Positions 1 to 45,238 of a stretch of DNA of 45,238 nt are shown one piece after another. Position 1 is the first letter of the stretch. Each line of letters starts with the position of its first letter. Under the pieces are notes generated by a model that saw nothing but the letters and a program-made list of their open reading frames with translations, was not told the DNA's origin and searched no databases. Both the position numbers and the translations under genes were made by a program. The stretch lies in NCBI GenBank assembly GCA_016879935.1, contig JAACJQ010000266.1:1-45238 (forward strand), written 5' to 3'. Source of the stretch: Archangiaceae bacterium. GTDB taxonomy: Bacteria; Myxococcota; Myxococcia; Myxococcales; Myxococcaceae.

Positions 1-396
1 CAGCGTGAGCTCTTCGAACTCGGCGAGCACGAAGACGGTGCGCTGCTCCTCCGAGAGTTGCTCGAGCAACCCCTGCACGAGCGTGAAGGCCTCTCGCTCT
101 TCGAGGGCCTGCGAAGGCTCGCGCGGCGAAATGCGGGGAAGGCGCGCGACCTGCGCGAGGTGCGCTTGTGAGCGCAGCTGCCCGCGCCGTTGGTCAGACG
201 CGACGCGCACTGCGATGCCACCGAGCCACGTTCGCACGGTCGAGTCACCGTTGAACTCGTCTCGCCGCCGATGGAGCACGAGGAAGACCTCTTGAACGGC
301 GTCTTCCACGTTCGCGGTCGGCACACCGAGACGCAGCAAGAGCCGCCAGACGAAGTCGACGTGCGCGTCGTACGCCGATGGAACGTCGATGCTCAC
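1..396 (-). CDS. ECF-family RNA polymerase sigma factor (3' end outside window)
   Basis: 132 codons are visible, from a GTG at 396 to the window edge, so the C-terminal part is missing. The N-terminal half reads like sigma-70 region 2: the VEDAVQEVFLVLHRR stretch is the usual core-binding helix, followed by a TVRTWLGGIAVRVA segment that matches region 2.3-2.4. After a short linker, QLSEEQRTVFVLAEFEEL is the start of region 4 (promoter -35 recognition). The GTG overlaps the TGA of the barrel gene (GTGA), so it is the last visible gene of a translationally coupled operon with that gene and two lipoproteins. No anti-sigma factor is visible; one could lie beyond the left edge. ECF identity is confident, and the regulon is unknown. 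Confidence 0.88.
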   Translation of the reverse strand, partial: MSIDVPSAYDAHVDFVWRLLLRLGVPTANVEDAVQEVFLVLHRRRDEFNGDSTVRTWLGGIAVRVASDQRRGQLRSQAHLAQVARLPRISPREPSQALEEREAFTLVQGLLEQLSEEQRTVFVLAEFEELTL

Positions 397-1238
397 CAGC
401 GCCAGCCCACCGTGAGCTGCACGTCACCCGCGAAGGCCGGCGTGGTGAACAGTGGCTGGGCGTCGTCGACGAGCGAGGGCCTCACGAGGTTCGCTCGTAC
501 TCCAGCAACGAGCACCGCTTCCAGTTGCTCCGTGAGCGCGAGGCCGGCGCGCACCTGCAGGCCCGTGGTCGCGACCGCGAGGCCCTTCGCGAGGCCGGGG
601 TAGCTCGAGAGGCGCCACGAGCCGACGGAGACCGACGCGCAGGGCCCACGGCGCGCCGGGCCGAACGACGGGAGCAGACACGCGGCGCCCTGCAGCTCGG
701 CGAGGTGGAGCACGCGCACGGCACCGACCGGTTGCGCGAACCCGACACGCACGTCGGCGGCGAAGCCGAGCAGGTCTCGACTGGCGAGGAGCGATGCGGC
801 GATGCGCGGCTCGGCTGACGGGAGCGTTCCGAGATCGAGCGCGGCGCCGAGGCCAGCAGAGAAGCGCCAGGTCTTCGGAGCGACGACGGCGGCGGGCGCG
901 GGCACCTCAGGGCTGACGGGCTTCGACTCGACGACCGCGGACGCAGGCTTCGCTTGAAAGCCACCCCGGCTGCCGAGCTGAACGAGCAGCCCGGCCGTGC
1001 GCACGGCGTCTTCACACGTGGGCACCGTGGCGCGGCGAATGCCCTCCATCGGCGCGAAGAAGATGACGGTGACGACCCATTGCGAGTCGCGCTCTTTGAG
1101 CTGCACCTCGGCGCGACCCGATGCTTCACCGACGAGCGAGACCGTGTCGGGCCGGTTGGGGCACGAGGCTGGAGCTTCCCAGTCGAGCTCGAACGCGGGA
1201 GCGGCGGACAACAGAAGTGCCGTGAGCGTGGTGATCAT
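393..1238 (-). CDS. Exported protein with probable outer-membrane beta-barrel C-terminus
   Basis: 281 residues. The start at 1238 is preferred over an upstream ATG at 1286 because it gives a short signal peptide (MITTLTALLLSAAPAFE) and an ATGA overlap with the preceding lipoprotein gene. Residues ~20-95 form a small domain with two Cys (ASCPNRP and PTCEDA). After a Pro/Ala-rich linker, residues ~125-281 alternate hydrophobic and polar residues (for example WRFSAGLGAALDLG and QVRAGLALTEQLEAVLVAG) and end in an aromatic (VGWRW), as expected for outer-membrane strands. It is coupled to an ECF sigma gene by a 4-base overlap, so it may be a surface component of that signalling operon. No specific family is recognised. 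Confidence 0.75.
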   Translation of the reverse strand: MITTLTALLLSAAPAFELDWEAPASCPNRPDTVSLVGEASGRAEVQLKERDSQWVVTVIFFAPMEGIRRATVPTCEDAVRTAGLLVQLGSRGGFQAKPASAVVESKPVSPEVPAPAAVVAPKTWRFSAGLGAALDLGTLPSAEPRIAASLLASRDLLGFAADVRVGFAQPVGAVRVLHLAELQGAACLLPSFGPARRGPCASVSVGSWRLSSYPGLAKGLAVATTGLQVRAGLALTEQLEAVLVAGVRANLVRPSLVDDAQPLFTTPAFAGDVQLTVGWRW

Positions 1239-2590
1239 CGGGCAATGAACTGCAGTTCGCGGGGAGAGATGAAACGAACGACCCACCGTTTCGTGACGAT
1301 GAGCCGCGGGTCACCGAAGTGTCGGTAGACGATGTGGTCCCGATGAATGACCGCTTCTGAAATGATGAACCGATTGTTCGGACCCAACGAGGTTCGAACG
1401 ACGCTCGGCTCGTCGATTGATGGCGACGTCCCCATCCAGAACCCGGTTCGAGCATGAAGCAGTCGGCCGCGACTCAGTGGCAACTCCAAGAGCTGTATGG
1501 CGTCGTTGTAGCCGTCATAGGCGAGTGCGTGCTGCGCGGTTGCACTCACGAGACGACGCCCGAACAGCGGGCAGGTCTGAATGGCCCCGCAGACGGTGGT
1601 GGTGCAACCGGGCTCGTAGCTGCACATGTCGGCACCCCACACCTTGTCTGGCGGCTCTGGAAGAAGGACCTGGAGGGTGTCGCTGGTGCCCAATTGCAGG
1701 CCGGCGGTCACGACTTCCTTCGAGAACGAGCCACCGTCCCACGTGAAGTGGACGAGGTCGGTTCCAATGACTGAGGTCACCTGTGTCTCGTCGACGCGAC
1801 AGAGGAAGCACGTGGTGGTGCCCGCCGCGTCGAAGGTGCCAGTCGAGACGAGCCCGCCAGGAGTGTCGAGCCAGCGCTCGACGAGGGTTGTTGGCGAGCG
1901 CAACGTCCACAGAACGTTCCCTGTCCAGACCGCAAGTCTGTCATTCGCCGAGAGCGTCTGTTCGATTCCTGCGTCGGAGCCGTACACGACAAACTGGTTC
2001 TGGCCGGCAACCAGCAGCCGCCCACTCGGAGTGACCGTTCGTGCCTCGTCGACCCGGTCTGGGTAGCGGCGCACGAAGCCCGCGTCGAAGTCGAACTGCT
2101 CGTCGGTCAGAAGCTCTCTCGTCTGCATCGAATTGTTCGCGTTGAGGGTGAGCACCCACGCGCCGAGCGTCGAAGGTGTGATCTCGACCGTCGCCGACCC
2201 GTCAGCGTTCGGCCGCGTGACGACCGACACACCAGGCTCCGAAGAGAACGACGCCGTCGCACACCCTGGAAACACGAACCGCCTCGTCGTCTTCGCGAGG
2301 AAGAGGCCCAGGTTTTCGGGAACGGAGCACGGGCCCGGAATCACCCCTGCATCGAAGCCCGCATCCACGGCGCTTCCGGCGTCAACTGGGCTGCCCGCGT
2401 CTTCGGTCGTTCCCGCATCCACTCCGCCGTCATCGGAGTCGGGATGAGGAATCTCGACTGGAACCACGCACGACGCACTGACGAGAGCGGCAAAGAGAAT
2501 CGAGAAGCGCACGTTCCTGAGTGGCCGACCCCGGGCCCCTTCGTCACTCAATCGCTTCCCCGGACTCAGTCGAACGAGCGCGGCGATCAT
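1235..2590 (-). CDS. Lipoprotein, paralogue of the adjacent upstream gene (Ig-like plus propeller-like)
   Basis: 451 residues from the ATG at 2590, which overlaps the stop of the upstream paralogue (ATGA). A lipobox ends in LVSASC; a GTG at 2512 would give a more normal short signal peptide (VRFSILFAALVSASC) and is a real alternative start. After the Cys comes a Ser/Asp/Ala-Gly linker with repeated DAG units, typical of myxobacterial lipoproteins. Next is a small beta domain (FVFPGCATASFSSEPGVSVV) resembling a bacterial Ig-like fold, then a long beta-rich region with repeated W/L-G-L blocks suggestive of a propeller. A C-x2-C motif (CFLCR) and other Cys suggest disulfides. It ends one base past the barrel start, in the ECF operon. 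Function unknown. Confidence 0.8.
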   Translation of the reverse strand: MIAALVRLSPGKRLSDEGARGRPLRNVRFSILFAALVSASCVVPVEIPHPDSDDGGVDAGTTEDAGSPVDAGSAVDAGFDAGVIPGPCSVPENLGLFLAKTTRRFVFPGCATASFSSEPGVSVVTRPNADGSATVEITPSTLGAWVLTLNANNSMQTRELLTDEQFDFDAGFVRRYPDRVDEARTVTPSGRLLVAGQNQFVVYGSDAGIEQTLSANDRLAVWTGNVLWTLRSPTTLVERWLDTPGGLVSTGTFDAAGTTTCFLCRVDETQVTSVIGTDLVHFTWDGGSFSKEVVTAGLQLGTSDTLQVLLPEPPDKVWGADMCSYEPGCTTTVCGAIQTCPLFGRRLVSATAQHALAYDGYNDAIQLLELPLSRGRLLHARTGFWMGTSPSIDEPSVVRTSLGPNNRFIISEAVIHRDHIVYRHFGDPRLIVTKRWVVRFISPRELQFIAR

Positions 2591-3831
2591 CGGCGAATGA
2601 ACTGCGCTTCACGGGGCGTGAGGAACCGGACGATCCAGCGGTTGGTGATGACGTAGGTGTCTGCTCGACCCGGGTAATCGAGCCTGAGGAGCCGATTTCG
2701 ATGAGGGATGATCTCGCTGGCGATGCCATCGCCGCGATCGATCACCACGCGCTCGTCTTTCGAGCGCGACACTCGAGTGGTGCCGCCGAACGTCCAGTCC
2801 ACACGTCGCCGCTTGCTCAGCGGGAGCTCCCAGAGACCAAGCATGCCGTCGGGCCCGGTGAGGACGATGGCGTGTGCGTCATCGGCCCAGAGCATCAGCG
2901 CGTCGCCGGGGCGATAGACGCAGGCCTGAATCGCCGGGCAGAGGGTGCTGGTGCAGCCGCGCTCGTACGAGCAGAAGTCGTCAGCCCACACCTTGTCGGT
3001 TCCGTCACGAATCAGCCGATTGAACTGACTCTGCAGTTGAATGCCCTGACTGACGATCTGCCTCGCTGAGACGCCCGCGTCCCACGTGAACTGCACCAGG
3101 TCGTTGCTGATCATCGTTTCGATCTGGTTCTCCTCGACACGACAGAACACACAGTAGCTGTGGTTCGTCACGTCGATGGTGCCCTCCGAGACGAGACCAG
3201 CGGGCGTGTCGACCCAGCGTTCGACTTTCTGGTCGAGGCCGGGTCGTAGAGCCCAGAGCGTGTTGCCTGCCCACGCGAACGAGGAGACGCTCGCGTTGAT
3301 GGTCTGCTCGACCCCACCGTCGCGGCCGTAGACGGCGAACTGCTCCTGGTTCAACGCGACCAGCAGACGCCCACTGGGTGACACGGTGCGAACGAAGGCG
3401 TCGAGCCGGTCGGGATAACGAACGAAGAAGCCAGCGTCGGCGTCGTACTCAGCCCCGGTGACGACATCTCTCGTCTGGGTCGAGTCGTTCGCGACGAGGG
3501 TGAGGACCCAGATGCCAACCTGCGAAGGCGTGATCTCGACCGTCGCCGACCCGTCTGCGTTCGGCCGGGTCACGACCGAGACGCCAGGCTCCGAGGAGAA
3601 CGTCGCGGTCGCGCAGCCAGGGAATTCGAACACCCGCGTACGACCAGCGACGAGAGGGCCGAGGTCGTCGGGAACGGAGCACGGGCCCGAAACGACCCCA
3701 GAACCAGATCCGGGCTGAGGGACGTCGACTGGAACCACGCACGACGCGCTGACGAGGGCCGTGACGAGAATGGAAAGGCGCACGTGCCTGTGTGGCCGAC
3801 CGACGCGCCTTTCGTCAATCGGTCGATTCAT
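2587..3831 (-). CDS. Lipoprotein, paralogue of the adjacent downstream gene
   Basis: 414 residues from ATG 3831; a GTG at 3783 would give a compact signal peptide (VRLSILVTALVSASC). It shares its lipobox, the FPGCATATFSSEPGVSVVTRP block, the PSGRLLVA block, the CVFCR motif and the C-terminal RWIVRF-PREAQFI block with the next gene, so the two are a tandem duplication that has diverged. The DAG linker is much shorter here (GSGSG). The last four bases overlap the start of the second copy. Only 41 bases separate it from the upstream flavodoxin-like gene on the same strand, so that gene may belong to the same transcript. The role is unknown; a surface sensor or substrate-binding part of the ECF system is an inference from position only. 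Confidence 0.82.
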   Translation of the reverse strand: MNRPIDERRVGRPHRHVRLSILVTALVSASCVVPVDVPQPGSGSGVVSGPCSVPDDLGPLVAGRTRVFEFPGCATATFSSEPGVSVVTRPNADGSATVEITPSQVGIWVLTLVANDSTQTRDVVTGAEYDADAGFFVRYPDRLDAFVRTVSPSGRLLVALNQEQFAVYGRDGGVEQTINASVSSFAWAGNTLWALRPGLDQKVERWVDTPAGLVSEGTIDVTNHSYCVFCRVEENQIETMISNDLVQFTWDAGVSARQIVSQGIQLQSQFNRLIRDGTDKVWADDFCSYERGCTSTLCPAIQACVYRPGDALMLWADDAHAIVLTGPDGMLGLWELPLSKRRRVDWTFGGTTRVSRSKDERVVIDRGDGIASEIIPHRNRLLRLDYPGRADTYVITNRWIVRFLTPREAQFIRR

Positions 3832-3872
3832 GGGGAGGCTCGAGCCACCACTTCGTCAATGCCGCGTCGTCG

Positions 3873-4403
3873 TCAATGAGCGTTCGCCGCCACCGAACGA
3901 GCCCACGCCGTCGCGCGCTCGACCTCTCCCGCGAGGAGCGGTCCATCGGAGCCCTTCACGAGAAAGTGCTCAGGTTTCGCCACGAGGTTGAAGCCTTTGT
4001 CCTTCAGCGCTGCGGCTTCACCCTTCGCTGCCGACCCAACGACGAACCAGCCCAGCTTCACGCCCGTGTCGAACGCCGCCGCATCGACATGCGCGGTGCT
4101 GAACTCGAGCTGCTGCAACCACTCGCGCAACCCGACTCCGCTGCCCTCGAACTTCCAGCCCTTCTCCTTCGCCTGTTTCTCGGCATCGGCGCGCGTGCCC
4201 GGCCTCGTCATGCCGAACGCATGAATCGGGCCGCCCGCGACGACCAGACTTGCGTCGCCCACGGAAGGATTTGCATGCGACACCTCAAGCACCTGCACCT
4301 CGTAGAAGGGCTCGAGGCCGGCGCCGATGGCCTCTGCGACCTTCCGCGTGTTTCCGAAGAGCGATTCGTAGACGACGAGGGCCTTCTTGCGTGTCTCGGT
4401 CAT
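3873..4403 (-). CDS. Flavodoxin-like protein
   Basis: 176 residues. The ATG at 4403 is chosen because the flavodoxin fold begins at once (MTETRKKALVVYESLFGNTR); the longer upstream reading frame lacks protein-like sequence. The ESLFGNTRKVAEAI segment is the FMN-phosphate loop, and LVVAGGPIHAFGM is the region that normally holds the isoalloxazine-contacting loop. The C-terminal half (GWFVVGSAAKGEAAALKDKGFNLV) matches the later strand and helix of the fold. It is likely a soluble FMN electron carrier or FMN-binding oxidoreductase. It is divergent from the livK-like gene (152-base gap) and 41 bases upstream of the lipoprotein/sigma operon, so it may be that operon's first gene. Confidence 0.85.
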   Translation of the reverse strand: MTETRKKALVVYESLFGNTRKVAEAIGAGLEPFYEVQVLEVSHANPSVGDASLVVAGGPIHAFGMTRPGTRADAEKQAKEKGWKFEGSGVGLREWLQQLEFSTAHVDAAAFDTGVKLGWFVVGSAAKGEAAALKDKGFNLVAKPEHFLVKGSDGPLLAGEVERATAWARSVAANAH

Positions 4404-4555
4404 GGCGTGCCTCCACGACAGCGCTCCAGCAACTCGCGTGCTCGTCCTGCTGGTGGCGCCTTCGCGGTGACGCAGAGCACGAGCGGCCGCTCCGTCGTCG
4501 TTGACCCCCCACCTCACGACCCGTACAAGCCGCGCGCCTCTCAAAGGAGCTCTGC

Positions 4556-5767
4556 ATGCGTCTGTCCCTGCTGCTCGCCTGTGCAGCCGTTCTCACCATC
4601 GGCTGCGAGAAGAAGACTTCGACCGACCCGAAGCCTGCAGAGGTCAAGCAGCCGGTCGCCGACACGAAGCCCGCCGAGCCCGCGAAGCCGCCCGAGGCGA
4701 AGCCCGCCGAAGACGTGCTGCTCCTCGGAGAGGTCGGCTCGCTCACCGGCAGTGAAGCCGCCTTCGGCATCTCGACCCGCGACGGCATCGCCATGGCCAT
4801 CGACGAAGCGAACGAGGCCGGCGGCGTGAAGGGCAAGAAGCTCGCGGTGCGCGTCTACGACGACCAGTCGAAGCCCGAAGAGGCCGCCAGCGCCGTCACG
4901 CGCCTCATCACGCAAGACAAGGTGCTCGTGATTCTCGGAGAGGTCGCCTCGTCGAACTCGCTCGCCATGGCGCCCAAGGCCCAGGAGGCAAAGACGCCGA
5001 TGATCAGCCCCTCGTCGACCAACCCCAAGGTGACCGAGATCGGCGACTACATCTTCCGCGTCTGCTTCATCGACCCGTTCCAGGGCTTCGTGATGGCGAA
5101 GTACTCGCGCGAAGAGCTGAAGTTCAACAACGTCGCCATCCTCACCGACAAGCGCAGCGCGTACTCCGAGGGCCTCACCGAGGTCTTCCAGAAGAAGTTC
5201 GCCGAGCTCGGCGGGAAGATCGTCGGCGTGGAGTCGTACTCCAAGGGCGACACCGACTTCCGCGCGCAGCTCACCAACATCAAGAAGCTCAAAGCGCAGG
5301 GCCTGTACGTGCCCGGCTACTACCAGGACGTCGCGGTCATCGCGGAGCAGGCGAAGGAGCTCGGCCTCAAGGTGACGATGATGGGCGGCGACGGTTGGGA
5401 CTCGGCCAAGCTGTTCGAGCTCGGCGGCACCTCGGTGGTGGGCAGCTACGTGTCGAACCACTACTCGGCCGACGACCCGAGCCCGCGCGTGCAGGAGTTC
5501 ATCAAGAAGTACCAGGCCCGCTACAAGACGACGCCCGACTCGCTCGCGGCGCTCGGCTACGACGCGGCGCGGGTGGCCATCGAGGCGATGAAGCGGGCTC
5601 CCGAGCTGACGGGCCCGGCGATTCGCGATCAGATCGCCATCACGAAGGACTTCCCCGGCGTGGCGGGCACCATCACCCTCGACGAGAAGCGCAACCCGGT
5701 GAAGCCGGCCGTCGTGCTCAAGGTCGAAGAGGGCAAGTTCAAGTACGTCTCGACCGTCGCACCGTGA
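4556..5767 (+). CDS. Branched-chain amino acid ABC transporter substrate-binding lipoprotein
   Basis: 403 residues with signal peptide and lipobox (LTIGC, Cys17), then a Lys/Pro/Glu-rich tether to ~residue 55. The rest is a type I periplasmic-binding (Peripla_BP_6/LivK) fold: it starts with LLLGEVGSLTGSEAAFGIS and continues with EANEAGGVKGKKLAVRVYDDQ, SPSSTNPKVTE and TKDFPGVAGTITLDEKRNP, all standard for this family. A clear Shine-Dalgarno (AAAGGAG, 4543-4549) precedes the ATG. The LivH-like permease gene starts 10 bases downstream. Ligand specificity cannot be told from sequence: members bind Leu/Ile/Val, other amino acids or amides. Confidence 0.93.
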   Translation: MRLSLLLACAAVLTIGCEKKTSTDPKPAEVKQPVADTKPAEPAKPPEAKPAEDVLLLGEVGSLTGSEAAFGISTRDGIAMAIDEANEAGGVKGKKLAVRVYDDQSKPEEAASAVTRLITQDKVLVILGEVASSNSLAMAPKAQEAKTPMISPSSTNPKVTEIGDYIFRVCFIDPFQGFVMAKYSREELKFNNVAILTDKRSAYSEGLTEVFQKKFAELGGKIVGVESYSKGDTDFRAQLTNIKKLKAQGLYVPGYYQDVAVIAEQAKELGLKVTMMGGDGWDSAKLFELGGTSVVGSYVSNHYSADDPSPRVQEFIKKYQARYKTTPDSLAALGYDAARVAIEAMKRAPELTGPAIRDQIAITKDFPGVAGTITLDEKRNPVKPAVVLKVEEGKFKYVSTVAP

Positions 5768-5777
5768 AATTGGAGCG

Positions 5778-6800
5778 ATGATCTACGACCTCGCCCAGCA
5801 CCTGATCAACGCGATCGCCGCAGGCACCATCTACGCCCTGGTCGCCCTCGGCTACACGATGGTCTACGGCGTGCTGAAGCTGATCAACTTCGCGCACGGC
5901 GACGTGATGATGGTCGGCGTGTACGTCGGCTACGCGGTCGCGTTCCTGCTCGGCAAAGAGGCGTCGACCTCGCTGCTCGGGTTCCTCGCGGTGTTCCTGG
6001 TCGCGATGCTGGTGTGCGCGCTCATCGGCTTCCTCATCGAGCGGTTCGCGTACCGGCCGCTGCGCGAGAAGCCGCGGCTCACGTCGCTCATCACGGCCAT
6101 CGGCATTTCGTTCGCGCTGTCGTACGGGTTTCAGCTCGACGCGACGGTGTCGAAGGTGCGCGACGAGGTGACGGGCACGGAGTCGTGGAAGCTGACGTCG
6201 ACGCCGTGCGCGGCGAACAGTGAGTGCGTGACGTTGCTCCCCGGAGCAGCGGCGCGGCGCTTTCCCACCATCATCGAGTCGGTCGAGTGGCTGAAGTTCT
6301 CGAGCGACGACGAGGTGAGTGAGGTGCGGTTGCTGAACTGGCAGGTGATGAGCTTCCTCATCGCGGTCGGGTTGATGGTCGCCCTGCAGGTGCTCGTGTA
6401 CCGGACGAAGTTCGGCAAGGCGATGCGAGCGGTGTCGCATGACCATCGCACCGCGGCCCTGCTCGGCATTCCCGTCGATACGGTCATCGCCGGCACGTTC
6501 ATGCTCGGGTCGGCGCTCGCAGCAGGAGCGGGCATTCTGTACGCCATCAAGGACAAGCAGGTTCAGCCGCTGATGGGCATGTACGTGGGCCTGAAGGCGT
6601 TCGTCGCAGCGGTCATCGGCGGCATCGGGAACTTGAAAGGCGCCGTCACGGGAGCGCTGCTGCTCGGCCTCTGTGAAGAAGGCGTCGTGTGGTTCGGCAG
6701 CTCGTCGTGGCGTGACGCGGTGGCGTTCGGGTTTCTGATCATCGTGCTGCTGTTCAGGCCCGAAGGTCTGTTCGGTCGCGCCGTCGCCGAGAAGGTGTGA
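5778..6800 (+). CDS. livH: Branched-chain amino acid ABC transporter permease, LivH type
   Basis: 340 residues of an integral membrane permease. The N-terminus (INAIAAGTIYALVALGYTMVYGVLKLINFAHGD, given here only for its key GTIYAL and NFAHGD blocks) is diagnostic of LivH. The later RAVSHD and AAVIGGIGNLKGA blocks are the conserved cytoplasmic EAA-type loop and a C-terminal helix. It is about 30 residues longer than Escherichia coli LivH because residues ~125-185 hold a polar insertion containing two Cys (TPCAANSEC) that should face the periplasm. No livM, livG or livF gene follows: the next gene is convergent and begins three bases after the stop. The partners must be elsewhere, or the system is incomplete. 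Confidence 0.92.
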   Translation: MIYDLAQHLINAIAAGTIYALVALGYTMVYGVLKLINFAHGDVMMVGVYVGYAVAFLLGKEASTSLLGFLAVFLVAMLVCALIGFLIERFAYRPLREKPRLTSLITAIGISFALSYGFQLDATVSKVRDEVTGTESWKLTSTPCAANSECVTLLPGAAARRFPTIIESVEWLKFSSDDEVSEVRLLNWQVMSFLIAVGLMVALQVLVYRTKFGKAMRAVSHDHRTAALLGIPVDTVIAGTFMLGSALAAGAGILYAIKDKQVQPLMGMYVGLKAFVAAVIGGIGNLKGAVTGALLLGLCEEGVVWFGSSSWRDAVAFGFLIIVLLFRPEGLFGRAVAEKV

Positions 6801-6803
6801 CGC

Positions 6804-7331
6804 TCAGCGCTTGTACGTCGCCGTCAGCTTCGCCTTCCCGAGCGCGTTCGCGTTCAGGAAGTAGCCAATCATCGCGGCGGTCGCGTCGTCGGGCACCTCG
6901 AGCTTGTCGACCTTCAACGCGAACACCGTCACCACGTAGTGGTGCGCCTTGTCTTTGGGCGGCGGGCAGGCGCCACCGAACCCCTTGGCGCCGAAGTCGG
7001 TGCGGCCCAGCTTCGCGCCCTCGGGCGCCTTGTCCTTCAGGTCGGCGGCGAGCGACGTCGTCGTCGCGGGAACGTCGTAGACGACCCAGTGCCACCAGCC
7101 GCTGCCCGTCGGCGCGTCAGGGTCGTAGATGGTGACGGCGAAGCTCTTCGTTCCTTCGGGCGCGTTCTTCCAGCTCAGCTGCGGAGACTGGTTGTCACCC
7201 GTGCAGCCCATGCCGTTGAACACCTGCGCGTTCGACAGCGACTTCCCATCCTTCACGGTCTCGCTGGTGACGGTGAACGGTGCGGCGACGGCCGAGAACG
7301 AAACGAGCGCGGCGAAGAAGATGACTCTCAT
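6804..7331 (-). CDS. YbhB/YbcL-family (PEBP, Raf kinase inhibitor-like) exported protein
   Basis: 175 residues. The ATG at 7331 gives a clean Sec signal peptide (MRVIFFAALVSFSAVAAPF), so the longer frame is not used. Family blocks are all present: FNGMGCTGDNQSPQLSW, the anion-pocket motif DPDAPTGSGWWHWVVYDVP, and GGACPPPKDKAHHYVVTVFAL. PEBP proteins bind small anionic or phospho-ligands; no enzyme activity is established for most bacterial members. The protein should be periplasmic. It is convergent with livH, with only a three-base gap and no room for an intergenic terminator. Confidence 0.93.
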   Translation of the reverse strand: MRVIFFAALVSFSAVAAPFTVTSETVKDGKSLSNAQVFNGMGCTGDNQSPQLSWKNAPEGTKSFAVTIYDPDAPTGSGWWHWVVYDVPATTTSLAADLKDKAPEGAKLGRTDFGAKGFGGACPPPKDKAHHYVVTVFALKVDKLEVPDDATAAMIGYFLNANALGKAKLTATYKR

Positions 7332-7416
7332 CGGTGACTCCCTGGGTGCTGCGAGGTGGGAGCCCTTCATGTCGCCAACCCGTTTCGCTGCGCGCTCACA
7401 AAGCGTCACGAACCGC

Positions 7417-8202
7417 TCAGCGTTTGACCGTCATCGGGTCGACGCCGAAGCGCGCTTCGAACTGGCGAGAGAACGCATGCACCGACCGATACCCGCTCTG
7501 CGCCGCCACCGTCTTGAGCGGCAACGTGCGTGTCTGGAGCAGCGCCACCGCGTGATGCAGCCGCGCCTCGGTGACGACCTCACGCAGCGACGTGTCCTCC
7601 GACGCCAGCTTGCGCCGCAGCGTCGCGCCCGAGACGTGGAGCAGCCGCTCGAGCATCGCCGAGCTCCACGGCCGCGCCGGCGCCTCGCTCACCAGCGCAC
7701 GAACGCGCGCCTCGAGCCGCTCCTCACGCGCGTCGAGGAACCCGCTGTGCCCCGCACGCACGAGCGCGAGCATCAGCCCGAGAATCGCGTGGTCCTGCCG
7801 GGCGGAGTCGGAGGCGTCGTTGGCGAGCAGCGCACGCAGCTCGGGCTCGATGACCGCACGCTCGCCACGCGTCACCCGCCGCGGGTCGGTCGACCGGATC
7901 TTCTGTGACACGAGGGTTCGCGCGATGTCGACGAGCTCCCAGCGAAAGACGATGGCCCAGCCGCGATAGGGCTCGGTGGCGGTCGGCAGGTTCTCGACGT
8001 CGGCGGCGCTCGCGCGGTGCACCGCGAAGAACTGGCCCGCCTCGCAGCGCTGGTCATCGAGCCGCTTCGCGCCCGACAAGACGACGACGATGAGCGGTGA
8101 ATCGAAGCGCACGGCCCGCAACGCGTACGACCTGGTGGCGAAGATGACGCCCGTCGAGGGCTCGCTGGGAACGTCGACCGGCGCCAGGGGAGTCGAGGCC
8201 AT
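7417..8202 (-). CDS. AraC-family transcriptional regulator
   Basis: 261 residues from ATG 8202. The C-terminal ~95 residues carry the two helix-turn-helix motifs: SSAMLERLLHVSGATLRRKL and the second LKTVAAQSGYRSVHAFSRQF, followed by the FGVDPMTVKR end that matches AraC/XylS proteins. The N-terminal half contains LIVVVLSGAKRL and RCEAGQFFAVHRAS stretches resembling a small cupin-like sensing domain, but ligand residues cannot be assigned. It is divergent from the thioesterase gene with 72 bases between the starts, so it may control that gene; this is inference from arrangement only. Confidence 0.9.
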   Translation of the reverse strand: MASTPLAPVDVPSEPSTGVIFATRSYALRAVRFDSPLIVVVLSGAKRLDDQRCEAGQFFAVHRASAADVENLPTATEPYRGWAIVFRWELVDIARTLVSQKIRSTDPRRVTRGERAVIEPELRALLANDASDSARQDHAILGLMLALVRAGHSGFLDAREERLEARVRALVSEAPARPWSSAMLERLLHVSGATLRRKLASEDTSLREVVTEARLHHAVALLQTRTLPLKTVAAQSGYRSVHAFSRQFEARFGVDPMTVKR

Positions 8203-8274
8203 TGGTGCTTCACTATTCGCGCGCCGCCACGAACGCGAGCCCCTGGACGACGTCGGTGACATGGTGCGCGCCCG

Positions 8275-9090
8275 ATGCGCACCTGGCCCGACTCCGCGAA
8301 GCCCTTTCCCGTGGTGCTTCAGCGCAACTCGTTCTCACCGCGGCTCTCGGCCCGGGCTGGAGACGTCTGGCGCGCGATGCAGGACGTGGTGGTCGACCAG
8401 TCGGCGGCGGTGGGGTGGACGCCAGCGCGCTACGAGTCGACGGGCACCATGTTCATCGTGCGCTCGATGACGGTGACGCACGTTCGGGAGCTGCGCTTCG
8501 AAGACCAGCTCGTGGGCCGAACGTGGCCGGTGCGGGCGCGGCGCGACATGCTCTTCACGCGTGAGGTGCGCCTCTTCGCTGCCACCGAGCTCGTCGCTGC
8601 CGCCTCGCAGGAATGGGCGTACCTCTCTCGCGCGCTCGAGCCAATTCGCGCGGGCCCCGACATCTACTCGGCGTTCGTGCGTGAAGAGGGCTTTCCCTCG
8701 GTCGAGCTGCCGCCGCACACGCCCATCGCGGGCCAGCCGATGCACCGCTCCACCTTTCGCACCTGGCACGTGTGGATGGACCCGTTCGGCCACCTCAACC
8801 ACCCGGCCTACGTCGACTTCTGTGACGAAGCGACGAGCCGCGTGCTGGCGAAGGCGGGGCAGCCGGCGCTGCAGCTCTCTCCGCTCGCCGAGGCCGTTCA
8901 CTTTCGCGCGGCCCTCGGCGCCGAAGAAGACGTGACGACCGAGGTGCAGCTGCTCGGAGACGTGGGCGACGACGCGGTGCTGCTCGGCCATCGCATTCTC
9001 ATCGGCGACAAGGTGTGCGCGACGGCGAAGACGGTGCGGCGACTCCTCGGCGTGCCACGTGACGCGTGGCGCGGTGCCTTCGGCGGTTGA
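8275..9090 (+). CDS. Double-hotdog acyl-CoA/acyl-ACP thioesterase
   Basis: 271 residues with two hotdog-fold halves. The first (~15-130) has the segment VRSMTVTHVRELRFEDQLVGRTW, typical of hotdog strand 2-3. The second (~155-271) has HVWMDPFGHLNHPAYVDFCDEA, the helix region of 4-hydroxybenzoyl-CoA thioesterase-like enzymes, where the Asp/His-Asn motif sits near the active site. Such two-domain proteins usually hydrolyse acyl thioesters in the cytoplasm; the chain is unknown. The start is not certain: an in-frame upstream alternative would have to overlap the AraC promoter region. Confidence 0.8.
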   Translation: MRTWPDSAKPFPVVLQRNSFSPRLSARAGDVWRAMQDVVVDQSAAVGWTPARYESTGTMFIVRSMTVTHVRELRFEDQLVGRTWPVRARRDMLFTREVRLFAATELVAAASQEWAYLSRALEPIRAGPDIYSAFVREEGFPSVELPPHTPIAGQPMHRSTFRTWHVWMDPFGHLNHPAYVDFCDEATSRVLAKAGQPALQLSPLAEAVHFRAALGAEEDVTTEVQLLGDVGDDAVLLGHRILIGDKVCATAKTVRRLLGVPRDAWRGAFGG

Positions 9091-9123
9091 GCGAGGTGCT
9101 TTGGGGTGTAACGTCACCGCTCC

Positions 9124-9507
9124 ATGGCCGTGAAGCGCACGCAGACCATCGACGAAGAAGTGCCGCAGACGATGATGAATCGGCTGCCGGCGAGCTTCAA
9201 ACCGCGGCCGCGTCGGGCGCATCAGCTCGAGCAGACGGCCGGCCCGGGGAGCCCCTGCAAACACGAGCTCTCGGCCGACGCGCTCATCATCGGGCGAGGC
9301 AGCGCCGCCGACCTGCGCATCGACAGCGACGACGTCAGCCGCACGCACGCCCAGCTGCTGCGCATCGACGACGAGTACACCATCGAAGACCTCGACAGCC
9401 GCAATGGCGTCTTCTTGAACGGCCTGCAGGTGCACGCGGCCGTGCTGCGCGACGGAGACCAGCTGCAGCTCGGCGACGTCGTCTTCACCTACAACGAGGG
9501 CAGCTGA
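9124..9507 (+). CDS. FHA-domain protein
   Basis: 127 residues. Residues ~45-125 form an FHA domain: LIIGRGSAADLRI (conserved GR), DDVSRTHAQLLRIDD (the S-R-x-H phosphothreonine-contact motif), then DLDSRNGVFLNG (N-G) and DGDQLQLGDVVFTY. FHA domains bind phosphothreonine peptides, so this is probably a small adaptor in Ser/Thr kinase signalling, which is abundant in myxobacteria. The N-terminal ~40 residues are polar and contain a TQT motif (KRTQTIDEE) resembling the phosphorylation sites of small FHA proteins such as OdhI/GarA; that is a resemblance, not evidence. The hydrolase gene starts two bases after the stop, so the two are co-transcribed. Confidence 0.92.
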   Translation: MAVKRTQTIDEEVPQTMMNRLPASFKPRPRRAHQLEQTAGPGSPCKHELSADALIIGRGSAADLRIDSDDVSRTHAQLLRIDDEYTIEDLDSRNGVFLNGLQVHAAVLRDGDQLQLGDVVFTYNEGS

Positions 9508-9509
9508 CG

Positions 9510-10397
9510 ATGGGGTTCTTCGTTCGGTTCTGGGGCGTGCGCGGCAGCATTCCGACGCCTGGCCCACGCACGCGCCGCTACGGCGGCAACACGTCGTGCA
9601 TCGAGATGCGCAGCGACTCCACGGTGCTCATCTTCGACGCGGGCACCGGCCTTCGCGAGCTGGGCGTCTCGCTCATGCGCAACCCGCCGAAAGAGGGCCT
9701 CGACCTGCACCTCTTTCTCTCGCACCCGCACTGGGACCACATTCAGGGCTTCCCCTTCTTCGGGCCCGCGTACCTGAAGAACACGACGCTCACCGTGTAC
9801 GGCAGCGAGAAGAACGAGAACTACCAGCTGCTCTCGGGCCAGATGTCGAACGCGTACTTTCCGGTGGCCTTCAAGGACCTGTCGGCGCGCATCGTGCCCA
9901 AGGCCTTCGTCGACGACGAGGTGCAGGCGGGCGACTTCGTGGTGAAGCGCTTCGAGCAGAAGCACCCGGGCGGCAGCGCCGGCTTTCGGGTGGAGCACGG
10001 TGGCAATGCCTGCGTCTACGCGACCGACAGCGAGCTCGACCTGATGCTGATCGACCCGAATGGGCCGGCGAAGGCTCCGCGCACGCTGCGCCGACTGCCC
10101 ACGCCGCTCGTGACGCCGATGAAGAACGCAGACCTGCTCATCGCCGACGCCCAGTACACCGACGAGGAGTACCCGGCGAAGGTGGGTTGGGGCCACGCGC
10201 GCGCGAACACGGTCGTCGACCTCGCGATTCAGGCGGGCGTGAAGCAGCTCGCGCTGACGCACCACGACCCGATGCAGTCGGACCGCGACGTCGACGCGAA
10301 GGTGCTGACGGCCTCGGAGCGCGCCCGCTCCATCGGTGCCGAGCTCGACGTCTTCGGAGCCAGGGAAGGCGTCACGCTGCGCCTCGACCGCGGTTGA
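9510..10397 (+). CDS. Metallo-beta-lactamase-fold hydrolase (PhnP/cyclic-phosphodiester-like)
   Basis: 295 residues. The ATG at 9510 is chosen because it lies two bases after the FHA stop and starts directly at the family motif GFFVRFWGVRGSIPTPGP; the upstream frame overlaps the FHA gene out of frame. Metal ligands are visible: the HPHWDH motif (HxHxDH), a central DAQYTDEEYP/ATDSELD acidic segment, and LTHHDP near the C-terminus. The WGVRGSxPxPG plus GGNTSC signature is shared with MBL proteins of the PhnP/RNase Z-like branch, many of which are fused to response-regulator receivers. No receiver is present here, but the co-transcribed FHA gene suggests a signalling link. Substrate unknown. Confidence 0.9.
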   Translation: MGFFVRFWGVRGSIPTPGPRTRRYGGNTSCIEMRSDSTVLIFDAGTGLRELGVSLMRNPPKEGLDLHLFLSHPHWDHIQGFPFFGPAYLKNTTLTVYGSEKNENYQLLSGQMSNAYFPVAFKDLSARIVPKAFVDDEVQAGDFVVKRFEQKHPGGSAGFRVEHGGNACVYATDSELDLMLIDPNGPAKAPRTLRRLPTPLVTPMKNADLLIADAQYTDEEYPAKVGWGHARANTVVDLAIQAGVKQLALTHHDPMQSDRDVDAKVLTASERARSIGAELDVFGAREGVTLRLDRG

Positions 10398-10415
10398 CGA
10401 CTTCCGCGAGCACCC

Positions 10416-11057
10416 TCACGAGGCCGACGCTCGAGCAGGAGCGGCCGGCAGGCCCTTCACCAGCAAGTACCCGACGAAGGGCACTTCCCCGACGATGGCG
10501 GTGAGCGCGACGACCTGCGCGAAGACGGCTCCGAGCTCGGGCGCGACGAGGGTTCCCAGCCCATTGAGGCCGTAGCCGACGCCGGCAATCGCGAGCAGCA
10601 CGCCGAAGACCCGCGGAATGGCGCCGTGGCGGAAGACGAGAACGCCGAGCAGCACGCAGTGGAGCGCGAACGTCACCTCCCACACGTGCAGCGCGTCGCC
10701 ATGGAGGTCGAGCAGCGCGAGCGTCGAATCGGCCGGAGCCCGCAGCGCCGCGAGTGACAGCACCACGTTGCCCGCCTGCAGCACCGTCATCGCGAGCCGC
10801 GCGAAGGTCGAGACCAGCGCGAGCGTGCGCCCCACGCCTTCGAACGCCACGAAGAGCAACGCCGTGAGCGCGAGCTCGGTCAGCACCACCAGCAGGTCAC
10901 TCGCGATGCCGAGACGGAACAGGCCCGCGTGCTCGAGGAGGTGCACGGTGCGCACGCCGTCGGCCGTCGACACCACCTGAGACGGCACGAACATCATGCT
11001 GAAGGGACCGAGCACGGTGAGCAGCAGGTACAGCAGGCCAGCGAGGCGCGTTTTCAT
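10416..11057 (-). CDS. DUF4386-family integral membrane protein
   Basis: 213 residues from ATG 11057. The N-terminus MKTRLAGLLYLLLTVLGPFSMMF and later FRLGIASDLLVVLTELALTALLF, VWEVTFALHCVLLGVLVF and IPRVFGVLLAIAGVGYGLN match DUF4386 proteins, which have about six membrane helices and no established activity. The much longer open frame upstream (to 11618) is antisense to the LysR gene and is not protein-like. The gene is divergent from a LysR regulator with an 82-base gap holding an inverted repeat, so regulation by that LysR protein is a reasonable inference. Confidence 0.87.
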   Translation of the reverse strand: MKTRLAGLLYLLLTVLGPFSMMFVPSQVVSTADGVRTVHLLEHAGLFRLGIASDLLVVLTELALTALLFVAFEGVGRTLALVSTFARLAMTVLQAGNVVLSLAALRAPADSTLALLDLHGDALHVWEVTFALHCVLLGVLVFRHGAIPRVFGVLLAIAGVGYGLNGLGTLVAPELGAVFAQVVALTAIVGEVPFVGYLLVKGLPAAPARASAS

Positions 11058-11067
11058 GCCTCCTTTC

Positions 11068-11131
11068 TTCATGCATTCGACGACGATGTCTGCGGCGAGA
11101 AGCGTTGCCCTTCCATGCACTTCTGCATGAA
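11068..11131. promoter_or_regulatory. Candidate LysR operator in the divergent DUF4386/LysR gap
   Basis: The gap between the divergent starts contains TTCATGCA (11068-11075) and its exact reverse complement TGCATGAA (11124-11131). Inside this, ATGCA (11115-11119) and TGCAT (11124-11128) form a second, close inverted repeat with a four-base spacer. Such dyads in divergent LysR gaps are usual binding sites for the regulator. The two nested arms could be an activation and a recognition site. Seen directly; function inferred. Confidence 0.55.
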
Positions 11132-11139
11132 TCTCGGGC

Positions 11140-12105
11140 ATGGACTGGCCGCAGGCAGACTTCGACTGGAACCTCGTGCGGGCGTTCCTCGCGACGGCAG
11201 AGGAGGGCTCGTACTCGGCGGCAGCGAAGGTGCTCAGGCTCGCGCAGCCCACCGTCGGCCGGCAGGTGGCGTTGCTGGAGCAACAGCTGGGCGTGGCCCT
11301 GTTCGAGCGTGCTGGCCGTGGCGTGGCGCTGACGCCGACCGGCCTCGAGCTCGTCGAGCACGTGCGCAGCATGTCGGAGTCGGCGCTCAAGCTGTCGCGC
11401 GTCGCCGCCGGGCAATCGCTCGCGCTCGAAGGCCCCATCATTCTGTCGGCGAGTGAAGTCGACGCGACGGTGCACCTCGCGCCACTCGTGCCGAAGCTGC
11501 GCGCGCTCGTTCCCGGACTCGAGGTCGAGCTCATCGCGTCGAACGAGGCGCAAGACCTCCGGCGCCGTGAAGCCGACATCGCGCTGCGGGGCTTTCGCCC
11601 ATCGGAGCCCGAGCTCATTGCCCGGCGCGTTCGCGACAGCCACGCGTGCCTCTACGCCTCGACGCCCTGGCTCCGCGCCTTCGGCAAGGTGACGAAGCGC
11701 TCGCTCTCGCGCGCCACGTTCATCGGCTTCGACAGGAGCGACACGCTCCGACGTGGGCTCGCGGCGCTCGGGCTCGAGCTCACCGCCGACAACTTCCCCA
11801 TTCTCACGCGCAGCCAGCACACGCAGTGGGCGCTGGTGAAGGCCGGTGCGGGCATCGGCATCATGACGACCGAGGTCGGCGACCACGAACCCGGCGTGCA
11901 GCGCGTGCTGAAGGAGCTCCCGCCCATCACCATTCCCATGTGGCTCGTCACCCATCGCGAGGTGCATACGAGCCGGCGCGTACGGGTCGTCGCCGACTTC
12001 CTCTTCTCGGCCCTCGGCGGAACGCGTGACGACGGCGAGCTGGTGTGGACGTCGTCGGGCCGCGGCAAGGGCAGCGTTCAACGCCGGCGGGCAGAGAAGT
12101 CGTGA
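11140..12105 (+). CDS. LysR-family transcriptional regulator
   Basis: 321 residues. The N-terminal winged HTH is typical: WNLVRAFLATAEEGSYSAAAKVLRLAQPTVGRQVALLEQQLGV read as key blocks FLATAEEGSYSAAA, QPTVGRQV and LFERAGRGVALTPTG. The C-terminal effector domain runs from ~residue 95 to 290 and includes ADIALRGF and the WALVKAGAGIGIMTTEVGD block. The last ~25 residues are basic and look disordered. It probably controls the divergent DUF4386 gene and itself. The ligand cannot be told. Confidence 0.93.
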   Translation: MDWPQADFDWNLVRAFLATAEEGSYSAAAKVLRLAQPTVGRQVALLEQQLGVALFERAGRGVALTPTGLELVEHVRSMSESALKLSRVAAGQSLALEGPIILSASEVDATVHLAPLVPKLRALVPGLEVELIASNEAQDLRRREADIALRGFRPSEPELIARRVRDSHACLYASTPWLRAFGKVTKRSLSRATFIGFDRSDTLRRGLAALGLELTADNFPILTRSQHTQWALVKAGAGIGIMTTEVGDHEPGVQRVLKELPPITIPMWLVTHREVHTSRRVRVVADFLFSALGGTRDDGELVWTSSGRGKGSVQRRRAEKS

Positions 12106-12135
12106 CGCCTCGTCGCGTTGGGCTAAAAACCAGAC

Positions 12136-13476
12136 GTGCCCCGACCTCTGCGTGACCCGGTGAAGAGGACCCTCGCGCCCCGCCGTGAGCCCGTCGCCGA
12201 TGTCGTTCGCCGCACCGATGAACGCCGCGCCCAGGTGTCGCTGCACTTCAAGATTCTCACCGGCTACGTGGTGCTCGCCGCCGCGCTCGTCGGGCTCTTC
12301 GCGCTCGGCGCCGCCTGGGACTGGACGCTGAAGATCATCGCGGCCTCCATCGTGACGCTCGTGCTGGCCATCGTGCTGCCCTCGCTCGTGCTCCGGGTCA
12401 GCCGCGTGCGCGTGTTGTCGGCGACGGCGCTCGAGATCTCCCGCGGAGACCTCAGCCGGCGCGTGAACCTCGAAGCGGGCGGTTTGCGTGACGACATCGA
12501 CGAGCTCGCGGTCGCCATCGCCGACATGCAGGAGAACCTGCGCGAGCTGGTGAGCTCGATTCAGCGCACCGCCGAGTCCGTCGCGTCGTCGGCCTCCGCG
12601 CTCGAGGGCAGTGCCGAGGGCGTCAACGCGCAGGCCACCGAGGTCGGCTCCTCGATGATTCGCATCGCTGCCGGCGCCGAGTCGCAGAAGTCGCTCGTCG
12701 GCAAGGCGAGCACGGCCATCACCGACATGGCGCAGGCGCTCCAGCGCACCGCCGCCACCGCCGAGGAGTCGACGAAGGCTGCCGCCGCCACCAGCGCCTC
12801 GGCCGTCGAAGGCAGCAACGCCGCCACGCTCGCCGGAGAGAAGGTGCGCAAGGTGTTCTCGCGCATCGAGGCCGCCAGCCACGAGGTCTTCAAGTTCGGA
12901 GAGAAGACGCAGGAGATCTCGAAGATCGTCGACGCCATCACCAACGTCGCCCAGCAGACGAACCTCCTCGCGCTCAACGCCACCATCGAGGCCGCGCGCG
13001 CCGGTGAGTACGGCCGTGGCTTCGCCGTCGTCGCCGACGAGGTTCGCAAGCTCGCCGAGAGCGCCGGCAAGAGCGCCGAGCAGATCAGCCTGCTCGCCCG
13101 CAACATCAGCCAGCAGTCGACGCTCGTCGTGAGCGCGATGAAAGAGGGCATCGAAGAGCTCGCCGAGGGCCGAGAAGACCTGACGACCATCGTGCGCTCC
13201 ATGGGGCGCATCTCTGACAGCGCGCGCAACGGCGCCGAGAAGGTGGCCCTCATCAGCGACTTCGCGCGCGAGCAGCAGAAGGGCTCGGAGTCGATGGTCT
13301 CGGCGATGACCGAGATCTCCTCGGTCGCACGCAACAACGCCGAAGCGACCGACGCCGTGAAGCGCGTCATCGAAGAGCAGACCGAGGCCGTGTCGCAGAT
13401 GACGGCCGCCTCGCAAGAGCTCGCGAACCTGTCGGAGGAGATGCAGGTCATCGTTCGCCGCTTCAGGTTGATGTGA
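12136..13476 (+). CDS. Methyl-accepting chemotaxis protein without a periplasmic sensor domain
   Basis: 446 residues from a GTG at 12136. Two membrane helices (~38-60 and ~65-87) are separated by only a few residues, so there is no external ligand-binding domain. A HAMP region follows (~88-140, with [16 protein letters not shown]). The rest is the long signalling coiled coil with the highly conserved hairpin tip [32 protein letters not shown] (key blocks quoted in part only) and [16 protein letters not shown]. The layout resembles DifA of Myxococcus xanthus, which also lacks a periplasmic domain, but no dif-like partner genes are nearby. Its stop overlaps the GTG of the next gene, so the two are coupled. 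Confidence 0.92.
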
Positions 13477-14059
13477 ACGCCCGCGAGGAGTTCGCGCGAA
13501 CCCAACGCGCCCGCGAACGCCTCGCCCCCGACGACCCTGCCGACTCGAAGCTCGCCAGACGCGAGGCCGAGCTGCTGCGCGTGCATCGCGACGACTGGCA
13601 GGTGAACGACTTTCGCGACGTCTTCCGTCGCGGAGCGGTCGTCGAAGTCACCCTCGACGCGACCAGCACCCCCTCGAAGCGCCGAAGCCCGTCGTGCCCG
13701 AGCCGCCGCCGCCGAAGCAGCGGCCGGCTCCCACGCCGGTGCCGCGCCGCAGAGACCGCCTCGCGGGCTTGAAGGAGCTCGTCGGTCGGGCGCACTTCGC
13801 CACGTGGGATGGCTACGTCGACGCGAGGGCCATCGCGCGCGGCGAGCAGCTCATCGATGACTGCGCGCGTGCCCTGCAGACGGCGCCTGAAGCGAAACAG
13901 CTGGCCGTGCTGCGCCGCTGCATCGCGGGCTTCAACCGGTTCTCCGACTCGCTGCACACCATCGAGGCCGAAGACATCATGACCACCTTCGACCAGCTGG
14001 TTCGGTACACGACGTACGCGGGCGAAGAAGACCTCGCCGACCGCTGGCGCGACTTCTGA
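13473..14059 (+). pseudogene. Unrecognised gene coupled to the chemotaxis transducer, split by an apparent one-base deletion
   Basis: A GTG at 13473 overlaps the stop of the transducer gene and opens a frame that is protein-like to about 13673 ([16 protein letters not shown]..., then a VVEVTLDATSTP strand). After that the frame turns into an Arg/Ser-rich shadow and stops at 13772. The next frame (open through 13679-14059) becomes protein-like exactly where the first fails, reading EAPKPVVPEPPPPKQRP, then a Pro linker, then RLAGLKELVGRAHF to the end. The switch is at a run of five C (13669-13673). One more C would give a continuous ~195-residue protein with an N-terminal charged domain, Pro-rich linker and helical C-terminal domain. 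It may be a real frameshift, slippage, or a sequence error. Product family unknown. Confidence 0.6.
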
Positions 14060-14140
14060 GCGCGTAGGCCGCGTTTCGACGACCTCGTCGAAGTCACTCG
14101 CGAGGAACACGCGCGTTCTCGCGGACGCCGAGCGACGGAG

Positions 14141-14485
14141 CTACGCCTCGGGGTGACGAACGGAGTCGCGACGGTGTTGCTGCTCGCGGCCCAGGGAGTG
14201 CTCGAGCGCACGGCACAGCTTCTCGGCGGCTCCACCCACCGCGTCCAACACGACGCTCGCGTGGTGCGTGACGGCCTCGGGGTTGCGCCCGGCAATGCGA
14301 ACCTCCATCACGCAGCGCACGTCGTTCTTCGCGTGGCCACGGCCGTCTTCGTCGCTGAGGTGCACCTCGACGCGGCTGATGCGGTCGCTGAAGTGGGAGA
14401 GCGCGCTCGTGACCACGTCTTTGATGGCCTCGCGCCGGTCTTCGTGCCCTGTCAGCGTCGCATCAGTGTTGATTTGAATGATCAT
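14141..14485 (-). CDS. HPF/RaiA-family ribosome hibernation factor
   Basis: 114 residues. It reads as a short HPF (sigma-54 modulation) domain: MIIQINTDATLTGHEDRREAI start, then SHFSDRISRVEVHLSDEDG, DVRCVMEVRIAGRNPEAVTHHA and the helix LDAVGGAAEKLCRALEHSLG. These are the conserved strand and helix blocks of the family, which binds the 30S subunit near the mRNA channel and shuts down or dimerises ribosomes in stationary phase. The long-form C-terminal dimerisation domain is absent. The gene is preceded by a CAGGAG Shine-Dalgarno. A 60-codon frame upstream overlaps its start by ATGA but is not convincing. Confidence 0.88.
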   Translation of the reverse strand: MIIQINTDATLTGHEDRREAIKDVVTSALSHFSDRISRVEVHLSDEDGRGHAKNDVRCVMEVRIAGRNPEAVTHHASVVLDAVGGAAEKLCRALEHSLGREQQHRRDSVRHPEA

Positions 14486-14817
14486 CGGATCTCCTGAAGC
14501 GGGTCCGGATCGATTGACTGCAAGGTCGCGTCCACGAGGGAAAGCCCGGCAATCGTTCGAATCTTCAGGCCTGGCCGCGTCAGGGCGAGGTCGCTGGCTT
14601 CGCGCAAGCGAGGTGCGTGCGCAACTTCAGCGCGAGGCGCCCTTCTCAGCGCCACAACAGCCATACGGCCCCTCCGTCAGCGGCCTGTGGATTTTCCGAA
14701 CAGGAGCACCGACCCATCGAGGCTCCGGCCGAGGGCTGCACCAAACCATTCGCGGCCTCGACATCAGCCTGCCGATGGAGTCCGTCGACGTGGCGCTCAG
14801 CCACGACGAGTGGAGGG
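14486..14817. other. 332-base gap without a supported gene
   Basis: Between the hibernation factor start and the topoisomerase-helicase stop. Short frames cross it on both strands (14478-14843 plus, 14482-14664 minus), but none has recognisable protein sequence. It should hold the promoter of the hibernation factor gene and the transcript end of the topoisomerase-helicase gene. I see no strong hairpin or promoter consensus. Confidence 0.5.
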
Positions 14818-19422
<4,605 letters not shown>

Positions 19423-19470
19423 GTCAGTGCGTCATACACGGTGGGGCTGACATTCACGCGCCGCGCTCGA

Positions 19471-20025
19471 TCAGGAACTCAACTCGCGCAGACGTTCACA
19501 CAGCGCCTTGAACTCGGGGCTGCGCTTCACAAGCGCCTGCATGTCCGCCTTCGCGACGAGCAGAAAGCTGTTCGCGCCCTCCTTGGTCCAGCCTGACTTC
19601 TTGAGGGTGGCGAAGACCTCGTCCTTGGGAATGCGCTCCAGCGGCCGGGCGAGAAACGAGTCGGCGATGCACCACGACTCCATGACGACGGACATGAAGC
19701 GAAGGTCGGCTTCAGTCGTTCCTTTCGGCTTCGTCCACCCGTCACCCTTCCTCTTCCTGACGTGCTCCCAGCGGGTCGAGGCGTTGACCACCTCTTCGGC
19801 ATCGACGACCAGCAGCGCGGCTTCCTCTCGACGAAGCTCAAGGTGGTCTTTGAACTGATTGAAGGCCTCGAGCCGGGAGCCACAGAAGATGAAGCTCGGC
19901 TTCCTGTGGCCGAGCGTTGACGCAAACAGCTTGCTGAACGCTTCACGAGCAACTCGCCTGAGGTCCTCACGCTCGGCCCCCTCGACGTAGATGCGCGCGC
20001 CACGGAGCGCCGGAGGCTTCACCAT
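19471..20025 (-). CDS. DUF4276 protein, Toprim-like, partner of the adjacent ATPase
   Basis: 184 residues. The pattern fits DUF4276: N-terminal RIYVEGAERED with a conserved Glu (15), FIFCGSRLEAFNQFKDHL, ALLVVDAEEVV (acidic residues 75-78), GDGWTKPKGT, SVVMESWCIAD, and a C-terminal GANSFLLVAKADMQAL block. The Glu in the first motif and the D-x-E in the second resemble the metal-binding residues of a Toprim nuclease fold; this is fold-level inference. Its start overlaps the ATPase stop by seven bases, so the two are made together. ATPase plus Toprim pairs (OLD, PARIS) are anti-phage systems, which makes a similar role plausible. Confidence 0.8.
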   Translation of the reverse strand: MVKPPALRGARIYVEGAEREDLRRVAREAFSKLFASTLGHRKPSFIFCGSRLEAFNQFKDHLELRREEAALLVVDAEEVVNASTRWEHVRKRKGDGWTKPKGTTEADLRFMSVVMESWCIADSFLARPLERIPKDEVFATLKKSGWTKEGANSFLLVAKADMQALVKRSPEFKALCERLRELSS

Positions 20026-21239
20026 CGATTTCCTCCGATGGCCCCCGCTGCCCAGATCTCACCGAGCGATTCACCGCGCTTCTGCCATGACGCGATCAGC
20101 TTCGAGTTGACGCGCTCGACGCGAGTGCCGCGCTCATCTCGATCGAACGCGTAGACGCACTCCGGCTGGTCGCTGAACGCACTGACGAGCAGTGACGAGT
20201 GTGTGTTGACGATGATCTGTCGGCGAGTGCTCGCGCTCCTTAAGAGGTCGCCTAGCGAGCGAATGGCGTCTGGGTGCAGGCCCAGTTCTGGCTCATCGAG
20301 GAACAGGGGGCTGTGGCTCTCCTCGTCAAGCAGGATCAAACCAAGCACCAGCCAGTGTAGGGTTCCGTCAGACAACCGAGACGCGGGAGTTCGTCGAGCG
20401 CGGCTCGATTCCATGAAAACGATCTGCGTCGAACCCATGACGAACTCAGCGAGTGCATCGTCGACGTTTGGCATCACAGTCGTGATGTGACGGAGCAACC
20501 GCTCGCGAAAGCCTCTCTGCTGCAACAAGGTGTTGAAGCGAAGTGGCGCGTTCGAGCCGTCCTCAAGCAGGTAACTCTGAACTGTCGCACTTGCGCGAGT
20601 AGACCTGAGAATGTTCGTGCGGCGACCAAAGCCCCATTCGGCAAAGAAGCTCATCGAGGCGAGCGACTCTCGCATGGAGCGCATCACCGATTCATCGGTC
20701 GGGTGGCGGAGCGCGTCGAGCACGGTATTGCTCGCGCCCACTGGTTCCTTCTCAACCCGTCGGCCGAACTTCCGCTGAACGAAGAAGTTGGCGACCGTCG
20801 ATCCCGAGCGCCAGAACAGCTTTTCGTCAGCCGGCTGCCGCGCAAACTCGAGCACTTCGATCAAGAATTCGACATCGGCGTTTCCAGATTGGCCAAAGCC
20901 CAGCTGGTAGGAGAGTTCAACATCTCCTTCGACCACCACCTCCACTTGAGCGGCATTGGCCCAGCCACGGCTATCGCTCCACAGCCAATCCTTCACCTCG
21001 GAACTCGAAGTGAGGAAACCGCGAACGTTGCGCTGCGCTTCCTGCAGAAACCGCGCAGCCTCGAAGAGGTTTGACTTGCCGCTGCCGTTGGCACCAACGA
21101 AGACGTTCAAGTTTCCCAGCTCGACCCCGGGGAAGTCAGGCGCGAACGAGAGAAAACCGCGTGGCGTGAGCTTCTTGATGCGTGGAAACCACGCCTTCTG
21201 CGGCGCGAGGGGATTCTTGCGGGTGCTGCGCTTCGGCAT
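20019..21239 (-). CDS. RecF/AAA_21-type ATPase of a putative defence pair
   Basis: 406 residues from ATG 21239, preceded by a strong Shine-Dalgarno (GGAGGAGG); this start is chosen over the ATG at 21314. Motifs of an ABC/SMC-type ATPase are present: VFVGANGSGKSNLFEA (Walker A, residues 49-57), ASRLSDGTLHWLVLGLIL (signature-like), SPLFLDEPELGLHP (Walker B) and RRQIIVNTHSSLLV (switch His). The middle ~120-290 is specific to the protein. It matches the AAA_21/RloA/OLD-like class that works with a nuclease partner. The downstream gene is that partner. The C-terminus GEIWAAGAIGGNRW is typical of these ATPases. Codon usage looks somewhat less GC-biased than its neighbours, possibly from transfer (impression, not measured). 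Confidence 0.9.
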   Translation of the reverse strand: MPKRSTRKNPLAPQKAWFPRIKKLTPRGFLSFAPDFPGVELGNLNVFVGANGSGKSNLFEAARFLQEAQRNVRGFLTSSSEVKDWLWSDSRGWANAAQVEVVVEGDVELSYQLGFGQSGNADVEFLIEVLEFARQPADEKLFWRSGSTVANFFVQRKFGRRVEKEPVGASNTVLDALRHPTDESVMRSMRESLASMSFFAEWGFGRRTNILRSTRASATVQSYLLEDGSNAPLRFNTLLQQRGFRERLLRHITTVMPNVDDALAEFVMGSTQIVFMESSRARRTPASRLSDGTLHWLVLGLILLDEESHSPLFLDEPELGLHPDAIRSLGDLLRSASTRRQIIVNTHSSLLVSAFSDQPECVYAFDRDERGTRVERVNSKLIASWQKRGESLGEIWAAGAIGGNRW

Positions 21240-21374
21240 CGGCCTCCTCCAGCACACAGAGGGCGCCCAGTGAAGTGCGCCTTCGAGTGTTGGTGGACGA
21301 TAGGTGACCCGCACTGAAACGCACGACCCCTCATTGAGCGACTGATATCCGTCCTGGTCGCCGAGTAGTCACCG

Positions 21375-21399
21375 AGCAGGGAGCGGCTCGGGACCTGCT
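21375..21399 (-). terminator. Hairpin downstream of the beta-helix gene
   Basis: AGCAGG and CCTGCT arms flank an inner GAGC-C-GCTC arm, 7 bases after the stop of the beta-helix gene. There is no U-run, so intrinsic termination is uncertain. It would separate that gene from the defence pair downstream. Confidence 0.4.
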
Positions 21400-21405
21400 G
21401 AGGCC

Positions 21406-23733
21406 TCAAGTCAGGGAGCCTCTGCTTCGACGACGACGAACGAGCGCGAGCAGGCCGAGCATCGGAGCGAACTCTCCGCCCGACATGCAGCCGCACCCGC
21501 CCATCACCATCATCGGATCCGTGGCGTTGCCTCCCGCCGAGCCGCCTGCTGTCGCTGAGCCGCCTGCCGTCGCTGAGCCGCCCGCCGTCGCTGAGCCACC
21601 CGCCGTCGCCGAGCCACCTGCCGTCGCCGAGCCACCCGCCGCTGCCGAGCCGCCTGCCGTCGCCGAGCCGCCCGCCGTCGCCGAGCCGCCTGCCGTTGCG
21701 GAGCCGCCTCCCGCCGCGCCTCCGCCAGCGCCGCTCACGCCCGGTTCAGCCGCGCGCCAATCGATTCCCGACACCGCGACGTACGGAGGGCTCGCAGGCA
21801 CCGCGCCGTTCGTCACCAACACCACGCTGCGAAACGGATCGAGGTGCACTGTCGCACCGACCGCTGCCCCATCCGCCAACGTCCACGCTCCGGCGGGCGT
21901 CGGAACATCAGCAACCACCTCCGTGTCGTTGAACACGAGCAGCGCGTTCTTCCGAACGATCGAACTCCCGGTCGCGCTCGCCCAGTTCGGAGCCGCCGCC
22001 GTCCATGCCGCGAGCGTGTCGTAGTTGTTCGACCCTTCCCGAATCACGTTCGCCCCCGTCGCGGGAGCGATGAACGTACTGTTCGTCATCACGCCGTAGT
22101 CGATGCCCGCCTCGAACGAGAGCGCGATGGGCGTCGGAGCCGGGTACGGCGGCAACCACCAGTGCGTCAGGTTCTCCGACCGAACGAGCCGCCGCGAAGG
22201 CAGCACTGCCGCCAGCACGTTGTTGCTGATGGTGTTGTTCTGATTGTTGCCCGCGTTCCCCGACAGCCCGAGCCCACCCGTGCGATTATCGACCGCGACA
22301 TTTCCACTCACCGTGCACGTGAAATTATTGGGCAACATGATGCCGAGCCCATTGCTCCCGGCGATGGTGTTATTCTCGATGCGGGTGTCGTGGAAGTTCG
22401 ACAAGAACTCCGGCCAGATGCCGTGCCCCAGCGGCCACCACTCGTGCGAGGTCTCGAGATCGCCGATCGTATCGAGAATGATGTTCTCGCGAATGATGGA
22501 GGCGTTGCAATTCGTATACACTGCCGCCCCATCATTCAGGGTACCCATCGCGCGAACGAAGACGTTGCGCTGAACCGTCTGCCCGTCGCTGCCGAGAATC
22601 ACGCCCGCGTAGCCGATGTCGACGAAGCGATTGAGCTGCACGACGGCGGCGTTCGCACGACCGAGGACGACTCCGGCGGCGTGCCACGAACCGCTCCCGC
22701 CGTAGCCGCGCTGCATGCCGATGCGGAGGAACGTGTTGCGCTCGATGAGCGAGCCCGTCGCGCCCGCGGCATTGGCCCAGCCAGAGATGGCCACGTTGCG
22801 CACGTCACGAAACGTCGAGTTGCGAATGACGAAGGGTTGCGCGTCGTACGTGAAGCCGATGGCGTTCGTCTCGAGCTCGGTGAAGGTGCAGCGGTCGACG
22901 GTCGCTGGACGGCCGAGCGTGAGCGCCGTGCCGACGAAGCGTTGAAACTGCACGTCGGTGAACGAAGTGCCGCTGCTGGTCACGCCGGTTGCGTCGGTGA
23001 CGATGTCGTAGGTGCTGCTCGGCGTCGCCCACGTCGGAGGCATCACGTAGAGCGTGCCGCTGCCCCAGTACCACTCGCCGGGAGCGTCGAGTTCGTCGAG
23101 GTCGTCGTCGATGAAGTAGCCCGAGCCCGGGTCGGAGAACGGGTCTTGAAAGCGCCCGTCGGGACCGAGGTCGAGCGTGTTCACCGCCGAGTGTGAGGTG
23201 ATGGGCCGGGTCTCCCACCACCAGCTCCAGCGCCGCCATCGAACCTGAGCGCCCGTCCACCGGCCGGCGGCGACCTGGGGCCGCGTCGCGAGGTCGGCGT
23301 CGACGATACGGTCGGGGCTGTCGTCGTTGTCGATGCGCAGGAAGCCCGTGTTCGGCCAGCGCGCCAGCGGCACGAAGCGGCCGTCGACGTAGAGCGCGAG
23401 CACCTTCGCGGCGCTGGTGCCGGTGCGCACGCGCGCGTCCTGGCTCCAGGTGCCCGTGAAGGTGAGCGGCTTCGACGCGGTGAGGACTGGCGCTGCGCCC
23501 GTGCCGTACGCCCCGAGGGTGCGGCCAGCGCCGACGTCGAGCCCCGCCGCGAACCAGGTGCCGTCACGCGCGAGCAAGATGCGGTCTCCGGTCGCCGAGC
23601 GGGTGCGAGCGGCTCCGATGGTCGCCAGTGGAGCGGCGGCAGTGCCAGCGTTTCCGTCCATGCCGGTGGGAGACACGTACCAATCGGCGGCCAGGGCGGG
23701 CGCAGCGACGAACAGCAGCACGAACGAGCGCAT
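21406..23733 (-). CDS. Parallel beta-helix surface protein with MYXO-CTERM-like tail
   Basis: 775 residues. Signal peptide (MRSFVLLFVAAPALA), then ADWYVSPTGMDGNAGTAAAP, the usual start of right-handed beta-helix proteins. The body has repeated short rungs such as RNSTFRDVRNVAI, LIERNTFLRIG, VQLNRFVDIGYAGV and ENIILDTIGD, as in pectate-lyase-like and NosD-type helices; the N-rich ladders support this. Near the C-terminus is a run of nine GGSATA-type hexapeptides and then GGCGC, a hydrophobic segment (FAPMLGLLALV) and a basic end (RRRRSRG), which matches the MYXO-CTERM sorting signal cleaved by myxosortases. It is probably anchored or exported to the outer surface. Substrate unknown; polysaccharide binding or cleavage is possible. 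Confidence 0.88.
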   Translation of the reverse strand: MRSFVLLFVAAPALAADWYVSPTGMDGNAGTAAAPLATIGAARTRSATGDRILLARDGTWFAAGLDVGAGRTLGAYGTGAAPVLTASKPLTFTGTWSQDARVRTGTSAAKVLALYVDGRFVPLARWPNTGFLRIDNDDSPDRIVDADLATRPQVAAGRWTGAQVRWRRWSWWWETRPITSHSAVNTLDLGPDGRFQDPFSDPGSGYFIDDDLDELDAPGEWYWGSGTLYVMPPTWATPSSTYDIVTDATGVTSSGTSFTDVQFQRFVGTALTLGRPATVDRCTFTELETNAIGFTYDAQPFVIRNSTFRDVRNVAISGWANAAGATGSLIERNTFLRIGMQRGYGGSGSWHAAGVVLGRANAAVVQLNRFVDIGYAGVILGSDGQTVQRNVFVRAMGTLNDGAAVYTNCNASIIRENIILDTIGDLETSHEWWPLGHGIWPEFLSNFHDTRIENNTIAGSNGLGIMLPNNFTCTVSGNVAVDNRTGGLGLSGNAGNNQNNTISNNVLAAVLPSRRLVRSENLTHWWLPPYPAPTPIALSFEAGIDYGVMTNSTFIAPATGANVIREGSNNYDTLAAWTAAAPNWASATGSSIVRKNALLVFNDTEVVADVPTPAGAWTLADGAAVGATVHLDPFRSVVLVTNGAVPASPPYVAVSGIDWRAAEPGVSGAGGGAAGGGSATAGGSATAGGSATAGGSAAAGGSATAGGSATAGGSATAGGSATAGGSATAGGSAGGNATDPMMVMGGCGCMSGGEFAPMLGLLALVRRRRSRGSLT
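21535..21712 (-). repeat. 18-bp minisatellite encoding GGSATA units
   Basis: Plus-strand unit CCGCCTGCCGTCGCTGAG with small variations, nine full units in tandem, in frame with the beta-helix gene. It encodes SATAGG hexapeptides before the MYXO-CTERM-like tail, i.e. a flexible stalk whose copy number can change without breaking the frame. Confidence 0.9.
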
Positions 23734-23794
23734 GTGCGGTGAGAAGCGCGAGCCCGCCCGCTCGGCTCACGCTTGTCGTCGATCAACGGCCGGC

Positions 23795-24232
23795 TCAGCG
23801 AACGCAATACTGCGTCGGGCACACGCCCCGGCACGAGGCGGGAAACACGCCGCCATCACAGGCCGCGACGGTGCAGTCGGTGGCCTCGACACCAGCGTCG
23901 GTACACTGCACTGCCACGAAGTGCCGCGCCGACGTCAGAACCTCGACACAGTACGAACCCGGCGTGCTGGCACACCTCGTCGGCGGCGTGAGACCAAACC
24001 TCTCGGCCGTGTAGCTCGAGCAGGGCGTCGTCGGGCTCCGCGCGCAGGCGTAGGCGGCGAGGCAGCGCTCCGCGGAGTCACAGCCGGCGTCGGGAATGGC
24101 GGCAGCGCACTCCTGCGAACACGCTCCCGCTGGGCAGTCACCCCTGCACGAGGCGACCACCTGCACGTCGGCGTCTACGGGCCGAAGGCACGACACGCCC
24201 AGCAGGCAGAAGAGAAGCAACGACCAGCGCAT
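23795..24232 (-). CDS. Small Cys-rich lipoprotein
   Basis: 145 residues with signal peptide and lipobox (LLGVSC). The mature part holds about 18 Cys, many in short-spaced groups (CRGDCPAGACSQEC, CDSAERC and CRGVCPTQYC), so it is probably disulfide-stabilised outside the cytoplasm. No family recognised. It lies 43 bases from the PEP-type gene's stop on the same strand and 61 bases upstream of the beta-helix gene's start, also same strand; co-transcription is possible but not shown. Confidence 0.75.
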   Translation of the reverse strand: MRWSLLLFCLLGVSCLRPVDADVQVVASCRGDCPAGACSQECAAAIPDAGCDSAERCLAAYACARSPTTPCSSYTAERFGLTPPTRCASTPGSYCVEVLTSARHFVAVQCTDAGVEATDCTVAACDGGVFPASCRGVCPTQYCVR

Positions 24233-24275
24233 CGCCGCATCATCGCACGGCTGCGCGGCAACGCCTCCACGGCGC

Positions 24276-26603
24276 TCACTCGAGAATCGTGACTTCTCCC
24301 CGGAAGCCGTCGACCCGAATGCGCGTGCCGCTGGTGATGCGCCGGGTGCCGTGACCGACGTTCACCACCGCAGGAATGCCGTACTCGCGCGCGATGATGC
24401 TGCCGTGCGAGAGCATGCCGCCCAAGTCGACCACCAGCGCGCTCGCGGCGACGAAGTACGGCGCCCAGCCCGGGTCGGTGAACGGCGCGACGAGAATTTC
24501 GCCCGGCGCCACGCGCGTCTCTTCATCGGCACGCAGCACCACGCGCGCGATGCCCTCGACCACTCCACCGCTCACCGCGAGTCCACGGAGCACCGTCGCG
24601 TCGGGCACTGGAGGCGGCAACGCTGACGCCGGGTCGAGCACGCCCACCACCACCGGAGGCGGCGAGAGCGGCAACCACTGCCGATGCTCCGCGCGGCGCC
24701 GAGCCACCGTGCGCGCCCAACGCACCTCTGCTTTCGCCGCCAACGCCTCGCCCAGCTCACGCAATCGAAGGAAGAACACGTCGTCGGCGCGCTCCACCGT
24801 GCCGCGCTGCACGAGCCGGGATCCGACTTCCTGCAACGCGAGCCGCGACAGCCCGATGCGCCGAACACTCTCGCTCTTGAGCTGTTCGCGCAGCCGCGTG
24901 CCCCGCCGCCCACGCTCAAGCAGCGCACGCAGCACCACCCGCTTCAACGGCCCGAGCCTCGCGAACGACTCCGCCTCGACGTCGACGCGACGGCGCTCGA
25001 TGGCTGTCGTGCGCTCGGTGAGCTGGGCTCCCGAGCGCCAGGCACGCAGCGTCGCCAGCACCTGGTCTGGAGCCTCCCGCCACCGCGGCTGCGAGATGTC
25101 GAGCTCCGCCCGCGCGTGGTGCCCGTGCCGCTCCATCCACTCGTTCCACTGCGCGCGCAGCGGCGGCGTCAGCGCAGGCTCGAGCTCGACCCACGAGCTC
25201 AACGGCAACCCACGCAGCGCCTCGCCGAGCCGAAACAACGACAACGCGCTCTCGGCCGAGTCGACCCCGCCGAGCCCCGAGAAGAGTGAGGAGCCGCGCG
25301 AGCCGTCGGCATCACCGAGCCACCGCTGACACACCTGCAGCGTCGCGTTGGTGCACGCCATGCCGACCGCGATGGCCGCGAAGACGTCGTGAAACGCGGG
25401 CCCCATGCCGCCGTTGAGCCGCTCGAGATGCGCGAGCAACGCCTCGTCGGAGAGCGTCGACACCTGCACCGCCGCGAGTTCCTTCGTGTCGGCGACGATG
25501 CGCTGCACGCCCGCGTCAGGCCGCACGCCGAGGTTCAGCAGCATGCGGCCGACGAGCTTGAGCACACCGCTGACGAGCCTGCGGCCCGAGACGCGCACGA
25601 CAGGGTGCTCCGCGGCCTTCACCTTCGCGAGCCCGTCGAGAATCTCCTGCGCGTGGCCACCGAAGAGCTCGGCCGGGTTCTTCGACGCCATGCCCGGCAC
25701 GGCCTTCGAGATGGCGAGGAAGGTGTTCATGCAGAAGTAGATGCGCCCGCCGACGAGACCGATGAGGGGCGTCTGGTTCCAGTCGACGCCGAGGTCTTCG
25801 GTGAAGCTCGCGAAGAGCATGTGCACCACGCGCTCGACGACATCGAGCGTCATCGGCGTGGCCACATCGGGGAGCAGCTCGCCGGCGTTCGTGTTGCTCC
25901 ACACGAGGTGCTCGTCGCTCTGCGAGACCGAGGTGGTGATGGGCCGCGCCTGCAACCAGAAGAGCTGCCCGTCGGCCGTGAGCGCCCACTCGAGGTCGAG
26001 CGGCTCGCCGAAGTGACGCTCGAGCGCGCGCGCTTCGGTCTCGAGGCGTTCGCGGTCGGCAGCCAAGATGGGCACCGGCGCGCTGCGGCCCGACACGAGC
26101 GCCTCGCCCAACCCCTCGACGGCCTCGATGGCCATCTCTCCCCGCGCGCCTTTCGGAGCCTGCGTGAAGACGACTCCCGCGAGCCGTGGCTGCACCATCT
26201 GCTGCACGATGACCGCGAGCCGCGCTTCACCTGCGCCGACGTGGGCCCGGTAGGCCCTCACGCGCTCCGAGTGCGCCGAGGCCCAGCACGTCACGACCGC
26301 CGCTTCGAGCGCCTCGAGCGTGCACACGTTCAGCACGGTGTCGAACTGGCCGGCGAACGAGCTCACGGCGCCGTCTTCGTCGATGCCCGAGGAGCGCACC
26401 GCGACCGGTCGCCCGTCGAGCGCCACCCACGTCTGTCTCAGCGCCTCGCGCACCGGCGCAGAGAGTGTGGTCGCGAAGTGCTCGGCACTGAGTACGAAGG
26501 CCCGCGGCACCTGCGCGCCCGCGTTCAGCAGCTTCACCAGCCCGCGCGCCTTGCCACCGAGCGCGACGTCGTCAGGGAGGCCGGCCTTCAGCTCGAGCAT
26601 CAT
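24276..26603 (-). CDS. PEP-utilising dikinase-like enzyme, rifampicin-phosphotransferase architecture
   Basis: 775 residues in three parts. (1) ATP-grasp domain ~1-240: VALGGKARGLVKLL, PVAVRSSGIDEDGAVSSFAGQFDTVL (shortened here to its VRSS core) and LEWALTADGQLFWLQARPI. (2) A large middle region ~250-680 of helical character. (3) C-terminal mobile phosphohistidine domain with GGMLSHGSIIAREYGIPAVV; the phosphorylated His would be 733. This order and length fit rifampicin phosphotransferases (ATP-grasp, substrate domain, His domain), but the same layout is shared by uncharacterised family members, so a PEP-synthase-like reaction on another small molecule is possible. The ATG overlaps the stop of the TetR gene (ATGA), which argues for inducible expression. 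Confidence 0.85.
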   Translation of the reverse strand: MMLELKAGLPDDVALGGKARGLVKLLNAGAQVPRAFVLSAEHFATTLSAPVREALRQTWVALDGRPVAVRSSGIDEDGAVSSFAGQFDTVLNVCTLEALEAAVVTCWASAHSERVRAYRAHVGAGEARLAVIVQQMVQPRLAGVVFTQAPKGARGEMAIEAVEGLGEALVSGRSAPVPILAADRERLETEARALERHFGEPLDLEWALTADGQLFWLQARPITTSVSQSDEHLVWSNTNAGELLPDVATPMTLDVVERVVHMLFASFTEDLGVDWNQTPLIGLVGGRIYFCMNTFLAISKAVPGMASKNPAELFGGHAQEILDGLAKVKAAEHPVVRVSGRRLVSGVLKLVGRMLLNLGVRPDAGVQRIVADTKELAAVQVSTLSDEALLAHLERLNGGMGPAFHDVFAAIAVGMACTNATLQVCQRWLGDADGSRGSSLFSGLGGVDSAESALSLFRLGEALRGLPLSSWVELEPALTPPLRAQWNEWMERHGHHARAELDISQPRWREAPDQVLATLRAWRSGAQLTERTTAIERRRVDVEAESFARLGPLKRVVLRALLERGRRGTRLREQLKSESVRRIGLSRLALQEVGSRLVQRGTVERADDVFFLRLRELGEALAAKAEVRWARTVARRRAEHRQWLPLSPPPVVVGVLDPASALPPPVPDATVLRGLAVSGGVVEGIARVVLRADEETRVAPGEILVAPFTDPGWAPYFVAASALVVDLGGMLSHGSIIAREYGIPAVVNVGHGTRRITSGTRIRVDGFRGEVTILE

Positions 26604-27352
26604 CGGCGCCTCCGGGGCAGCGCACCCTCGAGGAAGCTCGACACGAGCAGCTCGGCCGACGCGGGCGACGCGAGCGACTGGCCACGCAAGAAGGTGCCGA
26701 TGACGAGCCCGAACCCGAACAGCGACGAGAGGTAGACGGTGGTGAGCGCTCCCGGGTCGCCCGCGAGCGTGCCCGCCGAGACACAGCGGCTGAAGTACGC
26801 CAGCACGCCGGCCGAGACGCCGCGGGCCGGGTCGCGCCCCTTCGCCGAGAGCTCCTCCGCAGCAGCGGGGTCTCCCAGCATCGCGCGCATCACCTCGAGT
26901 GAACCCTCGAACTCCACCAGCGCCTGACGGGTGAACTGCACCAACACCTCGCGCACCTGCTTCACGTCGGCTCCGGCGAGCGCCCGACCCGCCTGACGCG
27001 CCGGCAACGCATCCATGAACGCGCGCAGCAGCCCGAGCCGGTCTCCGAAGCGCCGATGCAGCGTGACGACCGAGACCTTCGCCTGCGTGGCGACCGCGTC
27101 GAGCGTCGTGCCGCGCAACCCACGCGCGCCCATCACGACCTTCACCGCGGCGAACAGCGCCTCGTCGCTCTTGCGAAGGCTCACCGGCTCGCCCACCCGT
27201 GCCTGCACGCCCGTCGCGTTCCCGACCTGTCGATAGAGCGTGGCGCGAGAGACGCCGAGCTGCTTCGCGAGGGCCGCCATGGTGACCGGCCGACCCGCAC
27301 GTTTGAGAGACTTCACGGCTCGATCGAGCTGAGACATTCGCAACATCTTCAT
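26600..27352 (-). CDS. TetR-family regulator with two helix-turn-helix regions
   Basis: 250 residues from ATG 27352 (ATGs at 27346 and 27337 are alternatives). A first HTH lies at ~24-42 (TMAALAKQLGVSRATLYRQV). A second, TetR-type, is at ~64-103 (ALFAAVKVVMGARGLRGTTLDAVATQAKVSVVTLHRRFG in blocks). The C-terminal ~150 residues are helical, as in TetR effector domains (LVQFTRQALVEFEGSLEVMR). The first HTH is not part of a standard TetR protein. Its stop overlaps the dikinase start. It is divergent from the 27420 gene by 67 bases, so the operator is likely in that gap. Probably a repressor of the dikinase that responds to its substrate. Confidence 0.85.
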   Translation of the reverse strand: MKMLRMSQLDRAVKSLKRAGRPVTMAALAKQLGVSRATLYRQVGNATGVQARVGEPVSLRKSDEALFAAVKVVMGARGLRGTTLDAVATQAKVSVVTLHRRFGDRLGLLRAFMDALPARQAGRALAGADVKQVREVLVQFTRQALVEFEGSLEVMRAMLGDPAAAEELSAKGRDPARGVSAGVLAYFSRCVSAGTLAGDPGALTTVYLSSLFGFGLVIGTFLRGQSLASPASAELLVSSFLEGALPRRRR

Positions 27353-27419
27353 ATCGAGTGTCTCACCGCGGAACAACCGGCTATTCGAGCTGGCGGCGGG
27401 GCGACTAGGCTCACGCCAC

Positions 27420-27920
27420 GTGCTCGACGCCCTGCTCGCCATCGCGCTGCTCCACCCCTTCGAGGACCCGCACGTGCTGCAGCCGCCGGCGGTCGTGGTG
27501 ACCCGGACGGCGCCTCGGCTGACACGCGAACGAATGAACGCGCTGCTCGCCTTCCCGACCGCGACCGAGCTCACCCGGGCCGAACGACAGATCGCGATGC
27601 TTGCGCTGCAGTACCTGAGCGAGGGCGTTCCCTGCTCGTGCAGTGGCGACGACGAGCCTGCGGCCCTCGCTGCAGAGCTCTTCACCATTCTCACGCACCA
27701 GCGCTTCATGAGCCCGCGTACGTCGCAGTGGGCACTGTTCGCTGGCTGGGCCACCTGGGCGCACGGCAGCGTGCACGGGAGCGCCGAGGCCACCGCACGG
27801 GCCCTCGATGAAGGCGTCGAGGCGGTGGGCCTCGCGATGGCGACAGGTGTGGAGCCGCCCCCGGAGTTCGCATGGGCCGCCCTCGAGGCCATCGCCCAGT
27901 GGGAAGCGGTGACGCCGTGA
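27420..27920 (+). CDS. Hypothetical protein, first gene of a pair
   Basis: 166 residues from a GTG at 27420. The N-terminus (LDALLAIALLHPFEDPHVL) is mildly hydrophobic and may be a short signal or membrane-edge helix. The rest is largely helical with two nearby Cys (CSCSG) and a conserved-looking TAERQIAMLALQYLSEG-type helix region. I do not recognise a family. Its TGA shares one base with the ATG of the next gene (TGATG), which shows tight coupling, and the coding strand is otherwise free of overlapping strong frames. Confidence 0.65.
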   Translation: MLDALLAIALLHPFEDPHVLQPPAVVVTRTAPRLTRERMNALLAFPTATELTRAERQIAMLALQYLSEGVPCSCSGDDEPAALAAELFTILTHQRFMSPRTSQWALFAGWATWAHGSVHGSAEATARALDEGVEAVGLAMATGVEPPPEFAWAALEAIAQWEAVTP

Positions 27921-28807
27921 TGCGCACCGCGCTGCTGTTGGCCTGTCTCGCTGGAGCGGCCGTGGCCCAACCCCGACGCCAGGCAGACCCCGATGGTGGC
28001 GTGCCCACGTCGGTGACTGGCCGTGTGGTGGACGAGACGGGCGCGGGCGTGGCCAACGTCGTGGTGACGCTCACCGACACCACGCGGCTCAGCGGGTACG
28101 TCGACGCGCTCGGCTGCGGCACGTACTACCGACAGCACGACGCGGTGACCGACGCCGACGGCCGGTTCTCGGCAGCGCTCTCGTTCCGCCCCAACCGCGC
28201 GGTCGTCGAGAAGCGGGGCTGGCTGCGCTTCCCCTCCGAGATCGCCATCGACGCCAGGAGGCCCATCCTCATCACCGCGAGCGTGACGCCGCATCGCACG
28301 TGGACCGGCACGGTGGTGGACGCCGAGGGCAAGCCCGTGGCTCAAGCGCGTGTCGGCCCGCTGAATGGCTCCTTCACCCGCACCGACGCAGAGGGCCGCT
28401 ACACGCTCGAGATCGAAGACCCGCAACCCGCCGAGTTCCGCGTTCGGCGCATCGGCTTCAAGCCGCTGATGGTCCCCACGAAGGAGGCGGACACGGTCGT
28501 GCTGAAGGAGCGTCGCGCGCTGCTCACCGTCACCGTGCTCGACCCCGCCACGAAGCAGCCCGTGAGCTCACCCTTCGTGCAGGTCGCCGCGTTCATCGGG
28601 GCCGAGCGACAGGGCTTCTGCACCGCGGGCCGCCCCGAAGAGACCTCCGAGCCGACGATGGGCACGTGCGTGCTCGACGCCGACCCTGGGCTGGTGACGC
28701 TGCGCATCGACAACGTCGAGGTGCAGACGGTTCGGGTGACCACCGCTCCGCAGGCGCTCACCGTGACGGCGCCAGCGAGGGCGCCCGTGACGGGCAACCC
28801 GTATTAG
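27920..28807 (+). CDS. Exported protein with carboxypeptidase-regulatory-like repeats
   Basis: 295 residues from ATG 27920, with signal peptide (MRTALLLACLAGAAVAQ). Two beta-sandwich repeats are visible: VTGRVVDETGAGVANVVVTLTD ... VTDADGRFSAAL and TGTVVDAEGKPVAQARVGPL ... RTDAEGRYTLEI. This is the carboxypeptidase-regulatory/SpaA-like pattern (G-x-V-x-D-x-G-x-P, then T-D-A-x-G-x-Y). The last third is another beta-rich segment (LLTVTVLDPATKQPV). Such domains are surface binding or scaffold modules. It is coupled to the upstream hypothetical gene; its 3' end overlaps the convergent PEGA-type gene by four bases. Confidence 0.82.
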   Translation: MRTALLLACLAGAAVAQPRRQADPDGGVPTSVTGRVVDETGAGVANVVVTLTDTTRLSGYVDALGCGTYYRQHDAVTDADGRFSAALSFRPNRAVVEKRGWLRFPSEIAIDARRPILITASVTPHRTWTGTVVDAEGKPVAQARVGPLNGSFTRTDAEGRYTLEIEDPQPAEFRVRRIGFKPLMVPTKEADTVVLKERRALLTVTVLDPATKQPVSSPFVQVAAFIGAERQGFCTAGRPEETSEPTMGTCVLDADPGLVTLRIDNVEVQTVRVTTAPQALTVTAPARAPVTGNPY

Positions 28808-29697
28808 TCGCCGTGCCGCTCTCCGGCGAGGAGCGCACCGAAGGCGATGCTGCCGGCCAGCCCTCCGACCAGTCCCCCGAAGGTGAGCGGGTGCAGCGTC
28901 GAGGCCGTGAGGTACTGGCTGCGGGTGACGACGAGCATGCCTGTCGTTTGCTGGAGCGCCGCCTGGTCTGCGGTGGTGCGGCTCCACACGAACCCCACGC
29001 AGCTCGCGATGAGCACGAGCCCACTCACGATGAGCCCCGCGACGAGGGCGGGCCGATGAACGGGCAGCCGCTCCGTCGGCAGGGTGAGCAGCGTCGCCCG
29101 TGGCAGCGGCGCCGGCTCTGGTGTCAGCACGACGGCAGGCTTCGCCACCGGCACCTCGGGCGTCAACGACTCGAGCGCGGGCAACTCGAGCGTCGCGTTG
29201 CCGCCAGCCGCGAGCTCGACGCACAGGGTCTTCGGCGCATGGCCTTCTGCCGTCAGCTCGACGGTCGCCAGGCCCGGGTCGACGGGCACCGTCACCGGCG
29301 AAGCAGAAGCCTCGAGCTCGTGCGAACCGACGACGAGGCGCGTGTGCGGGCGCGGAGTCGTCAGCGGCGTGAGCGTGAGCCACGCGACCTTCGGCCGGAG
29401 CAGCTCGGCCTGCCGCGCCGCATAGGTGGCCCGCGCTTCATCGCCAGCCGAGCGGGCCAGCGCCTGGGCCTGCGTGAACGCGTCGAACGCGCCGCTGGGT
29501 TTCTGCTGGTTCTGCAGACAGACGCCGAGGTTGAGCAACGTACCGATGGTCGGCTTGAGCCGACGGCTCGCTTCGAGCCTCGGGCAGGCCACGTCCCACG
29601 CGTTCACCTTCATCGCCGCGCGCGCCTCGGCGAAGAGCCTCGCAGCCTCGGCGTCGGGGTCGGCCGACAGAATTGTCATGAGCGCGACGGCAATCAT
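28804..29697 (-). CDS. TPR/PEGA-type membrane protein
   Basis: 297 residues from ATG 29697, which overlaps the stop of the FG-GAP gene (ATGA); M7 is an alternative. Residues ~12-100 look like TPR helices (EAARLFAEARAAMKVNAWD, ACPRLEASRRLKPTIGTLLNLGVC). Residues ~103-175 are a PEGA-like beta domain (TRLVVGSHELEASASPVTVPVDPG). Two hydrophobic segments follow at ~217-238 and ~272-291. This TPR plus PEGA plus TM pattern is common in myxobacteria and may act at the envelope. Function unknown. Confidence 0.8.
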   Translation of the reverse strand: MIAVALMTILSADPDAEAARLFAEARAAMKVNAWDVACPRLEASRRLKPTIGTLLNLGVCLQNQQKPSGAFDAFTQAQALARSAGDEARATYAARQAELLRPKVAWLTLTPLTTPRPHTRLVVGSHELEASASPVTVPVDPGLATVELTAEGHAPKTLCVELAAGGNATLELPALESLTPEVPVAKPAVVLTPEPAPLPRATLLTLPTERLPVHRPALVAGLIVSGLVLIASCVGFVWSRTTADQAALQQTTGMLVVTRSQYLTASTLHPLTFGGLVGGLAGSIAFGALLAGERHGD

Positions 29698-32102
29698 TGG
29701 CCACTCCAGAGACAGACCTGCGGCGGAAGAGACGAGGCGGTGGTGATGGCGATGACGTCGGGCTTCAGGTTGCGCCCGAAGTCAGCCGTTCTGAGCCGAC
29801 CGACCCCGGTGCGCGCGACGGTACCGGTCGCGAGACGCAGCGGGCCGGAGGTGCCCGCGAGGCTCCACTGAAGCTGGAGCACGCCCGTGCTCGAGTCGAC
29901 CGTCATCACGTCTCGGCGCGAGTCGCCGTTGAGGTCTGCGAAGCCGATGGCCTGCGGTGCGGATGTGAAGGGCAACGTCAGCGGCGCAGCCGTGGGTTGA
30001 CGCGACGGAGTGCCCGGCGCCAACGCCCAGCTCGAGCTCGCGAAGAGCACCAGGTCGTCGATGCCGTCACCGTTCCAGTCGGTCGCCTCGAGCCGGGCGC
30101 GCGGGTACGGCAGCACGCGAAAGTCGGTGCCTGCGTCGGGCAACACGAAGGTGCCTGCGCCCTGATTGAAGATGAGTCGCGTCTCGTTCGCGTTCGAGGC
30201 AGCGACGTCGAGCAGCCCGTCGTGGTCGAAGTCTCCGAGGGCGAGGTCGGTGAGGCTCGCCGTCGAAGAGCCGGTCTTGAAGCTCGAGACCGACGAGAAG
30301 CCACCGTCAGCTGCGCTCAGCAGAATCGACACGCGCCCCTGGTTGTTGGGGTTGGCGATGGCGAGGTCTGGCCGGCAGTCGTTGTTGAAGTCTCCGACGT
30401 GCGCGCGGTCGCTGGAGATGCTGTTGGGCGTGAGCGACCGGCGCGTGGGGCCCGAGAAGCCCGCGGCTCCGCGGTTGAGCCAGGTCTGCACCTCGTCGCC
30501 GTTCACCAGCACGATGTCGGACAGACCGTTGGAGTCGAGGTCGATGGCGACCACGTCGTCGTAGTACGGCCCGAGGAAGAAGCCGGCGTCGTCCTGCTCG
30601 AACACCAGAACGCCGGCGTCGACGAAGCCACCGTCGAGGCTGCGCCAGAGCTGCACGCCTCCCACGGTCGGGGTCGAGACGTCGGTCACCACGTCCGGCA
30701 CTCCGTCTCCAGAGAAGTCGCCCACGTCGAGGTTGCGGGCGCCCAGGCCCAGCGGGTGGCACGAGACCGTGAAGTTCGTCACTGGCGCGGAGGCCGTCGC
30801 GCGCCCACCACAGACTCCGCCGACCGTGATGCTGAGCTGAAAGGCCCCGGCCTGCATCGCCGTGAGGCTGTCGACGACGATGCGAACGGTCTGGCCAGCG
30901 ACCAGGTTCACCGTGAGGGCTGAGGCGAGCCCATCTCCGGAGTCGTCGTCGCACGCGAGCTCGCTGCAGGTCGGCGACGTGAGGGTGAGGATGGTGTCGA
31001 AGGCGCTGCCGTCAGTGTCGAAGATGAACGTCCCGGTGAAAGGCGCGGTCCACGAGAAGACTCGCTCGGCGCCACTCGGCGCGAAGGATGGAGTGCACGA
31101 GGGCCGAACCGCGCCCACGCCCGCGGTCAGCATCGAAGAGACGATGAGGCCGGTGCCGCTCCGGAGTTCGCCTGTGCTGCAAGTCGCGGAGCCGCCGCCG
31201 GTCGCGATGCCACCGCCTGTCGCGATGCCGCCGCCTGTCGCGATGCCGCCGCCCGTGGCGATGCCGCCTCCCGTCGCGATGCCGCCGCCCGTCGCGATGC
31301 CACCACCTGTCGCGATGCCGCCACCTGTCGCGATGCCGCCGCCGATCGCGAAGCCGCCGCCCGTCGCGATGCCGCCTCCTGACGAAGAGCCCCCTCCTGT
31401 CGCAAAACCACCGCCCGTCGCGATGCCGCCTCCCGTCGCGATGCCGCCGCCCGTCGCGATGCCGCCTCCAGTCGCGATGCCGCCTCCTGTCGCGATGCCG
31501 CCGCCCGTCGAGATGCCGCCTCCCGTCGCGGTGCCGCCGCCTGTCGCGATTCCGCCTCCTGCAACGCCGCCTCCCGTCGCAACGCCACCTCCCGTCGCAA
31601 CGCCACCACCCGTCGCGATGCCACCACCCGTCGCGATGCCGCCACCCGTCGCGATGCTGCCGCCCGTCGCAACGCCGCCGCCCGTCGCAACGCCGCCGCC
31701 TGTCGCAACGCCGCCGCCCGTCACAACGCCTCCGCCACCGCCTGTCGCGATTCCGCCACCCGTTCCGGTGCCGCCGCCGAACGAAGAGCCTCCACCCGCA
31801 GCGCCACCCCCCGACTGCTCAACTCCGCCCGCCACACACCTGCCCAACTCGCAATGCTGATCGCCCGCGCACGATTCCCGCTTCGACTCGAACGCGCACA
31901 CCCCATCGCGGCACGTGCCGAGACCGAACAACTGAACCGTCTCGAGGTTCACGCACCGCGACGCAGGTGGCGCCGCACAGTCCTGTACGCTCCGACACGC
32001 CACGGGAGCTGCGCAGTCGGCACCTTCACACGCGAACTGGAGCGAGTTCGCATCGGGCAGGCACGCCGCCAGGAAACAGAACGAGAGCTTGAAGAGACGC
32101 AT
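29694..32102 (-). CDS. Lipoprotein with Gly-rich stalk, PPC-like domain and FG-GAP propeller
   Basis: 802 residues. Lipobox FLAAC (Cys14). A Cys-rich segment (~20-95) precedes a long Gly-rich stalk of about 30 GGGxAT hexapeptides. Then a PPC-like beta domain (FTGTFIFDTDGSAFDTIL, CDDDSGDG) and about seven FG-GAP/VCBS blades with calcium-loop motifs: DFSGDGVPDVV, DLDSNGLSDIV, DFNNDCRPDLA, DFDHDGLLDVA, DWNGDGIDDLV, DLNGDSRRDVM. It is an outer-surface or secreted propeller. Its stop overlaps the PEGA-type gene. Ligand unknown. Confidence 0.9.
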   Translation of the reverse strand: MRLFKLSFCFLAACLPDANSLQFACEGADCAAPVACRSVQDCAAPPASRCVNLETVQLFGLGTCRDGVCAFESKRESCAGDQHCELGRCVAGGVEQSGGGAAGGGSSFGGGTGTGGGIATGGGGGVVTGGGVATGGGVATGGGVATGGSIATGGGIATGGGIATGGGVATGGGVATGGGVAGGGIATGGGTATGGGISTGGGIATGGGIATGGGIATGGGIATGGGIATGGGFATGGGSSSGGGIATGGGFAIGGGIATGGGIATGGGIATGGGIATGGGIATGGGIATGGGIATGGGIATGGGSATCSTGELRSGTGLIVSSMLTAGVGAVRPSCTPSFAPSGAERVFSWTAPFTGTFIFDTDGSAFDTILTLTSPTCSELACDDDSGDGLASALTVNLVAGQTVRIVVDSLTAMQAGAFQLSITVGGVCGGRATASAPVTNFTVSCHPLGLGARNLDVGDFSGDGVPDVVTDVSTPTVGGVQLWRSLDGGFVDAGVLVFEQDDAGFFLGPYYDDVVAIDLDSNGLSDIVLVNGDEVQTWLNRGAAGFSGPTRRSLTPNSISSDRAHVGDFNNDCRPDLAIANPNNQGRVSILLSAADGGFSSVSSFKTGSSTASLTDLALGDFDHDGLLDVAASNANETRLIFNQGAGTFVLPDAGTDFRVLPYPRARLEATDWNGDGIDDLVLFASSSWALAPGTPSRQPTAAPLTLPFTSAPQAIGFADLNGDSRRDVMTVDSSTGVLQLQWSLAGTSGPLRLATGTVARTGVGRLRTADFGRNLKPDVIAITTASSLPPQVCLWSGQ
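31190..31790 (-). repeat. 18-bp minisatellite encoding GGGxAT units
   Basis: A plus-strand unit close to CCGCCTCCCGTCGCGATG is repeated some 30 times over ~600 bases, encoding GGG-I/V-A-T. Divergent units (SSSGGG, FAIGGG, one five-residue unit) interrupt it. The unit resembles the 18-bp unit at 21535-21712, with the same length and phase. Confidence 0.9.
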
Positions 32103-32183
32103 CGCAAACGGGACGGGCCGAGCCGCTCCACGTCGCGCACGAAATGAACTCGGTCGCGAGATCAGCCTCTTGCACGCCCGGCG

Positions 32184-35100
32184 TCAGGGGAGCGTGCTCA
32201 ACGTTCCATCGAACTTCACGGCCCGAAACGGCTGGCCACTGTCGGTCGAGACGATGAGCCATTTCACGTCACGCGCCATCAACTCGCTCTTCTGCGCAGC
32301 GGTGGTCGCCGGGTCTCTGAACGGGTCGAACAAGAAGTCTTCGGTGAAGTTGTGGTGCTGCGGCCGGTACGTCTGCGCGAAGTCGGCCGTGAGCCGCAGC
32401 GGCTGCGTAGTGAGCCCGGTGATGTCGGTGCCCACCCATTTCACGTTCGGCGCGGTGTAGCCGGCGCTGGGGCCGCTGGGGTTGGGCGGCCAGTAGAACT
32501 TCGTCGTCACGCTGATGCCGCCCTTGTCGAACGTGCGCGTCTGCAGCGAGTGCCGGCTGGTGATGACCTCGTCCTCCGGGCACGTCTGCAGCACGACGTC
32601 GTCCTGGAGTGTGGTGGTGGGCGCTCCGGGGAACTGGGGAATCGCGAGCTGCGGCTGCGCCCAGGTGACGTGCACCCAGAAGAGCAGCTCCTGCGCGGTG
32701 ATGATGGGTGGCTGGGTGGCGTTCACCAGACGTGGCACCTCGACCGAGAGCTGCACCGTACGCGCACGGGCGCCGTTGCCGAACGAGAAGGCGTCGAGCA
32801 GCGTGTTCATGTCCTGCGAGTGCGCGAAGCCGGGCCAGCCCGAAGGCGCGCCACTGATGGTCTGCACACTGTCTCCGTCGACGAGTTCGAGCGTGGGTGA
32901 CCCCAAGAGCGACTGCAGGCGCTCGGCGTCGGTGAGCAGCACGTCACGCAGCTGCGCGTCGAGCCGGAGCCGCGTGCGGTGAATCGACAGCAGGTTCGAG
33001 TTCTCTCCCTGAAAAGTGCACAGCCGGCGCGGGCGATTGAGCACGAAGGGCACCACGGTGTTCGCGGTCGACGGCACGGGCAGCGGGCGCACCTGCTTCA
33101 CCCACAACTTTCCGGGCAGCGGCACCTGCTTCTTGAACTCGAAGTCGAGCGCGAAGGGAGCCGTCACCGTCGGCGCATGGGCCGCCGCCACGCGGTCGAG
33201 GAGCACGCCCAGCTTCTTGTAGTCGTTGTCGGCGCCCTGCTCGTCCATCACCCAGCGGCCGAGCGGAATGCGGCTCGACGGGCGCTCGAGGAAGAAGGTC
33301 CACGAGTTGGCGGCGTAGCTCCAGCCGCGCAGCACCTCGGGCGTCGACTCACCAGTGGGGTTGGTGACGGAGTCGGCGCCGAGCTGCGTGACGACGTCGA
33401 GCGTCTTCGAGGTGGGGCCGCTCCAGACGTACGTCGCAACGCCGTTGGCGAGCTCTTCGTCGTCGGGCACCGAAGCGTGCACGAGCACCGCCATGCCGAC
33501 CTGCGACTCGTTCACGCGGTGGCGCAGACGCTCGAGGTACGCGTTGTCGTTGTAGAAGCTGGCGAACACCCGGCGCAGCGCCAGGAAGACGCCACGCTCG
33601 TCCTTCTTTCCCGGCGTGCAGCGGCTGGGGCCCACCGTGTCCTGGTCGTCGTCGTCGGCGAGACAGCCGGTGAAGCTGTCGTAGAGCCCGGCGCCGGTGA
33701 ACTGCGCGGTGTCTTCCACGTTCGTCGAGGAGCGAAACCGGATGCCCTTCGTCGGGTCGAAGCCGGTGAGCGCCGCACGAATGCCGGCCTGCGCAGCGCT
33801 CGAGAACGTCGCCTCGGCCTCGATGAAGGCGCGCACCTGCGCGAGCGTGGCCCGGGTGACGGCGAGGTTCTGCGGAGGCCATGTCGAGATGGGCGCCAGA
33901 CGCTGGTCGAGCTCTGCGCGCAGCGTGCGACCCGTCGAGACCTGCTGGGCCATGGCGTCGTCCCACGCGTCGAACGAGAGCGCGACGGCCGGGTACGAGT
34001 CGTTGGGAAGGGCGCGGCGGAGCAGGCCGTAGTTGGCCGCCTTGCCACCGAAGAACCGCGCGTCGGCCACCTGCAACGCATCGGTGCTGGCCGAGTACGC
34101 ACCGCGCGTTTGTTTCGCCGGCAGGTTGAGCGCAGGCGGCTGTTTGGTGTTCAGCAATTGCGTGCGCACCGTCGGCGCGAGGCCGGTCGCGTCGAACACG
34201 TCGAACGTGCAGGAGCCGGTGGCGGTCGACACGCGCACCATCACCTGCTTGCCGTCGAGGGCGGCGAGCTTCGTCACGTCGGCCTCGTGCGGCGTGAAGA
34301 CGAAGGGAATGTCGAGCGTGGTGGCGAGAATGGCGACGTGCGAGTTCGGCGTCGCGGCGGTGAGCGAGACGATGCCTGCGACGGGCGGCACCTCGGCGGG
34401 AATGCGCTCGGTGACGAGAACGTCGTTCACCGTGAGCCGGCCGTCGGCGTACGCGGCGTCGAGGTCGCCAGGCGCGACGTGCACGAGCTTTCCGAGCGCC
34501 CAGCCCATCGCGTAGCAGACGCTGCCGCGCGTCCACCGGTCGGGCGTCGAGAGCGGAATGCCGTTCGTCGCGAGCCACGCGCGGTCGCGTTCGGCGCTCG
34601 CCTGCTGCTCGAAGGTGGGCATGTAGAAGGCCTGCAGCCCCGGCTGCGCATCGAGGGAGCTCTTCACGAGGTCGAAGACGCGCTTCACCATCTCCTTCGG
34701 GTACGGGTCGGCGCGCACGAGCTGAATGCCGACCTCGTTGAAGTTCGCGTTCGTCAGCACTGCGCCGGTGATGGCCTGCTGCCCTGCTGCGTGCAGCGAG
34801 ACCGCGTCGAACTGCGGCACCGTCATGCCGACGAACGGGTCGAGGCGCGCGACGGCGAACGGCGCGTGGAGCGGGTACGTGCGGCCGTCCTGGAAGTAGA
34901 CCTTCGTCGGGTCGCGCATCAGCACGGTGAACTTCACCCAGAGCACCTCGGCCGAATCCTGCGCGAACGGGTCGAAGGGAATGGTGATGCGGTTCTTCCA
35001 CGAGGCGTGCGGCGTGATGGTGATGGGCGAGATGGGTACGGGCCACTCGAAGCCAGCGTCGCCTGCGCCAGAACCAGCATCGGGAACGATGACGCCCGCA

Positions 35101-35192
35101 TCAGGGTCGAGGCCGGCATCGGTGACGGGTTGTGGTGCGGGACAGGCGGCGAACACGAGCAGCGCGAGGACTCCGAAGCGGGCGCGAAACAT
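32184..35192 (-). CDS. Lipoprotein with phosphohistidine and ATP-grasp (glucan-water-dikinase-like) domains
   Basis: 1002 residues from ATG 35192, chosen because it begins a clean lipoprotein signal (LLVFAAC, Cys17); the upstream frame is not protein-like. A DAG-rich tether follows. Residue His285 sits in SLTAATPNSHVAILATTLDIPFVF, a mobile phosphohistidine-type motif. After it comes an ATP-grasp region: FGGKAANYGLL (381-391), RFRSSTNVEDTAQFTGAGLYD (485-505, quoted by its RSSTNVED core), and LWVKQVRPL near 690. Having the His domain before the ATP-grasp domain is the order of plant glucan-water dikinases. The C-terminal ~250 residues are a beta-rich region. It would sit outside the cytoplasm, where ATP is not expected, which is odd. 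Confidence 0.85.
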   Translation of the reverse strand: MFRARFGVLALLVFAACPAPQPVTDAGLDPDAGVIVPDAGSGAGDAGFEWPVPISPITITPHASWKNRITIPFDPFAQDSAEVLWVKFTVLMRDPTKVYFQDGRTYPLHAPFAVARLDPFVGMTVPQFDAVSLHAAGQQAITGAVLTNANFNEVGIQLVRADPYPKEMVKRVFDLVKSSLDAQPGLQAFYMPTFEQQASAERDRAWLATNGIPLSTPDRWTRGSVCYAMGWALGKLVHVAPGDLDAAYADGRLTVNDVLVTERIPAEVPPVAGIVSLTAATPNSHVAILATTLDIPFVFTPHEADVTKLAALDGKQVMVRVSTATGSCTFDVFDATGLAPTVRTQLLNTKQPPALNLPAKQTRGAYSASTDALQVADARFFGGKAANYGLLRRALPNDSYPAVALSFDAWDDAMAQQVSTGRTLRAELDQRLAPISTWPPQNLAVTRATLAQVRAFIEAEATFSSAAQAGIRAALTGFDPTKGIRFRSSTNVEDTAQFTGAGLYDSFTGCLADDDDQDTVGPSRCTPGKKDERGVFLALRRVFASFYNDNAYLERLRHRVNESQVGMAVLVHASVPDDEELANGVATYVWSGPTSKTLDVVTQLGADSVTNPTGESTPEVLRGWSYAANSWTFFLERPSSRIPLGRWVMDEQGADNDYKKLGVLLDRVAAAHAPTVTAPFALDFEFKKQVPLPGKLWVKQVRPLPVPSTANTVVPFVLNRPRRLCTFQGENSNLLSIHRTRLRLDAQLRDVLLTDAERLQSLLGSPTLELVDGDSVQTISGAPSGWPGFAHSQDMNTLLDAFSFGNGARARTVQLSVEVPRLVNATQPPIITAQELLFWVHVTWAQPQLAIPQFPGAPTTTLQDDVVLQTCPEDEVITSRHSLQTRTFDKGGISVTTKFYWPPNPSGPSAGYTAPNVKWVGTDITGLTTQPLRLTADFAQTYRPQHHNFTEDFLFDPFRDPATTAAQKSELMARDVKWLIVSTDSGQPFRAVKFDGTLSTLP

Positions 35193-35336
35193 GCGCGCGC
35201 AGCGTGCAAGACACACACCTCGTCGGAGCTCCCGGCTCACGCACGGTTGCCGAGGTGCGCAGGTGGAAAACTGAGGTTCGTGCTCCTCAGACCGTGGAAC
35301 CGCGAGGAGGTCGGGATACCGATGAGACGACATTCC

Positions 35337-35352
35337 TTCAGACGCGTCTGAA
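35337..35352. promoter_or_regulatory. Perfect 16-base palindrome before the 35368 gene
   Basis: TTCAGACGCGTCTGAA is its own reverse complement, centred 24 bases before the ATG at 35368. No other strong dyad is seen nearby. Position just before the start suggests a homodimeric regulator site. Confidence 0.5.
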
Positions 35353-35367
35353 AGAGGCGCACGCGCC

Positions 35368-36444
35368 ATGAAGGAGAACCGCTTGCCCAGAATCCCGAAG
35401 AACAGGCCGACTCCACTCGCGTCTCCGGCAGTTCAGCCGTCGCCGAGTGCGACCGAGCCACGACGCGGCCACCGAGGGAAGCGCGTGGGAGACCACTTCG
35501 AAGAATCGGCCATCGTGGCGGCGAAGGAGCGCGCGCGGCCTGTCGAGCCGAGCCGTCTGTGGAAGTCACTCGGCGAGCTGGGCCTGAGCCAGTCCAGTGA
35601 CGCGGCGGGCATGAAGGCGTTCCTCGCGCAGCGTTCGCTGGCGATGCCCGAGCCCACGGCCGCGCCAGATGTTCGTGGGGCCGACCTGGCGAGCGCATTG
35701 TTTTCGGCGATTCGCCCAACCCGCAGAGCGCTCGACATCGTGTTCATCGGCGCAGGCCACGTGGGCGAGGTGATGCAGCAAGCGTCAGACGCGGGCTTCG
35801 CGCCACTGCGAACCGGCGTTGGGTCGACGGAATGGCTGCGGGCGTGGGAGCCGCAGGCCGTCGAGGGTTCGTACACGCTCGGTGACCTGGTCGACTTCGC
35901 GGCGGTGGTGGCGAACGACGCTCGGCGCCCCGCCGTGTCTCGAGTCGGCCCACCGCTCATCGTCGTCGCTGATCAGCATGGCGCGGAATACCCGTTGCGG
36001 TTGCCGTCGCCTCAGGAGCTCCAACAGGCCGGGGTCAAAGAGGTGACCCTCTTTCTCGAGAACCGCCGGCCAGGTGAGCTCGAGCCAGGCGTGCTGTCGA
36101 ACGGCTGGCCCATGGAGCAGCGCCTGGAAGCGCAACTTCAGGCCTATCGCGCCGCCGGTATCGAGGTTCATCGACGGGGTCTCGAGACCCCGACACAGCG
36201 CTCGGAGTCGGAGCTTCGGCAGCTCGACCGGCCGGCGCCCCCTCAGTTTGCAGACGCTCCGACCTTCATCGCCCTGGTCGACGAGCTCTGGCTCGATCGA
36301 GCCTTCTTCTCGGCCGTGACGCCCGAGCAGGCCATCGCGTGGCTCCAGAACCACCGTGTGAACTGGGCGGCTCGAGGTCCCTTCTGGAGCGCGCAGCTCG
36401 CTCGCGTCGACCAGGCCATCGCCGAGCTCGCCGCGGCGAAATGA
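35368..36444 (+). CDS. Unrecognised protein with disordered N-terminus
   Basis: 358 residues. Residues 1-~60 are Pro/Arg/Ser-rich with no signal peptide. The rest contains a DIVFIGAGHVGEVMQQA segment (~120-136) that looks like a strand-loop-helix, and VVADQHGAEYPLRLPSPQELQQAGVKEVTLFLE (~199-231 in blocks), a pattern faintly like the histidine and acidic motifs of ChaN/TraB/Ere-type proteins. This resemblance is weak and I do not assign a family. The C-terminus is helical. A palindrome lies just upstream. A cytoplasmic or secreted effector-like role cannot be judged. Confidence 0.7.
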   Translation: MKENRLPRIPKNRPTPLASPAVQPSPSATEPRRGHRGKRVGDHFEESAIVAAKERARPVEPSRLWKSLGELGLSQSSDAAGMKAFLAQRSLAMPEPTAAPDVRGADLASALFSAIRPTRRALDIVFIGAGHVGEVMQQASDAGFAPLRTGVGSTEWLRAWEPQAVEGSYTLGDLVDFAAVVANDARRPAVSRVGPPLIVVADQHGAEYPLRLPSPQELQQAGVKEVTLFLENRRPGELEPGVLSNGWPMEQRLEAQLQAYRAAGIEVHRRGLETPTQRSESELRQLDRPAPPQFADAPTFIALVDELWLDRAFFSAVTPEQAIAWLQNHRVNWAARGPFWSAQLARVDQAIAELAAAK

Positions 36445-36527
36445 GCCCGAATATCCACCCCCCAGCTGGAAAGCGCCGTGACAGTTTCTCAGTGAGTGAG
36501 TGAAGGTGCGCCTCCGACAATGAGCGC

Positions 36528-37226
36528 ATGAGCGCCGTCACCTTCCGAACCGCCACCATCAACGTGAAGTCGAACCCCGAGATGCGCCAGACGAGCGTGG
36601 TGCACGACGTTCGCAAAGCGTCGCATCAAGCGAGCATCATCGGCTGGCAGGAGATCGAACCCGAGCGCTACCGTCAGGCGATTCGCGACCTGCCTCCGAA
36701 CTGGAGCCACTTCATGCCGAAGGGCAGCGCGAACCCCATCTCGTGGCGCAACGACATCTGGAAGAAGACGGGCGGAGACTCCATCACCACGCACAAGGGC
36801 CTCGCGGGCGTGACGCCGCACCGGAACATCACCTGGGTGAAGCTGAAGCACCGCGAGACGGGGAAAGAGATCGTGCGAATCAACACGCACCTGATCAGCG
36901 GCGCGTGGAGCGAGCACAAGCCCACCACCGAGTGGCGCCGCAAGCAGTGGCGTGAGCACATGTCGCAGCTCAACGACCTCGTGCGGCACTTCGAGAAGCA
37001 GGGCGCCGAGGTCATCGTCGGCGGCGACTTCAACCGCGACAGCTTCAAGGTGCTGGGCGACCACGTTCGCTACGACAACAAGCTCAACGTCGGCACGCAC
37101 GGCCACAGCACGCTCGACTACCTCATGCACACGAAGGGGCCCGAGCTGGTGAACCTCGGCACGCGCGTGCAGGGCGGCTACGCGACCGACCACGACGCGG
37201 TGGTTGGCCGTTACCGTCTGCGCTGA
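36528..37226 (+). CDS. Endonuclease/exonuclease/phosphatase (EEP) family protein
   Basis: 232 residues. Family motifs are in order: ATINVK (strand 1 with the metal-near Asn), WQEIEPERY (catalytic Glu), INTHL, VIVGGDFNRD (catalytic Asp and Asn) and the C-terminal YATDHDAVVGRY (Asp-His pair). The protein has no signal peptide, so it should act in the cytoplasm or be released by another route. Substrate cannot be told: the family includes AP endonucleases, phosphoinositide phosphatases and nucleases. At 232 residues it is near the lower end of the family. Confidence 0.88.
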   Translation: MSAVTFRTATINVKSNPEMRQTSVVHDVRKASHQASIIGWQEIEPERYRQAIRDLPPNWSHFMPKGSANPISWRNDIWKKTGGDSITTHKGLAGVTPHRNITWVKLKHRETGKEIVRINTHLISGAWSEHKPTTEWRRKQWREHMSQLNDLVRHFEKQGAEVIVGGDFNRDSFKVLGDHVRYDNKLNVGTHGHSTLDYLMHTKGPELVNLGTRVQGGYATDHDAVVGRYRLR

Positions 37227-37287
37227 GCCGACCTCGGCAGAATGCCTATATCCACCGGGGCGGCGCGGGTGGGTACGGTCTCGGCCC

Positions 37288-39789
37288 ATGCCCAGTCCGT
37301 CTCGCATCGCCCTCTGCGCGCTCGCGCTCGCGCTCATCACCGCCTGCTCCCCGGAGTCTCAGCGCTGCACACCGGGAAAGTCCGAGCTCTGCGCGTGCCC
37401 GGGTGGGCGCCAGGGCGCTCAGGTCTGTGAACCGTCGGGCCTCACCTTCACCACCTGCGACTGCGGTTCTGGCGCTTCGGGCGGCGGCAGCGCTGGCGGC
37501 TCGTCGGGTGGAGGCACGGCGGCGTGCACCCTCGCTTGCGGCACCAACGGCCGCTGCGTCGACACCGGCTCCACCCAGACCTGCGCGTGCAACACCGGCT
37601 ACTCAGGCGTGCTCTGCACGCAATGCGCGGCCGGTTTTCAGGACAATGATGGCAACGGCACCTGTCTGCCGACGTGCGCGACGCTCGGCCTCACCTGTTC
37701 TGCACATGGCAGCTGTACCGAACAGAGCGGCACCGCGACCTGCACCTGCGCGCCTGCCTACAGCGGGCTCAACTGCGCCACCTGCGCCGCGGGGTTCCAG
37801 GACGCCGATGGTGACGGCGTCTGCCGCCCCTCGTGTACCAGCGCGACGTGCTCGGGCCACGGCACCTGCGCCGACTCCACGGGCCAGACCGTGTGCACCT
37901 GCGCTCCCGGCTACACGGGCGCGACCTGCACCACCTGCAGCTCTGGTTTTCAGGACAACGACGGCAACGGCACCTGCTCGGCGTCGTGCACGGCGAGCAC
38001 CTGCGCTGGCCACGGAACGTGCGCCGACACCTCCGGCACCGCCACCTGCACCTGCGCGACCGGCCACACTGGCGCCACGTGCTCGACGTGCGCCACCGGC
38101 TTTCAGGACAACGACGGCGACGGCAGCTGCCTTGCGGCGTGCACCACCTCGAGCTGCAACGGGCACGGCACCTGCGCAGACGCGACGGGGTCGGCGACGT
38201 GCACCTGCGCCACCGGCTACACGGGCCTCGGCTGCTCGACCTGCGCGACCGGGTTTCAGGACAACGACGGCAACGGGTCGTGCCTGGCGAGCTGCGCGAC
38301 GACGACGTGCGAGAGCAACTCGTTCTGCCGAGACAGCGCGGGGGCCGCGACCTGCGTCTGTCACAGCGGCTACTCGGCGGCGGCAGACGGCGGCGCCGGC
38401 TGCACCTGGTCGGGCGGGCTTCGTGACCCCTCGCTCATCGACGCACCCGCGGGGCAGTGGCAGGTCGACGGTGGCTGGCAGTGGAACCCCAACGACGGCG
38501 GCGTGCTCACCGTCACCATGTGCGCCCACCAGGGCTCCTTCATTCAGCGAAACGTGGTGATGCCTCCCGCGTCGACGGAGCCACTCGCGCTGGTGATGAC
38601 GCATCAGGGCTCGAGCGGCACCCAGGGCTTCGCCGTGCGCGTCGGTCAGTCGGTGGTGATGACCGAAGCGCTCCAGAGCTTCGCGCAGACACGCGCGTAC
38701 TGCCTCGGCGAGGGCGCGATGACGAACGGCCCCACCTCGGTCGAGGTCCGCACCGCCACCATCGACTCCAGCGGCTGCTTCTTCCAGCCGGCCACGCTCG
38801 AGCAGCTCGAGCTCGTTCCCGCGGGTGGGCTCTGCCCTGCCATCGGCGCGGTGACGAACGGCGACTTCGAAGGTGGTGGTGGCTGGCTGCTGTCGGGCGG
38901 CGCCTCCATCGTGCCCGGCGCCATCGACTCGAGCCGCGGCCTGCGAATGAGCATGGCCACCGAGTGCGACACGGCGAGCGCAGCGACGATGTTCTCGGCC
39001 CCGCTGGCCTCTTCGCGCTCGAACGCGGCGCTGCGCTTCAAGGTTCGTGGCACCAGCGGCTCGGTGCTCGAGGTCTCCAGCGGCCTCTCGCTCAGTTCGG
39101 CGGCCCGCCTCGCGCGCATCACCACGCCGGGCGCCCTCGTCACCCAGACCGTCTGCCTGCCGTCGGCGCTCGCCGGCAGCGTGCCGTTCGTCTGGTTCAC
39201 GCTTCGGCACGTAGGCCAGACGAGCTGCGCGACGCCCGAGGTGCGCACCGTCGAGCTCGACGACGTTCAGCTCGTCTCGGACCCGTCGTGTCCCGGTGGC
39301 GACGTGGTCAACGGCGGCTTCGAGATGCCTGATGGGCTGCCGTGGGTCGTCAGCACCAACACTCCGCTCGTGTCGAACGCAGGCGTGCTCGTCAGCCCCG
39401 CGCAGGCCCGGGGCGGCTGGGCGTTCTGGCGCGCGACGACGGGAGCGTGCAGCAGCTCGACGACGGAGCAGCTGGTGAAGGTGCCGGCGGTCTCGGCTTC
39501 GGGAGCAGGCCCGGCGGTGCGGTTCTTCTACCGGCGCTCGGGCGGTGGTGGCACGGTGAACCTCGCGCTCCAGAACGGCTCCTTCGTCTGGTCCGGCACC
39601 GTGCTCCTGTCACCCGCGCTGAACTGGACGCGCCAGGTCGTGTGCCTGCCATCGTCACGCGCTGGGCTCCCCGTCTCGCTGACGTTCTTGCAGAGCGGCG
39701 GCCCGGGAACGTGCGGCTCGGCCACCGTCACCGAGCGGCTCGACCTCGACGACGTCGAAGTCACCACCGATTCTTCCTGTCCTCCCTGA
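37288..39789 (+). CDS. EGF-repeat lipoprotein with two C-terminal beta domains
   Basis: 833 residues from ATG 37288; the lipobox is LITAC. After a Gly/Ser linker, residues ~75-380 hold six EGF-like modules (for example [18 protein letters not shown]) separated by five nearly identical [11 protein letters not shown] spacers, whose D-N-D-G-N-G resembles a calcium-binding loop. The C-terminal ~450 residues hold two jelly-roll-like modules, starting at [15 protein letters not shown] and [15 protein letters not shown], of the type found in carbohydrate-binding proteins. It is a large outer-surface protein, probably for adhesion or binding. Near-identical modules suggest recent internal duplication. 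Confidence 0.9.
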
Positions 39790-39811
39790 CGCTCTTCGCT
39801 ACGAGTCGGGC

Positions 39812-40444
39812 ATGCCCGAACTCTGGGAAGCGCAGTTCGCGTCGAAGCGGCTGATGTGGGGCGAGGCGCCGACGCGCTCCGCCCTGCTGGCGCGTGACTT
39901 CTTCGTGGCCCGAGGTGCGCGCGACGTGCTCATTCCGGGCGTTGGGTACGGGCGCAACGCGAAGCCGTTTCTCGAGCGGGGGCTGCAGGTCACCGGCATC
40001 GAGATCTCCGAGTCGGCCATCGCGCAGGCGCGCTCCGAGCTCGGGCTGACGTTTCCGATTCACCATGGGGCCGTTGGCGCGATGCCGTTCGACGACGCGC
40101 AGTACGACGCCGTCTTCGCCTACGGGCTCGCGTACCTGCTCGACGCCGCGGGGCGCGCGAAGTTCTACGCCGACTGCTTTCACCTGCTGCGGCCCGGCGG
40201 TGCGATGTGGTTCACGCTCATCTCGAAGACCGCGCCCATGTACGGCCAGGGCCCGAAGCTCGGTGAGGACTGGTACGAGCGCGCGCCCGGCCTGCCGATG
40301 TTCTTCTATGGCCGCGAGTCGGTGCAGCGTGAGCTCGGCGCGTACGGAATCACCGAGGTCTCCGAGATCGACGAGCCCGTCCACGGCGGCTCGTACCCGT
40401 TCCTGAACGTCGTCTGCGTGAAGACGAAGCCGGAGCGAGACTGA
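39812..40444 (+). CDS. Class I SAM-dependent methyltransferase
   Basis: 210 residues. [15 protein letters not shown] is the SAM-binding motif I and [11 protein letters not shown] the post-I acidic residue. [18 protein letters not shown] and [15 protein letters not shown] match motifs II and III. The N-terminus [21 protein letters not shown] is like that of TehB/thiopurine-type enzymes that act on small molecules. The substrate is unknown. Its last 30 bases, including the stop, are copied downstream together with the following hairpin. Confidence 0.9.
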
Positions 40445-40483
40445 GGAGCGGCGGCTCCTTGAGTTCTGTTCAACCGTGCCGCG
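40415..40483 (+). repeat. Copy 1 of a direct repeat: methyltransferase tail plus terminator hairpin
   Basis: About 69 bases that begin in the last codons of the methyltransferase (TGCGTGAAGACG...) and run through the stop and the hairpin to GTGCCGCG. It recurs 106 bases downstream with about five differences including one indel. Confidence 0.88.
40444..40459 (+). terminator. Terminator-like hairpin after the methyltransferase
   Basis: AGGAGC (40444-40449), loop GGCG, GCTCCT (40454-40459), then TTGAG. A perfect 6-bp GC-rich stem, starting on the last base of the stop codon. No long U-run. Confidence 0.6.
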
Positions 40484-40520
40484 GCGAGTGTGGCTCGCGA
40501 CGGCGAAGTCGAACTGGCAA

Positions 40521-40588
40521 TGCGTGAAGACGAAGCCGGAGCGAGCCTGAGGAGCGGCGGCTCCTGAGTTCTGCTGAACCGTGCCGCG
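40521..40588 (+). repeat. Copy 2 of the direct repeat
   Basis: Duplicates copy 1 in gene-free DNA: the methyltransferase tail, stop and hairpin, up to four bases from the end of the convergent coiled-coil gene. It is not translated as part of a gene. Confidence 0.88.
40550..40565. terminator. Second copy of the terminator-like hairpin
   Basis: AGGAGC (40550-40555), loop GGCG, GCTCCT (40560-40565). Being a palindrome it could also stop transcripts of the convergent gene that ends at 40592. Confidence 0.55.
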
Positions 40589-40591
40589 TCG

Positions 40592-43129
40592 TCACCAACT
40601 CTGCGGCACGAGCTTCTCCTGCTTCATGAACGCGACGAGCGACTCGATGCTCTGCGGGCCGATGTACAGGCCCATCACCGTGCCGCGACGGTCGACCGTG
40701 TCGAGGTCGCCCTGCTTCTTCTCGGCGTACTTCCACTCGTCGTTCACCGGCATGTCCTTCACGCGCTTCACGAGGGCCTCGAGCTGGCCCTTGTCGAGCG
40801 AGTCGAGCTGCTTCAGCAACGCGGCGGGCGTCTGGTGCAGCGCCGCGGCGAGCTGTGGAATCACCGAGCCCACTGGCCGCAGGTCTTTCTGCAACACGTC
40901 GGACAACGCGTCGGCGGTGCCAGGCTTGAGACCGGCGTAGTCACGCAGGAACCGCTCGGTCTCCTTCTCGGCGGCGACCTCGGCCTCCTTCGCGGGGTTC
41001 TTGCCGAAGACGTACTTCGCGACCGTCGAGCCAATCATCAGCGCCGCGCCGAACGCCTGGCCGCCGGGCACCGCCATCATCATCGCGCCGAGCCCCGCGT
41101 AGATGCTCATCGCGCCGTCGAACGACTTGCCCGAGTACATCTCCTGGAAGCCCTTCGCGAGGTCGAGCGCACCGAGCACCGGGCCGGCGGCACCCGCGAG
41201 CTTCTCGAACACCGCCGCGTCCTTCGACATGAACGAGACCAGCTCGCTGCCGAACTTCCCCGTCTCGATGATCTGCTTCATCTGGTCGACGGTGCCCTTG
41301 TCGCCGAAGTTGGCCCAGCCCTCGATGAGCCCGGGCGCGGTGAGCAGCAGCCCGAGCGCCTTCGTCGTCTTGAACTCCTCACGCTTCAGCGTACCGACCG
41401 CCGCCTTCTCGGCCGCGAGCCGCTGCGTGGGCGACAGGTTCGAGTTGGCGATCTCGTTCATGCTGCCGACGAACGCGTCGACCTTCTCGTGGGGAATGCC
41501 GAGCAGCGCGGCGTTCTTCCTGACCAGGTTCGGCAGCGCCTCGGCGCCCTTCGTGAACGAGGTGTAGGTGATCATTCCCTTCGCGATGGCGTTGACGAGC
41601 TTGTCGGGCTTCTCGATCAACTTCTTCGCCTTCTCGGCGCTCTCGGCGAACTCGGTGAGGAAGTTCGGCTCGCCCTTCTTCTGCAGCTCGAAGGCCCGGT
41701 AGAGCTCGGCCTTGCCGGCCTTCGTCTCGAAGAGCGCCTCGCCGTGGCCCATCACGAGGCCCAGCTCTCCCGTCGCCTGCACGCCCGCCATGCCCGGAGC
41801 GGCCTTCGCCAGCCCATCGAGCGTGCCTGCCGTCGCGGCCTCGAGCACGCCGAGGTACGGCTTCGCGGCCGCTTCGTAGGCGGCGTACTCGGCCGCGTGC
41901 TTCGCCTTGAAGTCGTCGTAGTACTTCTGCAGCGCGGGCTGCGGCACGGCCTGACCGAAGCCGAGCGTGATGCGCGCGACCTCGGCGTTGAGCGCGTCGA
42001 CCTTCTTCTTCGCGCCCTCGAACTTCTTCCGAAGGCTGGCCATCGAGGTGGCGGCCTCTTCCGTCAACGCGGCGGCAGCCTGCGTCTTGCCGGCCTTCAC
42101 GAGCGCGGCGGAGAAGCCGGCGAGCTCCTTCGCGCCCTCGCCACGCGAGAACTTCGCGGTGAAGGCGTTGAGCAGGAAGCTGTCTTCGCCGGTGGTGCCC
42201 TTCGCCATCAGCGAGAGCAGCTGCTCCCGCGCGGCGCCGGTGGTGTGTTCGACGGCGTTGCCCAGCTCACGGGCTGCGCTCGGGTCGGTGTTCGCGTCGT
42301 TGATCATTCGCGACAGCTCGGGGCCGGCCTTCGACAACAACAGCAGCTGCTGCTTCTCGTCGGCGCCATCGAGCTGATCAGCGAACACGGTCGCGCCGTT
42401 GGCGCTGCCAGCGCGCAGGGCCGAGCGAATCGAGGCGAGGTCGAAGTCGGCGGCCTGGTCGGGCGTAAAGGGAGCGGGGGCTCCGAGCAGCGCGATCTGC
42501 TTCTCGCGCGAGAGGCTGGCCGCGTCTTGCAGCGAGGCCTGGCGCTCGCCATCGGCCGACTTCCAGCGGTTCGCCTCGAAGGTGCTCTGCTGACGGCCGG
42601 TGAGCCGCGAGCGCAGCACGTCGACGCCTGCCTCGAGGGTCGAGAGCGCGGCGGTCTCCTTCGCCAGCTTCGCCTTCGCGGCGTCGCGCTGCGCGAGGAG
42701 CCTGGGTGACGGGTGCTTCGACGACTTCACCTTCGCCTCGAGCGTGGCGAGCGCGTCGGCGGCGCCCTGCCGGTCCTTCGCCTTCGCGTCTCGTTCGGCG
42801 ACGGCACGCTCGAGCCCGCTGGCGAGGTTCGCCGCCTTCTGCTTCAGCTTCGGGCCCTGCAGCGTGCTCACCGACGTGTCGAGCGCCGCCGTGAGCTTGA
42901 ACACCTTGTCGTTCGCCTTCTCGAGCTGGTCACGGAGCGCCGACAGCTTCTTCTCGAGCGCAGGCTTCTGCGCGGCAGGCGCGGCGTTGCGAGCGGCCAC
43001 GGCGGTCTGCACGCGCTGCTTCAGGTTGTCGGCCGTCGCAGTCGCGGCCTCGAGCTGGCGTTCGAGCGACCCGAGCGACGCGGTCGAGGGCGGAGCGATG
43101 GGCTTCGGAGCAATCTTCGGAGGGCTCAT
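40592..43129 (-). CDS. Large coiled-coil protein with a hydrophobic hairpin, unrecognised
   Basis: 845 residues from ATG 43129. Residues ~1-35 are Pro-rich and unordered. Residues ~20-190 form a coiled coil (SLERQLEAATATADNLKQRV and similar). The middle is helical and rich in Ala/Lys. At ~673-710 a Gly-rich hydrophobic stretch (SIYAGLGAMMMAVPGGQ and AFGAALMIGSTVAKYVFG) could be a membrane hairpin. There is no signal peptide. The C-terminus is helical and soluble. This general layout is seen in pore-forming or secreted effector/translocator proteins, but no family motif is recognised. No immunity-like gene is evident next to it. Function unknown. Confidence 0.78.
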   Translation of the reverse strand: MSPPKIAPKPIAPPSTASLGSLERQLEAATATADNLKQRVQTAVAARNAAPAAQKPALEKKLSALRDQLEKANDKVFKLTAALDTSVSTLQGPKLKQKAANLASGLERAVAERDAKAKDRQGAADALATLEAKVKSSKHPSPRLLAQRDAAKAKLAKETAALSTLEAGVDVLRSRLTGRQQSTFEANRWKSADGERQASLQDAASLSREKQIALLGAPAPFTPDQAADFDLASIRSALRAGSANGATVFADQLDGADEKQQLLLLSKAGPELSRMINDANTDPSAARELGNAVEHTTGAAREQLLSLMAKGTTGEDSFLLNAFTAKFSRGEGAKELAGFSAALVKAGKTQAAAALTEEAATSMASLRKKFEGAKKKVDALNAEVARITLGFGQAVPQPALQKYYDDFKAKHAAEYAAYEAAAKPYLGVLEAATAGTLDGLAKAAPGMAGVQATGELGLVMGHGEALFETKAGKAELYRAFELQKKGEPNFLTEFAESAEKAKKLIEKPDKLVNAIAKGMITYTSFTKGAEALPNLVRKNAALLGIPHEKVDAFVGSMNEIANSNLSPTQRLAAEKAAVGTLKREEFKTTKALGLLLTAPGLIEGWANFGDKGTVDQMKQIIETGKFGSELVSFMSKDAAVFEKLAGAAGPVLGALDLAKGFQEMYSGKSFDGAMSIYAGLGAMMMAVPGGQAFGAALMIGSTVAKYVFGKNPAKEAEVAAEKETERFLRDYAGLKPGTADALSDVLQKDLRPVGSVIPQLAAALHQTPAALLKQLDSLDKGQLEALVKRVKDMPVNDEWKYAEKKQGDLDTVDRRGTVMGLYIGPQSIESLVAFMKQEKLVPQSW

Positions 43130-43231
43130 GCCCGTGTTCTCGAAAGGCCCCGCGAGAACCGGACATCGCCTCTGCAACCTCGCGCACTCACTCGGGTCTG
43201 CGCGAGAGGCGTGCGACTGGGATTCTCGGAT

Positions 43232-44197
43232 TTAGAGGCTGCGCTCGAGGCGGGCGTAGCTCTGCTCCATGCCCTCGGTCATCCCCGTCGCGAGCACTGC
43301 GTCGCGCACCTCTTTGCTCGGGTACGTGATGGTGATGGTGAGCAGCGTGCCGCCCGGCACGGTCGTCAACGTCAGCTCGTTGCGGGTGCCTGGGCCCGCC
43401 ATGCCGATCATCTGCTCGGTGGTGACGGCTCGATGCGGCGGGGCCGACTCGAGGAGCTCGCCTTCGAACCCGAAGCGCTCTCCGCCACCGGCCTTCTCCC
43501 ACTCGTAGCGGTAGCGCTCGCCGACCTTCGCCGCGACGTCGCAGACCGGCATGGTCCAGCCATCGGGGCCGAGGAGCCACCGGGTCAGCAGCGCGCGTTC
43601 GTGATGCGCACGCCACACCTGCTGAACGGACCCGCGAATGACGCGGCTGATGCGCACGTGGGTGTCGTCGAGGAGCTGCGCGTGCGTCGCGCGAGTGGCG
43701 GCGAACGTGGTGAGGTCGGCCAGCACGTCGTCGATCTGCCCCATCGCCGACTTCATGCCCTCCATCATTCCCATCTTCACCATGGTCTCCATGGCCTCGA
43801 GGTTCGGGAACTGGGTGACGCTGACGAAGCGGGAGCCCTTCGCGGTCGCCTCGAAGGTGAAGCGCATGCGCATGCTGGGCAGTTTGGTGTCCTTCGAGCC
43901 GTCGGGCTTTGCGAACCCGTCTTCGACCTCGATGAGCCGCTGGTGCTCGACGGCCAGAAAGCGCCACCACCCATGCGAGGCTTCTCCGTTCGGCCCCTTC
44001 ATCACGTAGTGCGACTCGCCGCCGACGGCCATGTCGTGACGGAGGAACGTCGCGGGCCACTCCCTGGGGCCCCAGAACTTCTCGAGCTGGCGCGGGTCGG
44101 AATACGCCTCCCAGAGCCGCGTGACGGGAACCGGGTAGTCGGCGGTGACGGTGAGGGTCAGCGTTTGGGCGTCGGAGGTGATGTTGGTGATGGGCAC
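43232..44197 (-). CDS. SRPBCC/AHSA1 protein with two START-like domains
   Basis: 321 residues from a GTG at 44197, which has an AAGGAG Shine-Dalgarno; the longer open frame upstream is antisense to the regulator. Two AHSA1-like domains follow: residues ~10-150 (YPVPVTRLWEAYSDPRQLEKFWGP, then FEATAKGSRFVSV) and ~170-320 (VRISRVIRGSVQQVWRAHHERALLTRWLLGP, in blocks, then LTLTTVPGGTLLTITITY). The family binds hydrophobic ligands or co-chaperones; this type is usually paired with ArsR regulators. It overlaps the regulator's 3' end by 40 bases, which implies tight coupling. Confidence 0.88.
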   Translation of the reverse strand: MPITNITSDAQTLTLTVTADYPVPVTRLWEAYSDPRQLEKFWGPREWPATFLRHDMAVGGESHYVMKGPNGEASHGWWRFLAVEHQRLIEVEDGFAKPDGSKDTKLPSMRMRFTFEATAKGSRFVSVTQFPNLEAMETMVKMGMMEGMKSAMGQIDDVLADLTTFAATRATHAQLLDDTHVRISRVIRGSVQQVWRAHHERALLTRWLLGPDGWTMPVCDVAAKVGERYRYEWEKAGGGERFGFEGELLESAPPHRAVTTEQMIGMAGPGTRNELTLTTVPGGTLLTITITYPSKEVRDAVLATGMTEGMEQSYARLERSL

Positions 44198-44544
44198 GGG
44201 GGTTCTCCTTCTGAGAGCACTTCGTCGAGTCGGGAAATTCGGGAGCGCCAGAGGTCTTCGAGCTGGCTCAGGGCCTCGCGCGTGCGAGCGAGGCGGTCGG
44301 GTTCTCCGCGCACGATGCGCTCGCGGCCGTTGGCGACTTTGCTGACCAGCCCTGCCTGCTCCAACACCGCGACGTGCTTCTGCACCGCCGCGAAGGACAT
44401 GTCGTAGCGCGCGGCCAGGGCCGACACGGTGGCCGTCTCGCCCGAGAGCAGCCGCGCCACGATGTCGCGGCGGGTCGCGTCGGCGAGCGCACGGAAGAGC
44501 TGGTCGAGCTCGGACGGCGCCAACGTGGAGGGCCATACAACCAT
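44158..44544 (-). CDS. ArsR-family repressor
   Basis: 128 residues from ATG 44544, the start that lies on the palindrome. Winged HTH: LDQLFRALADATRRDIVARLL, ATVSALAARYDMSFAAVQKHVAVLEQAGLV (in blocks) and the wing GRERIV. No Cys metal-binding motif is visible, so it is probably a non-metal ArsR of the type that controls SRPBCC genes. Its coding end overlaps the SRPBCC start by 40 bases in another frame. Autoregulation is expected from the operator. Confidence 0.9.
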   Translation of the reverse strand: MVVWPSTLAPSELDQLFRALADATRRDIVARLLSGETATVSALAARYDMSFAAVQKHVAVLEQAGLVSKVANGRERIVRGEPDRLARTREALSQLEDLWRSRISRLDEVLSEGEPPCPSPTSPPTPKR

Positions 44545-44554
44545 TTGGTTGTAT
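44535..44554. promoter_or_regulatory. ArsR operator overlapping the arsR start codon
   Basis: ATACAACCA (44535-44543), two bases, TGGTTGTAT (44546-44554): perfect 9-base arms. The ATG of the repressor lies in the palindrome. A TATATA (minus strand 44557-44552) could be the -10, which would put the transcript start at or near the ATG, i.e. a leaderless message. Confidence 0.75.
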
Positions 44555-44676
44555 ATAGGACCGAGGGACTGTGGAGAGCAAGCGACGTGGCGATTCTCGA
44601 GTTGAATCGAGACCTTGCAGGTTCGCTCGACCGGGACCTCGAAGTTCGAACCCTGCGCGATGCTAGACGGTGGTTC

Positions 44677-45168
44677 ATGGACGCGTTGACCGCCCGGGTC
44701 GGAGCGCTGCGCCGCCGCCACAAGGAGCTCGAGCCCGAGGTCAAACGGCTCGAAGCGAACGCGGCGAACCTCGAGCGCCTGCTCGAGACGAGAGAAGACA
44801 GCGCGCTCACGCAACGGCTCGAGGTCGTGCAGGCCGAGCTCGAGAAGCTGCAGACCGAGTTCGAGCGGGTGACCGACGAGCTCGAAGGCGCCGAAGCCGA
44901 GGTGCTCGAGCAGGCCGAGTCCATCGACGAGCTGGAGCGACTGGTCGACTCGTTCTCGGTCGTCGCGCAGAAGGCGCCCGAGCTGTCGACGATGCTGAAC
45001 GCGATGCGGTCGATGGTGGGCGCGCTCGCGACGGCGAAGCGGCTTCAGCGCGCGCAGCCCGGCCTCGCGGAGCCGGCAGACATCGTCGCGTCACTCACGC
45101 GGGCGTTGATGCTGTTGGCCGAGACGATGTCGAAGGCGAGCTCCCATTCGAAACTGGGAGACCCGTGA
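44677..45168 (+). CDS. Small coiled-coil protein
   Basis: 163 residues from ATG 44677; the longer in-frame region upstream is antisense to the ArsR gene. Residues ~10-95 are a continuous heptad-rich coiled coil (RRRHKELEPEVKRLEANAANLERLLE and LEKLQTEFERVTDELEGAEAEVLE, in blocks). The C-terminal ~60 residues are helical. No domain is recognised. The partial gene at 45170 begins one base after its stop, so they are likely co-transcribed. Confidence 0.78.
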   Translation: MDALTARVGALRRRHKELEPEVKRLEANAANLERLLETREDSALTQRLEVVQAELEKLQTEFERVTDELEGAEAEVLEQAESIDELERLVDSFSVVAQKAPELSTMLNAMRSMVGALATAKRLQRAQPGLAEPADIVASLTRALMLLAETMSKASSHSKLGDP

Positions 45169-45169
45169 G

Positions 45170-45238
45170 ATGAAGCCGAAAGCGAAGACGCGAGCGGAGC
45201 GCGACTGCTGGTTCCTGCATCACTGCCGCGCGGTGCGA
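45170..45238 (+). CDS. Partial gene at the window edge
   Basis: An ATG one base after the stop of the coiled-coil gene opens 23 codons (MKPKAKTRAERDCWFLHHCR...) to the edge. The tight spacing suggests translational coupling. Too short to classify. Confidence 0.5.
   Translation, partial: MKPKAKTRAERDCWFLHHCRAVR

Follow-up and report, generated by a model that had tools for sequence, protein, structure and literature searches.

RESULTS

Gene and domain architecture

The window, as we call the whole 45,238-nucleotide stretch that was analysed (contig JAACJQ010000266.1 of an Archangiaceae bacterium), carries on its minus strand, at positions 32184 to 35192, a stop-free frame for a protein of 1,002 amino acids, P0001, the features of which all lie on that strand. 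Residues 1 to 17 (35142 to 35192) make up a predicted signal peptide (MFRARFGVLALLVFAAC), which is closed by an acceptable lipobox, LVFAAC, ending in Cys17, and residues 18 to 55 (35028 to 35141) form a low-complexity, DAG-rich tether. There follow an N-terminal domain (residues 58 to 222; 34527 to 35021), a phosphohistidine swivel domain (residues 223 to 340; 34173 to 34526), an ATP-grasp domain (residues 364 to 708; 33069 to 34103), and a C-terminal region (residues 709 to 1002; 32187 to 33068). The predicted phosphate-carrying histidine, His285 (34338 to 34340), lies within the motif TPNSHVAILA of the swivel domain, and the ATP-grasp domain contains the motifs FGGKAAN (residues 381 to 387) and RSSTNVED (residues 487 to 494) and, directly after Ser506, a Cys-bracketed acidic insertion (residues 510 to 525; 33618 to 33665; CLADDDDQDTVGPSRC). 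A preliminary description of this DNA, made from its letters alone, had pointed out the lipobox, the DAG tether, and these three motifs; all were found as it had placed them, and its residue numbering is correct.

The gene can be taken as real, since an orthologue from the same family is 68% identical to P0001 and the pair shows a dN of 0.24 against a dS of 0.65 over the aligned part past the tether. By Pfam, the ATP-grasp domain matched PPDK_N at residues 381 to 586 (E 4.7e-11; 43 bits against a cut-off of 27), and the swivel domain gave two sub-cut-off matches, to the PEP-utilizers mobile domain at residues 269 to 306 (E 0.002; 18.1 bits, cut-off 23.1) and to GWD1_pHisD (PF22973) at residues 256 to 324 (E 0.02; 15 bits, cut-off 27). 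Weak as it is by Pfam, the phosphohistidine domain is made firm by the retention of His285 in relatives and by the swivel-type domain seen in the structural model. No PEP/pyruvate-binding domain was matched after the swivel by Pfam at E ≤ 1.

Predicted structure

An AlphaFold2 model built on alignment A2 (45 sequences, from the window and the species scan described below) reached a mean pLDDT of 88.5 and a pTM of 0.82, with pLDDT below 50 for residues 1 to 54. The 19 best PDB matches found by Foldseek, all at E < 0.001, were to rifampin phosphotransferase (RPH), PEP synthase, and PPDK. With VIA-align, residues 365 to 705 of the model superimposed on PEP synthase 2ols with a Z of 27.4 (287 residues, rmsd 2.6), the ATP-grasp domain gave a Z of 27.3 to RPH 5hv1 and of 20.8 to PPDK 1dik, and swivel residues 223 to 335 gave a Z of 9.5 to 2hi6. 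In the comparison with PPDK and plant glucan-water dikinase (GWD) structures that had been proposed earlier, PEP synthase and RPH matched at a Z of about 27; the comparators included no GWD structure. A profile search of PDB sequences also led to PEP synthases (2ols, E 3.4e-21), with the swivel region aligned weakly and in reversed order. The single sequence of P0001 returned chance matches only, so that a profile was needed to find PDB relatives.

The remaining two parts of the protein proved more singular. Modelled alone, the N-terminal domain reached a pLDDT of 95.0, yet it had no match in Pfam or among PDB sequences, no Foldseek match under E 0.001 (best E 0.037), and no VIA Z above 3.9; the absence of a PDB counterpart does not prove a novel fold. 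The C-terminal region is beta-rich by the secondary structure of the model and, judged from this and a 25-sequence alignment, specific to the group of relatives that we call subfamily A; compared with PDB sequences, it had no relative besides a chance-level dockerin match.

Relatives of P0001

Two more relatives of P0001 are encoded in the window's own genome, and matches occur in 13 of 40 related genomes and in 59 of 195 Myxococcota genomes; subfamily A matches (E < 1e-170) are confined to 7 of the 195. Alignment A1 was scanned against one genome per species (84,980 species), and the best 80 of 359 relatives were analysed. Subfamily A accounts for 36 of these 80 (L028 to L063), which share 35 to 47% identity with P0001, are mostly near full-length, and come from Planctomycetota, Verrucomicrobiota, one Hydrogenedentota record, and one record labelled “bacterium.” The other 44 are shorter, most of them stopping at a KQARP motif near residue 705. 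In a tree, P0001 grouped with full support with L108 and L109, which come from the same Myxococcota family, and the Verrucomicrobiota and Planctomycetota rows fell mostly into their own groups, above a base of subfamily A that lacked resolution. Viral contigs, queried with P0001, yielded no relative.

Conserved residues

Residue conservation was read from a 104-row alignment comprising P0001, 17 relatives from the window's genome and other Myxococcota, the 80 from the species scan, and 6 Myxococcota orthologues; it leaves out L023, which has the ordinary PEP-synthase order, L002, L003, and L004, which are the genes of L009 and L010, and a second L060 fragment. His285 is histidine in 102 rows and a gap in 2; Lys384 is lysine in 102, arginine in 1, and a gap in 1; and Arg487, Glu493, and Asp494 are each kept in 102 rows, with 2 gaps. 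Toward the end of the ATP-grasp domain, Glu685 (98 Glu, 1 Asp, 5 gaps), Gln700 (99 Gln, 1 Arg, 4 gaps), and Arg702 (100 rows, 4 gaps) are nearly as constant. So are three polar residues of the N-terminal domain, namely, Lys87 (99 rows, 1 Leu, 4 gaps), His109 (100 rows, 1 Asp, 3 gaps), and Asp162 (97 rows, 2 Glu, 1 each of Ala, Ser, and Asn, 2 gaps). The species scan was keyed on one pattern within the ATP-grasp domain, so part of the conservation of F498, A501, G502, and S506 follows from the search itself; the remaining residues are unconditioned.

The four ATP-phosphate-contacting residues of RPH, Lys22, Arg117, Thr136, and Glu297, all have aligned counterparts in P0001 (Lys384, Arg487, Ser506, and Glu685), and the equivalent of RPH His825, matched by domain, is His285. 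In RPH, Lys22 is reported to be essential, K22A abolishing activity, and His825 to be the phosphate carrier; R117A and T136V keep the ATP pyrophosphatase and lose transfer, so that Arg117 and Thr136 are required for the full reaction, and E297A is still active, Glu297 being dispensable (PMC4844700). Conservation of Glu685 is therefore, by itself, no proof of need. The preliminary description had advised checking the ATP-contact residues in homologues and had named loss of the Mg-ATP residues in homologues with the same lipobox as the finding that would speak against it. We find the opposite: these residues are conserved almost throughout the 104 rows, and the lipobox homologues keep them.

Export and cysteines

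Inspected by eye, 10 of 18 Myxococcota rows (L023 apart), P0001 included, have a lipobox, which in L009, L016, and L017 depends on a GTG or TTG start; 2 have a Sec signal, 5 are signal-less, and 1 is incomplete. Among the six subfamily A orthologues from Myxococcota, five (L108, L109, L110, L112, and L113) carry the lipobox at the same place and the sixth (L111) is cut by the contig end. P0001 thus has the lipobox signal peptide of a bacterial lipoprotein, retained in all five readable orthologues, and its earlier reading as an exported lipoprotein stands, as predicted from sequence. The tethers that follow the lipobox vary (ATGGG, DAG, DGDG, and EGEG), as would be expected for spacers retained for length rather than composition. 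By a crude test, 32 of 36 subfamily A loci and 21 of 44 other loci have a signal, compared with 128 of the 356 neighbouring ORFs that are 250 amino acids or longer. With no signal in 5 of the 18 Myxococcota rows and 23 of the 44 non-A loci, the wider family is not solely extracytoplasmic. Signal-less L012 to L015 and L027 have basic, Pro/Ala-rich N termini, and the window gene at 40592 to 43177 starts similarly.

Sec signals predominate among the relatives from Planctomycetota and Verrucomicrobiota, some of which have dockerin or lamin-tail domains, each found by Pfam in 4 of 36 subfamily A members; dockerin-like repeats were also seen by eye at the C-terminal end of many Planctomycetota members. 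Among the 44 non-A relatives, fn3, PKD, cadherin-like, PPC, and Calx-beta domains were found by Pfam in one member each. Carbohydrate-binding Pfam families were found neither in P0001 nor, at E ≤ 0.01, among the domains listed for the 36 and 44 relatives.

Within subfamily A, 41 of 43 rows have Cys510 and 40 of 41 have Cys525; the acidic loop that these cysteines bracket adjoins the nucleotide site and, by eye, resembles a calcium-binding repeat. Cysteines were further compared between hand-picked groups covering 79 of the 104 rows. The shorter-type lipoproteins (n = 19) all have two N-terminal cysteines beyond the lipobox Cys, and 16 of them also have a CxxC; the signal-less rows (n = 17) have no conserved Cys pair, with 1.4 cysteines per core (for the 16 rows of sufficient length) versus 4.7 and 3.5 in the exported groups. 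In L010, L016 to L018, L021, L024, and similar lipoproteins, the FNGAGL loop beside the alpha-phosphate contact is replaced by FPCAGC, the CxxC of which is perhaps a disulfide or redox switch.

Gene neighbourhood

Nine window neighbours were searched for in six orthologue loci without a match, and since no window neighbour recurs there, synteny gives no guide to the acceptor. Neighbouring lipoprotein genes were common only to the shorter-type Myxococcota lipoproteins, one kind having a marginal DUF1554 match. Four subfamily A loci (L036, L046, L053, and L062) have a CotH kinase gene within 6 kb, where 0.54 was expected (Poisson P of 0.002; 22 of 36 loci; 302 CotH genes in 132.2 Mb), a value weaker than it looks because the 22 loci were picked post hoc and three of the four (L046, L053, and L062) share a single 7-row clade of the tree. 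The sole CotH gene in the window's genome (L114, 1147 to 2886, plus strand) encodes a lipoprotein with a glycine-rich tether. Lamin-tail-type domains occur inside the dikinase protein itself in L058, L061, L062, and L063 (by phmmer), and the same domain stands beside CotH in neighbouring proteins.

Within the window, the next downstream gene (29694 to 32102, minus strand), 81 bases off, encodes an 802-amino-acid lipoprotein-like product with a long ATGGG tether and FG-GAP repeats, and a gene at 37204 to 39789 (plus strand) encodes a lipoprotein-like protein with EGF-type repeats. A second PPDK-superfamily protein is encoded at 24276 to 26603 (minus strand), with the usual order, ATP-grasp first and swivel last (PPDK_N, E 9.7e-43; PEP-utilizers, E 4.5e-22); its best NCBIfam matches are PEP synthase-like, all of them sub-cut-off.

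DISCUSSION

In the current study, we analysed a gene whose product is, by its sequence, a conserved and exported protein with the predicted hallmarks of the superfamily that includes PPDK, PEP synthase, RPH, and GWD: a PPDK-type ATP-grasp domain and a swivel domain with a phosphate-carrying histidine. PPDK-type dikinases are regarded as cell-interior enzymes, and the known PEP synthase and PPDK members are cytoplasmic or organellar. In the literature searched, from which subscription journals were largely absent, no dikinase of the PPDK or GWD type was described as exported.

By the sequence and fold tests applied here, P0001 is predicted to work like a dikinase of the PPDK superfamily, and by the same tests it is not a GWD. 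Like the small-molecule dikinases RPH, HpeHI, and PpsAB, it combines an ATP-grasp domain (Z of 27.3 to 5hv1) with a swivel bearing the catalytic histidine and with the ATP-phosphate residues; unlike them, it has the swivel ahead of the ATP-grasp domain and a different third domain, and it is predicted to be exported and lipid anchored. HpeHI is described as using ATP, with AMP as the main product (PMC12167813). With PEP synthase and PPDK, P0001 shares the ATP-grasp fold (Z of 27.4 to 2ols and of 20.8 to 1dik) and the phosphohistidine domain, but its order is reversed and it has no PEP/pyruvate-binding barrel by Pfam. CotH, the spore-coat-type kinase encoded near some relatives and present as a tethered lipoprotein in this genome, is a different family; P0001 has no match to the CotH domain (PF08757) at E ≤ 1.

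Plant GWDs place the phosphohistidine domain before the ATP-grasp domain and carry N-terminal starch-binding domains of the CBM45 type. The preliminary description had likened P0001 to these enzymes; the domain order that it invoked is indeed present, by Pfam and in the model, and there is weak GWD1_pHisD similarity. Beyond order, the likeness does not hold: P0001 is a bacterial exported lipoprotein by prediction, has a different N-terminal domain and no starch-binding Pfam domain, and finds its nearest structures in PEP synthase and RPH. With GWD1_pHisD at 15 bits against a cut-off of 27 and no starch-binding domain, strict GWD membership was rejected. The histidine of GWD is reported to be essential (PMC12892837).

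We lean toward the view that P0001 is an extracytoplasmic, lipid-anchored dikinase that passes phosphate from ATP to His285 and on to an acceptor; sequence and model together make this, in our judgment, a somewhat better than even proposition. The protein would be exported by the Sec pathway and tethered to the envelope by lipidation at Cys17. By homology, the ATP-grasp domain would bind Mg-ATP outside the cytoplasm and His285 would take up phosphate, leaving AMP. The swivel could then move this phosphate to another transfer site, which the N-terminal domain most probably provides and for which Lys87, His109, and Asp162 are the candidate residues; there an acceptor, speculatively a polysaccharide or some other molecule of the surface or of prey, may be phosphorylated. 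ATP is scarce outside cells, and its doubtful supply there is the strongest argument against catalysis; lysing prey or kin, or release by living cells, are speculative sources. Release of ATP by bacteria has been described (PMC7432876).

The doubtful supply of ATP, together with the adhesion-type domains of some relatives, might suggest that the protein is exported and noncatalytic, its ATP-grasp and swivel domains acting outside the cell to sense or bind nucleotides or polyphosphate. We consider this unlikely, if still worth weighing: a protein that does no more than bind should have little reason to retain the swivel histidine, the retention of which is the strongest argument for catalysis, and His285 is present in 102 of 102 ungapped rows, with Lys384, Glu685, Gln700, and Arg702 kept almost without exception. 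The invariance of the catalytic residues likewise lessens the likelihood of a repurposed binding fold, which had been floated earlier, and on sequence grounds P0001 is probably catalytic. The same doubt about ATP at this location could instead be met by an active exported phosphotransferase with another donor, such as polyphosphate or pyrophosphate plus AMP, or by a reversed reaction that yields ATP, PPDK being reportedly reversible (PMC5371819). However, the equivalents of three RPH residues that make contact with the nucleotide phosphates (Lys22, Arg117, and Thr136) are all retained, and we rate such a donor as improbable.

A bacterial GWD in the strict sense, phosphorylating alpha-glucans outside the cell, would account for the His-then-ATP-grasp order and for the GWD1_pHisD matches in 4 of 44 non-A relatives (E ≤ 0.01; best E 9.8e-6). 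It seems to us quite improbable given that no scanned member has a starch-binding domain, that P0001 itself falls below the GWD1_pHisD cut-off, and that its N-terminal domain has no Pfam match. Least credible, and in our view very improbable indeed, is an ordinary cytoplasmic enzyme whose lipobox is due to chance or a miscalled start. The signal-less relatives L012 to L015 and L027 lend it some colour, but the lipobox recurs in 5 of 5 readable Myxococcota orthologues, in most with a clear tether, and Sec signals as well as conserved pairs of cysteines are seen among the PVC relatives.

A family that is exported, anchored, or furnished with surface-type domains and yet keeps its catalytic machinery would imply ATP-driven phosphorylation on the exterior of environmental bacteria, myxobacteria included. 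Intact machinery that appears to be exported, together with related exported proteins in several phyla, makes some unstudied extracellular phosphate transfer look likely. A more specific and tentative possibility, which we would not yet favour, is that several phyla possess an undescribed extracytoplasmic relay, in which an exported or anchored dikinase uses released ATP and its swivel histidine to phosphorylate glycans, matrix, or prey via the domain of unmatched fold. Occurring family-wide and keeping three polar residues almost unchanged, that N-terminal domain clearly merits structure determination. One further relative, L075 from Hellea, has a twin-arginine-like N-terminal signal (SRRAVLTSLGAGALPA), which would mean that a folded enzyme is exported.
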